DNA from: Lamprocystis purpurea DSM 4197
GTDB lineage: Bacteria; Pseudomonadota; Gammaproteobacteria; Chromatiales; Chromatiaceae
NCBI RefSeq assembly: GCF_000379525.1
Contig: NZ_KB902512.1
Coordinates: forward strand, 1-60,905
Direction: 5' to 3'
Length of the DNA: 60,905 nt
A program made the translations under genes and the position numbers. Shown here piece by piece: positions 1-60,905 of the stretch (position 1 is the stretch's first letter; every line of letters begins with the position of its first letter). Below the pieces are notes generated by a model that was not told the origin of the DNA, made no database searches, and saw nothing but the letters and a program-made list of their open reading frames with translations.

Positions 1-253
1 TACCACAGAGGAAATAGGGGACGTACCACAGAGGAAATAGGGGACGTACCACAGAGGAAATAGGGGACGTACCACAGAGGAAATAGGGGACGTACGGCCT
101 TGATCATCGTTCCGGCCAGCGGCCACCTACTGGAGTCCAAGGCTTCAGCCTTGGTCCTGAAAATCCAAGGCTGACGCCTTGGACTCCGGCCTGGGGCGGC
201 CGGAACGATGATCAAGGCCGGACGTACCACAGAGGAAATAGGGGACGTACCAC
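1..253. repeat. 23-bp tandem direct repeat array (family D), interrupted
   Basis: Four perfect head-to-tail copies of a 23-bp unit (TACCACAGAGGAAATAGGGG plus ACG) occupy 1-92. A fifth copy is split: its first three bases are at 93-95 and the remainder at 228-247, followed by a partial sixth copy at 248-253. The array may continue beyond the window edge. There are no spacers, so this is not a CRISPR. Units of this type resemble REP-like repeats that accompany IS200-like (RAYT) transposases, but no transposase is visible here. Confidence 0.9.
88..227. mobile_element. Palindromic element family B, copy 1, with 8-bp target duplication
   Basis: Nearly perfect terminal inverted repeats of 22 bp sit at 96-117 and 198-219 (core CTTGATCATCGTTCCGGCC). 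A second inner palindrome is built on GGAGTCCAAGGC. The element is flanked by the 8-bp direct repeat GGACGTAC (88-95 and 220-227). Removing the element and one repeat copy restores the 23-bp array perfectly, so it is an insertion. It has no coding capacity and is presumably mobilised in trans. Confidence 0.85.
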
Positions 254-296
254 GGATATGTCAGCGGGATAAAGACCGAGCACCGAGACCTCGGAG

Positions 297-553
297 CTAC
301 GCCTGAACCTGTGCCAATGGCAGGAAGAGCGTCATCGGCGAGTCGAGCAGGGGAATGAATTCGTGGTGAAGGTAGAACGCCAAGGCGGCCTCGTCCTTGG
401 CGTGCACGGTCATGGCAAAGGTGCGATCTCCGAACGGGCGGCACGCGCCAAAGCGTCGGCCACTAAGGCGCTGCCGAGACCTTGGCCACGGAAGGCTTGA
501 TCGACGGCCAAGCGTCCCAGCCGAACAGCGGGGATCGATGGGTAACGGGTCAT
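297..553 (-). pseudogene. Broken GNAT-family toxin (TacT-like)
   Basis: The ATG overlaps the stop of the upstream antitoxin gene (ATGA at 553-550), the usual coupling in TacAT modules. The first frame reads RLGRLAVDQAFRGQGLGSAL, the acetyl-CoA binding Q/R-x-x-G-x-G/A loop of GNAT acetyltransferases, and then stops after about 44 codons. A +1 frame continues with TVHAKDEAALAFYLHHEFIP and ends in LPLAQVQA at 297, the normal C terminus of the family. The N-terminal half (roughly 60-80 residues) is also absent. Family members acetylate charged tRNAs. With a truncation and a frameshift this copy cannot make an active toxin. Confidence 0.8.
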
Positions 554-831
554 TCTCCGCCGAGCAGCTCGCGACGGCGGGCGAAGGCGCGCTCTAATGC
601 CGGAGAGGGTGGCGGCGGGGACAGGAGTGCCTCGGCGAAACGCTCCGAATCAGCCAGGGACAGGCGTATGACCTCGGTCTCCGCGATGGTGCGTTGGGCG
701 GCTTCTTGGACCGCGGCGACCACGAAGTCAGTTATGGCGATGCCCCGGATCTCGGCGGCCCGCTTGAGCATGGCGTGCAGGTCCGCGCCGATGGGGGTGT
801 CAATGTGGGTCGTGGACGTGCTGGTCGACAT
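550..831 (-). CDS. TacA-like (DUF1778) antitoxin
   Basis: A 93-residue protein with the ribbon-helix-helix pattern of DUF1778 antitoxins: a short N-terminal strand around residues 9-15, then helices with AAEIRGIAITDFV, and an acidic/proline-rich C-terminal tail that normally wraps the GNAT toxin (L-S-x-x-D-x-x-x-F-x-x-A-L motif at about residues 58-70). It would bind DNA as a dimer and neutralise the toxin. It is complete, while the overlapping toxin gene downstream is broken, so this is an intact antitoxin left without a functional local partner. Confidence 0.85.
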   Translation of the reverse strand: MSTSTSTTHIDTPIGADLHAMLKRAAEIRGIAITDFVVAAVQEAAQRTIAETEVIRLSLADSERFAEALLSPPPPSPALERAFARRRELLGGE

Positions 832-849
832 TGGGCTGTCCTCCCTGGC

Positions 850-1059
850 TCATGCGGCGGCCGGGAGCGAAATGCTGATGGCCAGAGGTTTTACTTCCCC
901 ATGCTCAAGCCGCTCTGCGAGCACCCGAAGGGCTAACGCCTCGGCCTTTGCCATGGCGCTGTCCTTTGATCCGCCGTAGGCGAGAGCGCCAGGCAGTTCA
1001 AGCACTTCGGCCAGCCACCGCCCATCGTCTTCCTGCTCGCACTCAAGTGTGAAGTTCAT
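850..1059 (-). CDS. HicB-family antitoxin, orphan
   Basis: 69 residues starting MNFTLECEQEDDGRWLAEV, the HicB partial RNase H-like fold (strand, acidic turn, strand, helix with AMAKAEALALRVLAERLEHG). A GAGG ribosome binding site 8 bp upstream selects this ATG; a longer in-frame start at 1098 runs through remnant sequence and is not favoured. HicB normally pairs with the dsRBD-fold mRNA interferase HicA. No HicA gene lies on either side: the next gene downstream is the tacA homologue after 18 bp, and upstream are fragments. It may be a relic or act in trans. Confidence 0.8.
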   Translation of the reverse strand: MNFTLECEQEDDGRWLAEVLELPGALAYGGSKDSAMAKAEALALRVLAERLEHGEVKPLAISISLPAAA

Positions 1060-1069
1060 GGGTGGTTCC

Positions 1070-1160
1070 TCAAATGGTTGCGATAAAGCGTTCGGCATCC
1101 ACCGGGCCGCGCGCGGCGATCAGTGCCCGGACCCCGGCCAGTTTCAGCTCAGACTCGGTT
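1070..1160 (-). pseudogene. Remnant of a small conserved hypothetical gene
   Basis: One frame reads ELKLAGVRALIAARGPVDAE and ends in RFIATI followed by a TGA that overlaps the GAGG ribosome binding site of the hicB gene. From memory, this N-terminal segment resembles a family of about 65-residue proteins (continuing with a W/Y-rich half) often found next to PIN-domain toxins; no search was run. The C-terminal half is missing here and no start codon is evident. I read it as a deletion remnant. Confidence 0.4.
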
Positions 1161-1229
1161 TTCGGCGTCAGTTTGCGTCTGCTGGTCGAAGGGCCGGTTG
1201 AAGCAGCAGATGTCGAGATAAATCAGCAC
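1149..1229 (-). pseudogene. N-terminal fragment of a PIN-domain toxin
   Basis: The frame beginning at a GTG reads VLIYLDICCFNRPFDQQTQT and then DAENRV before a stop. This is the first strand and first catalytic Asp of PIN ribonucleases of the type that start YLDxCCLNRPFD. Only about 26 of the expected 140-160 residues remain, so three of the four acidic active-site residues are gone. The fragment overlaps the neighbouring hypothetical remnant in another frame. Confidence 0.6.
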
Positions 1230-1418
1230 GCCGTCATGTCTTCGATGGCCGAAGCGATCGACGGACAGCATACTATCAGCGCTGCGCGCTGCTCGATAGG
1301 GGGCCGTACCACGGAATCCCTCTGGAGCGGGCCTTAACTCGGTGTGGGTCGGCGCTTGGTCATCGACGTACAAGCAGCGGCATAGGCCCGCAGGATTCGG
1401 CGACGAAGAAACGGATGG

Positions 1419-1748
1419 TTAGCTTTTAACTGGAGGGGTGGCCAGCCATTCCTTTAGGATTGTATTAACTCGGGTCTGCCACCCCGGGCCACTCGCTCGA
1501 AGAGCACCGACAACGTCAGGATCTAGCCGGATAGCGACCTGCTCTTTTGGGGGACGTTTGTTTGGTCATCGAGTTCGCCGCAAAGCTGAAATGGTGGCTG
1601 CCACGCCGCCACCCTCAGTAACGGTTGCATTGTGCCAATCGACTCTGCCATTATCTGCTGACGAGGTGGGCGCAACTGCCTTTGCAGCTTCAATTTCAGA
1701 CGGACTAAATTGAGCGGAAGTACTCATCGGCGTCTTTGCGGTCGGCAT
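1419..1748 (-). pseudogene. brnA-like antitoxin with in-frame stop codon
   Basis: The ATG frame starts MPTAKTPMSTSAQFSPSEIE and reaches RRTR, then TGA (1568-1566), then continues in the same frame PNKRPPKEQVAIRLDPDVVG and ends RVNTILKEWLATPPVKS at 1419. The second part is the ribbon-helix-helix DNA-binding domain of BrnA antitoxins, where glycine is usual at the stop position (GGA to TGA would be a single substitution). The DNA-binding half is therefore separated from its start. The gene overlaps the brnT remnant, as in intact modules. Confidence 0.8.
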
Positions 1749-1806
1749 AGCGGCAAGAGATTATGTGAAGGTTTTCCCTTCGCTTTGACTCATCCCAAGC
1801 GATCAT
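1705..1806 (-). pseudogene. brnT-like toxin with internal deletion
   Basis: A 33-codon frame starts MIAWDESKRRENL, which is the N terminus of BrnT (RelE-like RNase), and jumps directly to HIISCRYADRKDADEYF, which looks like the C-terminal strand and helix of the family. About 55-60 central residues, including most of the RNase core, are missing, yet the frame is intact across the junction. Its end overlaps the brnA start. Together the two genes are a dead BrnTA module. Confidence 0.7.
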
Positions 1807-2320
1807 CGGCAAAATGTATATGCATTTTGCGGGCTTGTCAATCGGATTTTGGACGCTGCACCTTGTGTTTAAAACTCAGTTGCCGTGGGATTTGGTCCGC
1901 TAGCAGGGGAAAGACAGCGTCGCGGAGCTTGCCCTGGTTACTCAAGAGGATGGGGTCAGGTCTTTCCTTTTGCCTTGACCCCTTGCCCCTCCTGGCCGCC
2001 GCGAGGTCCGCCAAGTGCGACCCCGTGCGGTCGGACGCAGCGGCGTACCTTGCCGCACGGGACGATTCCCTTGTTACTGTGCGACCGCTGTTGGAGCTGG
2101 TGCCCGGTTGGGAGGTTGTTTTGGGTGAGGTCGACTCCGGTTGCTTGACTAGGGGGGGTAGTGAGACCTAATCTGTAGCCAGAGGGCGTATCTACGGTGG
2201 TTGGCACACCACGGCAACTGCCCGAGCGGTTTTCGCCCCGCGGTCCCCGCCGATCAAGCCGTGATCTCTGACTCAGGTTGTTTTCGAACCGATGGTTTTT
2301 AACATATCGAGAGATGAGCG
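1807..2320. other. Intergenic region, no gene; REP-like hairpin
   Basis: No convincing coding frame. At about 1954-1984 there is an imperfect inverted repeat GGGGTCAGG...CCTTGACCCC of the kind scattered with RAYT-type transposases. The rest, up to the gene at 2321, shows no structure I can name. The promoter for the 2321-3244 cassette should be in the last 100 bases. Confidence 0.5.
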
Positions 2321-2614
2321 ATGAATAGCACGTTTTCCGTCACTAAAGATGGCGATGGTACATGGGTTACCCGCGATACCGATTCCGGGCGTACTACGAA
2401 AGCCTATCTCAATAAGAGCGAAGCGATGGTTGCAGCACGGGCGATCGCAAAAAGTGGTGGGAAAGTCATCATTCACGGCGTACAAGGGGATGTACAGGAT
2501 GTCATTGGCGTAAAAGATGCGTCTCAGGCTGGAATCAGAAAAGCCCCTGTTCGGCGTCGATTAAGCAGTCGCGATGTCAACATTGCCATAGCCAAAGTCT
2601 TAGAGAAAGGATAA
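2321..2614 (+). CDS. DUF2188-like small protein
   Basis: 97 residues. The first 60 (VTKDGDGTWVTRDTDSGRTT, then SEAMVAARAIAKSGGKVIIHG) follow the DUF2188 pattern: two short strands, a helix carrying AxxxA, then a strand with xIIHGxxG. The C-terminal 30 residues are basic (KAPVRRRLSSRD), suggesting nucleic-acid or partner binding. The function of the family is not known. It is 15 bp upstream of the gene at 2630 and almost certainly co-transcribed with it. Confidence 0.75.
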   Translation: MNSTFSVTKDGDGTWVTRDTDSGRTTKAYLNKSEAMVAARAIAKSGGKVIIHGVQGDVQDVIGVKDASQAGIRKAPVRRRLSSRDVNIAIAKVLEKG

Positions 2615-2629
2615 TAACGGACTGCGCCG

Positions 2630-3244
2630 ATGGCGTCCGAATACGATTTGAACGTTTTCATCAACTGCCCGTTTGACGAAGACTATACGCCCCTACTTGA
2701 TGCCATCCTGTTCGCGATCTATGCTTGTGGCTACCGGCCGCGCTGTGCTATGGAAGCGGACAATGCGGGCGACATAAGAATCGAGAAGATCAACCGCATC
2801 ATTTCTCAATGCCGGTTCGGGATTCACGATATATCTAGAACCGAATTGGACATAGCGAACGGCCTTCCCCGGTTTAACATGCCCTTGGAGCTTGGCTTAT
2901 TTCTTGGCGCCAAGAAATTTGGCTCGCAGACCCAAAGAGGGAAGATCGCGATTATCTTCGATACAGAGCAATACCGATATCAGAAATTCATATCGGATAT
3001 TGCTGGGCAAGACATCCACGCGCACGATAACCACCCGGGCAAGCTTATCCGCAGTATCCGCAACGCTCTCAACAGCGCAAGCCCCAATGGACGGATTCCA
3101 GGCGCGGCGGCAATTATCGACGGCTATGATCAATACCAGTCGAAGCGCCCTGAATTGATGCAGCAGTTATCTCTCGAAGAGGGCGATTTGACTTACGCTG
3201 ACAAGACGCAGCTCATCGAGCAGTGGCTGCAGTTTACTGCCTGA
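2630..3244 (+). CDS. Conserved INCPFDEDY protein, Rossmann/TIR-like
   Basis: 204 residues, not a named family to me. It begins with a hydrophobic strand followed by an acidic loop (VFINCPFDEDY, residues 9-19), then a long helix. A second strand ends GIHDISR (64-70), and PRFNMPLELGLFLGAKKFG (80-98) carries a conserved Glu (E87) at the head of a helix. This strand-loop-helix order with a late helix-capping Glu recalls TIR domains and nucleoside 2-deoxyribosyltransferase-like folds, which cleave NAD or nucleotides. That is inference by pattern only. With the upstream DUF2188-like gene and the surrounding toxin-antitoxin debris it looks like a two-gene defence or stress cassette. Confidence 0.65.
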   Translation: MASEYDLNVFINCPFDEDYTPLLDAILFAIYACGYRPRCAMEADNAGDIRIEKINRIISQCRFGIHDISRTELDIANGLPRFNMPLELGLFLGAKKFGSQTQRGKIAIIFDTEQYRYQKFISDIAGQDIHAHDNHPGKLIRSIRNALNSASPNGRIPGAAAIIDGYDQYQSKRPELMQQLSLEEGDLTYADKTQLIEQWLQFTA

Positions 3245-3548
3245 GCGGAGCTTGCCGGCCTAGCCGGGGTGGATTGCTTTAGATGACCATGCTGCAGGAG
3301 TACCGAAAGGGCATATCTGTTATTCTGCAAGCAAGGGTTCGATAAGATCTGCGCTCGCTTCGATGCCGCTCGGCTCGACCGGCATGGGCCGCCCTGCGGC
3401 GAGCAAATCGGCGATGGGGCCAGCGAGCCGTCCGGCTCTTTGAGGTCCGCGAGGCTCAGTTCAAGGCAACCGGTTCCACTCAACGGTCGGCCACGAATCA
3501 AATGTTCGGGACGGGGCGAATGCCCCGTCCCGCCGCGGGAGGACTCAA
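3245..3548. other. Intergenic region with strong hairpin
   Basis: A perfect hairpin GGGACGGGGC-GAAT-GCCCCGTCCC lies at about 3510-3533, just before the TPR gene. On the minus strand at about 3340-3440 a short open stretch ends in DLIEPLLAE plus stop. It has coding-like composition but no start and no family I recognise, and could be a gene remnant. Nothing else is seen. Confidence 0.4.
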
Positions 3549-4007
3549 GTGAATGCACGCAATGACCGGTTGATCCAGACGATCCTGTTGGTCAACTTGT
3601 GGCTGTGCGGCTGGGCCTGGGTCCAGGCCGGCGATGCCGACGCACTGATTGCCGCGGGCGAGTCTAAACTCAAGATCGGTGAGATCGATGCCGCCATCGT
3701 CGACCTGCGTCAGGCCGTCGCGGTGGACCCGGCATCCAGCCGCGCCCAGACCCGGCTTGGCGGCGCTTTGTTGCTCAAGCAGCAGAACGCGGCAGCGATC
3801 GACGCCTTCCGTGCCGCGATCACGCTTTCCGCGAACAACGCCGACGCCTTCATCGGCATGGCCATCGCCTATCTGCACAGCGGTGACGACGCCCTGGCCC
3901 GCGCCGCGCTGGAGGAGGCCAAGCGCATCGATCCGACGCGGGCGGCCAAGATCGATGAACTCATCGCCTCAATCGATCAGCGTGCGATGAGCGGCGGTGG
4001 GCACTGA
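3549..4007 (+). CDS. Exported TPR-repeat protein
   Basis: 152 residues from a GTG start preceded by GGAGG. The N terminus (TILLVNLWLCGWAWVQAGDA) is a signal peptide cleaved near residue 26. The rest is about three tetratricopeptide repeats (for example KIGEIDAAIVDLRQAVAVDP and QQNAAAIDAFRAAITLS), a protein-binding superhelix. It probably acts in the periplasm as an adaptor; the partner cannot be told. It stands alone, convergent with mqo. Confidence 0.75.
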   Translation: MNARNDRLIQTILLVNLWLCGWAWVQAGDADALIAAGESKLKIGEIDAAIVDLRQAVAVDPASSRAQTRLGGALLLKQQNAAAIDAFRAAITLSANNADAFIGMAIAYLHSGDDALARAALEEAKRIDPTRAAKIDELIASIDQRAMSGGGH

Positions 4008-4078
4008 AGTCTGGGACTCCACAGAGCGCCGGCGCGGCGTGCGTCAGTGACCGCGGAAAAGGCGGGCCCGGCCGGAGG

Positions 4079-5500
4079 TCAACCGGCCCGCGCAAAGGCT
4101 TGCGGGTCGGCGTCATCCTCGACCGACTGCACGCGGGTATCCTCGTACCCCATCAGGAGTTCGCGCTCAAAAGCTTGCTCGTCGATCTGTGCCCCGAGAC
4201 GCCGGGCGACGGTGCGCATGTCGGCCTCGCCGCTGCCCAGACACCCGGTGCCGCCCGGCGAAGGCGCCATGTTGAAGATGATGCCATCCCCGTTGGTGAT
4301 CTTGGTCTCGCCCATGCGCAGCCGTCCGGTGCTGCGGTCGACGAGTAGCGGGCGCACGCCGCCAAACCCTTCCGCATAGGTCACATCGGCGACGGTCAGG
4401 GATGGGACGATCTTGCGGATTTCCTTGATGAAGAAGCGACGGTTGAGTCCGGGGACCTCGTCGAGCAGACCGCGCAGCAGGTCGTTGCGCAGTTCCGGTG
4501 CCTTGATCAGATCCCAGAGCGCGACCGCCATTTGGTGATCGAGCCGCAGCACCTGGAAGAACTCCCGGCCGGTCGACCGGTTGCGGCGCTCCAGTCGGGG
4601 CAGCATGAGCGCGGTGGGTCCGAACCGGGTCTTGCCGCTCGCCTTGATGTCATGATCTCCGTGGACCGCGGCGAACGGCAGGCGCCCTGGGTCCTGCACC
4701 CGGTAGACCTTGCCGTTCAGGACTTCGGGTGCGAAATAGAAGGATCCGGCCATGGGCAGGCAGGCATAGTCATGCCCCAACCCCATCTGCTGGGCCATCA
4801 CCAGCGAATGGCCGCCGGCGCAGACCACCACGGTGCGCGCCTGTAACAAGCCGCGATTGGTGTCCAGTACATAGTCCGGCCCGTCCCGCGTGATGCTCGC
4901 GACGCTGGTCGAGAAGAGTTGCGTGATCTGTCGGTCCGCAACCCGGTCCAGTCGTACGCAGGCGTGCGAGAAGGACTCGGCGAGTGCGGCGAAGTCGACC
5001 GCGCAATAGGCATCCGGCGTCCCGGTGGCGACGATCTCCTCCGGCCGCCAGGCCCCGTCCACCAGTGCGACATTGGGTTCGATGTCCGCAATCGCCCGGT
5101 GCTCCAGCAGTTGCATGCGCGGGAACAGATCCTTGAAGGTTTCGAACCGGCGGCGCAGATAAGCGCTCTCCACGGGCCCGACCCCCAAGACCATCTTGGG
5201 CATCGAGAAGATGATGCGGTCGCGGTCTCGCGCTGCCAGCTTGACCGCGTAGTTGATCACCATGGCACCGGTACGCCGCACCGCCCGCGCCTTTTCCAGG
5301 TTGTAGCTGGTTTCGAGGTCGCCGCAGTGGATGGTCTGGCTGTTGTTATGCGCGTGTGAGTTGACCTGTGCGACGCTGTCGCACTGTTCCACCAGGCAGA
5401 GCCGTTTCAGGTCCGTGAACCGGGCCAGTTGATAGAGAAGCGCGGTACCGGTTACGCCGGCGCCTACGACCAGGCAGTCGTATTTCGTTGATAAGGTCAT
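4079..5500 (-). CDS. mqo: Malate:quinone oxidoreductase-like FAD enzyme
   Basis: 473 residues. The N terminus has the FAD Rossmann motif VVGAGVTGTALLYQLA (about 11-26), then AQVNSHAHNNSQTIHCGDLE (about 43-62) and MPKMVLGVG, which match the short Mqo type known from Campylobacter and Helicobacter. A second dinucleotide motif (RTVVVCAGGHS) and a C-terminal GGTGCLGSGEAD FAD-contact loop complete the fold. Mqo oxidises malate to oxaloacetate at the membrane and passes electrons to quinone. Related FAD oxidoreductases are possible, so the substrate is inferred. It is a single gene with a long AT-rich upstream region (5600-5680). Confidence 0.75.
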   Translation of the reverse strand: MTLSTKYDCLVVGAGVTGTALLYQLARFTDLKRLCLVEQCDSVAQVNSHAHNNSQTIHCGDLETSYNLEKARAVRRTGAMVINYAVKLAARDRDRIIFSMPKMVLGVGPVESAYLRRRFETFKDLFPRMQLLEHRAIADIEPNVALVDGAWRPEEIVATGTPDAYCAVDFAALAESFSHACVRLDRVADRQITQLFSTSVASITRDGPDYVLDTNRGLLQARTVVVCAGGHSLVMAQQMGLGHDYACLPMAGSFYFAPEVLNGKVYRVQDPGRLPFAAVHGDHDIKASGKTRFGPTALMLPRLERRNRSTGREFFQVLRLDHQMAVALWDLIKAPELRNDLLRGLLDEVPGLNRRFFIKEIRKIVPSLTVADVTYAEGFGGVRPLLVDRSTGRLRMGETKITNGDGIIFNMAPSPGGTGCLGSGEADMRTVARRLGAQIDEQAFERELLMGYEDTRVQSVEDDADPQAFARAG

Positions 5501-5681
5501 GGTTTGGGGCCTTTACGCGCGGCGCGCGGCAAGTCGTTCAGAGAGCGCGGCCGCGATCGCGGGTTTTGTGCAGCGCAGCATTACCTTAACAGTAGCCTAA
5601 GTGGGGGGATTGAGACACCCGCTGATTGGCATTTCTTATATTAAATAAATCAATTCTTACTGTTGGAAGACAGAGTCCACT

Positions 5682-5933
5682 GTGTTTCCTGTCTGTCGAC
5701 AAGTGGATGTGCTCGGCACGGGTGTACCCCTTGAGTTTACGGTGGCACGCGCCAACCTGTCGACACTTCGCACCGCCTGTTTGAAAAAACTTCAACTAAG
5801 CGCCCGCGCCTGGCTCAAGGAACCGGCCAAGGCGTTAGGTGGACAGACCCCATTGGCGTATCTGGGTACCGAGGTCGGTGCGGCCGAAGTGCATCGCCTG
5901 ATCGCCCGACTGGGGCTGGGCATTTACCCCTGA
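5682..5933 (+). CDS. Truncated Xre/MbcA-type antitoxin (toxin-binding part only)
   Basis: 83 residues from a GTG. The C-terminal half (ARAWLKEPAKALGGQTPLAY followed by TEVGAAEVHRLIARLGLGIYP) is the MbcA/ParS/Xre toxin-binding domain (DUF2384) that plugs the RES toxin. Homologues carry about 70-80 additional residues with an Xre helix-turn-helix; here the first 35 residues look unrelated, so the DNA-binding part is probably lost. The stop overlaps the toxin start (CCTGATGC around 5933), so the pair is translationally coupled. Toxin neutralisation may persist while autoregulation is lost. Confidence 0.7.
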   Translation: MFPVCRQVDVLGTGVPLEFTVARANLSTLRTACLKKLQLSARAWLKEPAKALGGQTPLAYLGTEVGAAEVHRLIARLGLGIYP

Positions 5934-6418
5934 TGCTGGTGTATCGATTGGTCAAAGCGCGCTTCGCCGCGAGCGCCTTGGATGGCCGAGGTGCCAAGAT
6001 CTACGGCGGGCGCTGGAACAGTCCCGGCACGTCAATGCTCTATGCCTCGCAGAGCATCGCGCTGGTCGCTCTGGAGTTACTGGTTCATCTGGGGCGGAGC
6101 GAGGTCCTGGGAGGCTATCGGCTGTTCACACTTGAAATCGCAGACGATGCGTTGATGCGCTTGGATGCCGCGTGTTTTCCCGACAATTGGCGCGCCGATC
6201 CCGCCCCCGGCGGCATCGTCGGCATCGGCGACGGTTGGGTGGCAGCGGGGCGCTCGGTCGCCCTGCGGGTGCCGAGCACCCTCATCCCGCGTGAGCACAA
6301 CGTCTTGTTGAATCCGGCTCATCCGGATTTTCGGGCCATCGCCGGGGGCGCGGCTGACGAGCCCTTCGGCTTCGATCCCCGCCTGGCACCCCCTGTCACG
6401 CCGGGCGTGGTTCGCTGA
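5933..6418 (+). CDS. RES-domain toxin (NAD-degrading)
   Basis: 161 residues, full length for the family. The RES motifs are present: YRLVKARFAASALDGRGAKI with the first Arg (about residue 4), GGRWNSPGTSMLYASQS with the central Arg (about 27) and Tyr (about 36), and ALELLVHLG with the Glu (about 46). VPSTLIPREHNVLLNPAHPDF matches the typical C-terminal block with a conserved Asn-Pro. RES toxins (MbcT, ParT-like) cleave NAD or ADP-ribosylate targets. The gene is coupled to the truncated antitoxin upstream and followed by nested repeats. Confidence 0.9.
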   Translation: MLVYRLVKARFAASALDGRGAKIYGGRWNSPGTSMLYASQSIALVALELLVHLGRSEVLGGYRLFTLEIADDALMRLDAACFPDNWRADPAPGGIVGIGDGWVAAGRSVALRVPSTLIPREHNVLLNPAHPDFRAIAGGAADEPFGFDPRLAPPVTPGVVR

Positions 6419-6427
6419 ACCTTGGAG

Positions 6428-6699
6428 GGTAGGGGCGGGTTTGAAACCCCAGCAATTCCAAATTTGGGCGGCACCGCGCGACCTCTGGTGGATGCGGCGC
6501 GCGCGACCGCCGTGCCGAGTCCCTGAGACCGAGCGGCGCGCCTTATCCACCCTACAACGGAGCCGGTTTCGTAGGGTGGATAAGCGCAGCGCATCCACCA
6601 TCGGCCTCGCTGCCGACACGCTGTTGGCGGCGGCCACCAAAATTTGGAACTGCTGTTGAAACCCGCCCCTACGTCCGGTTATCACGTCCGAATGCTATA
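6428..6699. mobile_element. Family A element interrupted by family C element (9-bp target duplication)
   Basis: A 206-bp palindromic element (family C, 6450-6655; ends CAGCAATTCCAAATTTGGG and its near-complement) sits inside the central hairpin of a family A element. The 9-bp repeat TTGAAACCC flanks it at 6441-6449 and 6656-6664. Deleting the insert and one repeat restores the family A hairpin (AGGGGCGGGTTTGAAACCCG and so on). The right end of A finishes at GTCCGAATGCTATA (6686-6699). Its left end is degenerate. No coding capacity. The nest fills the 329-bp gap between the RES toxin and prfC. Confidence 0.85.
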
Positions 6700-6747
6700 C
6701 TCCCGCGGTTACGCCGTACCCTTTGTCACCCTGTCCAGTCCCTTGCT

Positions 6748-8328
6748 ATGAGCGATCTTCTCGACCAACTGCGCCGCCGCCGTACCTTTGCCATCATCTC
6801 CCACCCGGATGCCGGCAAGACCACCCTGACCGAGAAGCTGTTGCTGTTCGGCGGTGCCATTCAGATGGCGGGCACGGTCAAGGGCCGCAAGGCGGCGCGT
6901 CACGCGACGTCCGACTGGATGGAGCTGGAAAAACAGCGCGGCATCTCCGTGACCTCATCGGTCATGCAGTTTCCCTATGGCGACGCGATCGTCAACCTGC
7001 TCGATACTCCCGGCCACGAGGACTTCTCGGAGGATACCTACCGCACGCTGACCGCCGTGGACTCGGCCCTGATGGTCATCGACGTGGCCAAGGGCGTGGA
7101 GGAGCGCACCATCAAGCTGATGGATGTCTGTCGGCTGCGCGATACGCCCATCCTGACCTTCGTCAACAAGCTCGATCGTGAGGGCCGCGACGCCGTCGAG
7201 GTGCTCGATGAGGTCGAATCGGTGCTCAAAATCCAGTGCTCGCCGGTCACCTGGCCCATCGGCATGGGCAAGCGGTTCAAGGGTGTCTATGACCTGCGCC
7301 ACGACTGTACCTATCTCTTCAGCGCCCAGCACGGCGGGCGTATCCAGACCGGCGAGCTGATCCAGGGGATCGACAACCCGCGCATGGACGCGATGCTCGG
7401 CGATCAGGCCGACGAGCTGCGCGTCGAAATGGAACTGGTGCAGGGTGCCAGCCACCCGCTGGACCTGGACGCCTACCGCGCCGGGCGCCAGACCCCGGTG
7501 TTCTTCGGCTCCGCCATCAACAACTTCGGGGTCAAGGAGTTACTCGACGCCTTTGTCGAATACGCCCCGCCGCCGCGGCCGCGGCAGACAACCCAACGTG
7601 TGGTCGAGCCCGTCGAGGAGCGCTTTACCGGCTTCGTCTTCAAGATCCAGGCGAACATGGACCCGGCCCACCGTGACCGCGTCGCCTTCTTCCGGGTCTG
7701 CTCGGGCAGCTACAGCAAGGGCATGAAGATGCGCCATGTGCGGATCGGCAAGACGGTCCAGGTCGCCAATGCCATCACCTTCCAGGCGGACGAGCGCCGC
7801 CAGGTCGAGGAAGCCTGGCCGGGTGACATCATCGGCCTGCATAACCACGGGACCATCCAGATCGGCGACACCTTCACCGAGGGTGAGGAACTCAAATACG
7901 AGGGCATCCCCTATTTTGCCCCGGAGTTGTTCCGGCGCATCGTGCTGCGCGACCCGCTGCGCATGAAGGCGCTGGCCAAGGGGGTGGTGCAGCTTGCCGA
8001 GGAAGGCGCCACCCAGGTCTTCCGGCCGCTGAAGAACAACGACATGATTCTGGGAGCGGTGGGCATCCTGCAGTTTGACGTGGCGGCCTTCCGGCTCAAG
8101 GATGAATACGGGGTCGATGCCATGGTCGAGCCGGTCGGCGTGCATACCGCCCGTTGGATCGCCTGCGACGACCCCAAGATGCTGGAGCGGTTCAAGGAAA
8201 AGGCTTACGAGCATCTGGCCCTGGACGGCGACGACCGGTTGGTCTATCTGGCCCCGACCAGGGTCAACCTGGGGCTCACGCAGGAGCGCTGGCCGGACAT
8301 TCGCTTCCTGGCGACGCGGGAACTTTAG
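6748..8328 (+). CDS. prfC: Peptide chain release factor 3
   Basis: 526 residues, the usual RF3 length. It is a translation GTPase that releases RF1/RF2 from the ribosome after termination. The N-terminal G domain has P-loop [16 protein letters not shown], switch [13 protein letters not shown] and NKLDRE, followed by the RF3-specific Q-rich and beta-barrel domains ([20 protein letters not shown]) and the C-terminal domain ending [13 protein letters not shown]. It is monocistronic: repeats lie both upstream (to 6699) and downstream (from 8336). Confidence 0.97.
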
Positions 8329-8335
8329 TATTCAA

Positions 8336-8422
8336 TATAGGCTCCGTACCTGATATCCAGACAGACTCTTGGTGTAGGGGCGGGTTTGAAACCCGCCCCT
8401 AGGTCCGGTTATCACGTCCGAC
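8336..8422 (+). mobile_element. Palindromic element family A, copy 2
   Basis: Starts TATAGGCTCCGTACCTGATA 8 bp after the prfC stop, carries the perfect hairpin AGGGGCGGGTTTG...CCCGCCCCT at 8376-8400 and the family tail TCCGGTTATCACGTCCGA. The right terminal repeat (GCTATA) has degenerated. It could act as a transcription barrier after prfC. Confidence 0.75.
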
Positions 8423-8453
8423 GGGGATCAACGTCAACTGACGCAAATCAAAC

Positions 8454-8457
8454 GAGG
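8454..8457 (+). promoter_or_regulatory. Ribosome binding site choosing a TTG start
   Basis: GAGG at 8454-8457 lies 8 nt before TTG at 8466. The alternative GTG at 8457 overlaps this GAGG and so cannot use it. TTG gives LETQAIEQLIRTGLPGA, which aligns with the N terminus of IbaG/BolA proteins. Confidence 0.6.
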
Positions 8458-8465
8458 TGATCGGC

Positions 8466-8708
8466 TTGGAAACCCAGGCAATCGAGCAATTGATCCGCAC
8501 CGGTCTGCCGGGGGCGGAGGTCCAGGTCACCGGGGATGGCAGTCATTTCGATGCTGTCGTGATCAGCGAGGCGTTCGCGGGCCTGACGCCCATCAAGAAA
8601 CAACGCCTGGTCATGGAGACGGTGAAGGTGCAGCTTGCCAGCGGCGAACTGCATGCGCTCTCCATCAAGACCTTCACCCCGGCCCAGTGGTCGGCAACGG
8701 AGGTCTAA
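8466..8708 (+). CDS. BolA/IbaG-family protein
   Basis: 80 residues from TTG (METQAIEQLIRTGL). The BolA fold is visible: AEVQVTGDGSHFDAVVISEA with the conserved His of the FDxHFxxxVVS signature (here GDGSHFDAVVIS), then LTPIKKQRLVMETV and LHALSIKTFTP. BolA proteins bind [2Fe-2S] clusters with monothiol glutaredoxins. In IbaG types this connects to acid stress and lipid transport, but no mla genes are adjacent here. It is followed after 3 bp by a small hypothetical gene in the same operon. Confidence 0.88.
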   Translation: METQAIEQLIRTGLPGAEVQVTGDGSHFDAVVISEAFAGLTPIKKQRLVMETVKVQLASGELHALSIKTFTPAQWSATEV

Positions 8709-8711
8709 ACC

Positions 8712-8936
8712 ATGTTCCTGAAACACACGATGACCGGGAAGATGATCGAGGTCCTGAGTTTGCGCGACCTCTTCAACCCACTGCACGACACCGTGATCGG
8801 GCGCTACCACTATGGCGATGGCGAGGAAGCGCAAGACCCGGAGAGTTTCGACAAAGGTGAGCTGGCCTTCTGCTCGGATGAACCCATGCCGAAGTGTTGG
8901 ACCGACCCCGACTATCGGGGGCAGCAAAGCCAGTAG
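8712..8936 (+). CDS. Small conserved hypothetical protein
   Basis: 74 residues, starting 3 bp after the bolA-type gene and so co-translated. The sequence MFLKHTMTGKMIEVLSLRDL then FNPLHDTVIGRYHYGDGEEA is acidic, soluble and without signal or membrane segment; it ends DPDYRGQQSQ. I know similar proteins only as uncharacterised small proteins of purple sulfur bacteria. A role related to the BolA protein is a guess from position. Confidence 0.6.
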   Translation: MFLKHTMTGKMIEVLSLRDLFNPLHDTVIGRYHYGDGEEAQDPESFDKGELAFCSDEPMPKCWTDPDYRGQQSQ

Positions 8937-8998
8937 GGTGATTTCCGGTAACGGCCATGGAAGGAACATCAAGCCACCCCGGAAGATGGACGTCCCTC

Positions 8999-9092
8999 GT
9001 GGGAGCGGCGTCCCGCCGCGATGCGGTGCCGCGGTGACCGCGAACGCTGCGGTTCCACGCCCGGCCCCATCGCGGCGGGACGCCGCTCCCAC
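8999..9092. repeat. Palindromic repeat family E
   Basis: Perfect 25-bp inverted arms at 8999-9023 and 9068-9092 (core GGGAGCGGCGTCCCGCCGCG) around a 44-bp centre that is itself partly self-complementary (CCGCGGTGACCGCGAACGC). Transcribed, it would form a very stable cruciform or hairpin between the bolA operon and the convergent methyltransferase gene. Confidence 0.85.
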
Positions 9093-9134
9093 GGGGTCGC
9101 TGCGCGACTTTCACGGTAAGGATCCATCGACATT

Positions 9135-9156
9135 AGGGGCGACTAAAGTCGCCCCT
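9135..9156. terminator. Small GC hairpin, possible bidirectional terminator
   Basis: AGGGGCGACTAAAGTCGCCC plus CT is a perfect stem with a short loop, 31 bp downstream of the end of the minus-strand methyltransferase gene. It lacks a U-run. It may equally be a small repeat related to the others in the window. Confidence 0.35.
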
Positions 9157-9186
9157 ACAGTGGAGCGGGGGCGAGCCTGTTGCCGG

Positions 9187-10080
9187 TCAACCAGGCTTCT
9201 GCGCCACGGCCAGCACGTAATCGATTCCCTGGAAGGTGCTCGCCGGATTACGCGAGAGCATGAACCGCACCATGGGCCGCATCAGGGGGTGCAGCCTGCG
9301 GATGGCGTCCGGCTGCCCGGTGAGATACTGATGCAGCGGGCCGTAGACCTCGTTGCGGATGGACTCGACCCGGACCGACTCGAACTTGGCGACGCGCAGC
9401 CGGTCGCGATAGGCGTCGCGATTGTAGACGTTGAGCTTCGGTATCGGGAACTTGCCGGACACCAGGCGCCAGGACCAGCGTTGTTTCAGGCGCGCGATCA
9501 AACCGGGGTGTTCCGGCAGGGGCAGGATGTCCGCCAGCACCAGCCGACCGCCGGGGCGCAGTACCCGATAGGCTTCGCGGAAAAAGGCCACGCGCGTGTC
9601 GAAATGGAATGCGCTCTCGAGCGCGATGACCAGATCGCAGGCGGCGTCCGGCAGCGGCAGCGCGGTCGCGGAGCCCTCGCGTAAGTCGATCCGGTCGCTC
9701 AGGCCCGCGTCCGCCACCCGTGCGCGGGCGACCGCGACCTGAGAGGCGGTGATATTGATGCCCGTGATCCGGCGCGGCTGATACCGTTTGGCCCAGTAGA
9801 GATCCTGATCGGCGAAGCCGAACCCGACGTCCAGCACCTCATCCTCCTTGGTCATCCCGCCGGCATCCGCCACCAGGGCGGCCATGGCCTCACAGGCGTC
9901 GTCGAGCGTCTGTGCCGCGCGCCAGTACCCGAGGTTGAGCCAGAGTCCGCGCTCGGTTGGTGCATGAGTGGACAACAGGTTGTAGACCCCGGCGACATCC
10001 AGTGACTGGAAGGGGTTGTAGATCCAATTCACCAGGCGGAGGGAGTCGCGCAGCGACGGGGACGACGGGGCGGTGGACAT
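9187..10080 (-). CDS. SAM-dependent methyltransferase (class I)
   Basis: 297 residues. Rossmann motif I is EVLDVGFGFADQDLYWA (about 80-96), with the usual E/D-x-G-x-G varied to DVGFGFAD. Motif II/IV (DLVIALESAFHFDTR) and post-motif LRPGGRLVLADILPLPEHPG follow. The overall pattern resembles the tocopherol/erythromycin/sarcosine-type small-molecule methyltransferases with an N-terminal lid (YNPFQSLDVAGVYNLLS). The substrate is unknown. It is the last gene of the soxY-soxZ-FUN14 run, 95 bp after the FUN14 gene. Confidence 0.85.
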   Translation of the reverse strand: MSTAPSSPSLRDSLRLVNWIYNPFQSLDVAGVYNLLSTHAPTERGLWLNLGYWRAAQTLDDACEAMAALVADAGGMTKEDEVLDVGFGFADQDLYWAKRYQPRRITGINITASQVAVARARVADAGLSDRIDLREGSATALPLPDAACDLVIALESAFHFDTRVAFFREAYRVLRPGGRLVLADILPLPEHPGLIARLKQRWSWRLVSGKFPIPKLNVYNRDAYRDRLRVAKFESVRVESIRNEVYGPLHQYLTGQPDAIRRLHPLMRPMVRFMLSRNPASTFQGIDYVLAVAQKPG

Positions 10081-10175
10081 AGTAAGACTTCTTTGAACGG
10101 CGAACCCACAATCTGGGTACGCTTGGCCGAATCACCAGTGCCGGGTGTGCCGGTGAGACAATTTTCGGAGATCGC

Positions 10176-10634
10176 CTAAATCTTGAGGCCCAAGGCCAAT
10201 CCGGCGATGAAGGAGGCCGTGCTGGAGAGATTGTTGCCGACGAAGTCCAGGAAGGCCCCGCCGTTGACCGACAGCCAGGTGGCCCAGGTGTCGTAACGGA
10301 CCTCCATGCCGGACCAGTCGACCTGGGCAATTCCGGCATACTGGAGCGCGAAGATGCCGAGCAGGATCAACCCAAAGATCACCAGCGCGACCTTGAAGGC
10401 CACCTTGAGCGCGTAGCCTACCGCCAGGCCGACCATGAAGGAGAAGCCGACTTTAAGAAAGAACGCCTCGTTGAAGAGCCCATTCGGATCGATCGGCGCG
10501 GCGGGTACGGCGGGGTTGAATTCCCCGACCCCGGTTTGCGCCGCGGCCGGGGCGGCAACGCCGAGCAGGAGCCTGGACAACCAGGTCGCGGGTCTCCAAC
10601 GCCGGCGAAGGGGCATGATGCAAAGTTGACTCAA
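10176..10634 (-). CDS. FUN14-family membrane protein
   Basis: The FUN14 domain covers roughly residues 45-152: FLKVGFSFMVGLAVGYALKVAFK, a second membrane helix VALVIFGLILLGIFALQYAG, an amphipathic stretch and a third segment with FIAGLALGLKI at the C terminus. A signal peptide (RLLLGVAAPAAAQ) precedes it. Starts are uncertain: an AGGA sits 9 nt before the TTG used here, while ATG codons at 10616 and 10652 lack a good site. Eukaryotic FUNDC1 is a mitophagy receptor; the bacterial role is unknown. It lies directly after soxZ. Confidence 0.8.
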   Translation of the reverse strand: MSQLCIMPLRRRWRPATWLSRLLLGVAAPAAAQTGVGEFNPAVPAAPIDPNGLFNEAFFLKVGFSFMVGLAVGYALKVAFKVALVIFGLILLGIFALQYAGIAQVDWSGMEVRYDTWATWLSVNGGAFLDFVGNNLSSTASFIAGLALGLKI

Positions 10635-10750
10635 GCAGGAATATCCTTTCATTATCGAGTGGTTGACCGGTTGCAGGAGCGCCCGCGGGGGCGCTGCTTC
10701 AACCCGGCAAGACCCCGTGAGGGGCCTTGTCGGCGCGTGGTCTGCCGCGC

Positions 10751-11062
10751 CTAAGCGATCTGGGAGGTTTCGGTCTGGCTCTCGCCCTTGTTGTCTTTCC
10801 AGGAGACCTCGACCGGATCACCCACGGCCCCGCCGATGAACTTGAAAGACAGGTAGGGGTTCTTGGAGACACCGCCGCTCCAGGCGGCGGTCAGCACCAC
10901 CTGATCCTTCCATTTACAGACGACCTCCTGGATAAAGTGTGCCGGAACCAGTTCGTTGGTCTTGCTGTCTTTGCGCAGGCCGGTCTCCATCGGATGGTTC
11001 ATCAGACATTTGACAACCGTCTCGTTGCCTTCGAGCTTCGCGCGTACCTTGATATCGGACAT
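10751..11062 (-). CDS. soxZ: Sulfur-carrier subunit SoxZ
   Basis: 103 residues, the normal length, with no signal peptide because SoxZ is exported together with SoxY. The Ig-like beta fold signature is visible: KVRAKLEGNETVVKCLMNHP, METGLRKDSKTNELVPAHFI and AAWSGGVSKNPYLSFKF. It forms the SoxYZ heterodimer that carries thiosulfate-derived sulfane sulfur in the periplasm. It lies 47 bp downstream of soxY. A separate soxYZ locus without soxXA or soxB nearby is as described for Allochromatium vinosum. Confidence 0.97.
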   Translation of the reverse strand: MSDIKVRAKLEGNETVVKCLMNHPMETGLRKDSKTNELVPAHFIQEVVCKWKDQVVLTAAWSGGVSKNPYLSFKFIGGAVGDPVEVSWKDNKGESQTETSQIA

Positions 11063-11109
11063 AGTCGGTGACCTTTGGCTAAGGGGATCAACAGTGGATA
11101 CCGGCGTGC

Positions 11110-11583
11110 TCAGCCGCCGCAGCCGCCGATGGTGACCTTGACATTCTTCGCGTTGCTGAAGAGCTTGTCGCCCTGCTTCACCACCGCAACCACGTCCGCC
11201 GTCTTGCCCATCTTGATGCGGGTGGAGACGAACGGCATAGCCGCCGCGCCGAGTGCGAAGGAGGCGACCAGGGGTGTGGCGTTGCCGGAGGCGATAATGG
11301 CGATGTACGAGATATCCGACAGGGTGGTCTCGACGGTAACGGGGACGACGGCGCCGTTCTCGGCAATGTCCGGGGCTTTGACGACCACGGCGTCATTGGT
11401 CTCCATGGCATCGCTGCCCAGCAGACCCTTCAGGGCGGCACTAACATCCTTGGATTCGAAGGCGGCGGCATTCCAATCGGCCAGGACCAGGCGCGGGGTC
11501 AGCAGCCCAGCGGCGACCGCGACGCCGACGGACCCGGCGGCTAGCGAGCCCTTGAGCAGGATTCTGCGTTTTGCGTCGATCAT
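11110..11583 (-). CDS. soxY: Sulfur-carrier subunit SoxY
   Basis: 157 residues starting MIDAKRRILLKG, selected by GAGGAG 7 nt upstream. The twin-arginine type leader (KRRILLKGSLAAGSVGVAVAAG) sends the folded SoxYZ pair to the periplasm. The C terminus is VTIGGCGG: the Cys of the GGCGG swinging arm binds the sulfur intermediate. In a purple sulfur bacterium lacking SoxCD the carried sulfane sulfur is delivered to sulfur globules. First gene of the run soxY-soxZ-FUN14-methyltransferase. Confidence 0.97.
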   Translation of the reverse strand: MIDAKRRILLKGSLAAGSVGVAVAAGLLTPRLVLADWNAAAFESKDVSAALKGLLGSDAMETNDAVVVKAPDIAENGAVVPVTVETTLSDISYIAIIASGNATPLVASFALGAAAMPFVSTRIKMGKTADVVAVVKQGDKLFSNAKNVKVTIGGCGG

Positions 11584-11858
11584 CAACTGTCTCCTCATCG
11601 AGCATCAGTGGTTGGGTTGGGTGGCATACGGCGAACCGTCCGGTTCTTGACGCCGACGCCTGTGCGCATCCGGCGTCAGCCTCGGAGGCCCCCGCCGGTT
11701 GATCGGTAGGCGTGGCTTGGTGTCTGCCGGACCGCGTGAAACGCGGCTTGAACACCGCCGCCGACGCTGCGTCTACCGTCTGTTCGGGAAGCTTACAGCA
11801 CTCAAGTTGGTCTTGAAACCGGCATCGCTATTTCACTGGTTTGGTGCGGGCTGTTCGC

Positions 11859-13397
11859 TCAGGGCGCCGTGGCGGCACTGCCCCTATCGTTGCTGAAGTC
11901 GAACGGGTCAGGCCCGCGTTTTTTCTGATCCCGCTGTTCTTCCTTCCAGGCATCGACCAGGACCTGGAGCTGGGCCGAATCCTGATAGCCGAGCCCAGGC
12001 TGACGCAGGGCGAACTCCAGTTGTTTGATCGCCGGTTCCAGGTCGCCCTCCGTATACAGTCGTTCGGCACGGTACCGGTGAGTCGCGGGCTTGTCGCCGG
12101 ATTGGATTGCCGCCTGGGTCAGGAGGTCATAGAGTGTGGTGTTGCCTGGACGTGTTCGCACCACCGTCTTGAGTTCCGCCATGGCCTGGCGTGGCTGTCC
12201 GGCCGCCATCAGTGCCTCGGCGTAGGCGCTGCGCAAGGCCCAGTTGCCGGACGACAGGGTCACCGCTTGCTTGAGGTGATCCAGGGCCTGAGCCGAGCGG
12301 CCTTGCTTCAGGTCGAGCTGCGCATCCAGTACGATGAACTCGGCCAGACTGGGTTGCGCGCCGAGCAGCTTGGCGGACTCCGTCTTGGCCTCATCGAGTC
12401 GACCCGAGCGCAGCAGGGCCAGCGCGTAGCCATAGCGCTCGGCGGTCTCGTTGAGGTAGCGGCCTTCCCGCAGCGATGCCTTGAAGCTCTCCAGCGACTT
12501 CTCGGGCCGGTCGTAAGAGCGCTCGCGCAGGCGGGCGCGCGCCAACAGAAAGCCCAGGCTGTCGGCGCGTTGGCGGGCGCCATACTCGTCGGCGCGGCCA
12601 AGCGCATCGCCGATGCGGTTGCTGTTCACCGGGTGGGTGCGCAGAAACTCGGGTGCGTTGTTCTCATAGACCCGGCTGGCTTTCGATAATTTCTCGAAGA
12701 AGCCGGGCATGGCGTAAGGATCGCGTCCGGCCGCCGCCAGGGTGGCGATACCGATGCGGTCCGCCTCTTTCTCGTTCTCGCGGGTGAAGTTGATCCGGCG
12801 CTGCATGGCCGCCGCCTGAATTCCAGCCAGTGCGGCCATCCCCGCATCCGCGGACACCTGCGCGCCCAAGATCGCGGCCGCCACCATCAGCGCCATCGTG
12901 GGCATGTTCAGCTTGCCCTGATCCTCGAGGCCGCGCAGCAGATGGTTTTGGGTGACGTGGGCGATTTCGTGGGCCACCACGGCCGCCAACTCGTCCTCGC
13001 TCTGGGCGGCCAGGATCAGCCCCGAGTAGATCCCGACATTCCCGCCGGGTCCGGCAAAGGCGTTGACCACGGGCTGATCGATCAGGAAGAACGTGAAGCT
13101 GCCGCCCGCGCTCTTGTCCGCGGCCACCAGTTCATTGCCCAGTGACTCCAGGTAGGCGGTCAAGAGCGGATCGTCCAGCACCGGCAGCGCCGCGCGCACC
13201 TGGCGCATGAACGCCTTGCTGAGACGCAGTTGCGCTCCGCTGCCCATGACCGCGTCCGCCGAGTTGCCGATCTCCGGCAGGTCGAACTGCGCGGCCCGAC
13301 TCATCTCCGGAGCCAGCGGACTCAAGGCCAGCGTCGCGGCAACCGCAAGTCTGACCGTGATTTGTCCCGCTCGGGAGCGTCTGAGACCTTGTGTCAT
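11859..13397 (-). CDS. bepA: BepA-like M48 metalloprotease with TPR domain
   Basis: About 512 residues from MTQGLRRSRAG (an upstream in-frame start gives no sensible leader). A signal peptide (AVAATLALSPLAPEMSRA) is followed by the M48 domain with zinc motif HEIAH near residues 143-147 and the third ligand in ENEKEADRIG. The C-terminal half is a TPR solenoid (SLREGRYLNETAERYGYALA and similar). BepA degrades or helps assemble stalled outer-membrane proteins such as LptD. The gene is upstream of soxY but separated by 275 bp, so it is probably its own unit. Confidence 0.9.
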   Translation of the reverse strand: MTQGLRRSRAGQITVRLAVAATLALSPLAPEMSRAAQFDLPEIGNSADAVMGSGAQLRLSKAFMRQVRAALPVLDDPLLTAYLESLGNELVAADKSAGGSFTFFLIDQPVVNAFAGPGGNVGIYSGLILAAQSEDELAAVVAHEIAHVTQNHLLRGLEDQGKLNMPTMALMVAAAILGAQVSADAGMAALAGIQAAAMQRRINFTRENEKEADRIGIATLAAAGRDPYAMPGFFEKLSKASRVYENNAPEFLRTHPVNSNRIGDALGRADEYGARQRADSLGFLLARARLRERSYDRPEKSLESFKASLREGRYLNETAERYGYALALLRSGRLDEAKTESAKLLGAQPSLAEFIVLDAQLDLKQGRSAQALDHLKQAVTLSSGNWALRSAYAEALMAAGQPRQAMAELKTVVRTRPGNTTLYDLLTQAAIQSGDKPATHRYRAERLYTEGDLEPAIKQLEFALRQPGLGYQDSAQLQVLVDAWKEEQRDQKKRGPDPFDFSNDRGSAATAP

Positions 13398-13846
13398 GAT
13401 TCGTTGAGATACGCGCGCGGCGAGCAAGTTCCAACCCGTGCGGCGCGGGCCGCATGGCGGTAGATGATAGGTGAGTCCGGCGTTGTCAGTGCGCAAGAAC
13501 CATGGATATGCGTCCGATCCTTGGGAATCCGATCCGTCCCTGTCATTTTCGTGCGGCTTCGCGGCCCGTCTGAGTGGTGTGCCGCACCTGAGAACTAGGG
13601 TTCAGGCGTTCAGCGGTGATGCGAAACGCACGTGCGCAGTGTACGGCCGCTGTCGGTCTTGCACTTAACGTGAAATTTTTCTAACAATTCTTCACGCATC
13701 ATTCATACGATTGAGGTTGTCTGAGCAAGCCGATCACGGGACAATGTTAGGGTATAGTTCGCACCGAATGATAATTGTCGGCAGGTCGTCGGTCTAGGGA
13801 GGTGCAAACTCGTCAGCAGATGAGGACGTTGCGCCGGGAGCCTTTC
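13398..13846. other. Divergent intergenic region between bepA and wecA
   Basis: No gene. It must hold the promoters of both divergent genes. A plausible -10 element TATAGT lies at 13753-13758 on the plus strand. CGAATGATAATTGTCGG at about 13766-13782 has weak similarity to a Fur box. GGCGGTAGATG at 13456-13466 shares the first eight bases of the RfaH ops element but lies on the far side of the region. None of these is certain. Confidence 0.35.
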
Positions 13847-14950
13847 ATGCTACTTTCGTTTTTTGTCAGTGCGACGATCCTGGGCTTGCTCCGCCCGCTT
13901 GCTCCGCGGTTGCGTCTGCTCGATCATCCGGGCGAACGGCGCAAGAACCACGCGCAGCCCGTGCCGCTGATCGGGGGCATCGCGATCTTCGGTGCCGTCA
14001 TGGTCAGCGTCCTGGTGTGGATTCCCCTGGATCGGCCACTTGCCTATGGGCTCAGCGGTGCGGCCTTGTTGGTCGTGGTCGGTCTGCTTGACGACATCCT
14101 CGACCTTGGCCCTAAGCTGCGGATTGTCGCCCAGATCGCCGCCGCGCTGCTGCTGACGGTCGGCGGCGGTGTCACGCTGACGTCGCTGGGTGACCTGTTC
14201 GGCTTCGGCTCGCTCGATCTGGGGCTGTTTGCGGTCCCCTTCACGGTCTTTGCAATCGTCGGCATCTGTAATGCATTCAATATGATCGATGGCATCGACG
14301 GGTTGGCCGGCGGGCTGACGCTGATCGCGCTCGGCGCCGTGGTGCTGCTCTCGCCGGCGGATGGTGCGCCGCGAACCCTGATGCTGGTGACGATCGCCGC
14401 AATCGTTCCCTACCTGATCTGCAACCTGCAACTCTTCGGCTGCACCGGGCGCAAGGTCTTTTTGGGCGATGCCGGGAGTTTGTTGCTTGGTTACCTCGTC
14501 GTCTGGATGCTCATCACCGCCGCACAGTCCCCGGCAACGCTGGAGCCCGCGGCAGCCATCTGGATCGTTGCGATCCCCTTGATGGACACGTTTTGCGTCA
14601 TGGGTCGGCGGATGCTCAGGGGCCGATCCCCGTTCTGCGCCGATCGGGCGCATCTGCATCACGTCTTGGCGCGCTGCTTCAACAGTCCACGTAAGGCGCT
14701 GAGCCTGATCCTGCCGGCGGCGGCAGTGTTGGCCGGTATCGGCCTGTTGGGGCAGGTCCAGCACGTCGCGTCGGCGGCGTTGATCTGGGCGGCGCTGGCG
14801 GTTTTCGCCCTCTACCTGTTCGTCCTGCGGTATGCGCCGCGGCTGTACCGGTCGCTGGCGCGCCAACGAACAATGGACCTGCGTCGGCGAACATCCACGT
14901 CCGACGCGTTACCGACGGTGGGTCATCATGTGGTGGCTGCTGAATCATGA
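13847..14950 (+). CDS. wecA: WecA-like polyprenyl-phosphate GlcNAc-1-P transferase
   Basis: About 367 residues from the ATG at 13847, chosen because GGGAG is 6 nt upstream and the first helix (MLLSFFVSATILGLLRPLAP) then begins at once; earlier starts add an unlikely extension. Eleven or so membrane segments carry the family motifs LDHPGERRKNHAQPVPLIGG, VGLLDDILDLGPK (Mg-binding DD), NAFNMIDGIDGLAGG, FLGDAGSLLLGY and DRAHLHHVL. It starts O-antigen/enterobacterial common antigen type glycan assembly on undecaprenyl phosphate. rfaH follows after 13 bp, fitting a surface polysaccharide context. Confidence 0.92.
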   Translation: MLLSFFVSATILGLLRPLAPRLRLLDHPGERRKNHAQPVPLIGGIAIFGAVMVSVLVWIPLDRPLAYGLSGAALLVVVGLLDDILDLGPKLRIVAQIAAALLLTVGGGVTLTSLGDLFGFGSLDLGLFAVPFTVFAIVGICNAFNMIDGIDGLAGGLTLIALGAVVLLSPADGAPRTLMLVTIAAIVPYLICNLQLFGCTGRKVFLGDAGSLLLGYLVVWMLITAAQSPATLEPAAAIWIVAIPLMDTFCVMGRRMLRGRSPFCADRAHLHHVLARCFNSPRKALSLILPAAAVLAGIGLLGQVQHVASAALIWAALAVFALYLFVLRYAPRLYRSLARQRTMDLRRRTSTSDALPTVGHHVVAAES

Positions 14951-14963
14951 CCGCTGATGACTT

Positions 14964-15491
14964 ATGACCGCTGAGGATTTGGGTGAATCGGAACTCGCCG
15001 CCCAACCACGCTGGTATCTGGTGCAGGCCAGGCCGCGCCAGGCGGAGCGCGCCGCGCTGAATCTGGAGCAGCAGGGCTACCGCGTATTTCATCCGCGGTT
15101 CCAGATCGAGCGGATTCGTCGCGGGCGACGGGTCATGGTCGAAGAGTCCTTGTTTCCGAACTACCTGTTCATTCGGTTGCAGCGCTGGGTGGACAACTGG
15201 TACCCGCTGCGCTCCACGCGCGGTGTGGCGCGACTGGTGGCGTTCGGCAACGAACCCTTGCCGATCGACGATGCGTTGATCGAAACCATCCGTCGCCGCA
15301 TCGGCGATCAGTCGCCCGAATTGGTGCTGCATCCCGGTGAGACGGTGCGGATCATTGCCGGTCCGTTCCAAGGCTTGGAGGCGATCTTCCAGACCCATCA
15401 GGGGCAGCAGCGTGTGCGCTTATTGATCGAGCTGCTGCACCGTCAGGTCGTGTTGACCCTGCCGTTAGGCGGTATCCAACGGGTCGGTTAG
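14964..15491 (+). CDS. rfaH: Transcription antiterminator RfaH
   Basis: 175 residues. The NGN domain runs from RWYLVQARPRQAERAALNLE to PLRSTRGVARLVAFGNEP (about 16-110), with the RfaH hallmark FPNYLFIRL. The KOW part follows with GETVRIIAGPFQGLEAIF. RfaH pauses RNA polymerase at ops sites and couples long polysaccharide operons to translation. It is only 13 bp after wecA, so the regulator is transcribed with an enzyme of the pathway it is likely to control. Confidence 0.92.
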   Translation: MTAEDLGESELAAQPRWYLVQARPRQAERAALNLEQQGYRVFHPRFQIERIRRGRRVMVEESLFPNYLFIRLQRWVDNWYPLRSTRGVARLVAFGNEPLPIDDALIETIRRRIGDQSPELVLHPGETVRIIAGPFQGLEAIFQTHQGQQRVRLLIELLHRQVVLTLPLGGIQRVG

Positions 15492-15607
15492 TCCGCCGCG
15501 GAGCGGATTGATGACGGCCTTGTCCACCTACGCTCGCGCGTGGCCGGAACCCTGATCTCGGCATTGATGACTGCATGCCAAAAAAGTAGTTCAATCGGAG
15601 CACGGCT

Positions 15608-15823
15608 GTGAGCGCGATCGGGATAAGAACGGGCAGGTTGACTCTGATGGGTCCCTTCGGGCGCACGGATTACACCGTACGGATTCTCGGTCGATTTCTC
15701 TGGTATTACCGGATCGAGGCGATCACGCTCACGCGACTGAAAGGCAACCGTGCCCTGCAGCCAGGTGAGCGTGCCTTGGTGCCTTGGCGGGTCATTCGCC
15801 ACATCAAACAAGCTGCAGACTAG
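15608..15823 (+). CDS. Small uncharacterised protein between rfaH and the phosphatase
   Basis: 71 residues from a GTG with only a weak upstream purine stretch. Sequence: TGRLTLMGPFGRTDYTVRIL, then WYYRIEAITLTRLKGNRALQ and PGERALVPWRVIRHI. It is basic with alternating hydrophobics suggesting a small beta-barrel. It ends 14 bp before the phosphatase gene, in the right place for an operon member. I do not recognise the family and a chance frame is possible. Confidence 0.45.
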   Translation: MSAIGIRTGRLTLMGPFGRTDYTVRILGRFLWYYRIEAITLTRLKGNRALQPGERALVPWRVIRHIKQAAD

Positions 15824-15837
15824 CAGAAGCAAGCAAG

Positions 15838-16326
15838 ATGACTGAGCGCCCAAAAGTAAAAGTCCTTTTCGTCTGTATGGGAAATATCTGCCGTTCACCG
15901 ACCGCCCATGGTGTTTTTCGCCATCTGGTGCAGGAGGCTGGCCTGGCGGCCGTGATCGCGATCGACTCGGCCGGCACCCATGGTTACCACCTGGACGAGC
16001 CGCCGGACGACCGGGCGACCGCGACCGCCTGGGCGCGCGGGGTCGACATCAGCGACTTGCGGGCGCGCCGGGCCGAGCCGGAGGACTTTCTTGAGTATGA
16101 TCTGATCCTCGCCATGGATCAGGATAACTACCATAGTCTGTCGCGGATCTGCCCGCGGGGGATGGAGCCCAAACTCGGCCTGTTCCTGGACTTCGCCCCG
16201 GACCTGAAACGGCGCGAGGTGCCGGACCCCTACTATGGCGGGCAGCGCGGGTTCGATCAGGTGTTCGACATGGTGGAGGCCGCCGCTCGCGGGCTGTTGG
16301 AGCACATCGAGCGCCGGCTATTGTGA
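15838..16326 (+). CDS. Low-molecular-weight protein tyrosine phosphatase
   Basis: 162 residues. The P-loop CMGNICRSP (residues 12-20) is the C-x5-R-S/T signature with the nucleophilic Cys, and the general acid Asp is in VPDPYYGG near residue 127. It is the bacterial Wzb/Etp-like or housekeeping LMW-PTP type. Next to wecA and rfaH it may dephosphorylate a tyrosine kinase controlling polysaccharide export, although no Wzc-like kinase is within the window. Confidence 0.93.
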   Translation: MTERPKVKVLFVCMGNICRSPTAHGVFRHLVQEAGLAAVIAIDSAGTHGYHLDEPPDDRATATAWARGVDISDLRARRAEPEDFLEYDLILAMDQDNYHSLSRICPRGMEPKLGLFLDFAPDLKRREVPDPYYGGQRGFDQVFDMVEAAARGLLEHIERRLL

Positions 16327-16332
16327 GCGCAC

Positions 16333-17517
16333 TCAGAATTCGGCGACGGCGCGCAGGCTGAACACCCAGCCGTCGATGACATCCCCGGTGCGGTACTTGT
16401 CCTTCATGTACTGTACGTCGGCGGTCAGCGCCAGAGTGTCGTTGAAGGCAAGTCGATAGTAGCCCTCGACCGCATTGGTGCGCGCCAGCTCACCGCTGCC
16501 GCCTTCCAGGTAGGCGTAACCGATACCGATATTGTCGTTTTCCCGTCCCCAGCCAGCCCCTTTGAAATCGAACCCGCCCGAGTAGTCGGCCTGATAGTCG
16601 ACCAGTGCATCCTCTCGCTGCCAGCCCAGGCGCAGGAAGGCGCCGACAATCTTGCCGAACTCCTGATCAAAGGACAGCAGCAAACCGGACAGGTGTTCTT
16701 TGTCGGTCGGGTCCGGCTCCTCGGCCGAGTCCAGGTCGAGTGCCGGGTCGAGATCCGGATTCGGTTCCGGGTCCAGCCCGGCGGCTGGGGCCAGGAAGGC
16801 GCGGGAGGTGCCGACATACATCACACGATAGTTCCCCTCGCCCCAAGGTGTCTGCAGGTTGTAGTCTGCTTCGACGCCGAACCAGTTGAAGTTGTTCCCA
16901 TCGTCATTCTCGCCGACATTCATCCCCAGGCCGCTGAGGGTCAGGCGGTCGATCTTCCAGACCAGTGCGCCGCCCACGTCATAGGCGGGGAGAAAGGCGT
17001 TGCGCGAGTTCACGAAGGCCTCGTTCATGAACTGGGTGTACTCGTCGTTGGCGTAGGCGTTCTCGTTGACGTAGAACGCCGGATCGATGATGCCGCCGGT
17101 GACCTGGACTTCATTAGTGTCGGAGAAACGGAAGGTGTGGGCATACCAGGCCTCCAGCAGATAGCTGCGGTCGCGGCCGTTGATGTTCCTGACATCCGCT
17201 TCCAGGTCCGCGGCCCACGGGGAGAGTGCGAACGGGGAGACCGGGTTGAGTCCGTTCCCGGCAGCGAATCCAAACTTGACGAAGAACTGGTCCTGCTTGG
17301 TGGGGTTGAAGAAGATCTCGGGCCGGACGGGAACGGCGCCGCGACACCCGTTCTGTTCGTCCCCGCCACCCGTAACCTCCTGACACTGGCCGGCCCCGGC
17401 GAGCAGCAGGTTGATCGAGAGTTGCTCGTTCACGTCGTAGGCACGCGCGGCCCCGCCGCAGAGGCTGATCAGGGCGATGGCGAGCGCGGAGCGGAGCTGT
17501 TGGGCGTTGCTGTGCAT
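16333..17517 (-). CDS. OprB-like outer membrane porin
   Basis: About 394 residues from MHSNAQQLRSALAIALISLC, a signal peptide ending ARA. The mature part shows alternating beta strands of a porin, with blocks such as WYAHTFRFSDTNEVQVTGGI, a motif FMNEAFVNSRNAFL, and a final strand VFSLRAVAEF ending in phenylalanine as required for BAM recognition. The layout matches carbohydrate-selective OprB-type porins. An acidic insertion (DPEPNPDLDPALDLDSAEEP) lies in a predicted loop. Substrate unknown. It is convergent with the phosphatase gene (6 bp between ends). Confidence 0.85.
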   Translation of the reverse strand: MHSNAQQLRSALAIALISLCGGAARAYDVNEQLSINLLLAGAGQCQEVTGGGDEQNGCRGAVPVRPEIFFNPTKQDQFFVKFGFAAGNGLNPVSPFALSPWAADLEADVRNINGRDRSYLLEAWYAHTFRFSDTNEVQVTGGIIDPAFYVNENAYANDEYTQFMNEAFVNSRNAFLPAYDVGGALVWKIDRLTLSGLGMNVGENDDGNNFNWFGVEADYNLQTPWGEGNYRVMYVGTSRAFLAPAAGLDPEPNPDLDPALDLDSAEEPDPTDKEHLSGLLLSFDQEFGKIVGAFLRLGWQREDALVDYQADYSGGFDFKGAGWGRENDNIGIGYAYLEGGSGELARTNAVEGYYRLAFNDTLALTADVQYMKDKYRTGDVIDGWVFSLRAVAEF

Positions 17518-17922
17518 GAACTGATTTCCCCCGAAAAGATCAAGCGACAAAGGCCGGTGTTGCCGGATGGTGACTGCCGGTCGGGCTGCCCAACCTGGTG
17601 TCATGGATATTACGATTTGTCCATTAGTATGATTCCGTCGCTCTGATGGCGTCAAACTGCACGACTGATGCCTGTCGTGCTTGACGATTGAGGCGTGACG
17701 CGCGGAACCATGGCTGCCTGATTGCCGACAGTCACCGCCGGCGCCAGGTGCGGGGCATCCGCAGGCGCGCTGTGCAGATCTATTTCGTGAATAATATACG
17801 TTCTCATTCGCAACTGCAAACTTGGCGGTCGCGCCGATCCACCTGATTCAGGTGAGAGACTCTGCCGAAGCGTCTAGAATCGGCACCCTGAAGTGTCGAG
17901 TCGGATGTTGTTTGGGGGTGCT
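17518..17922. other. Divergent intergenic region with possible Fur-type operator
   Basis: No gene. On the minus strand, 17813-17790 reads TTGCGAATGAGAACGTATAT followed by TATT, which resembles gammaproteobacterial Fur boxes (AATGAGAA half-site followed by TAT). It lies about 110 bp before the Kunitz-domain lipoprotein gene and about 270 bp from the porin gene. It is only a sequence resemblance; either gene could be controlled. Confidence 0.3.
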
Positions 17923-18192
17923 ATGCGTTTGGTCTGGGTGTGTGCGATGCTGGTCGCGGTGTTGGCGCTCGTCGGTTGCGGCGGGAGCAAGGTGGGGCGG
18001 GGTAACCCGGAGGACTTACCGGTGAGTTGCGTGGCCAAGCCTGCGAAGGGGAATTGTCGGGGCCGCCAGACCAAGTATTATTTCGATTATCGTGACAACC
18101 GCTGCAAGTCCTTCACGCATACCGGCTGCGGCGGCCGGGTGCCGTTCGAGACCCTGGAGGATTGTGTGAATTATTGCGGGGCGACGCCTTAG
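17923..18192 (+). CDS. Lipoprotein with Kunitz/BPTI-type protease inhibitor domain
   Basis: 89 residues. A lipoprotein signal (VLALVGC, lipid-anchored Cys19, Gly at +2, pointing to the outer membrane) is followed by a short linker and one domain with six cysteines at 36, 45, 61, 69, 81 and 85. The spacing 9-16-8-12-4 is that of the Kunitz fold (BPTI 9-16-8-13-4). Other hallmarks are YYFDY, the CKSFTHTGC loop and ED before Cys81. The P1 position after the second Cys is Arg46, so a trypsin-like target is predicted. The ATG has GGGGGTG upstream. Kunitz domains are mainly an animal family and uncommon in bacteria. Confidence 0.88.
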   Translation: MRLVWVCAMLVAVLALVGCGGSKVGRGNPEDLPVSCVAKPAKGNCRGRQTKYYFDYRDNRCKSFTHTGCGGRVPFETLEDCVNYCGATP

Positions 18193-18698
18193 AGGGCGCG
18201 CGGGCGTGTGATGGAGATCAGTTGCGCGCAGCCGCGCGGCAATTGATCCCAGTCGTCCGGCATTTCCAGTCGCGCCAGGGTCCCGGTGGTGAGCAGTTTC
18301 CCGTCCTGCGGCGGGTCGAGGTCGTCGCCGCTCAGGTGTAACAACAGATCATCGAGGCCCGGATTGTGCCCGATCAGCAGAACCGTATGAGCCGCGGCCG
18401 GGCAGCGTCCGAGCACATCGAGCAATGCGGCCAGCGTCGCGTCGTAGATATCCGTGTCCCAAGCGATCCGTTCCCGGCCGATTTCCAGCACCTTGCAGAC
18501 CTTGATGGCGGTCTGGCGCGCCCGCTGGGCGGGCGAACTGACCACATGGTCAGGCACCAGACCCTCCCGGTAAAGCCAGGCGCCGACCTTGGGGGCGTCT
18601 TGTTTGCCGCGTTTGGCCAGCGGGCGGTCGAAGTCGGACTTCGCCCGTGAATCCCAGTCGGACTTGGCGTGGCGGAGGATCAGGAGTTCCCGTGGCAT
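18189..18698 (-). CDS. sixA: SixA-type phosphohistidine phosphatase
   Basis: 169 residues from MPRELLILRHAKSDW, containing the RHA signature of the histidine phosphatase superfamily (His9 nucleophile; the second His in LLIGHNPGLDDL). SSPAQRARQTA provides the phosphate-binding Arg. SixA removes phosphate from histidine (HPt domains or the nitrogen PTS protein). Its end overlaps the end of the convergent Kunitz lipoprotein gene by 4 bp. Confidence 0.9.
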   Translation of the reverse strand: MPRELLILRHAKSDWDSRAKSDFDRPLAKRGKQDAPKVGAWLYREGLVPDHVVSSPAQRARQTAIKVCKVLEIGRERIAWDTDIYDATLAALLDVLGRCPAAAHTVLLIGHNPGLDDLLLHLSGDDLDPPQDGKLLTTGTLARLEMPDDWDQLPRGCAQLISITRPRAL

Positions 18699-18857
18699 GT
18701 GGGCAAGGCTCGACGCGACAGAGTGAGGAAAAGCGTTCAGTGGCCCTTGTTCTAAGGGGCGCCGCCTTTTTAACACAACGGTCATTTTCCAACTACCTTG
18801 GCGGCCAGGGACCGCGGCGCCCCTGGAAGCGCCGCGCACCCGCGCGGGTGGGTCCGA

Positions 18858-19733
18858 TCAACGCAGCTCAGCCAGGATTCGGTCGATCATGCCGCGCGCC
18901 TGACCCAGGTATCCCGGCCCGAACAGGTTCAGGTGATTGAGGATGTGGTAGAGGTTGTAGAGGATTTTACGGACCCCGTAGCCAGGGTCCAGCGGCCAGG
19001 CCTCCCGATAGGCGGCATAGAACTCGGCGCCGAAGCCGCCGAACAACTCGGTCATGGCCAGATCGGCCTCGCGATCCCCAAAGTAGACCGCGGGGTCGTA
19101 GATCACCGGCTGGCCGTCGGGCAGATACCCCAGATTGCCGCCCCACAGGTCGCCGTGCAGGAGCGAAGGCTGGGGTTGGTGCCCCAGGAGCTTATCCAAC
19201 TCGGCGCGCAGGCGTTCACCGCGTGTCTGGAGCGCGCCATCGTAGCCGTTGGCCGCGGCCAGTTCGAGTTGGTAACCGAGCCGCTGGTCGCGCCAGAAGC
19301 TTGCCCAATCCGCGCTCGGTGTGTTGCGCTGCGGGGTTGAGCCGATATGATTATCGCGTTCCCAGCCGAAGGTGGGGGAGCGCGTGCGATGCAACGCGGC
19401 CAACTGCCGTCCGGCCGCGGCACCCCGTGCCGGTCCGCTGAGATCCAGGTGCTCCAGCACCAGATAGCTGAGGGTGTCGGTCCGGCCCCAGCAGATGGGC
19501 CTGGGGATCCGGATGGCGCCCGCGGCGGCGAGGATGGCGAGCCCGGCGGCCTCGGCCTCGAACATCGCGAGGCGGGCCGGGGTGTTGGTCTTGACGAAGA
19601 AAGCGCGGGCGCTGTCGCTCATCGTCATCGCGGTGTTGATGCAGCCGCCGCCGACCGCGCGCGTGGTTCGCGGGGTGAATGGACTGCCGGTGGCCGTCCC
19701 GATCCGCGTGGCGATCACCGTCCAGTCAGTCAT
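18858..19733 (-). CDS. Fructosamine kinase-family protein
   Basis: 291 residues from MTDWTVIATRIG, chosen by GGAG just upstream. The kinase-like fold has VGGGCINTAM (nucleotide loop), the FVKTN lysine, and the catalytic LLHGDLWGGNLGY (HGD-x-x-x-x-N). PVIYDPAVYFGDREADLAMT carries the metal-binding Asp and the family-specific YFGDREADLAM block. Family members phosphorylate ketosamines for deglycation of proteins or tRNA-derived sugars. A family C element sits 8 bp upstream of the start; a longer frame through it would add a 51-residue extension of no meaning. Confidence 0.9.
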   Translation of the reverse strand: MTDWTVIATRIGTATGSPFTPRTTRAVGGGCINTAMTMSDSARAFFVKTNTPARLAMFEAEAAGLAILAAAGAIRIPRPICWGRTDTLSYLVLEHLDLSGPARGAAAGRQLAALHRTRSPTFGWERDNHIGSTPQRNTPSADWASFWRDQRLGYQLELAAANGYDGALQTRGERLRAELDKLLGHQPQPSLLHGDLWGGNLGYLPDGQPVIYDPAVYFGDREADLAMTELFGGFGAEFYAAYREAWPLDPGYGVRKILYNLYHILNHLNLFGPGYLGQARGMIDRILAELR

Positions 19734-19741
19734 ATGCTCCG

Positions 19742-19947
19742 CAGCAATTCCAAATTTGGGCGACCTCGCGCGACCCCTGGTGGATGCGGCGCGCACGACC
19801 GACGTGCCGAGTCCCGAACAGCGTGCGGCGCGCCTTATCCACCCTACAAAATTGCAGATTTTGTAGGGTGGATAAGCGCAGCGCATCCACCATCAGCCTC
19901 GCGGCCTGCACGCTGTTGGGGGTGGCCACCCAAATTTGGAACTGCTG
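19742..19947. mobile_element. Palindromic element family C, copy 2
   Basis: 206 bp, exactly the same length as copy 1 at 6450-6655 and clearly similar along its whole length. Ends are CAGCAATTCCAAATTTGGG and its near-complement. An inner palindrome (CTTATCCACCCTACAA with its complement) lies at the centre. The flanking 9-mers (TATGCTCCG and TGCGCTTCG) agree at six positions, an aged target duplication or chance. It lies directly upstream of the ribosome binding site of the fructosamine kinase gene. Confidence 0.85.
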
Positions 19948-19976
19948 TGCGCTTCGCCGCCGGCTCAAGCGCCCGC

Positions 19977-20612
19977 TCAAGCCGAAGGGTCCTTGCCGAG
20001 GCGTCCATGCAGCGGGCTGCTGCGCGGAAAATGGGCGCGCAAAAACTCCATCTGATCGGCCAGGACGCCGCGACCCATCAAGTAAATATACTCGGCATGG
20101 GTCGGCGTGAAGGGGACCGCCAGCAGTTCCATGCCGGCTGACTCCGGGGTCCGCCCGGCCTTGAAGTTGTTGCAGCGCACACAGGCGCTCACCACGTTGT
20201 TCCAGTGGTCGCGTCCACCCTGACTGGACGGCCGCACATGGTCGCGGGAGAGCTGATGGCTCGTAAACCGACAGCCGCAGTACATACACAGGTGATCGTC
20301 GCGTTGAAACAGCGTCCGATTGCACAACGGCGGTGCATAATCACCCTGCAGCTTGTTCAGGGCGTGGTGCACGCCATGGGTGGCGATGATCGAGTGGATC
20401 AGCAGCCGGCTGCGGCGCCTGGTGACCGCATTGATGCCGCCGCGCAGATGGAACAAAGGATCCCCACAGGCGTAGGCGACCTGTTCGAGTAAATACAGAC
20501 GCGCGGCGGTGCGGTAATCCACCCACTCCAGTGGCATACCCGCCAGATCCGTGCGCAGTACCTGTTGATTCAATGGCACCATAGCGGGATACGGCTCGGA
20601 GTTTGCAGCCAT
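19977..20612 (-). CDS. HNH endonuclease-domain protein
   Basis: 211 residues. After an N-terminal helical part (EWVDYRTAARLYLLEQVAYA), the HNH/zinc module is CMYCGCRF...SRDHVRPSSQGGRDHWNNVV...CVRCNNFKAGR: paired CxxC zinc ligands, DH of the first catalytic strand, and the central Asn. This is the compact stand-alone HNH type common in Chromatiaceae and cyanobacteria whose target is unknown. No toxin, restriction or intron context is visible. The gene is divergent from priA. Confidence 0.85.
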   Translation of the reverse strand: MAANSEPYPAMVPLNQQVLRTDLAGMPLEWVDYRTAARLYLLEQVAYACGDPLFHLRGGINAVTRRRSRLLIHSIIATHGVHHALNKLQGDYAPPLCNRTLFQRDDHLCMYCGCRFTSHQLSRDHVRPSSQGGRDHWNNVVSACVRCNNFKAGRTPESAGMELLAVPFTPTHAEYIYLMGRGVLADQMEFLRAHFPRSSPLHGRLGKDPSA

Positions 20613-20707
20613 GATACACACTGTATCCGGGTGCGCAAGCGTCGCGGTGCCCTGCGGGGATCTCCCGAATGCCGCGGTTGCCGCCGAACAGGGTATTCTG
20701 GCGTGTT

Positions 20708-23026
20708 ATGCCGCGCCGGGGCCGACCGCGCAGGAGAACGACGATCTCGCCACTTGCCTCTGAGGGGCCGACCGGGCCGCCGCCGAGCCTTCCAGCCGCT
20801 GCGCCGGTCCCGCTGATCCTGCGCGTCGCCATCGCCGCGCCCCTGGCCGGGCTCTTCGATTATCTGCCCCCCGTGGCGGCCGCGCAGGACGGGCTGATCC
20901 CCGGGGTCCGTCTCCTGGTGCCCTTCGGCCGCGGCCGCCGGGTGGGGATACTGGTGGAGACCGCCGCCGATTCGGATCAGGACGCGGCGCGTCTGAAATC
21001 CGTGATCGCCCAGCTCGACCCGCTGCCGGTGCTCGCCGCCGCCGATCTGAGCCTGATCCGGTGGGCCGCGGACTATTACCGGCAACCCCTGGGCGAGGCC
21101 CTGTTCAGCGCCCTGCCGGTGCGTTTGCGCCGTCCGGACGCGCCGCTGGAGGAGGGGGTTCCCGGTCTGCGCGCAACCGCTGCCGGGTGTGCGCTGGATC
21201 TGGCCGAACTCGGGCGGGCGGTGGGTCAACGCCGCATCCTGGAGATCCTGCGCGCCGCGCCGGCGGGGCTCGCGACCGGCGTCTTGAAAGCGCAGCTCGG
21301 TCCCGCGACGGCGCCGCTCAAGGTCTTGCGCGAGCGCGGCCTGATCGAGCCGTGTCGGGTGCTGCCCGCGGAATGCGACGCGCCCGCGATCCCCGACCCG
21401 ACCGGTCCCGACCTCAACCCGGAGCAGGCGCAGGCGGTGGCGGCGGTGCAGGGCGCGGGCACTGGCTTCACGCCCTTTCTGCTCGACGGGGTTACCGGCA
21501 GCGGCAAGACCGAGGTCTACATCCGGCTGATCCAGGACGTCATCGCGGCCGGTCGGCAAGCGCTGGTGCTGGTGCCCGAGATCGGTCTCACCCCCCAATT
21601 GCGCAGGCGGCTGGAGCGGCGCCTGCCCGGACCCCATGCGGTGCTGCACTCCGCCTTGCCCGAGGCCGAGCGCGAGCGCGCCTGGCACAGCGCCGCCGCC
21701 GGACGCGCGACCCTGGTACTCGGCACCCGGTCGGCCTGTTTCGTCCCGCTGCCGCGGCTGGGGCTGATCATCGTCGACGAGGAGCACGACGCCTCGCTCA
21801 AGCAACAGGACGGCTTCCGCTATTCCGCTCGCGACCTGGCGGTGCGCCGGGCGCAGCAGGTCGGGTGCCCGGTGATTCTGGGCTCCGCCACGCCGTCCCT
21901 GGAGACCCTGCACAATGCGCGGGCCGGGCGTTACCGTCGGCTGCGTCTGAGCACGCGCGCCGGCGGTGCCGCCGCCCCGGCCATCGCGCTGCTCGATATC
22001 CGCGGCCAAGCCATGAGTGCCGGTTTGTCGCCGCGGCTGCGCGAACAGGTCGAGCTGCACACCGCCGCCGGTAACCAGGTCCTGCTGTTCCTCAACCGCC
22101 GCGGCTATGCCCCGGTGCTCACCTGTCACGACTGCGGCTGGGTGGGTGCCTGTCCGCATTGCGATGCCCGGCTCACCCTGCACCTGCGGCTGCAGCGTCT
22201 CTGGTGTCATCACTGCGGCTGGTTCCAGCCCTTGCCGTCGACCTGTCCGGATTGTCGGAGCAGCGACCTGCGCCGCCTGGGTCTGGGGACCGAGCGGCTG
22301 GAAGAGGAATTGCGGGAGCTCTTCCCGCACTTGAGTCTGGCGCGGATCGATCGGGACAGCACCCGCCGCAAGGGCGAACTGGACCGTCTCCTCACGCTCA
22401 TCCGGCAGGGTGAGGTCCAACTCCTGCTCGGCACGCAAATGCTTGCCAAGGGGCACGACTTCCCCGGCGTGACTCTGGTCGGCATCCTCGACCTGGACCA
22501 GTCGCTCTATGCCGCGGACTTTCGCGCACCGGAGCGCACCGCGCAACTCATCGTCCAGGTCGCCGGCCGCGCCGGGCGGGCGCAGCGGCCGGGGCGCGTC
22601 GTCTTGCAGACCCGCCATCCCGAGCATCCGCTTCTGAAATCACTGATCACCAGCGGCTACCCGGGCTTCGCCGAGCTCGCCCTGGCCGAGCGCGAGGCCG
22701 CCGGCTTGCCGCCTTACGCCCACCTCGCCTTGCTGCGGGCCGACGCCCCGGATGCCCAGGTCCCCATGGCGTTCCTGCACCAGGCCCGTGCGCTCGCCAT
22801 GGCCCTGTTGGTGGATCAGCCCGGATTGCGCGTCCAGGTCTCGAGTCCCGTTCCGGCTCCTATGGAGCGCCGCGCCGGCCGCTATCGTGCCCAACTCCTG
22901 CTGGAGTGTGCGCGCCGTCCGGGCCTGCAAACCCTGCTCGCCGCCTGGGTCGCGCAATTGCGCAGCATCCCGCGCAACGGCGGTCTGCGCTGGTCGCTGG
23001 ACGTGGACCCGCAAGACCTGACCTGA
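20708..23026 (+). CDS. priA: Primosomal protein N' (replication restart helicase)
   Basis: About 772 residues from MPRRGRPRRRTT. The 3'-DNA binding domain (LRVAIAAPLAGLFDYLPP) is followed by the helicase core with Walker A LLDGVTGSGKTEVYIRLIQD, DEEH (VDEEHDASLKQQDG), GSATPSLET and LGTQMLAKGHDFPGV. The zinc-binding cysteines are in CHDCGWVGACPHCDARL and CHHCGWFQPLPSTCPDC. PriA reloads DnaB at collapsed forks. It is upstream of argS on the same strand, 103 bp away. Confidence 0.97.
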   Translation: MPRRGRPRRRTTISPLASEGPTGPPPSLPAAAPVPLILRVAIAAPLAGLFDYLPPVAAAQDGLIPGVRLLVPFGRGRRVGILVETAADSDQDAARLKSVIAQLDPLPVLAAADLSLIRWAADYYRQPLGEALFSALPVRLRRPDAPLEEGVPGLRATAAGCALDLAELGRAVGQRRILEILRAAPAGLATGVLKAQLGPATAPLKVLRERGLIEPCRVLPAECDAPAIPDPTGPDLNPEQAQAVAAVQGAGTGFTPFLLDGVTGSGKTEVYIRLIQDVIAAGRQALVLVPEIGLTPQLRRRLERRLPGPHAVLHSALPEAERERAWHSAAAGRATLVLGTRSACFVPLPRLGLIIVDEEHDASLKQQDGFRYSARDLAVRRAQQVGCPVILGSATPSLETLHNARAGRYRRLRLSTRAGGAAAPAIALLDIRGQAMSAGLSPRLREQVELHTAAGNQVLLFLNRRGYAPVLTCHDCGWVGACPHCDARLTLHLRLQRLWCHHCGWFQPLPSTCPDCRSSDLRRLGLGTERLEEELRELFPHLSLARIDRDSTRRKGELDRLLTLIRQGEVQLLLGTQMLAKGHDFPGVTLVGILDLDQSLYAADFRAPERTAQLIVQVAGRAGRAQRPGRVVLQTRHPEHPLLKSLITSGYPGFAELALAEREAAGLPPYAHLALLRADAPDAQVPMAFLHQARALAMALLVDQPGLRVQVSSPVPAPMERRAGRYRAQLLLECARRPGLQTLLAAWVAQLRSIPRNGGLRWSLDVDPQDLT

Positions 23027-23129
23027 CGCTTGGGACATGCCGTAAGATCCGATTTAGGCTATCCTTCACGCCTTTACGCCAAGCGCGCCGTGCCCTGCGG
23101 CCCTTCTCTTTTCTCCACGCGTAGCACCC

Positions 23130-24899
23130 ATGAAGCAACAGATTACGGACCTTTTGTGCGCCGGCTTGGCGCGCCTCACCGCCGATGGCGACTGGGGCCT
23201 GGACGAACTGCCGGTGCCCGCGGTCGAGCGCACCAAGGACCAGACCCATGGCGACTTCGCCACCAACCTCGCCCTGGTCCTGGCGAAGCCGGCGCGCACC
23301 CGGCCGCGCGATCTGGCGCAACGGCTCGTCGACCTGCTGCCGGACTCGTCCCTGATCGAGCGGGTCGAGATCGCCGGCCCCGGCTTCATCAACTTCTTCC
23401 TCGCGGCGGACGCCTACCGTGCCCTGATCCCGGCCATCCTGACCGCCGGCCATCACTACGGCCGCTCGCAACTCGGGGCCGGCCGGCGGGTGCAGGTCGA
23501 GTTCGTCTCGGCCAACCCCACCGGTCCGCTGCATGTCGGCCACGGACGCGGTGCGGCCTACGGCGCGGCAGTGGCCGATCTGCTGGCCGCGGTGGGCTAC
23601 GAGGTCCATCGTGAGTATTACGTCAATGACGCCGGCCGCCAGATGGACATCCTCGCCACCTCCGTGTGGCTGCGCTACCTGGAACTGTGCGGCGAGGACA
23701 TCGACTTCCCGAGCAACGGCTACAAGGGCGACTATGTCTGGGACATCGCCGCCACCCTGCACCGCGAGCACGCGGACGCCTACCGGGTGGAGGCCGATCA
23801 GGTCTTCGCCGGTGCCCCGCCCGACGAGCGGCCCGGCCTGGACGGCGGCGACAAGGAGGCGCACATCGATGCCCTCATCACCGCCGCCAAGCACCTGCTC
23901 GGCGACAACCGTTACCGCTATTGCTTCGAGCTCGGGCTCAACACCATCCTCGACGATATCCGCGCTGATCTCGCCGAGTTCGGTGTCACCTATCAGGAAT
24001 GGTACTCAGAGCGCTCGCTGGCCGAGCGCGGCGCCGTCAACCGCGCCATCGAACGCCTGCGTGAGTCCGGTCACGTCTACGAGCAGGGCGGGGCACTCTG
24101 GTTCCGCTCCACCGCCTTCGGCGACGAGAAAGACCGGGTCGTGGTGCGCGAGAACGGCCAGGGCACCTACTTCGCCTCCGACATCGCCTATCACATGGAC
24201 AAGCTGGAGCGCGGTTTCGAGCGCGTCATCGACATCTGGGGGGCTGACCACCACGGCTACATTCCGCGAGTCAAAGCGGCGCTGACCGCGCTGGGCGACG
24301 ACGCCGCGCGCCTGGATGTGCTCCTGGTGCAATTCGCCATTCTCTACCGGGGGGGTGAACGTGCCCAGATGTCCACCCGCTCCGGCGAGTTCGTTACGCT
24401 GCGCGAACTGCGCAAAGAGGTCGGGCGCGACGCCGCCCGCTTCTTCTATGTCATGCGCCGGTGCGAGCAACACATGGATTTCGACCTGGACCTGGCGAAA
24501 AGCCAGTCCGCCGACAATCCGGTCTACTATGTCCAGTACGCCCATGCGCGCGTGTGCAGTGTACTGCGCCAGGCCGCCGACAAGGGCATCGTGATCGACC
24601 CGACCCCCGGCATCACCAACCTGGAACTGCTCACGCAAGACCACGAGCAGGCGCTGCTGCGCACGCTCGCCCGTTACCCTGAGGTGATCGAACTCGCCGC
24701 CATCGGCCACGAGCCGCACCTGCTCACCACCTATCTGCGCGAACTGGCCAACGATCTGCACACCTATTACAACGCCCACCAGTTCCTGGTGCCGGATGCC
24801 GACCTGCGCGACGCGCGCATCAAGCTCATCCTGGCCGTGCGGCAGGTCGTGCGCAACGGGCTCGCGTTGGTGGGCGTCTCCGCCCCGGAGGCCATGTAG
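23130..24899 (+). CDS. argS: Arginyl-tRNA synthetase
   Basis: 589 residues. Class I synthetase: HIGH-type motif in [19 protein letters not shown] (about 130-148). The KMSKS site is degenerate (AQMSTRSG), as usual for ArgRS. DALR anticodon-binding domain at the C terminus ([17 protein letters not shown]). It charges tRNA-Arg in the cytoplasm. The stop codon is immediately followed by the ATG of the SPOR protein gene. Confidence 0.97.
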
Positions 24900-25517
24900 A
24901 TGGTCCGGGATTATCGTCGCGGCGCCGCCAAGGTGACCCCCCGGCGCACCCGTCCGCGCTCCTGTGTCTGGTGGTTCCTGCTCGGCACCCTGACCGGCAG
25001 CTTCGGGGTCGGGCTCTATTGGATGACGCAAACCCGCGGACCGGTGACGCCCCCGGTGGCCGTCGCCCCCAAGGCCGAGCGGCCGGCGCCGCAGGAGCCG
25101 AACTTCCAGTTCGAGAACATCCTGCGCGACACCGTCGTCGACATCAAGGCCAACGACAAGCCGCTGCCGCCCCCCGCTCCCCGTCCGGAACCGCCCCCGC
25201 CGGACGAACCTGACGCGCCGGTCCAGCCGAGCACCCCGCCGGCCGATGCGCCCAAGAAGACTACCGCCGTCCCGGCCGGGTCCGGCACCTATGTGCTCCA
25301 GGTTGGCTCATTCAAGACCGCCAAGGATGCCGACCGCATGAAAGCCCAACTCGCCCTGCTCGGCGTCTCCACCCGGGTCCAGCCGGTCACCATGAAGAAC
25401 GGCGACATCTGGCATCGTGTCATGACCGGCCCGCTGGACGGAAAGAAAGCCATGGAGCAGACCCGCGCCGCGCTCCAGAAACATGGGAAGGAAGCCATAC
25501 CGGTGAAGGTTAAATGA
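24900..25517 (+). CDS. SPOR-domain cell division protein (FtsN-like)
   Basis: 205 residues: a short basic cytoplasmic tail (KVTPRRTRPR), one membrane helix (about 20-41, WWFLLGTLTGSFGVGLYWM), a proline-rich periplasmic linker (PPPAPRPEPPPPDEPDAPVQ) and a C-terminal SPOR domain (TYVLQVGSFKTAKDADRMKA to the end). SPOR domains bind denuded septal peptidoglycan. The argS-SPOR gene order is common in gammaproteobacteria. It starts with no gap after argS, so translational coupling is likely. Confidence 0.93.
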   Translation: MVRDYRRGAAKVTPRRTRPRSCVWWFLLGTLTGSFGVGLYWMTQTRGPVTPPVAVAPKAERPAPQEPNFQFENILRDTVVDIKANDKPLPPPAPRPEPPPPDEPDAPVQPSTPPADAPKKTTAVPAGSGTYVLQVGSFKTAKDADRMKAQLALLGVSTRVQPVTMKNGDIWHRVMTGPLDGKKAMEQTRAALQKHGKEAIPVKVK

Positions 25518-25574
25518 CGCGTCAGAAATAAGGCGATTGACAGCCATGAGTGGGCCATCACGGCGTCCGCCTTG

Positions 25575-28500
25575 CTAGAAATCAAGCCGGTTCAACACCT
25601 GCCCCGTCTTGGAATCCTTGACGATGGCGCGGAGCACTTTCGCGGTGCCGCAGCGGCCCAGCATCACTAACTCGGCGGCCCCGTTGCCGTTCAGGTCGGC
25701 GATGCTCACCAGGTCGAGCGGCGCACAAGCCCTGTCGTACCAAATCTGGTTCAGCCACCGGCCGGTCGCGCCGTCCAGCACGGTCGTGTTTACTTGGCCG
25801 GTCGCGGGTTTGCGGCCCAGCACCGCGTACTCCTGCGCACCATTGCCGTTCATGTCGTCCACGACGACTAACTTCAGCGGGTCGTACTCGGGGTTGAAAG
25901 CGGCCAAGGTGGCGACGCGTTGGTTGGTGACCGCATTAACCACCCACACCTGCGTGGCGTCCGCGGCCGCGGGACGCCACAGCATCGCGACCTGGGTGAT
26001 GCCGTTCCGGTCGGTGACCGCCTCGGCCTGCAGCAAGTCGGCCCCGGACCAGAGCGTTTGTACCGTGGCCCCGGTGCGGGAGTCCATGATGAGTACGCGA
26101 TCGGCCTTGTCTTTCTCGGACAGGATCACCCCGACCTCGGCGCTGCCGTTGCCGTTGAGGTCGGGCAAGGCCAGCACTTGGCGCGGTTCGAACTGCGCGG
26201 CGACGGGCAGGGTGTTGAGCAGGTTACCGGTGAGCGAATCGCGTATGTCGACACGGGTCGAGTCCACGGTGACCGGGCAGAGCGTCGGGGCATTGGCGGG
26301 TGCGGGTGCCCGGACGAAAATGTCACCCGTACCATTGGTGTCGTCCGCAACGAGGTTCGCATAAGACAGGAATGCGACGGTGCTGCCGTCGGCGCTGATC
26401 GCCGGCGCGTTCGATGCCATATAATCCCACGAGCCAAGCTGACCTGAATCCCCGCAGGTGTCGGTGCTCACGCGCTCGGTTCTGCCCGTTTCACGGTCGT
26501 GGACGAATACGTCTTCAATGTCGTTGTCTTTCGGCACGAGATTGCTGGCGGAGGACGCGAACGCCACGAACTGTCCATCGGCACTGATCGTAGGATAAGA
26601 ACTCGTGCCGTTACCTTGAACCCCGCTCGAGTCGAGACTCACTCGCTCGGTCCTGGCTGTTTCACGGTCGTGGACGAAGACGTCATCCGCAGCGTTGGTG
26701 TCGCCCGATACGAGATTGCTGGCCGCGGATGTGAACGCGACGAACCGTCCGTCCGAACTGATCGCCGGAGACCGGCTCGAGTCGTTCGCTTGAACCCCGT
26801 TCGACTCAAGACTCACCCGTTCAGTCGCACCGGTGTTGCGGTCGTGGACGAATGCGTCAGTCGCACGGTTGGTGTCGTTCGAGGCGAGATTGTCGGCAAT
26901 GGAGGCGAACGCGACGAACCGTCCGTCTGAACTGATCGCCGGAGACCAGCTCCAGTCGTTCGCTTGAACCCCATTCGAGTCGAGACTCACTCGCTCGGTC
27001 GTGGCCGTTTCACGGTCATGGACGAAGATGTCATCCGCAGCGTTGGTGTCGCCCGATACGAGATTGCTGGCCGCGGAGGTGAATACGACGAACCGTCCGT
27101 CAGCGCTGATTGCTATTTTATCACCGTAAGTACTCGAAGAATTACCTTGGACCCCGTTTGAATCGAGACTGACTCGCTCAGTCGTGCCCGCTTTACGGTC
27201 GCGGACGAAGACGTCTTCCGCAGCGTTGGTGTCGCCTGGCACGAGATTGCTGGCGTAGGATGCGAACGCGACGAACTGTCCATCGGCACTGATCGCAGCA
27301 TAAGAACTGGAGTTGTTACCTTGAACTCCGTTCGAGTCGAGACTAATCCGCTCGGTCGTGCCCGTTTCACGGTCGCGGATGAAGACGTCATGCGCGTCAT
27401 TGGTGTCATCCGGTACGAGATTGCTGGACTGGGCTTTGAACGCGACGAACCGTCCGTCAGCGCTGATTGCCGGGAACTCGGTTCCGCCTTGGTTGCCTTG
27501 CGCTCCGTTCGAGTCGAGACTCACCCGCTCGGTCACCCCCTCCGCCGCGATCTGCATCATCGTCGATGCCGTGAGGAGCGTGGCAAGTTCTTGGACGCCA
27601 TTGCCATCCTGGTCGGGGAGCACCGCTAGATCCACGGCGGTGGATTCGGGATCGAAGGCGACACTCCCGCGCAGATCGCCCGTCGGTGCATGACGGGTCT
27701 CGGCCCGGCTCGGGACGCCCCCGAGCAGGACGAGCTGCGGGCTAAGGTCTTGGCTGACGGCTGGCATCGTCTTGGCGGCGACCACCGGGCGCAGGCCGAC
27801 GCTGAATTCGAATTGGCTGATCAGGGCGCCGTTGACGGCGTCCTTCACCGTCGCGCGACTGGGACCCTCGGCGCTGGTGATGACGGCGATCTCCGGAGAG
27901 CCGTCACCGTTGGTGTCGCCGAGGGACAGCAGCCTGGCACGCCAGGGCGCCTCGTCGACTTGCGCCTCAACCGCGCCCAAGTCGATGCGGTCGCTGACCA
28001 CGCGGGCAAAGCCGGTGCCGCGTTGGTCAAACTCGGGCGGGGGGCTGAAGTCCGGATCGCCGCGATCGAGCGCCGGGCTGCCAGGTCGCAGGGCTTGGGT
28101 GTGGGTGGGGCCGCCATGGTCTCCCAAAGGTCCGAGCATCGGGTCGATGCCGAAGAGGTTGGACCCGGTCACCTTCTCATTGATCGTTACGTCAGGCGGC
28201 GCCTGAATCAACGAATAATCGACGTCGAAGGGGATAGGCCCGGTCAGGTCCAGCCCCGAGCCTGACCCGTTACCCGCGACGATTGAATTCAGGATAGAAA
28301 TCTCGCCATATGAATGATCATTGTAATAAAATGGTAGAAATTCGACGCCGGCGAACGCGTTGCCGGTGATTGTCGTGTTCCGTATCTGTAGAGATAGTTG
28401 GCTGAGCCATAACGAGGAGGAAAATCCGGTGCCCCCATTTCCGGTGATGGTGCTGTTATCGATTGTGAATGCGCAGCTGGAGTAGCCGAGGCTTACCGAA

Positions 28501-29324
28501 ACGCCGGAGTGATTCCCGAAGATCAGGCTGCCGCTAATGGAAGCACGACCGCCCCCATAACATGCACGAATTCCGGTTGCGTTATCGGTAATCGTGCTGT
28601 CGGTGATCGCAACACTGTTGTCGGCAATAATACCTGTCACATTCCCTATAACCACGGTGTTTCGGATGGTTGTCGTGTGATTATCGCCCAATTTCCAAGA
28701 AGCGCCAACAATGATGCCAAAATGGTTGTCGGAGACCAATGAATCACTGACTTCCAAATCACCGTATCCGTACGAATCGCTAGGATAGATTCCAGTAGTG
28801 TTTCCAGTGATAACCGTATCTGCAACCTTGACTCGAGTGCTATAGTCGGAGCCATTGATTGCGGTGAGTGCGTTCGTCAACGTCAAGCCGGAAACGGTGA
28901 GTTCTAGGGATTGATATGAAGGGCGGTCATACTGCAACTGCAGGATATCGAAAGCTCCACCGCCATCCAGCGTCAATTCCGCCGCGCCCGGCCCGCTCAG
29001 CGTCAGCACGTCCGTGCTGACCAGTGCCCCGGAGGTGAGTGTAATGGTGCCGGTGACGGTGGACGCAAAGACGATCTCGTCCGGCCCCGGTTCGGCATTG
29101 GCGTCGAGCATCGCCTGACGCAGGCTGCCCGGCCCGGCATCGTCGGTAGTGGTGACGGTGAAGGTCTCGGCCAAGGTGTTCAGCGGGCTCGCAAGCGCCA
29201 ATGCCAGGACGCTCGCTGCCGCGAGGTGCCTGGCCGGGCTTGGACCCAGGCTCGCACGCATGGCAACGGCCAGCGGACCGGGTAAGTGTGAGGGCAGCGT
29301 GATCAGGTTGACGGGTTCGATCAT
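25575..29324 (-). CDS. Large exported beta-helix / PD40-propeller / FG-GAP protein
   Basis: About 1249 residues from ATG 29324 (GGAAGC upstream; a TTG at 29387 is less likely). A signal peptide ends near SPLNTLA. A right-handed beta-helix of CSLREA/parallel-helix type follows (DDAGPGSLRQAMLDAN, then ITGN/ISGS repeats, about 60-390). Two FG-GAP-like segments (GDTNGDGSPEIAV) precede seven consecutive PD40 repeats of about 58 residues, each with TERVSLDSNGVQ, AISADGRFVAF and DVFVHDRETG (about 605-1015). The C terminus has further Ca-binding-like NGNG repeats (DLNGNGSAEVGV, DMNGNGAQEYAV). Probably a surface or secreted adhesin-like protein; no sorting signal recognised. Confidence 0.85.
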   Translation of the reverse strand: MIEPVNLITLPSHLPGPLAVAMRASLGPSPARHLAAASVLALALASPLNTLAETFTVTTTDDAGPGSLRQAMLDANAEPGPDEIVFASTVTGTITLTSGALVSTDVLTLSGPGAAELTLDGGGAFDILQLQYDRPSYQSLELTVSGLTLTNALTAINGSDYSTRVKVADTVITGNTTGIYPSDSYGYGDLEVSDSLVSDNHFGIIVGASWKLGDNHTTTIRNTVVIGNVTGIIADNSVAITDSTITDNATGIRACYGGGRASISGSLIFGNHSGVSVSLGYSSCAFTIDNSTITGNGGTGFSSSLWLSQLSLQIRNTTITGNAFAGVEFLPFYYNDHSYGEISILNSIVAGNGSGSGLDLTGPIPFDVDYSLIQAPPDVTINEKVTGSNLFGIDPMLGPLGDHGGPTHTQALRPGSPALDRGDPDFSPPPEFDQRGTGFARVVSDRIDLGAVEAQVDEAPWRARLLSLGDTNGDGSPEIAVITSAEGPSRATVKDAVNGALISQFEFSVGLRPVVAAKTMPAVSQDLSPQLVLLGGVPSRAETRHAPTGDLRGSVAFDPESTAVDLAVLPDQDGNGVQELATLLTASTMMQIAAEGVTERVSLDSNGAQGNQGGTEFPAISADGRFVAFKAQSSNLVPDDTNDAHDVFIRDRETGTTERISLDSNGVQGNNSSSYAAISADGQFVAFASYASNLVPGDTNAAEDVFVRDRKAGTTERVSLDSNGVQGNSSSTYGDKIAISADGRFVVFTSAASNLVSGDTNAADDIFVHDRETATTERVSLDSNGVQANDWSWSPAISSDGRFVAFASIADNLASNDTNRATDAFVHDRNTGATERVSLESNGVQANDSSRSPAISSDGRFVAFTSAASNLVSGDTNAADDVFVHDRETARTERVSLDSSGVQGNGTSSYPTISADGQFVAFASSASNLVPKDNDIEDVFVHDRETGRTERVSTDTCGDSGQLGSWDYMASNAPAISADGSTVAFLSYANLVADDTNGTGDIFVRAPAPANAPTLCPVTVDSTRVDIRDSLTGNLLNTLPVAAQFEPRQVLALPDLNGNGSAEVGVILSEKDKADRVLIMDSRTGATVQTLWSGADLLQAEAVTDRNGITQVAMLWRPAAADATQVWVVNAVTNQRVATLAAFNPEYDPLKLVVVDDMNGNGAQEYAVLGRKPATGQVNTTVLDGATGRWLNQIWYDRACAPLDLVSIADLNGNGAAELVMLGRCGTAKVLRAIVKDSKTGQVLNRLDF

Positions 29325-29655
29325 GATGAGCTTCCGTGGGCTGAAGTGTTGCGCGTCACCGGCAGACAGTTGTTGGAACAATGACAAGGATTAGAGTATC
29401 GAGATACCTTGTCGGATCGTCAAATCAAATCGCTGAGTATAGGATTTGACAGAAATCGCCTAAGATAAGGTTCGTCGTCCCCACGTTTGACCGGGCGCCG
29501 CGCAGCCGGGCCTCGATCAAGATTCCGGCCGCTTGGGCTCGCCGGGTGCGTCGTTACCGTCAGGGCTGGGAGCCCTGACGACGCATGCCGCTGGCTTACG
29601 ATCAAGGCCCGCGGCCCGAACCCCGAACCCGGCTGCACGCGTCACAGGTCCCAAC
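29325..29655. other. Divergent intergenic region holding family B element
   Basis: 29509-29609 is a family B element. The remainder (29325-29508) is AT-richer and should carry the promoters of the large beta-helix gene (minus) and of the yhaO/yhaN pair (plus). GACAGAAATCGCCTAAG at about 29448-29464 resembles the right arm of the element behind yhaN (34688-34701) but has no partner arm here. Confidence 0.5.
29509..29609. mobile_element. Palindromic element family B, copy 2
   Basis: Left end GGCCTCGATCAAGATTCCGG (29509 on), right end GATCAAGGCC (to 29609), around an inner hairpin CGTCAGGGCTGGGAGCCCTG. The flanking 8-mers CGCAGCCG and CGCGGCCC match at six positions, compatible with an aged target duplication. 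An upstream reading of the yhaO frame runs through it and is spurious. Confidence 0.7.
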
Positions 29656-30933
29656 TTGAAATTCATTCACGCCGCCGACGTTCATCTCGACAGCCCGCTG
29701 CGCGGTCTCGAACGCTATGAAGGGGCGCCGGTGGGCGAGTTGCGTGGGGCGACGCGGCGGGCCTGCGCGCAGTTGGTGGATCTGGCGCTCGCCGAGTCGG
29801 TGGACTTCGTGCTGCTGGCGGGTGACCTCTATGACGGCGACTGGCGGGACTACAACACCGGGCTCTTTTTCACTCATCAGATGGCCCGGTTGCAGGAGGC
29901 GGCTATTCCGGTCTTGATGATCGCCGGAAACCACGACGCGGCGAGTCAACTCACCAAAGTGCTGCGTCCGCCGGAGAATGTCCTGGTGTTCTCGACCCGT
30001 GCGCCCGAGACCCGCATTCTGGAGCCGCTCGGAGTAGCCGTTCACGGGCAGGGTTTCCCGACGCGCGCGGTCACCGAGGATTTGGCGCTGACCTATCCCG
30101 CGGCGGACCCGGATCTGTTCAACATTGGTTTGCTGCATACCTCGCTGGACGGCCGGCCGGGGCATGAATCCTATGCCCCCAGCAGCCTGGCCGGGTTGCG
30201 CGCCCGCGGCTACGACTATTGGGCGCTTGGTCATGTGCACCAGCGTGAAGTGGTCGCCCAGGCGCCCTGGGTGGTCTTTCCGGGGAATCTTCAGGGACGG
30301 CACGCCCGTGAAACCGGACCCAAGGGCTGCACCCTGGTGCGGGTCGAGGACGGACAGGTGAGCCACCTCGAACACCGCGCCCTGGATGTGGTGCGCTGGT
30401 CGGTCTGCATGGTCGACCTGACCGCGGTGGCAACCCTGGAGGCCGTTTATGACCGGGTCGAGCCGGCCCTGCGCGCCGTGCTGCCCGCTGCCGAGGGCCG
30501 CTTGTCGGCGGTGCGCATCCGGCTCACCGGCGCGTGCGGGGTCCATGGCCGACTGCATGCCGAGCGCGAGCGCGTGGTCAACGACTGTCGTGTGCTCGCC
30601 GGCAGTGTCGGCGCCGGTGACCTGTGGGTCGAACAGGTGCAGATCGACACCCGCGGGACGGCGTCCGCTCCCGCCGGTGACGATGCGCTCGGCAGCCTGT
30701 TGCGGGCGATCGAGGGGCTGGAGCTGGACCCGCCGCGGCTGGCCGATCTGGCCGCCGAGGTCGCTGACCTGGGGATCAAACTGCCGCTGAGTCTGCGCTC
30801 CGGCGCGGACGGTTTCGACCCCGCCGCGCCGCCCTATCTCCAGGAGTGTCTGGAGGATGTCAAAGCCCTGTTGCTCGACCGGCTGTTGGGTCAGCACCGG
30901 GATGCGGACGGCGATCGGAGGCCGAGCAAGTGA
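29656..30933 (+). CDS. yhaO: YhaO/SbcD-like metallophosphoesterase
   Basis: 425 residues from a TTG (LKFIHAADVHLDSPLRGLER). Calcineurin-like nuclease motifs: D-x-H (ADVHLDS), GD (LAGDLYDGDW), GNHD (MIAGNHDAAS), and GH-x-H (WALGHVHQREV). Mn-dependent DNA exonuclease/endonuclease subunit of an Mre11/SbcD type. The last codon overlaps the GTG of the ATPase gene (GTGA), the normal tight coupling of the pair. Earlier in-frame starts lie in repeat B sequence and are rejected. Confidence 0.9.
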   Translation: MKFIHAADVHLDSPLRGLERYEGAPVGELRGATRRACAQLVDLALAESVDFVLLAGDLYDGDWRDYNTGLFFTHQMARLQEAAIPVLMIAGNHDAASQLTKVLRPPENVLVFSTRAPETRILEPLGVAVHGQGFPTRAVTEDLALTYPAADPDLFNIGLLHTSLDGRPGHESYAPSSLAGLRARGYDYWALGHVHQREVVAQAPWVVFPGNLQGRHARETGPKGCTLVRVEDGQVSHLEHRALDVVRWSVCMVDLTAVATLEAVYDRVEPALRAVLPAAEGRLSAVRIRLTGACGVHGRLHAERERVVNDCRVLAGSVGAGDLWVEQVQIDTRGTASAPAGDDALGSLLRAIEGLELDPPRLADLAAEVADLGIKLPLSLRSGADGFDPAAPPYLQECLEDVKALLLDRLLGQHRDADGDRRPSK

Positions 30934-33900
30934 AGATTCTGGATCTGCACCTGCGTGCCTTCGGCCCCTTCACCGACTGCGATCTGGACCTGAGTGGAGG
31001 GCAGCAGGGTCTGCACCTGATCTTCGGACCCAACGAGGCGGGAAAGAGCTCGGCCCTGCGCGCATTACGGGCGTTGCTGTACGGCATCCCCGAGCGCACC
31101 GGCGACGATTTTCTGCACGACCGGCAGGATCTGCGGGTCGGCGGTCGGTTGCGTGGGTCGAACGGTGCCGAGGTCCACTGCATTCGGCGCAAGGGCCGGA
31201 AGAACACCCTGTTGGACAGCGACGGCAAGACACTCCCCGACGATACCCTGGCGCCGCTGCTCGCCGGTGTCGATGACCGCCTGTTCGAGCGCCTGTTCGG
31301 CATCGATCATGAAGGGCTGGTGAGCGGCGGTCAGGCGCTGCTGGCCGAGCGCGGTCGTGAGGCCGAGGCGTTGTTCGGCAGCGGCCTGGGCGGGGTCGAT
31401 CTCAACGCGGTCCTGCGGCGGCTCGATGAGGAAGCGAGCGCCTTGTTCTTGCCGCGCGGCGCCAAGCCGACGATCAACAGCGAGCTGCACCGCTTCGCGG
31501 AGATCGAACACCGTCAGCGCGAGGTCTCGCTGTCCGCGCGGCAGTGGGACGAGGCGCGCAAGGCCGTGCAGCAGGCGCGGCGGCGGTTGGCCGAACTGGA
31601 TGGCGCGCTGGCGCTCGCGGCCGGACAGCGCCACCGGTTGGAGCGCATCCGCCGCACCCTGCCGAATTTGGCGCGGCGCGCCCAACTGCTTGAACAGCGC
31701 GCGCGGCTGGGCGAGGTGCCGGGGTTGTCCGCGGGTTTTGGGCAGCGGCGTGAAACCGCGATGGCCCAACGCACGCTGGCACTGGCCAGCCGCCTGAATG
31801 CCCAGACGCGGGACGCGGAACTCAAGGAGCAGGCCGCGGCCTTGCAGGTGTCCGCCGATCTGCTGGCGGAGGCCGAGCTGATCGATGCCCTGCGTGAGCG
31901 ACTGGGCAGTCACCGCAAGGCGGCCGCGGATCGGCCGGGGCTGGTGGCCGAGCGGGCCGCCTTGGCGGGTCAGGCCGCCACCCTGCTGGGGCAACTGCGT
32001 CCCGATCTGACCCTGGACGCGGCGCCGACCTTGCGTCCGTTGCTCAATCGGCGGCGGCGGGCGACCGAGCTCGGCGGGCGTCAGGAAGCGGTCGCCGCCG
32101 CGCTCGAACAGGCGCGGGGCACCTTGGCCGAGGCCGCGGAACAACTCGCGGACCGGCGCGCCGCGCACGCCGGGCTGCCGGTCAGCCCGCCGCCGGACGG
32201 ACTGCGCCGGGCGACCGAGGAGGCCCGGCGGGCCGGCGATCTGGAGCGCGCCATCGCCGAGACGCGCGCGCGCAGCACGCAGCACGCGGACGCCTGCCGT
32301 CGCGAGTTGGCCGCACTCGGGCTCTGGGGCGCCGACCTGGACGCGCTGCGGGCCGCGCCCTTGCCGAGCGGTGAGTCCATCGAGCGCTGCATCGCCGACG
32401 CGCAGGGGCTGGACGAGGCCCGACGCTCCCTGGAGACGCTGCGCGCCGAGGTTGAGGCCGAGCGGCGGCAGAGCGCGGAGTCACTGCGGGTCTTCCAGTT
32501 GGCCGGCGCGGCGCCGTCGGAGGTCGATCTCGAACAGTCGCGTGCCGCGCGCGAGCACGGCTGGCAACTCATCAAACGGCAGTGGCTCGAGGGCGAGGAC
32601 ATCGCTGCCGCGGCCCACGCCTATGCGGCGGGGACCGCGCTGCCCCTGGCGTTCGAGGGCGCGGTGGCACAGGCCGATGAGGTCGCCGATCGTCTGCGGC
32701 GCGAGGCTCAGCGGGTCCATGAGCAGGCTGCCGCGCAGGCCCGGTTGGAAGCCTGTGAGCAGCGGCTGGACGCGGCCGGGCAGGCCGCGACGCGCCTGGC
32801 GGAGCAGAGTGAGCAACTCGAACAGGCCTGGTGCGCACTCTGGTCGCCCTGCGGTTTGATACCGCTGCCGCCCCGTGAGATGCGCCAGTGGCACGCGGCG
32901 GCGTTGCGGTTGCGCGAACGGGCCGGGCAGGGCGATGCGCTGGCGGCTGAGTTGGCGGCCCTGGAGGCGACCCGGCAGGGTCATCTGCGCGCCGTTCAGG
33001 CCGCGCTCGACGCGCTGGGGCTGGCCGTGCCGCCGACGCCGCCCGCGTCGGGAGCAGCAGCGCTTAATCCACTGCTCGATCAGGCCGAGACGCAACTGCG
33101 CACCCTGCAGGAGACCGAACGCCGTCGCGTCCTGCTGGCGCAGGAGATCGCCGCGCTCGAAGCATCCCAGCGGCGGCTGATGCTCGAGGTCAAGACCAGG
33201 CAGGACGAGCGGGCCGACTGGCTGGCTGCCTGGGGTGCACTAACGGCTGAACTCGGCCTGGCAGCGGATGCCAGTCCGGGCGAGCTGACCGACTATCTGA
33301 TGGGCCTCGACGCGTGCCTCAAACAACTCGGTGAGGCCGAGCGGCTGGACGCGCGCATCCAGGGCATCGACGCCGACGGTGTACAGTTCCGCGCTCAGGT
33401 CGACGCGCTCTTGGCGCGACTGGCGTCGGAACTGCGCGGCCGTCCGGTCGAGGAGACCGTGCCGCAGTTACATGCCCAATTGGTCAGGCAGCGCGAGGAC
33501 CAGAGCCGACGCGATGAACTCACCGCCCAGTCGCGCCGCGCGCAGCAGGAGATCCAGCAGGCGCAAGCCGCGATCCAGGCGGCCGACGCGGTGCTCGCCG
33601 AACTCTGCCACGAGGCCGGCTGCGCCGATCCGGACCAACTGGCGGCCGTCGAGCAACGAGTCCAGGAACATCGCGAGTTGGGCCGGCAACTGAGCGAGGT
33701 CGAAATCGAACTGGTGACCGCCGGCGATGGTCTGGGGATCGAGGCGTTGCAGGAGGAAGCCGGGCAGGTCGACCGCGATGCCGTCCTGGCCGAACTGACG
33801 GCACTGGAGGCGCGGATCGAGGGTGAATTGCGTCCGCAGCAGGCCGCATTGTTCGAACAGAAAGTGGAGGTCGAACGCCAGTTCGCCGCCATGGCCGGTG

Positions 33901-34472
33901 ACGATGCTGCCGCTGCCCTGGCCGAGGAGGCGCAGCAGAGTCTGTCGAGCCTGCGTGCCCAGGGCGAGCGCTATGTCCGGGTCAAACTCGCGGCGCGGAT
34001 TCTGCGCGATGAAATCGAGCGCTTCCGCCGTCAGCACCGCGACCCCATCCTCAGCCGCGCCAGCGGCTATTTCGCCCGACTGACCTGCAACGCCTTCAGT
34101 GCGGTCGAAACCGACTTCGACACCTGCGATCAGCCCGTGCTGACAGGCCGGCGCGCCACCGGCGAGCGGGTGCGGGTGGAGGGCATGAGCACCGGTACCC
34201 GCGATCAGCTCTACCTGGCCTTGCGCCTGGCCAATCTGGACCATTACCTGGACAGCGCCGAGCCCCTGCCGTTCATCGTCGACGACATTCTCATCCAGTT
34301 CGACGACGCGCGCGCCCAGGCCACGCTCGCCGCCCTGGCGGACTTCTCAGTCAGGACCCAAGTGATTTTGTTCACCCATCATCGGCAGGTCGTCGATCAG
34401 GCCAGGGCGCTGGACCCGAGTGGCGAGCGGGTGCTGGTGCATACGCTGATGGGCCAGGCGCAGGCAGTCTAG
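30930..34472 (+). CDS. yhaN: YhaN/SbcC-like AAA ATPase with long coiled coils
   Basis: 1180 residues from a GTG overlapping the yhaO stop. Walker A is FGPNEAGKSSALRALRALLY (about 32-51). A very Ala/Glu/Arg-rich coiled-coil region follows (about 190-1030), broken in the middle where a hinge would be. The C-terminal ATPase half has GMSTGTRDQLYLALRLA (ABC signature-like) and Walker B PFIVDDILIQFDD. With the upstream nuclease it forms an SMC-like DNA end-processing complex. The stop codon lies inside the terminal repeat of a palindromic element. Confidence 0.92.
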   Translation: MKILDLHLRAFGPFTDCDLDLSGGQQGLHLIFGPNEAGKSSALRALRALLYGIPERTGDDFLHDRQDLRVGGRLRGSNGAEVHCIRRKGRKNTLLDSDGKTLPDDTLAPLLAGVDDRLFERLFGIDHEGLVSGGQALLAERGREAEALFGSGLGGVDLNAVLRRLDEEASALFLPRGAKPTINSELHRFAEIEHRQREVSLSARQWDEARKAVQQARRRLAELDGALALAAGQRHRLERIRRTLPNLARRAQLLEQRARLGEVPGLSAGFGQRRETAMAQRTLALASRLNAQTRDAELKEQAAALQVSADLLAEAELIDALRERLGSHRKAAADRPGLVAERAALAGQAATLLGQLRPDLTLDAAPTLRPLLNRRRRATELGGRQEAVAAALEQARGTLAEAAEQLADRRAAHAGLPVSPPPDGLRRATEEARRAGDLERAIAETRARSTQHADACRRELAALGLWGADLDALRAAPLPSGESIERCIADAQGLDEARRSLETLRAEVEAERRQSAESLRVFQLAGAAPSEVDLEQSRAAREHGWQLIKRQWLEGEDIAAAAHAYAAGTALPLAFEGAVAQADEVADRLRREAQRVHEQAAAQARLEACEQRLDAAGQAATRLAEQSEQLEQAWCALWSPCGLIPLPPREMRQWHAAALRLRERAGQGDALAAELAALEATRQGHLRAVQAALDALGLAVPPTPPASGAAALNPLLDQAETQLRTLQETERRRVLLAQEIAALEASQRRLMLEVKTRQDERADWLAAWGALTAELGLAADASPGELTDYLMGLDACLKQLGEAERLDARIQGIDADGVQFRAQVDALLARLASELRGRPVEETVPQLHAQLVRQREDQSRRDELTAQSRRAQQEIQQAQAAIQAADAVLAELCHEAGCADPDQLAAVEQRVQEHRELGRQLSEVEIELVTAGDGLGIEALQEEAGQVDRDAVLAELTALEARIEGELRPQQAALFEQKVEVERQFAAMAGDDAAAALAEEAQQSLSSLRAQGERYVRVKLAARILRDEIERFRRQHRDPILSRASGYFARLTCNAFSAVETDFDTCDQPVLTGRRATGERVRVEGMSTGTRDQLYLALRLANLDHYLDSAEPLPFIVDDILIQFDDARAQATLAALADFSVRTQVILFTHHRQVVDQARALDPSGERVLVHTLMGQAQAV

Positions 34473-34719
34473 CAGCCTGTCGGACTTAGCCCCTAGGATA
34501 AGGGCGTGAGTCAATAAAAAGGCTTTTTGTTGCTCTACAATCTAACGTTAGGTGATTTCCGCGAAAAATCCAACCCGTAGGAGCCCGCTTGCGGGCGACG
34601 GGTGGGGGGCACAATGACGCGATTCCGACAGGTCACGTCGCCCGCAAGCGGGCTCCTACGGAGCTTGATTCTTGATAGCGTCTTATTCGGAAATCGCCTA
34701 AAGTCCGACAGGCTGCTAG
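34469..34719. mobile_element. Triple-nested palindromic element (family G) at the end of yhaN
   Basis: Outer perfect 19-bp inverted repeats CTAGCAGCCTGTCGGACTT at 34469-34487 and 34701-34719. Middle arms TTAGGTGATTTCCG (34548-34561) and its near-complement (34688-34701). Inner perfect 23-bp arms around GGAGCCCGCTTGCGGGCGAC (34577-34599 and 34637-34659). The TAG of the outer left arm (34470-34472) is the yhaN stop codon. No coding capacity. Confidence 0.85.
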
Positions 34720-34918
34720 CCTCGGACTCGGAGTAACGGGATCTTCTTGGATGAGTTGAGCGGCGTTGGTCGTCGTTCCGGCCAGGCCTTTTGCCGAGGT
34801 CGTGGGGAGGAAAGCTGATCCACAGATGTCACAGATGAACACACATGTTCATCTTCATCTGTGATCATCTGTGGACAACTCCGAATGATCGCAAGATTCC
34901 GGGCTGACTTCCTTTGGT
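34473..34918. other. Gene-free region after yhaN
   Basis: Filled by the nested element to 34719, then a solo family B end at 34762-34783 (GTTCCGGCC core), then an imperfect palindrome of CACAGATG/CATCTGTG units at about 34818-34875. Nothing coding is seen. Confidence 0.6.
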
Positions 34919-35330
34919 TCAATCCGGAACGCCCCCCATCTGCAACGCCTGCCGATAGCCGCGAATGGCGTCCGACGTGGTGGGCTGGTCGAGAAAGCGG
35001 GTCAGCAGTTCCAGATCCAGGCCCGGTAACACTTCGCCGGCGGTGACGGGAACATAGCGTTCACCGCGCAGACAATAGGGTTGCAGACGCCCGCGGCGCC
35101 AGTACCAGACCTCGGCAACGCCGAGCTTGCGGTCAATGTCGAGTTTGTCGATCCGTCCGGAAGTCCAGACCACTTCGACGGCCAGTTGCGGGCGGTCGGC
35201 GGGCGCGGTGCCGAACACCCAGCACTCGTCCGGCTCGGCCGCCCGCGTGCGGTCCCGTGACTTCAAGGTTGACGATCTGGTCATCGACCGGCCGATCGTC
35301 TCGCGCTTGATACTGGGCGTTGGTGTACAT
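34919..35330 (-). pseudogene. Uma2-family nuclease gene with internal deletion and frameshift
   Basis: An ATG at 35330 begins MYTNAQYQARDDRPVDDQIV, the N terminus of a Uma2 (DUF820) PD-(D/E)xK-like family. The frame then breaks. Another frame takes up TLKSRDRTRAAEPDECWVFG, PQLAVEVVWTSGRIDKLDID and WYWRRGRLQPYCLRGERY to a normal C terminus at 34919. About 70-80 residues between are missing. The core Asp/Glu-x-Lys elements (EPDECW, AVEVVW) remain but the product would be split. Uma2 genes are abundant in Chromatiaceae and cyanobacteria; another member starts at the right edge of the window. Confidence 0.75.
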
Positions 35331-35739
35331 GGCTTGGTTCTCTGAAGGCCCGCGATCCGAGTCTAGCGCGCCTGGACTGGTAACCCCGGGGCGACCGTTG
35401 GTGGCTTTGATCATCGTTGCGGCTATATTCTACGAGACCCAGCGCCCGACCTGGGAGAAGCCAGGCCCAACTCGGTAAAATCCAGGTGGAACTCGACGAA
35501 GCCAAGGCATCGACCGACCTGCGCAACGCGAGCCTAGGTGGCCTTGATCATCGTTTCGGCCAGCGACGGCCTGTCCGCAACTGGAGGTCGAGGCTTTAGC
35601 CGGTGGCGATTCCCGAGATCTCAAAGAAAATCAGTGGTGCCTGCGCGCCGGGCCGGCTAAAGCCTCGACCTCCGGTCGCCGGAACGATGACCAAGCCCGG
35701 GCGCGTCGGCTCAACCCCCTGCCTGATCGGAGACCTGTT
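35331..35739. other. Gene-free region with family B elements
   Basis: A solo family B-type end (TTTGATCATCGTTGCGGC) is at about 35406-35424 and a full B element at 35540-35698. Between them, 35425-35539 shows nothing recognisable. The promoter of the UbiA-like gene would have to be inside or after the B element. Confidence 0.5.
35540..35698. mobile_element. Palindromic element family B, copy 3
   Basis: Ends GGCCTTGATCATCGTTTCGG and its near-complement (to 35698). The inner arms, around CTGGAGGTCGAGGCTTTAGC and its complement, are different from those of the other B copies but again self-complementary. No flanking duplication is evident. Confidence 0.75.
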
Positions 35740-36612
35740 ATGAAGATCGCCTTGTCCACCGAGGACGCGCTGCAACTGGTCCGACTGCCCGCGACCTACG
35801 TGGTGTGGTCCAACATCCTTGCCGCGCATCTGATTGCCACCGGGGGCTGGCCGCACTGGTTGGTGCTGATCCCTCAACTCGCCGCCGGCACGGCGCTGTG
35901 CTGGTCTGGTGTGGTGCTGAAGGAGTGCTTTGCCCTGCGGCAGGGCGGTACGGGCGAACCCTCGGGTCTGCTGGCCTCCGGGCGGATCTCGGGTCAGGCG
36001 GCCTGGGTGCTGGGCGGCGGGCTCATGGTCCTGGGGCTGGCGTTCGCCGCGCTGGCCGGCGGGACCAGTCTGCGGATCGCGGTCGCGCTGGGGCTCGCCA
36101 TCGTCGCCTACCGCGGCTTTCTGCAAGACACCCTGCTGGGCTCAGTCTTTATGGGCGCGATTCACTACATGCAGTGGATGTTTGGCTTGACCGTGGCGGG
36201 GCTGGAGAGCGGGGCCCAGGCGCTGGCCGTGCCGGTGTTCCTTTATGTGGCGGCGCTCACGGTCCTGGTCGGGGCCCAGGCCAAGGGGGCGGCGCCGCAA
36301 ACCACCCGGATCGCGGGTGTGTTGTTCGGGCTTGCGGCCCTGGTGATCGTCGAGTTGGTGCTCGCGGGCCGCATGGAGCAGCCGCTGATCCTGGCCTTGG
36401 TGGCGCCGGCGGTGCTGGCCCTGGGGTATTGGCTGTGGCGTTTGACCGCGGACGGTAGTCCGGCGGCGGTGCAGAGCCTGGTCCAGCGACTGACCTTCGG
36501 CCTGATCCCGCTGGACGCGCTCTTGCTAGCCGGCAGCGGGCATTGGCTGGTGGCGCCGTTCTTGTTGTTGCTCCTGGTCCCCGGTTTCGTGTTCCGACCA
36601 TCACCTGAGTAA
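35740..36612 (+). CDS. UbiA-like integral membrane protein without the Asp motif
   Basis: 290 residues with about eight or nine membrane helices. The start (LSTEDALQLVRLPATYVVWS) and the segment ALCWSGVVLKECFALRQGGTGEPSG...LASGRIS follow the UbiA prenyltransferase layout, but where UbiA has NDxxDxxxD the sequence reads VLKECFALRQ, so the Mg/diphosphate-binding aspartates are absent. YRGFLQDTLLGSVFMGAIHY occupies the next conserved region. It may be a non-catalytic relative such as EboC-like proteins, or bind a different substrate. No ebo-type or quinone genes are adjacent. Confidence 0.7.
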   Translation: MKIALSTEDALQLVRLPATYVVWSNILAAHLIATGGWPHWLVLIPQLAAGTALCWSGVVLKECFALRQGGTGEPSGLLASGRISGQAAWVLGGGLMVLGLAFAALAGGTSLRIAVALGLAIVAYRGFLQDTLLGSVFMGAIHYMQWMFGLTVAGLESGAQALAVPVFLYVAALTVLVGAQAKGAAPQTTRIAGVLFGLAALVIVELVLAGRMEQPLILALVAPAVLALGYWLWRLTADGSPAAVQSLVQRLTFGLIPLDALLLAGSGHWLVAPFLLLLLVPGFVFRPSPE

Positions 36613-36662
36613 GGAACAAGCGCAACAGCGAATACAGTCACATCGTGGGGCGATGCTCCGGA

Positions 36663-37265
36663 TCAGGCTTGACGGCGCTTCTGCCGGAACACGTAGATCG
36701 CCAGGATCAAGGCGACGAAGAGGAGGACGCCGACCGTCACCAGGGGCAGGTTGTCCTGGATCAGGCGTTCATTGCCGCCGATGAAATAGCCCATGGCCGT
36801 GAGCACGGCGGACCACAGACCGGCCCCGAGCAGGGTATAGGTGCTGAAGGTCAGCAGGTTCATCCGGGTCAGCCCGGCGGGTAGTGAGATCAGGTGCCGG
36901 ATGCCGGGGATCAGGCGTCCGGTAAAGGTCGAAATGGCCCCGTGGCGCTCGAAGAACAGGTCGGTCTTGTGCAGCAGGGCGGGGCGCACGAAGAACCAGC
37001 GGCCATAGCGCTCCAGGAAGGGGCGCCCCACCCAGAGCGCGAAGGCGTAATTGACGCCGGCCCCCGCCAGGCTGCCCAGGGTGGAGGCGAGCCAGATCGC
37101 CAGGACATTCATTTTGCCCTGGTAGGCGAGATAGCCAGCCGGGATCAGCACCAATTCGCTCGGTACCGGCAGCACGGTGGACTCCAGCGCCATCAAGACG
37201 AAGATGCCCGGATAGCCCCAGCCGTTGACGGTGACCAGGATCCAATCGATAAATTCATGCAGCAT
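36663..37265 (-). CDS. DedA-family membrane protein
   Basis: 200 residues: IDWILVTVNGWGYPGIFVLM re-entrant region, then E-S-T-V-L-P-V-P-S-E-L (the DedA E-xxx-P-xP-xE motif), FLERYGRWFFVRPALL, FTGRLIPGIRHLISLPAGL (F/H-xxx-R-xx-P-xx-R motif) and a final helix. DedA proteins are proton-dependent lipid carrier flippases or scramblases, including undecaprenyl-phosphate recycling, in the inner membrane. The C terminus is basic (RQKRRQA). A single gene convergent with the UbiA-like gene. Confidence 0.92.
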   Translation of the reverse strand: MLHEFIDWILVTVNGWGYPGIFVLMALESTVLPVPSELVLIPAGYLAYQGKMNVLAIWLASTLGSLAGAGVNYAFALWVGRPFLERYGRWFFVRPALLHKTDLFFERHGAISTFTGRLIPGIRHLISLPAGLTRMNLLTFSTYTLLGAGLWSAVLTAMGYFIGGNERLIQDNLPLVTVGVLLFVALILAIYVFRQKRRQA

Positions 37266-37359
37266 GACGTAACCTGAGTGTCAATATGAGTCGCGCGAAG
37301 GATGCGCGTGATGGTCGCCGGTAGATACCTGCCGAGAATAGAGATAGCAATTCGGATAT

Positions 37360-37427
37360 ATCCACAGATGTCACAGATGTTCACAGATGTTCACAGATGA
37401 AGAAAAACATCTGTGACATCTGTGGAT
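37360..37427. repeat. Palindrome built of CACAGATG units
   Basis: Perfect 22-bp arms (ATCCACAGATGTCACAGATG plus TT at 37360-37381 and the complement at 37406-37427), with the 10-bp unit TTCACAGATG repeated in the loop. A related, less perfect palindrome lies at about 34818-34875. Sequences of this kind are common intergenic repeats, and may form hairpins after dedA. Confidence 0.8.
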
Positions 37428-37482
37428 GAAAGTTCTGGCCTTAGGCGACAGCGAAAGCTGGTCGGAACGATGACCAAGGTCA

Positions 37483-37622
37483 CTGCGGCGGACCTTGATC
37501 GTAATCCCGGCCAGCGGCGTGCGTAGTCAGGGCTTCCAGCCCTGACGGTGTCAGGCCAGGATGGCCTGACTACGCACCCGGCGAGCCCAAGTGGCCGGAA
37601 TCTCGATCGAGGCCCTGCGGCG
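37483..37622. mobile_element. Palindromic element family B, copy 4, with 8-bp target duplication
   Basis: Element 37491-37614 with ends GACCTTGATCGTAATCCCGG and GGAATCTCGATCGAGGCC. The perfect 8-bp repeat CTGCGGCG flanks it at 37483-37490 and 37615-37622. The inner palindrome is GTGCGTAGTCAGG...CCTGACTACGCAC. This is independent evidence that family B inserts with 8-bp duplication. Confidence 0.85.
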
Positions 37623-37721
37623 CACGCCGGCAACAACGAAGAGCGAGGCTCCATTCGCGGACAGTTTATTCGTGGATGGAGCTTTACTCTTGGGTCGACG
37701 ATCTGTTTTTATTACAAGCCT

Positions 37722-39386
<1,665 letters not shown>

Positions 39387-39625
39387 CTACATTGATGCGG
39401 CGCGGGCGGTCGGTCACGGCCGGGGTGCGCGACGGGCGCGGTGCCCCTGATCGTGAAGGCTGGATTGTAGCCGCTGCCGGGCGTGCGACAATACCCATTC
39501 CATTCTATTCCGGCGCCGGGAGCGCACGGCCGCAGCCGCGGCACGCCGATGCGCGGATGCCGATCCGCCGCGAGTGCACCCGAAAGTCAAAAAATGAATG
39601 ATTACTCAAGAGGTAACGAACCGAA

Positions 39626-42350
<2,725 letters not shown>

Positions 42351-42373
42351 TCCGGCCTTGCGGTCGATGCTCG

Positions 42374-42399
42374 AAAACCGGGCGAATGCCCGGTTTTTT
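42374..42399 (+). terminator. Rho-independent terminator after adk
   Basis: AAAACCGGGC-GAAT-GCCCGG followed by TTTTTT: a 10-bp stem, tetraloop and U-run, 24 bp after the adk stop. Confidence 0.92.
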
Positions 42400-42512
42400 C
42401 GTGCGCGACAGTTGTTTCAAGGTACCGAATTCGCTCAGAAAAACCCGGAAAACCGCGGTCTGCGCAGGATTCTGGTAGTATCTCCCGATATTTCACTACG
42501 CAGGTGGTTCCG

Positions 42513-42911
42513 ATGGCGGTTGTAGAACTGGACAAGCAGAGTTTCGAAGAGGCGATCAGCACCAACGACTTCGTGATCGTCGATTTCTGGGCGCCCTGGT
42601 GCGGTCCGTGCCGCTCCTTCGCCCCGATCTACGACAAGGTGTCCGCCGACTTCGGCGACATCGTTTTCGCCAAGGTCAACACCGAGGACGAGCAGGAGAT
42701 CGCGGTCCACTTTCAGATCCGGTCTATCCCGACCCTGATGATCTTTCGCGAGCAGGTCATCATTTTTTCTCAGGCCGGTGCGCTTCCGGAGAGCCAGTTT
42801 CGCGACCTGATCGGCAAGGCCAAGGCGCTGGACATGGCGGAGGTCAAACAGCAGATCGCCGCGGAGCAGGCCGCGCGCGGGGCTGGCGATCCGTCCGGCG
42901 GTTCGGCTTGA
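42513..42911 (+). CDS. Thioredoxin-family protein
   Basis: 132 residues from ATG 42513 (AGG 8 nt upstream; the GTG at 42504 lies inside that site). Thioredoxin fold with active site FWAPWCGPCRSFAPIYDKV and cis-Pro IRSIPTLMIF. The C-terminal extension of about 25 residues (KQQIAAEQAARGAGDPSGGS) is unlike TrxA. Cytoplasmic disulfide reductase; this type is common in sulfur-oxidising Chromatiaceae. The DUF1249 gene follows after 103 bp. Confidence 0.92.
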   Translation: MAVVELDKQSFEEAISTNDFVIVDFWAPWCGPCRSFAPIYDKVSADFGDIVFAKVNTEDEQEIAVHFQIRSIPTLMIFREQVIIFSQAGALPESQFRDLIGKAKALDMAEVKQQIAAEQAARGAGDPSGGSA

Positions 42912-43014
42912 GCGGCGTCTCGTCCGTGGTTCGCAAGCCGACGGCTCAGGCGGTGCCGACGCGGATCCGGCCGACTCAGCGCGTCGCTTCAGGCGTCCGG
43001 CGGTCTTAGGTCCC

Positions 43015-43563
43015 ATGCAAGCCGTCTTCTGTTCTCTGGACGAGTTGATTCAGTTGTCAGGGCGTCCGACCGTGGGCGACCTGATGACACTCTGCGAGGA
43101 AAATTACCGTCTGCTCGCGCGTCTTGCGCCTGATCTGAAAGACCAGCGGGGGCTGAGCGTCTCCCGCCGCAAGGGCAGTGTGGACCTCTACCTGACGATC
43201 GAGGAGCAGTCCCGCTATACCAGTCTCGCGCGGCTGACCCATTGGTTTCCCAACCCTGATCGGGGTTGGAGCGCTGCTTCGAGTTATGCCCAGGCCAGCG
43301 ATCTCGCTGGGTTCGGAGCCGACCCGGACGCACGTTTGCGGGTCTATCACGATGCCCGCCAGGTCGAGGTTCTGGATCTGCGGCAGACCGTTTTGCCGTT
43401 GCGTGCCCAATATCAGCCGCCGGCGCTCGATGCCAAGTGGAAGGCGAATCTGTTCCTCGGTAAATGGCTCGCCTTCTGTCTCCATCAGGGGCATTGCTTC
43501 GGTCCCGGTTTCGACGATCTGTCCCTGCCCGAGGATGGCGGCCGGCTGTATACGCTGACCTGA
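43015..43563 (+). CDS. DUF1249-family protein (YqiB-like)
   Basis: 182 residues. Conserved blocks of the family are visible: CEENYRLLARLAPDL, VDLYLTIEEQSRYTSLARLT, DARLRVYHDARQVEVLD and NLFLGKWLAFCLHQGHCF. No signal or membrane segment. E. coli YqiB lies next to cpdA (cAMP phosphodiesterase), but its function is unknown. Here it is 11 bp upstream of a c-di-GMP-type signalling gene, so an operon link with second-messenger signalling is possible. Confidence 0.85.
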   Translation: MQAVFCSLDELIQLSGRPTVGDLMTLCEENYRLLARLAPDLKDQRGLSVSRRKGSVDLYLTIEEQSRYTSLARLTHWFPNPDRGWSAASSYAQASDLAGFGADPDARLRVYHDARQVEVLDLRQTVLPLRAQYQPPALDAKWKANLFLGKWLAFCLHQGHCFGPGFDDLSLPEDGGRLYTLT

Positions 43564-43574
43564 GCCGCTTCAGG

Positions 43575-45605
43575 ATGAATCACCCGAACCCCACCCGGCC
43601 GACCCGCGGCACCATCCTCCTGCTGTCCCGCGACACGGCCTTGATCGCGGCCCTGGGTCCGCAGCTGAGCACCTTCGGTTTTCGCAGTGAGGTCCACGGG
43701 GAGCCGGACGCGCTGCGTCGGCGGCTCGCGGCTCCGGTGGATCCGGATCTGCCCGAGCACCCCCTGGTCTTGCTGCTGGTCGATTTGCGGGCCTTGGCCG
43801 ATCCTGCGGAATTGACGCGCTTGGCTGGTGATCACGCCGACGACGCGGGTCGCTGCCTGCCGCTGGTCTGTCTGGGTGAGGAGGACGCGCTTGCGCAGCG
43901 GCTGGCGGCCATGCGCGCCGGGGCGGCGGTCTGCCTGTCGGCGACCCTCGGGCCGGCAGCGCTTGCCGCGCGGGTGGCGTCCCTGGTCGCGCTGCCGGAC
44001 GGGGGGCCGGAGCGGGTGCTGGTGGTGGATGATCAGCCGGTGGCGGCCCTCTTCGCGGCGCGGGTGCTGGAGCACGCCGGTCTGGTCGTCGAGCGCGTCC
44101 ACGACCCGCTGGAAGTCCTCGCCGCCTTGGAGCGCTTTGCGCCGAACCTTATCCTGATGGATCTGCATATGCCCGGCGTCAACGGCATCGAGTTGACTGG
44201 CGTCATCCGCGGACAGGAGCGGTTTGCCGATTTGCCGATCCTGTTTCTCTCCGGGGAACTCGACCCCGGCCGGCAGTTGGATGCGCTGCGCATCGGCGGG
44301 GATGATTTTCTGGCGAAACCGGTCTCACCGCAGCGGCTGGTGGCGCGTGTGCGTGAACGGCTGGTGCGTGCGCGCCATCGATTGGTGCGCGAGTCCGTCA
44401 GTGAGCAGTCCGCCGCGGGGCTGGCCGGGCGGGAGCGCCTCTTCACGCGGATCGACCGCCTGCTGCGTGCCGGATCGCCGACGCACTGGGCCTTGCTCTA
44501 TTTCGAACAGCCGGGGGATGAATCGGTGATGACGCGGCTGGGCGCGGCGGTCTCCGCGCGGCTGGGGGAGGAGGCTCCGGCGGCCCGCGTCGGCGAGCAC
44601 GGCGTCGCCGCCCTCCTGTCGGGCGGCGATGAGGGCGCCCTTGCGATGCGGGCCGAGACGCTGGCGCAGGGTGTCCAGCAGGACCTGGCGGCGGATGCCG
44701 CGGTCGCTGACCGCGGGGTCGGCTGGTGCCCGGTGGCCCGAAGCGGCGGGGAAGCCGTCACCCTGGTCTCGCGGGCGCGCAAGGCCGCGCGCCTGAGTCT
44801 GCACCGCGGTCAGCGTCGGGTCGAGTGCTATGCGTCGGCGCCGCTGGCCCAGGTCGCCGCCGCGCAGCGCAGTCCGTTGCTGGAAGCCGTCGCGGCTGGT
44901 CGCTTCCAGCTCCTGTTCCAACCCATGGTGCCGCTGCGTTCGGCGCCGAGCGAGCGCTACGAGGCGACCCTGAGGCTCAACGCGCCCGATGGCGAACTCC
45001 TGGCGCCGAGCGCGTTTGCGCCCCTGGCGCTGCGGGCCGGGCAGGCGGCCACGATCGATCGCTGGCTGTTGGGCGCGGGTCTGGACGCGCTCGGCATCCG
45101 TCGTGAGGCGGGTCGGCCGGTGGAGTTGTTTCTGCATCAATCCCTTGCGGGCGCGGCCGATCCGGCTTGGGTCGTTGGCCTGCGGGACGCGATCAGCGCC
45201 CGCAATCTGATCGCGTTCCGCCCGATCATCCAGTTTCAGATCGCGGATGCGGATCGCCACCTGGATCTGGCGGTCAGCCGGTCCGGCCAATTAGAGCAGC
45301 TCGGCATCCGTCTGTGCCTCAATGGAATGACGGCAAGCGAACGCGGCGAGCGGGTGCTCGACCGGCTACCCGCCGCCTTCGTCCGTCTGGCCCGAGAGGC
45401 GGCACACGGGCTGCAGGGAGCGCAGCTCGCGGCCTTGGTCGGCCGTATCCATGAACGCCAGGCGCTGGCGATCGCCACCGGGGTGGAGGGGCCGGACATC
45501 ATCGCCCGGCTGTTTCGCGCCGGGGTGGATCTGATCCAGGGGACTTATGTCCAACCGCCCGCCGAGTCCATGGAATTCGACTTCGCGGCGCTGGAAGCCG
45601 GATAG
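43575..45605 (+). CDS. FimX-like receiver / degenerate GGDEF / degenerate EAL protein
   Basis: 676 residues. An N-terminal receiver-like domain lacking the Asp (about 10-135) is followed by a canonical receiver (VVDDQPVAAL, phospho-Asp in LILMDLHMPG, Lys in FLAKPVS, about 138-265). Then comes a GGDEF-like region without GGDEF (about 275-430), and an EAL domain starting FQLLFQPMVPLRS with YEATLRL in place of EALLR. The later metal and catalytic positions are also lost (LCLNGMTAS instead of DDFG). Such domains, as in FimX, bind c-di-GMP without hydrolysing it. FimX controls type IV pili; a pilin gene is in this window at 58911. Confidence 0.8.
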   Translation: MNHPNPTRPTRGTILLLSRDTALIAALGPQLSTFGFRSEVHGEPDALRRRLAAPVDPDLPEHPLVLLLVDLRALADPAELTRLAGDHADDAGRCLPLVCLGEEDALAQRLAAMRAGAAVCLSATLGPAALAARVASLVALPDGGPERVLVVDDQPVAALFAARVLEHAGLVVERVHDPLEVLAALERFAPNLILMDLHMPGVNGIELTGVIRGQERFADLPILFLSGELDPGRQLDALRIGGDDFLAKPVSPQRLVARVRERLVRARHRLVRESVSEQSAAGLAGRERLFTRIDRLLRAGSPTHWALLYFEQPGDESVMTRLGAAVSARLGEEAPAARVGEHGVAALLSGGDEGALAMRAETLAQGVQQDLAADAAVADRGVGWCPVARSGGEAVTLVSRARKAARLSLHRGQRRVECYASAPLAQVAAAQRSPLLEAVAAGRFQLLFQPMVPLRSAPSERYEATLRLNAPDGELLAPSAFAPLALRAGQAATIDRWLLGAGLDALGIRREAGRPVELFLHQSLAGAADPAWVVGLRDAISARNLIAFRPIIQFQIADADRHLDLAVSRSGQLEQLGIRLCLNGMTASERGERVLDRLPAAFVRLAREAAHGLQGAQLAALVGRIHERQALAIATGVEGPDIIARLFRAGVDLIQGTYVQPPAESMEFDFAALEAG

Positions 45606-45620
45606 GGCGTGGTGCCCCGG

Positions 45621-46409
45621 TCATTCCGGCCTCAGCGGTTCGCCGGCCGTGCGCTTGGCGTCCGTTTCGGTCGGGGGTTTCGGTGCCGACTCGCCAGGCT
45701 GGTCTGACGGCTCCAGAGGCTCGATCACCAGTTCGACCCGCCGGTTGCGTTCGCGCTCCTGGCGGGTGGGTGTGCGTTTGCCGGTGGCGGCCAGGGGCGC
45801 CGCCTCGCCGCGGCCGACCGGGGTCAGGCGTTCGGCGGCGACGCCGCGACCGACCAGATACTGCTTGACCGCATCGGCCGCCCGCTGGGACAGTCGCAGA
45901 TTGTAGCCCGCGTCACCCTGGTCATCGGTGTGTACGATGATCTTCACCCGGGTCCGCGGGTTGTCCGCGAATAGCCCGGCGAGTGCATCCAGCGTGCGCT
46001 TGGCCTTGGGACCGACCTGATCTCCCTTGCCCTCGAAGGGGATCCGGTTGGTCAGATTGACCTCCACGTGGGTGCGCTTGTTGACCGGAGCGAAGCGCAA
46101 ATCCTCCAGTCCCAGGGCGACCAGTCCGACGGGCTCGCTCACGTAATGCTTGAGTTGTGCCTGTCGCTGGGTGCGCAAGCTGATTCCCAGAACGCCGGGG
46201 CCCTGTTCGAAGGCGCCGACGGAACCCGGCGCGGGCTCCGGCCGCTCCGTCGGCTCGGCGGGTCCGCTTGGCGCGGCAGCGTCGGTTGTTATGCTTGCCG
46301 CGGGCTTGGGGGCCTCCTGGGCCGGCGACGGGACCGGTCCCGCCTGGGCGTAAAGTGGAGCCGGCATCGCCGCACCCAGCGTGAGGGCGAGGGTGCAGCG
46401 CCGGACCAT
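45621..46409 (-). CDS. OmpA-family peptidoglycan-binding protein
   Basis: About 262 residues taken from MVRRCTLALTLGAAMPAPLY, a signal peptide; earlier in-frame ATGs (46475, 46553) would add an unusual leader. A Pro/Ala-rich linker follows. The C-terminal OmpA domain (about 130-240) has TNRIPFEGKGDQVGPKAKRT, VKIIVHTDDQGDAGYNLRLS and RRVELVIEPL, with the Asp and Arg that bind diaminopimelate. It would tether the envelope to peptidoglycan. Convergent with the FimX-like gene. Confidence 0.85.
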   Translation of the reverse strand: MVRRCTLALTLGAAMPAPLYAQAGPVPSPAQEAPKPAASITTDAAAPSGPAEPTERPEPAPGSVGAFEQGPGVLGISLRTQRQAQLKHYVSEPVGLVALGLEDLRFAPVNKRTHVEVNLTNRIPFEGKGDQVGPKAKRTLDALAGLFADNPRTRVKIIVHTDDQGDAGYNLRLSQRAADAVKQYLVGRGVAAERLTPVGRGEAAPLAATGKRTPTRQERERNRRVELVIEPLEPSDQPGESAPKPPTETDAKRTAGEPLRPE

Positions 46410-46832
46410 CGCGGCGATGGAGCGGTGCCGGCCCTTGATCAAGTCGGGTAGCCACCATATGGTGTATGACACCATGGGCGCATTCACGTATCGGGTCCTC
46501 GTGTCAGTGGCGTCCAGGTTCGGCAGGTGCCGCGTGCCGCGGTCTTGAGTCATCGCGCTACCGTCCGTTCTTCTTCGTAGGGTCTGTCTTGATTGCGCCC
46601 GCCGCCGACTGGGTCGCCGGATGTGTCCGGGCGGTCGCTGCCGCGTAACGGGCAGGAATTCTCACCAGGCGGAAGCATCTGATCCGACCTGGCGCGGTAA
46701 CATACCCCCTTTCCCGGCCGGATGCTGACATCTATCAGCCGACAAACTGTTCGATATCTGTCGCGACAGTGGTTGGCGCTGTTGGTTTCACCTCCCGGCT
46801 GACCTGTTTGCCCGAGTGGTCTCCCGCGCACC
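46410..46832. other. Divergent region between the OmpA-family gene and hrpA
   Basis: Part of this (46410-46553) is open in the ompA frame and may be coding if an earlier start is used. 46554-46832 shows no gene or repeat; it should contain both promoters. A weak match to the ops core (GGTAGCGC on the minus strand near 46560) is not convincing. Confidence 0.4.
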
Positions 46833-49800
46833 TTGAATACTGCTCCACCCCCAGTCCTGCCGTTTCCCACCGACCAGGACCTGGCGACCGGTCTGATCGC
46901 CGATCGACACGCCCTGCGCCAGCGGTTGCAGGGCTTGCGCCGCCGTGCCCGGACCGGACAGCCGGTGGAGCAGGGGCTGCTGAAGATCTGGCAGGCGTTG
47001 CGCGCCTCCCAGGCACTCGGCGAGCGGCGTCGGGCCCTGGTCCCGACCATTGCTTACCCGCCGGAACTGCCCGTGAGTGAGCGCCGCGCCGATGTGGCGG
47101 CGCTGATTCAGGCCCATCAAGTGGTGGTGCTGTGCGGTGAGACCGGCTCCGGAAAGTCCACCCAGTTGCCCAAGCTCTGTCTGGAACTGGGCCGCGGCAT
47201 CCTCGGCCGCATCGGCCATACGCAGCCGCGCCGCATCGCCGCCCGCAGCCTGGCAAGTCGGGTCTCCCAGGAGTTGGGCAGCGAACTCGGCGGCCTGGTC
47301 GGCTACAAGATCCGCTTCCACGACCGGGTGCGGCCGGAAACCTGCATCAAGCTGATGACCGACGGGATGCTGCTGGCGGAGGTCCAGCATGACCGCGCCC
47401 TGCTGGAATACGACACCCTGATCATCGACGAGGCCCATGAGCGCAGCCTCAACATCGACTTCCTGCTGGGGTATCTGCGGGGCCTGCTGCCGCGTCGGCC
47501 GGATTTGAAGATCATCGTCACCTCGGCCACCATCGACCCGCAGCGCTTCGCCCAGCACTTTGCCGATGCCCAGGGCCGCCCGGCTCCCATCATCGAGATT
47601 TCAGGGCGGACCTACCCGGTCGAGGTCCGCTACCGCCCGCCGGTGGAAGATGAAAATGCCGGGGAGCGCGACGATGCCATGCAGCAGGCGATCTCCGACG
47701 CGGTGGCTGAACTGGCGCGCGCCGGCCGCGGGGACGTGCTGGTCTTCCTCTCCGGTGAGCGCGAAATCCGCGAGACGGCCGAGACCCTGCGCAAGCAGCA
47801 TCCGCCATCGACCGAGGTGTTGCCGCTGTTCGCCCGCCAGGGCGCCGAGGAACAGGCCAGGATCTTCCAGCCGCACAGTACCCGGCGGGTGGTGCTGGCC
47901 ACCAACGTGGCGGAAACCTCGCTGACCGTCCCCGGCATCCACTATGTGGTCGACCCCGGCTTCGCCCGCATCAGCCGTTACAGTCATCGCAGTAAGGTGC
48001 AGCGTCTGCCGGTGGAGCGCATCTCGCAGGCCTCGGCCAACCAGCGCCAGGGGCGCTGCGGACGGGTTGCTTCCGGCATCTGCATCCGCCTCTATACCGA
48101 GGACAACTTCCAGGCGCGGGCCGCCTTCACCGAGCCCGAGATCAACCGCACCAACCTGGCCGCCGTCATCCTGCAGATGAAGGTCCTGGGTTTCGGGGCG
48201 ATCGATCAGTTCCCCTTCGTCGACCCGCCGGACCCGCGGCTGGTGGCGGACGGCTACCGCACCCTGGAAGAGCTGGCGGCGATCGATGCCCAGGGCGAGC
48301 CGACCGCACTCGGCCGCCATCTCGCCCGGCTGCCGGTCGACCCGCGCATCGGTCGCATGTTGCTTGCCGCTGCCGATCACCATTGCCTGGCGGAGGTCCT
48401 GGTGATCGCCGCCGCCCTGAGCATTGCCGACCCGCGCGAGCGCCCGCTCGATCGGCAGCAGGCGGCGGATCAGATTCATGCCACCTTCAACCATCCGGAC
48501 TCGGACTTCCTGACGCTGTTGAATCTCTGGCGCTTTCTGGAGCAGGAACGCAAGCACCTGTCAAAGAACCAGTTCCGCAAGCTGTGCCAACAGCATTTCC
48601 TCAATTGGAACCGGGTGCTGGAGTGGCACGACATCCATGCGCAATTGCGTGAACAGTTGCACGAGATGGGGATTGCCAATCAGTCCCGCGGGGCGCGGGC
48701 GACACCCGCCATTCAAGCCGCGGGTGGGCGCGGGTCCCGCCCGTCCGTGCGCCCGGCGCCCGGCCGCGCGCGGGAGCCCGAACCCACGCCGGTTCCGGAC
48801 GACGGCGCCGCCGCCGGCACGCCGGAGGAAATCCATCGCGCCCTGCTGCACGGTCTGCTCTGTCACATCGGCTTCAAGGACGAGAACCGCGAATATCAGG
48901 GCGCCCGCAACAGCCGCTTCGTCATCCATCCCAGCAGCGCCCTGTTCAAAGAAGGCCCCAAGTGGATCGTCGCCGCCGAGCGGATCGAGACCACCCGGCA
49001 CTACGGACGTATCTGTGCCCGCGTCCAACCCGGCTGGATCGAGGCGGCCGGTGCCCATCTGTTGCAGCGCACTTACGCCGAGCCCCATTGGCAGGCGGAC
49101 GCCGGGCAGGTCGCCGCCTACGAGCGCGTCACCCTCTTCGGTGTCACCCTGGTGCCGCATCGGCGGATCAACTACGGGCCCATCAACCCGGCCGAGGCGC
49201 GCGAGATCTTCATCCGGCACGGCCTCGCCGCGGGCGACTTCGAGACCCGTGCGCCTTTTTGGCGCCACAATCGCGAGCTGATCGAGTACGTCCAGCACCT
49301 GGAAGCCAAGTCCCGCCGCCGCGATATCCTGGTGGACGAGGAAGCCATCGTCGCGTTCTACGATGCGCGGGTGCCGCCGGGGATCTATTCGACCGCCCAG
49401 TTCGAACGCTGGCTGCGCGAGGCGACCCGCCGGGACCCCAAGATCCTGCATCTGCGCATGGCCGACCTGATGCGCCATGAGGCGGCGGCGGTCACCGCGG
49501 AGAGCTTCCCGGACAGTCTTCAGATCGGCGCCACCGCGCTGCCGCTCGAGTATCACTTCGATCCCGGCAGCCAGGCGGACGGTCTGACCCTGGTCGTTCC
49601 CCTGCCGCTGATCAACCAGGTCTCCGGCGAGCGCCTGGAGTGGCTGGTGCCGGGGTTGCTCACCGAGCGCATCACCGAACTCCTGCGCGGCCTGCCCAAA
49701 CAGATCCGCAAGGGTCTGGTGCCGATCCCGGATACGGCGGCACGCCTGGCGGCTCATCTCAAGCCGTCCGAGCGTCCGCTGATCCAGGCCCTGGGTGAGG

Positions 49801-50924
49801 CCATCCGGGAACTGACCGGGATCCAGGTACCGGAAGGCGCCTGGGATCCGGCGGCCATCCCTGAACATCTGCGTATGAAAGTCCGGCTGGTGGACGATAC
49901 GGGCCAGGTCATCGCCACCGGCGCCGATCCGGTCGCACTCAAGCGCGCCCACGGCGGCCAGGGGCAGCACAGCTTTGCGCAGATCCCGGCCAGCGGGCTG
50001 GAGCAGGAAGGGCTCAGGCGCTGGACCTTCGGCGAGCTGCCGGAACAGGTCGACCTGACCCGCGCCGGCATCCGGCTGCGCGGCTTCCCGGCCTTGGTCG
50101 ATCTGGGGGACAGTGTCGCCATCCGCGTTCTGGACTCCGCCGAGAGTGCGGCGACGGCCACCCGGGTCGGCTTGCGCCGACTCTTCATGCTGCACCTGGG
50201 CGCCGACCTGCGCATCCTGAAGAAAGGACTCGGCGGACTGGATCGGATGCGGCTGCAATATGCCAAAGCCCCGCGGATTGCGGAGACGCCGGCCGGACGC
50301 GCGGCCGACGGTCCGGGACCGGCCCAGGTCAGAGAGCCCGACCTGGCGGATGAGCTCATTGCGCTGATCCTGGACCTCACCTTTGTCGAGGGTCTGGAGC
50401 CCATCCGCACCCAGGCCGCCTTTGAGCAGCGGCTGCGTGAGCGCAAGGGCCGGATCATGACCACCGCGCAGGAAGTCTGCACCCTGGCCGCCGCGATCCT
50501 GGACGCTTACCATGGCCTGCGCGCCCGCCTCGCCGCGATCACCCAGGTCAATTGGGAGGGCGCGGTCCAGGACCTGCGTGCCCAGGTGGACCGCCTGGTG
50601 TTCCGTGGCTTCTTGCTCGTCGTTCCCTATGTCCACCTCAAAGAGTACCCGCGCTATCTCAAGGCGGCCGAGCAGCGCACCGAGCGGCTGCGCTTTGCCG
50701 CCGCCCGTGACCAACAGCGCATGACCGAGTTTGCCGACCTCGAACGCCGCTGGCGTGAGCGCAGCGCCGCCGCCGCGCGCACCGGTCGCGCCGACCCGCG
50801 TCTGGAGGAAATCCGCTGGCTGCTCGAAGAACTGCGGGTCTCGCTCTTCGCCCAGCAGTTGGGCACCACGGCCCCGGTCTCGGTCAAACGCATCGAGGCC
50901 CGCTGGCGGGAACTGGGGTTATAG
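46833..50924 (+). CDS. hrpA: ATP-dependent RNA helicase HrpA
   Basis: 1363 residues from a TTG start (NTAPPPVLPFPTDQDLATGL), full length. DEAH-box helicase: Walker A LCGETGSGKSTQLPKLCLEL, IIDEAHERSLNIDFLLGYL, TSATIDPQRFAQHF, NVAETSLTVPGIHYVVD and QRQGRCGRV, then the HA2 and OB-like domains and the long HrpA-specific C terminus (DUF3418). It resolves stalled or collided ribosomes. A low-complexity insert rich in Pro/Arg (about 620-665) is unusual. The stop TAG lies within the left terminal repeat of a family A element. Confidence 0.96.
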   Translation: MNTAPPPVLPFPTDQDLATGLIADRHALRQRLQGLRRRARTGQPVEQGLLKIWQALRASQALGERRRALVPTIAYPPELPVSERRADVAALIQAHQVVVLCGETGSGKSTQLPKLCLELGRGILGRIGHTQPRRIAARSLASRVSQELGSELGGLVGYKIRFHDRVRPETCIKLMTDGMLLAEVQHDRALLEYDTLIIDEAHERSLNIDFLLGYLRGLLPRRPDLKIIVTSATIDPQRFAQHFADAQGRPAPIIEISGRTYPVEVRYRPPVEDENAGERDDAMQQAISDAVAELARAGRGDVLVFLSGEREIRETAETLRKQHPPSTEVLPLFARQGAEEQARIFQPHSTRRVVLATNVAETSLTVPGIHYVVDPGFARISRYSHRSKVQRLPVERISQASANQRQGRCGRVASGICIRLYTEDNFQARAAFTEPEINRTNLAAVILQMKVLGFGAIDQFPFVDPPDPRLVADGYRTLEELAAIDAQGEPTALGRHLARLPVDPRIGRMLLAAADHHCLAEVLVIAAALSIADPRERPLDRQQAADQIHATFNHPDSDFLTLLNLWRFLEQERKHLSKNQFRKLCQQHFLNWNRVLEWHDIHAQLREQLHEMGIANQSRGARATPAIQAAGGRGSRPSVRPAPGRAREPEPTPVPDDGAAAGTPEEIHRALLHGLLCHIGFKDENREYQGARNSRFVIHPSSALFKEGPKWIVAAERIETTRHYGRICARVQPGWIEAAGAHLLQRTYAEPHWQADAGQVAAYERVTLFGVTLVPHRRINYGPINPAEAREIFIRHGLAAGDFETRAPFWRHNRELIEYVQHLEAKSRRRDILVDEEAIVAFYDARVPPGIYSTAQFERWLREATRRDPKILHLRMADLMRHEAAAVTAESFPDSLQIGATALPLEYHFDPGSQADGLTLVVPLPLINQVSGERLEWLVPGLLTERITELLRGLPKQIRKGLVPIPDTAARLAAHLKPSERPLIQALGEAIRELTGIQVPEGAWDPAAIPEHLRMKVRLVDDTGQVIATGADPVALKRAHGGQGQHSFAQIPASGLEQEGLRRWTFGELPEQVDLTRAGIRLRGFPALVDLGDSVAIRVLDSAESAATATRVGLRRLFMLHLGADLRILKKGLGGLDRMRLQYAKAPRIAETPAGRAADGPGPAQVREPDLADELIALILDLTFVEGLEPIRTQAAFEQRLRERKGRIMTTAQEVCTLAAAILDAYHGLRARLAAITQVNWEGAVQDLRAQVDRLVFRGFLLVVPYVHLKEYPRYLKAAEQRTERLRFAAARDQQRMTEFADLERRWRERSAAAARTGRADPRLEEIRWLLEELRVSLFAQQLGTTAPVSVKRIEARWRELGL

Positions 50925-51010
50925 TTCGGACGTGATAACCGGACGTAGGGGCGGGTTTCAAACCCGCCTCTACACGAAGGTCTGTCTGGATATCAGGTGC
51001 GAACGCTATA
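50920..51010 (-). mobile_element. Palindromic element family A, copy 3
   Basis: Runs TATAGTTCGGACGTGATAAC to GAACGCTATA in the orientation opposite to copies 2 and 5. The central hairpin GGGGCGGGTTTC/AAACCCGCCTC has one mismatch. The first TATAG contains the hrpA stop codon (50922-50924). Confidence 0.8.
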
Positions 51011-51094
51011 GATAGCGTGCGCCCGCGATGCGGTCAGTGACGCGTCGGAAACAAGTTAAACAACGACAACGACCGAGACGCCATAAGGAGTCTG

Positions 51095-51958
51095 CTAATA
51101 GAGCGCGGTCATCATCTTGGCACGATAGCGGGTCACCAGCTCGCCTTGACCGCCCAGCAGGTCGAAGATGGCGACCATGCCCTTGCGGCCGGCGTCGTCT
51201 CCATAGGGACGGTCGCGCTTCATCAGGGTGAGCAAGTCTTCCAACGCGGTCGCGTAGTCGCCGGCCAACACCCGGTGAGCGGCAAGTTGGTAGCGTGCCG
51301 CGCTGTCGGTCGGGTCGGCAGTCAGCCGCTGCTGCAAGACGGCGGCTGACGGGGCGCCGATCAGGGCCTCGGCGAAGCGCAGTTGACCGCGCAACGCGGT
51401 CACTTCCGGATCCTGGGCAAGTTCGAGCGGCAGCCGCTCCAACTGGGCGGCGGCCTCGGCGATGTCGCCGCGGGCCGCGGTGAGTTGGACTTCGGCCAGC
51501 GCGATCCGCGCGTTATCGGGCTCTTTGACCTTCGCTTCCGCGATAACCGCGGCGGCGCGCTTGAGATCGCCGGCAGCGATCAGGCCTTGGGCCTGGGCCA
51601 GGAGTCCATCGGATGGCTTGGGCAGGTGCCGCTCCAGGAATTCGCGCACCTGGGACTCCGGCAGGGCGCCCATGAACTGATCGACCGGCCGGCCGGACAT
51701 GAACAACTGCACGGTCGGCAGGCTGCGAATGCCGAAGTGGGCGGCCAGGGCCTGCTCCTCTTCGGTGTTGACCTTGGCCAGGAGGAACTTACCCGCGTAG
51801 GCGTCGGCCAGCTTGGCCAGCAGCGGCATCAGTTGCCGGCAGGGCGCACACCAGTCGGCCCAGAAATCGACCAGTACCGGGCGGTCGTAGGAGCCGTCGA
51901 TCACCACCGACTCGAAGTTCGCGGTGGTGACGGTGACGACGTAAGGTGAATCGGCCAT
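51095..51958 (-). CDS. cnoX: Thioredoxin-TPR co-chaperone CnoX
   Basis: 287 residues. The N-terminal thioredoxin domain (about 1-110) has WCAPCRQLMPLLAKL, so both cysteines are present as in E. coli-unlike, redox-competent CnoX proteins (E. coli has SxxC), and cis-Pro SLPTVQLF. The C-terminal TPR part (LLAQAQGLIAAGDLKRAAAV onward) ends RYRAKMMTALY. CnoX (YbbN) holds unfolded proteins and hands them to GroEL and DnaK. Single gene. Confidence 0.93.
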   Translation of the reverse strand: MADSPYVVTVTTANFESVVIDGSYDRPVLVDFWADWCAPCRQLMPLLAKLADAYAGKFLLAKVNTEEEQALAAHFGIRSLPTVQLFMSGRPVDQFMGALPESQVREFLERHLPKPSDGLLAQAQGLIAAGDLKRAAAVIAEAKVKEPDNARIALAEVQLTAARGDIAEAAAQLERLPLELAQDPEVTALRGQLRFAEALIGAPSAAVLQQRLTADPTDSAARYQLAAHRVLAGDYATALEDLLTLMKRDRPYGDDAGRKGMVAIFDLLGGQGELVTRYRAKMMTALY

Positions 51959-52035
51959 GACGTGTGACTCCGAGGCTTGGTGATCGACAAGTTTGAGTCA
52001 ACGTGGGCGCGATCACGGGGGGAATCAAGCCGATC

Positions 52036-52674
52036 TCAGCGCTGAGGCGCCGGCGGCTGCGGCTGCGAATGCTGTGCTTGGACGGTGTAGAATTCCTCCG
52101 GGCTGATCTGTTGATCGCTATTGAGATCAAGTGCAGTGAAGGGCGGGGCATTGCGCAGGCTGCCGAGCGGCAGGCCTTCCTGTGACTTCTCGACGGCGCG
52201 ATTGGCTCGCGCGTCGTTGAATTCGGACGGACTGATGCTGCCGTCGTGGTTTTCATCGAGATCGGCAAAGCTGGGAAGCGTCCCTTCCATACCGGCCCCC
52301 CGGCCATCGCTGAGCCCCATTTGCACACCGGAGCCCATGGTCCCTGGACCACCCGAGGTCGGGGGCGGTTGGACCGTAACGAATTCGGCGGAGGTGATCT
52401 GCCCGTCGCCATTCCGGTCGAAGGTCGCGAAGGTCGTCGTATTGGCGGTTCCGCCCATGGGCGCGCCCGCCGCCGCACGGTCCCTGATCTGCTGCGTGTG
52501 AACCCGGTCGAACTCCTGCTCAGTCACGCTGCCGCTGCCGTCCTGATCGTAGCTCACGAACGGCAAGGGGCCGCCGACCACGCCGTCTTGAGCCTGCGCC
52601 GACGTGGATAGGACCGCGCTCATGGCGGTGATCGCGATGCCAATGGCCAGGATGTTGGTACTGTGGTTCATCAT
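52036..52674 (-). CDS. Exported EF-hand calcium-binding protein
   Basis: 212 residues with a signal peptide (ILAIGIAITAMSAVLSTSAQA). Four EF-hand loops are visible: DQDGSGSVTEQEF (about 43-55), DRNGDGQITSAEF (about 85-97), DENHDGSISPSEF (about 139-151) and DLNSDQQISPEEF (about 182-194), separated by Gly/Pro-rich linkers. Periplasmic or secreted calcium sensor or buffer. It lies 77 bp upstream of cnoX on the same strand, but a functional link is not evident. Confidence 0.88.
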   Translation of the reverse strand: MMNHSTNILAIGIAITAMSAVLSTSAQAQDGVVGGPLPFVSYDQDGSGSVTEQEFDRVHTQQIRDRAAAGAPMGGTANTTTFATFDRNGDGQITSAEFVTVQPPPTSGGPGTMGSGVQMGLSDGRGAGMEGTLPSFADLDENHDGSISPSEFNDARANRAVEKSQEGLPLGSLRNAPPFTALDLNSDQQISPEEFYTVQAQHSQPQPPAPQR

Positions 52675-53214
52675 TGTGCTCTCTGTCGAAGAAAAAGGTT
52701 CGGTTGACGCGCTCTCCAGCGGGATCAGTTCCTGTAATCAGCAGTTCAGCCTTGACTGCGCACGAGGACCGAGGCGTTATTTTGGCGAGGGCGCGATGGC
52801 ACTGCGGAATCAGCGAGACCCATGGTGCCGGCGCTCAGATCCGTCTTAGTCCATGCTGTTATAGGCTGGACCGTCCGGCGGGTCGGTGCGCTGGCGTACA
52901 GACCCCGCGGGGAGATCGCGGCAGCGTCCGCGTTGCCGTCAGCTCGTCATAGAGCCTTCGGACGTGATAACCGGACGTAGGGCGGGTTTCAAACCCGCCC
53001 CTACGCGAAGGTCTGTCTGGATATCAGGTGCGAACCCGATAAGGCTGGTGGAAATCACAGGGTTCGGATGCGCGTCGAGCCAGGTCAGGTGGAGCGGATT
53101 TCCACCGACGCCGATTCGGGTCCTGGCGCTACCCCTTGCGGACCCTGGCAACGCTGTAGCATCCTGACTCAGGGACGAGGTTTTACGATCAGTGCTGAAG
53201 GTGAGGTCACTCCG
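52675..53214. other. Divergent gene-free region with family A element
   Basis: The promoter area of the EF-hand gene (minus) and trxC (plus). 52950-53041 is a family A element. No coding frame is convincing in the rest; an in-frame extension upstream of trxC (from 53068) has no conserved features. Confidence 0.55.
52950..53041 (-). mobile_element. Palindromic element family A, copy 4
   Basis: CTTCGGACGTGATAACCGGA at the left, hairpin GGGCGGGTTTC/AAACCCGCCC in the centre, GTCTGTCTGGATATCAGGTG at the right. The terminal TATAGC ends have decayed (TAGAGCC and CCCGATA). Same orientation as copy 3. Confidence 0.75.
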
Positions 53215-53649
53215 ATGTCAGAGAGTTTGCATGTAATCTGCCCGGCCTGCGACGCGGTCAACCGGGTGCCGACGGCACGCCTGGGGGCGGACCCCAAGTG
53301 CGGCCAATGTCATCAACCGTTGTTTGCGGGTCATCCGGTGGCCTTGGATGAGGCCGGGTTCGCCCGTCATCTCAGCCGCAGCGATGTGCCCCTGTTGGTG
53401 GATTTCTGGGCCCCCTGGTGCGGTCCCTGCCGCGCGATGGCGCCGGCCTTCGAGGCGGCGGCGCGCGCCCTGGAGCCCGCGTTCCGGCTCGTCAAGGTCA
53501 ATACCGAGGAGGCACAGGCGCTGGCCGCGCGGTTGGGGATCAGGAGTATCCCGACGCTCGCCCTGTTCAAAGGGGGAGCCGAGGTGCGGCGCACCGCGGG
53601 CGCCATGGACACCCAAGGGATCGTCGCCTGGGCGCGGCAGGGCCGGTAA
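53215..53649 (+). CDS. trxC: Thioredoxin 2 with N-terminal zinc finger
   Basis: 144 residues. Two CxxC pairs (CPACDAVNRVPTARLGADPK and CGQCHQPL, residues 9-38) form the zinc-binding module of Trx2. The thioredoxin domain has FWAPWCGPCRAMAPAFEAAA and cis-Pro SIPTLALFKG. AGGTGAGG precedes the ATG. Oxidative-stress thioredoxin, typically with more positive redox potential than TrxA. Confidence 0.95.
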   Translation: MSESLHVICPACDAVNRVPTARLGADPKCGQCHQPLFAGHPVALDEAGFARHLSRSDVPLLVDFWAPWCGPCRAMAPAFEAAARALEPAFRLVKVNTEEAQALAARLGIRSIPTLALFKGGAEVRRTAGAMDTQGIVAWARQGR

Positions 53650-53763
53650 CAGCGGTTCCGCGGTGCCGTCGGCCGGCGGCTGAGACGCATCGCGTACCTC
53701 CGGCCCGAGCACGCGTGGACAGTTCAGCGTCGAATCGATAGAATCCCAGGCGGTTCGGCCCCC

Positions 53764-53823
53764 TGTCTGATCCAAGGCCTGATCAAAAGCCTGATCCGAA
53801 GCCTGATCCGAAGCCTGATCCGA
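53764..53823 (+). repeat. Five 12-bp tandem repeats upstream of carA
   Basis: Unit AGCCTGATCCGA: three perfect copies preceded by two variant copies (TGTCTGATCCAA, GGCCTGATCAAA). It lies 88 bp before the carA start, in its leader or promoter area. It could be a binding-site array or a simple slippage repeat. Confidence 0.8.
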
Positions 53824-53910
53824 ATCATTCTCGCGTGCGCCCGCTGACGTCCCGGTGGCCCTCGCGGCCCTAATGTTGCCGGCGATGCCGTCTCCCGTTC
53901 GGAGAAACCC

Positions 53911-55050
53911 TTGAAAATGCCCGCAGTTCTGGTCCTGGAGGACGGTTCGGTCTTCCGGGGAGTCGCGATCGGTGCCGCCGGTTCCAGCGTCGGTGAGGTG
54001 GTCTTCAATACCGCCATGAGCGGTTATCAGGAAATCCTGACAGACCCCTCTTACTTGCGCCAACTGGTGACGCTGACCTATCCGCACATCGGCAACGTCG
54101 GCGTCAACCCGCAGGACGAAGAGTCCGGGCGGGTCCAGGCGGCGGGGCTGATCATCCGCGACTTGCCCTTGCTGCCCAGCAACTTTCGCATGACCGAGCG
54201 CCTCGACGCCTACCTCGCCCGTCAAGGCGTGGTCGGCATTGCCGGTATCGATACCCGCCGTCTGACCCGCATCCTGCGCGAAAAAGGCGCCCAGAGCGGT
54301 TGTCTGATAGCAGGGGAGGGGATCGACGAAGCGGCGGCCCTGGGCGAGGCGCGCGGCTTCCCTGGACTCAAGGGCATGGATCTGGCGCAATATGCGAGCA
54401 CCGCGGAACCCTATGACTGGACCCAGGGTGTCTGGTCGCTGGCCCACGGACATCAGGACGTCGCGGGTGAGCAGCCCTATCATGTCCTTGCTTACGATTA
54501 CGGCATCAAGCGCAACATCCTGCGGATGCTGGCGGCACGCGGGTGTCGGGTGACGGTGGTGCCGGCCCGGACGCCGGCGTCCGCGGTGCTGGCGCAGGAG
54601 CCGGACGGGGTCTTTCTGTCCAACGGCCCGGGCGACCCGGAGCCCTGCGACTACGCGATCACCGCGATTCGCGCGCTGTTGGAAACCCGTATCCCGATCT
54701 TCGGCATCTGTCTCGGACACCAGTTGCTGGGCCTGGCGAGTGGGGCGCGGACCGTCAAGATGAAGTTCGGACACCACGGGGCCAACCATCCGGTGCAGGA
54801 TCTGAAGACCGGTCGGGTCATGATCTCCAGCCAGAACCACGGGTTCGCGGTGGACGAGACGAGCCTGCCGGCCTGTCTGGAGGCGACTCACCGCTCGCTG
54901 TTCGATGGCTCGTTGCAGGGTATCCACCACCGTGAGTATCCGGCCTTCAGTTTTCAGGGTCACCCGGAGGCCAGCCCCGGCCCTCACGATGTGGCACCGA
55001 TCTTCGATCACTTTATTGCGTTGATGAAAGAACGCAAGCAGACTCCGTGA
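53911..55050 (+). CDS. carA: Carbamoyl-phosphate synthase small subunit
   Basis: 379 residues. The TTG is used because GGAG is 6 nt upstream; an ATG six bases later is the alternative. The N-terminal domain ([20 protein letters not shown]) is followed by a class I glutamine amidotransferase with nucleophile Cys in [12 protein letters not shown] and His/Glu in [15 protein letters not shown]. Supplies ammonia to CarB for pyrimidine and arginine synthesis. carB follows after 63 bp that contain short ATTTGTGTTC repeats. Confidence 0.97.
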
Positions 55051-55113
55051 TGACAGGCATTCGTTTCATTCATTTGTGTTCATTTGTGTTCATGTGCGGA
55101 CAAGGACTCCAGA

Positions 55114-58320
<3,207 letters not shown>

Positions 58321-58393
58321 ACACTGAGCCGCCCGCAAAGGGACGCGCTGGCCGGCTAACACGGGCCGGATACCCAATACGAGGATTCCATCG

Positions 58394-58870
58394 ATGAGCA
58401 AGGTCCCTCTCACTGCCAGAGGCGCTGAAAAATTGCGTGATGAACTGGAGCGGCTCAAGCGGATCGAGCGACCGCGAGTCATCGCCGCGATCTCCGAGGC
58501 GCGCGCCCACGGCGATCTCAAGGAGAACGCCGAGTACCATGCGGCGCGCGAGCAGCAGAGCTTCATCGAAGGCCGCATCAAGGACATCGATGGCAAACTC
58601 TCGCACGCTCAGGTCATCGACGTGACCAAGTTGCCGGCCAACGGGCGGGTGGTGTTCGGTGCGACGGTCGAGGTCCTTGAGGTGGAGAAAGACGAGGAGC
58701 TGACCTTTCAGATCGTCGGCGACGACGAGGCCGACCTGAAGCTGGGCATGATTTCGATCAGTTCACCCATCGCCCGCGCCCTGATCGGCAAGAGCGAGGG
58801 GGATGTCGCGCTGGTGGATGCTCCCGGCGGCAAGCGGGAACTGGAGATTCTCGGAGTCAAGTATATTTGA
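58394..58870 (+). CDS. greA: Transcription elongation factor GreA
   Basis: 158 residues, standard length. N-terminal antiparallel coiled coil ([40 protein letters not shown] with the tip acidic residues D and E) and the C-terminal FKBP-like domain ([36 protein letters not shown]). Rescues backtracked RNA polymerase. carAB-greA is a frequent gammaproteobacterial order. Confidence 0.97.
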
Positions 58871-58910
58871 TATACACTTGGACTTGATTCACTTATTGGT
58901 GAACGGTTCC

Positions 58911-59363
58911 TTACCGGCAACTGCTCGGCAAATAGATGGGATCGATGCGCCATTTGATATCTCCGTCGCCGGAGTGGCCGCGGCAGGTCCACTGGATAGA
59001 ATCGGCAGCGATCGTCGGCATCAACCACAGGATGGTGCCGTTGAGTTCACCCCCGGCCTTGGCACCGAACCAGACCTCGATCGCGCCGCGCTCCTTAGAC
59101 CATTTGACCCTGTTGACCATGCCGTTGCCGTTGGTGAGGTAGTCGCTGTCAGCCGTGGGAAGCGCCGCGTTGGCAGTGATATAGTCCGTTAATTCAGCCT
59201 TATAGCGTGTCGCGAAGACAATGCCCTCGGAGACCCGGGCCCGGACTGTGAACACCCCGTATGCGGAAATTGCAAGCGCGGCCAGGATGCCGATGATCGC
59301 CACGGTGATCATCAGTTCGATCAGGGTAAAGCCGGCCGTCTGGTGTCGGGTGATCATGGTCAT
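58911..59363 (-). CDS. pilA: Type IV pilin (major pilin-like)
   Basis: 150 residues from ATG 59363 (another ATG at 59357). Short basic leader MTMITRHQTAG, then the prepilin site G|FTLIELMITVAIIGILAAL with Glu5 and the hydrophobic assembly helix. The C-terminal globular part has two cysteines (WTCRGHSG and LPSSC, the last near the end), the usual pilin disulfide. It is processed by PilD. A single gene, divergent from hisG. A longer open frame upstream has no family features. Confidence 0.92.
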   Translation of the reverse strand: MTMITRHQTAGFTLIELMITVAIIGILAALAISAYGVFTVRARVSEGIVFATRYKAELTDYITANAALPTADSDYLTNGNGMVNRVKWSKERGAIEVWFGAKAGGELNGTILWLMPTIAADSIQWTCRGHSGDGDIKWRIDPIYLPSSCR

Positions 59364-59561
59364 CTCGGTGTTGGCCTGTTGATCAGTGTAGGTCCTGACG
59401 CTGCCGGTTGGACCAACCCAGGTCGCAGGTTTGGCAGTCGAATGATTGCGTTCGTCGGCTGGACGGACCGCGGCGGGTCGCGGCCAGGACGATCGGCGGT
59501 GCCGACCGTCATCCACAGGGTTCATAATCCCGGTATTGTTCAGTATCGAACCAAGGCACAC
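59364..59561. other. Divergent promoter region of pilA and hisG
   Basis: 198 bp without coding features. It should hold both promoters; I see no clear sigma-54 box (GG-N10-GC) for pilA by eye. Confidence 0.4.
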
Positions 59562-60437
59562 ATGATGACCAAACTGAAACTCGGCATCCCCAAGGGCAGC
59601 CTCGAAGAGGCCACCATCGCACTCTTCAAACAAGCGGGTTGGACCATTTCCCCGCGTTCGCGCAACTACTACCCGGACGTGGATGACCCGGAGTTGGCCT
59701 GCGCCCTGGTGCGCGCCCAGGAGATGGCACCCTACGTGGCCAACGGAACACTGGATCTCGGGCTCACCGGGCTCGACTGGATCATGGAGACCCAGGCCGA
59801 GGTGTCGCAAGTCTGCACTCTAACCTATTCCAAGGCGTCGAATCAGCGCAGCCGTTGGGTGCTCCTGGTGCGGGAGGACTCGCCGATCCGGACGGTGGCG
59901 GACCTGAAGGGCTGCAAGGTGGCCACCGAGTTGGTCGGCTTCACCCGGCGCTACCTGGCCGAGCGCGGAGTGGACGCCAGCGTCGAGTTCAGTTGGGGGG
60001 CGACCGAGGCCAAGGTGGTGGAAGGGCTGGTCGATGCCGCGGTGGAGATCACCGAGACCGGCAGCACCATCCGCGCCCACGGCCTGCGCATCGTCGAGGA
60101 CATGCTGTACACCGAGACCCGCCTGATCGCCAACCCGCGCGCCCTGGACGACCCGGACAAGCGCGCTAAGATCGACCAAATCGCCCTGATGCTCCAGGCC
60201 GCCCTGGCCGCGCGTCACAAGGTCGCGCTCAAGCTCAACATCCGCGCGGCCCTGATCGACGAAATCGTCGCCCTGCTGCCGAGCCTGCACGCCCCGACCG
60301 TCAGCCACCTCTATGACCCCGAGTGGCTGGCGGTGGAAACCATCGTCGATGTCGAGGCGGTGCGGACTCTGATTCCGCGTCTGCGGGCCGCCGGGGCCGA
60401 GGGGATTTTGGAGTATGAGCTGCGGAAGATGATCTGA
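59562..60437 (+). CDS. hisG: ATP phosphoribosyltransferase, long form
   Basis: 291 residues from MMTKLKLGIPKGSLEEATIA. Catalytic half includes LDLGLTGLDWIMET and the PRPP loop EITETGSTIRAHGLRIVEDM. The extra C-terminal domain (KLNIRAALIDEIVALLPSLH, DVEAVRTLIPRLRAAGAEGI) is the ACT-like histidine-binding domain of long HisG, so no HisZ is needed. First step of histidine synthesis. No other his genes are adjacent on this side. Confidence 0.95.
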   Translation: MMTKLKLGIPKGSLEEATIALFKQAGWTISPRSRNYYPDVDDPELACALVRAQEMAPYVANGTLDLGLTGLDWIMETQAEVSQVCTLTYSKASNQRSRWVLLVREDSPIRTVADLKGCKVATELVGFTRRYLAERGVDASVEFSWGATEAKVVEGLVDAAVEITETGSTIRAHGLRIVEDMLYTETRLIANPRALDDPDKRAKIDQIALMLQAALAARHKVALKLNIRAALIDEIVALLPSLHAPTVSHLYDPEWLAVETIVDVEAVRTLIPRLRAAGAEGILEYELRKMI

Positions 60438-60439
60438 GC

Positions 60440-60463
60440 ATCGGCGCCCTTGGGGGCGCCGAT
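60440..60463 (+). terminator. Hairpin after hisG
   Basis: ATCGGCGCCC-TTGG-GGGCGCCGAT, a perfect 10-bp stem 2 bp after the hisG stop, without a U-run. Confidence 0.6.
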
Positions 60464-60518
60464 CAGGTGGGGAGAGGGCGATGCGGGGGCGCGTTCTGGA
60501 TGGCGATCGGGTGCGGAG

Positions 60519-60752
60519 CCCGTAGGATGCGGTGAGTATCGACACTGGTGGCGAAATGCCCGGAGAGCCCGTAACACCTTGATATAGCGTTCGTACCTGA
60601 TATCCAGACAGACCTTCGTGTAGGGGCGGGTTTGAAACCCGCCCCTACGTCCGGTTATCACGTCCGAAGGCTATAGCAGGATCTGGAGACTATTCACTTC
60701 AATGGGTTGGCGAATTCGGCACCAGTGTCCGTTCCTCACCGCATCCTACGGG
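60519..60752. mobile_element. Palindromic element family F with nested family A
   Basis: Outer arms CCCGTAGGATGCGGTGAG (60519-60536) and its complement (60735-60752), extended inward by GACACTGGTG and its complement. A family A element (60583-60675) lies between the arms. Apart from the hisG hairpin, this nest fills the gap between hisG and the partial gene at 60811. Confidence 0.8.
60583..60675 (+). mobile_element. Palindromic element family A, copy 5 (best-preserved)
   Basis: 93 bp with terminal inverted repeats TATAGCGTTCG and CGAAGGCTATA and a perfect hairpin AGGGGCGGGTTTG...CCCGCCCCT at 60622-60646. Ends TA-TAG...CTA-TA are compatible with TA-target insertion as in IS630/Tc1-type MITEs; the responsible transposase is not in the window. 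Confidence 0.8.
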
Positions 60753-60810
60753 TTACGGCCTTCGGTTACACTTCCGACTGACGCTAACCCCCCAGCGGAG
60801 GACCGCGGCG

Positions 60811-60905
60811 ATGAATCCCCTCGCGCATTTCGACCCCGATGACCCCTATCCGGAGAGCGACGGCGAGCCCATGGCGGAGAATACCGAGCAGTATGAGTGG
60901 CTGGT
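60811..60905 (+). CDS. Uma2-family protein, N-terminal part (runs off the window)
   Basis: Starts MNPLAHFDPDDPYPESDGEP and continues MAENTEQYEWL to the window edge; GCGGAGG is 8-10 nt upstream. The phrase YPESDGxPMAENTxQY is characteristic of one Uma2/DUF820 subgroup (putative PD-(D/E)xK nucleases, abundant and of unknown role in Chromatiaceae). Only 31 residues are visible, so integrity cannot be judged. Confidence 0.75.
   Translation, partial: MNPLAHFDPDDPYPESDGEPMAENTEQYEWL

Follow-up and report, generated by a model that had tools for sequence, protein, structure and literature searches.

The open reading frame at 17923–18192 of the window (the whole 60,905-nucleotide stretch of Lamprocystis purpurea DSM 4197 DNA analyzed here) encodes a lipoprotein with one Kunitz/BPTI domain, which confirms the original observation. 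The Kunitz profile PF00014 matches residues 36–85 with an E value of 7.4e-11 and a score of 42.5 bits against a cut-off of 21. A PDB search with the protein returned 108 distinct sequences at E<=0.01, headed by SmCI, TFPI, and boophilin. The AlphaFold2 model, built on 28 related sequences, was of moderate confidence (mean pLDDT 70.7; ten-residue blocks across the domain, 69–85), and its comparison with known structures identified the predicted fold as the Kunitz fold: the best 50 of 239 Foldseek matches were Kunitz-fold proteins by title, and so were the 50 matches listed by VIA-align. Cysteines I–VI are all present, with a spacing of 9-16-8-12-4 compared with 9-16-8-13-4 in animal domains; the cysteines, motifs, lipobox, and P1 residue of this 89-codon forward-strand frame are as first noted. 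The 6.9-Mb genome contains one Kunitz match, and 14 control genomes contain none. The lipoprotein matched no NCBIfam model above its cut-off, no Padloc model, and nothing in the plasmid, phage, and viral collections; it matched PF00014 only and not the ecotin profile PF03974, for which the genome likewise gave no match. The features of the locus are collected in Table 1.

Table 1. Features of the Kunitz lipoprotein gene and its upstream region; positions are those of the window.
Feature	Position	Strand	Basis or remark
Likely promoter, GTGAGA-17-TAGAAT	17852..17880	+	Consensus match only
Kunitz lipoprotein gene, 89 aa	17923..18192	+	Sole PF00014 match in own genome
Lipoprotein signal peptide, residues 1–18, lipobox L-V-G-C	17923..17976	+	Sequence
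Cys19, lipidation predicted; +2 = Gly	17977..17979	+	Sequence
16-residue linker, lipid Cys to first Kunitz Cys (homologs: 12–22)	17980..18027	+	
Kunitz/BPTI domain, residues 36–85	18028..18177	+	PF00014, 42.5 bits; predicted fold
Predicted reactive-site segment P1–P4' (Arg46-Gly-Arg-Gln-Thr50)	18058..18072	+	Fastest-evolving part in the window's genus
G-G-R-V-P-F stretch, residues 70–75	18130..18147	+	Alignments: one residue fewer than animal Kunitz domains

Within the Chromatiaceae, PF00014 matched in 62 of 194 genomes and 17 of 61 genera, with one copy each and the L. purpurea genome included; the other 132 genomes had no Kunitz gene, and all eight genomes of the window's genus carried it. 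An order-level search (62/210 genomes) reached no genera beyond the 61 of the family search and is therefore uninformative on other families of the order. The genome survey, whose scope was the window's own phylum, gave matches in 3 of 368 genomes of the class sample besides the window's own genome and in 2 of 397 of the phylum sample; in the orders of two of these outsiders the counts, which include the outsider itself, were 5/115 (one broken by stops) and 1/48. Locus L113, with internal stops and an E value of 9.7e-4, was left out of all intact-domain counts. A scan of named genomes, queried with eight Chromatiaceae-type sequences and hence biased to these, found 27 loci; named homologs belong to Thiodictyon, Lamprocystis, Thiocapsa (with T. 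roseopersicina at L089), Chromatium, Marichromatium, Thiorhodococcus, Thiohalocapsa, Thiococcus, Thiobaca, and Ca. Thiosymbion oneisti. Among named relatives, the two closest, an uncultured Lamprocystis and a Chromatiaceae bacterium, each reach 93% across the protein. The initial annotation had called Kunitz domains overwhelmingly animal; they are mainly animal, but that description overlooks a bacterial subfamily that is common in the Chromatiaceae.

The lipoprotein signal, with a lipobox at Cys19 and Gly at +2, was borne out by the homologs. All 62 from the Chromatiaceae have a lipobox-like Cys after Gly, Ala, or Ser, 12–22 residues before the domain, and Asp at +2 occurs in none of them (0/62); among the eight intact homologs from outside the family, six have a lipobox by eye and two look simply secreted. 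The sorting rule that relates the +2 residue to the outer membrane is known from E. coli. The L. purpurea protein would be exported and receive its lipid on Cys19, and its probable destination is the outer membrane.

A Fur-type site upstream of the gene had also been suggested. The window contains no match at three or fewer mismatches to what we take to be the 19-base Fur consensus, and a scan of the upstream region found the site recognizable in only two of six relatives; Fur regulation of the gene, and with it the link to iron, was rejected. The GTGAG and TAGAAT elements of the likely promoter are each conserved in six of seven aligned rows, and the promoter-like element is better kept and closer to the gene start than the putative Fur site. 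At the other end, the Kunitz gene and a SixA-type gene are convergent and overlap in their last 4 bases (18189–18192), and no terminator-like stem was found in 17500–18300.

With moderate confidence, we interpret the protein as a membrane-anchored canonical, that is substrate-like, inhibitor of exogenous S1 serine proteases. The 16-residue linker would hold a disulfide-locked Kunitz domain whose loop, with Arg46 at P1 and Gly47 at P1', would occupy the active site of a trypsin-like S1 protease; judged by sequence, the two residues are compatible with S1 protease inhibition. The proposed targets are proteases of other organisms, whether hosts (ciliates or nematodes), grazers, or predatory bacteria. 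Chromatiaceae have specialized predators with numerous peptidases; Vampirococcus is one so described (PMC8080830). The Kunitz domain would face outward or could, alternatively, face the periplasm.

The rate of change of the loop bears on this reading. Codon likelihood models were fitted for all nine genera with at least three members, using gene trees from the domain itself and p values uncorrected for the nine genera. In the window's genus (8 sequences), omega was 0.35 at P1–P4' (codons 15–19, BPTI numbering) versus 0.034 elsewhere (2 delta lnL 29.85, p 4.7e-8), an approximately tenfold rate excess, with the non-contact part of the domain nearly frozen. Of 16 five-codon control blocks, only 11–15, 14–18, and 17–21 were significantly faster than the rest. 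A loop rate excess was found in six of the nine genera, three of them strongly: besides the window's genus, g16 (0.53 versus 0.116 for the rest, p 4e-6), g59 (n = 3; 1.90 versus 0.162, p 3e-6; loop versus 1, p 0.19), g22 (n = 3; 0.53 versus 0.125, p 0.017), g57 (0.22 versus 0.077, p 0.023), and g24 (0.17 versus 0.072, p 0.023; 0.17 versus 0.061, p 0.044, minus two outlying sequences). It was absent in the other three: g38 (0.03 versus 0.027, p 0.88), g28 (n = 3; 0.00 versus 0.053, p 0.56), and g29 (n = 3; 0.09 versus 0.087, p 0.98). A counting method gave a dN/dS of 1.60 for P1–P4' in the window's genus, but the codon likelihood value of 0.35 is significantly below 1 (p 0.008), so positive selection is not claimed and the excess may reflect relaxed constraint. 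The loop pattern is a rate excess, short of proof of positive selection. A conserved scaffold with a replaced contact loop nevertheless suggests a target that differs between lineages, and foreign proteases fit such a target better than one of the cell's own housekeeping enzymes would.

Two members of the family are informative. Ca. Thiodictyon intracellulare is reported to live as a purple endosymbiont in the ciliate Pseudoblepharisma tenue, with a 2.9 Mbp genome and extensive gene loss; its closest known relative, Ca. T. syntrophicum, has 7.74 Mbp (PMC8195481). Its Kunitz reading frame (L033 = L079) is intact despite the genome reduction. Against genome G107, the domain codons show nine synonymous and nine replacement changes, and five of the nine replacements fall at positions 13–18. 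The second is Chromatium okenii DSM 169 (L040 = L088; L040 4021–4170), in which Cys II (Cys14) and Cys IV (Cys38) are both lost and the rest kept; both are present in C. okenii LaCa (L021 = L090). In BPTI, Cys14 and Cys38 are the two ends of one disulfide, and their joint loss in DSM 169 is as expected if they are paired in the same way.

The composition of the loop is where inhibition has to be weighed against a Kunitz module that binds without inhibiting, serving adhesion or envelope structure in the manner of animal Kunitz proteins that lack inhibition, and with a loop free to vary. A loop omega that is below 1 yet above the rest of the domain is also expected from relaxed constraint. Weighted entropy over the 62 domains was highest at BPTI positions 34, 17, 53, 39, and 18, four of which are contact positions; the mean was 2.43 bits at what we take to be the set of BPTI contact positions and 1.60 at other non-Cys positions. 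P1 is Arg in 34 of the 62 family domains, Ala in 6, Ser in 6, Gly in 5, Lys in 4, His in 3, Asp in 2, and Pro in 2. Gly, Asp, and Pro are poor P1 residues, and the nine domains that have one of them fit a binding module, as do the 25 of 62 in which Gly36-Gly37 is altered (it is kept in 37); in the window's genus, the contact position usually occupied by Gly36 holds Thr or Ser. On the other side, P1 is Arg or Lys in 38/62 domains and P1' is small (Ala, Gly, or Ser) in 56/62, as in inhibitors; P1 is also Arg or Lys in seven of the eight intact homologs outside the family, and Gly12 is conserved in 57/62. Taken together, we regard a non-inhibitory module as unlikely. The trypsin-like target originally predicted from Arg46 holds up in part: P1 is basic in the window's species, but Arg at 34/62 is not a family trait, and because P1 varies between R, H, G, and A within the genus, such a target can be claimed only for the window's species and its two sisters.

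A further alternative is a role within the cell's own envelope: from the periplasmic side of the outer membrane, the protein would regulate, or guard against, one of the cell's own proteases, such as an HtrA-type or V8-like enzyme of the periplasm. Candidates for such a role exist: the genome has nine PF00089 (S1-type) matches, seven with the HtrA-type GNSGG and two V8-like by eye, and no GDSGG was seen in the frames of these nine. The conserved loop in g38, g28, and g29 would likewise fit a constant target. The inhibitor is patchy, however, at 62/194 genomes, whereas PF00089-type enzymes were found in 11 of 14 control genomes, and the fast change of the loop within the window's genus also argues against a resident target. 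Ecotin, an envelope inhibitor of exogenous serine proteases, is reported to spare DegP and HtrA (PMC7773321). Nor did the flanks point to a partner. Near the Kunitz gene in the seven other genomes of the genus are a SixA-type phosphatase (6/7, inverted in two), a fructosamine kinase (6/7), a low-molecular-weight phosphatase (5/7), an OprB porin (3/7), and an HNH gene (2/7); none of these is visible on the short Ca. T. intracellulare contig, and the flanks in other genera hold rubrerythrin and metallophosphoesterase, or SLT transglycosylase and Maf. Across genera, the flanks compared showed no conserved partner gene, in a clustering that was noisy with antisense frames. Regulation of an own-cell protease therefore appears quite improbable.

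Other features were observed around the locus. Nested imperfect inverted repeats lie at 19742–19947, between the fructosamine kinase gene and the HNH gene, with 33-nt arms that are 79% complementary and inner perfect 19-nt arms (CTTATCCACCCTACAAAAT); the arrangement resembles a miniature mobile element or a palindromic element. The longest kinase open reading frame starts inside the repeat (19886), so a more internal start is probably the true one. The HNH endonuclease gene (19977–20621, reverse strand) is near the locus only in the two closest of the seven other genomes of the genus, and it matches PtuB and Cas9 HNH models weakly, probably through nothing more than the common HNH motif. Farther along, a 1270-aa open reading frame (25575–29387, reverse strand) contains repeated units of the type SADGRFVAFASxASNLVxxDTN and may encode a large repeat protein that is secreted or displayed on the surface.

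All 70 intact bacterial domains (62 from the Chromatiaceae and 8 from outsiders) have one residue fewer between Cys IV and V than animal domains. The family domains were collected by a script that looked for the spacing 9-16-8-12-4, and it caught all 62 profile matches. The signature F-x2-{I}-G-C-x6-[FY]-x5-C, which we take to be PROSITE PS00280, a diagnostic pattern and not the definition of PF00014, fits 12/12 animal domains and 0/70 bacterial domains, the window's domain among the non-fitting. It fails because the bacterial domains are one residue short between Cys IV and V; with x5 in place of x6, 54/70 fit. In a tree built on 50 columns from 12 animal domains and half of the bacterial set (35 of 70), one branch parts the bacterial from the animal domains (support 96/78; 94% of bootstrap trees, from a bootstrap that had not settled). 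The shared deletion and the tree split make it likely that the bacterial Kunitz domains are a single lineage. That the gene is a contaminant, or came very recently from an animal, might be brought to mind by the mainly animal occurrence of Kunitz domains but is extremely improbable given the bacterial signal peptide, the deletion common to 70/70 domains, the separate branch, and the presence of the gene in 62/194 genomes of the family and 8/8 of the genus, with neighbors common within the genus.

The domain resembles the animal Kunitz/BPTI inhibitors (PF00014, MEROPS I2; BPTI, TFPI, boophilin, SmCI) in its fold, six Cys, profile matches, and a basic P1 followed by a small P1'. It differs in lacking one residue between Cys IV and V and in falling on a separate branch, and the window's protein is a single domain behind a bacterial lipoprotein signal. 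Ecotin (PF03974), with a fold unrelated to Kunitz, is a functional analog that differs in being soluble in the periplasm, and Omp19 is an outer-membrane lipoprotein. The nine ecotin genomes of the family (of 194) do not overlap with the 62 Kunitz genomes (p 0.03 counted by genome, p 0.09 counted by genus), which hints weakly at substitution. Omp19 / U-Omp19 (I38 family) is described as a bacterial envelope protein that inhibits foreign proteases; it has a beta-barrel plus a disordered inhibitory segment and no Kunitz fold (PMC9486555). Five Kunitz domains, KABP1-5, are reported from the genome of Acinetobacter baumannii F6W77, three with P1 Arg, with protease-inhibiting and anticoagulant activity and a suggested transfer from animals; they differ in lying in one secreted protein, and the comparison is by their published description (PMC11511053). 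This was the one functional study on bacterial Kunitz inhibitors found in the literature searched; the review by Kantyka et al. (2010), which was outside the search, may list bacterial I2 members. A literature search for Kunitz and Chromatiaceae found no paper. Because Pfam already recognizes the domain, its kind is known; for the Chromatiaceae lipoprotein family, its deletion, and its loop pattern, no description was found in the literature searched.

Many purple sulfur bacteria thus have a small, probably lipid-anchored protein with the fold of an animal trypsin inhibitor. Its contact loop evolves rapidly in several lineages, and this suggests a role in blocking foreign proteases, for example those of predators or hosts. 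Kunitz inhibitors are regarded as an animal invention; here they form a lineage that is established among environmental bacteria. The bacterial domains also provide a natural scaffold that is compact and varied in its loop. A bolder and more doubtful proposal is that this distinct bacterial lineage, marked by its deletion and mostly lipid-anchored, serves purple sulfur bacteria as a molecular shield, with the loop retuned to the proteases of each lineage's ciliate, nematode, or predatory bacterium. If the shield reading is true, persistence of the gene and replacement of its loop in the ciliate endosymbiont would be part of the symbiont's escape from digestion. If foreign proteases are inhibited, the protein would be a molecular entry point, open to testing, into two questions: how purple bacteria withstand predation, and how a phagotrophic ciliate comes to retain its bacterial partner instead of digesting it.
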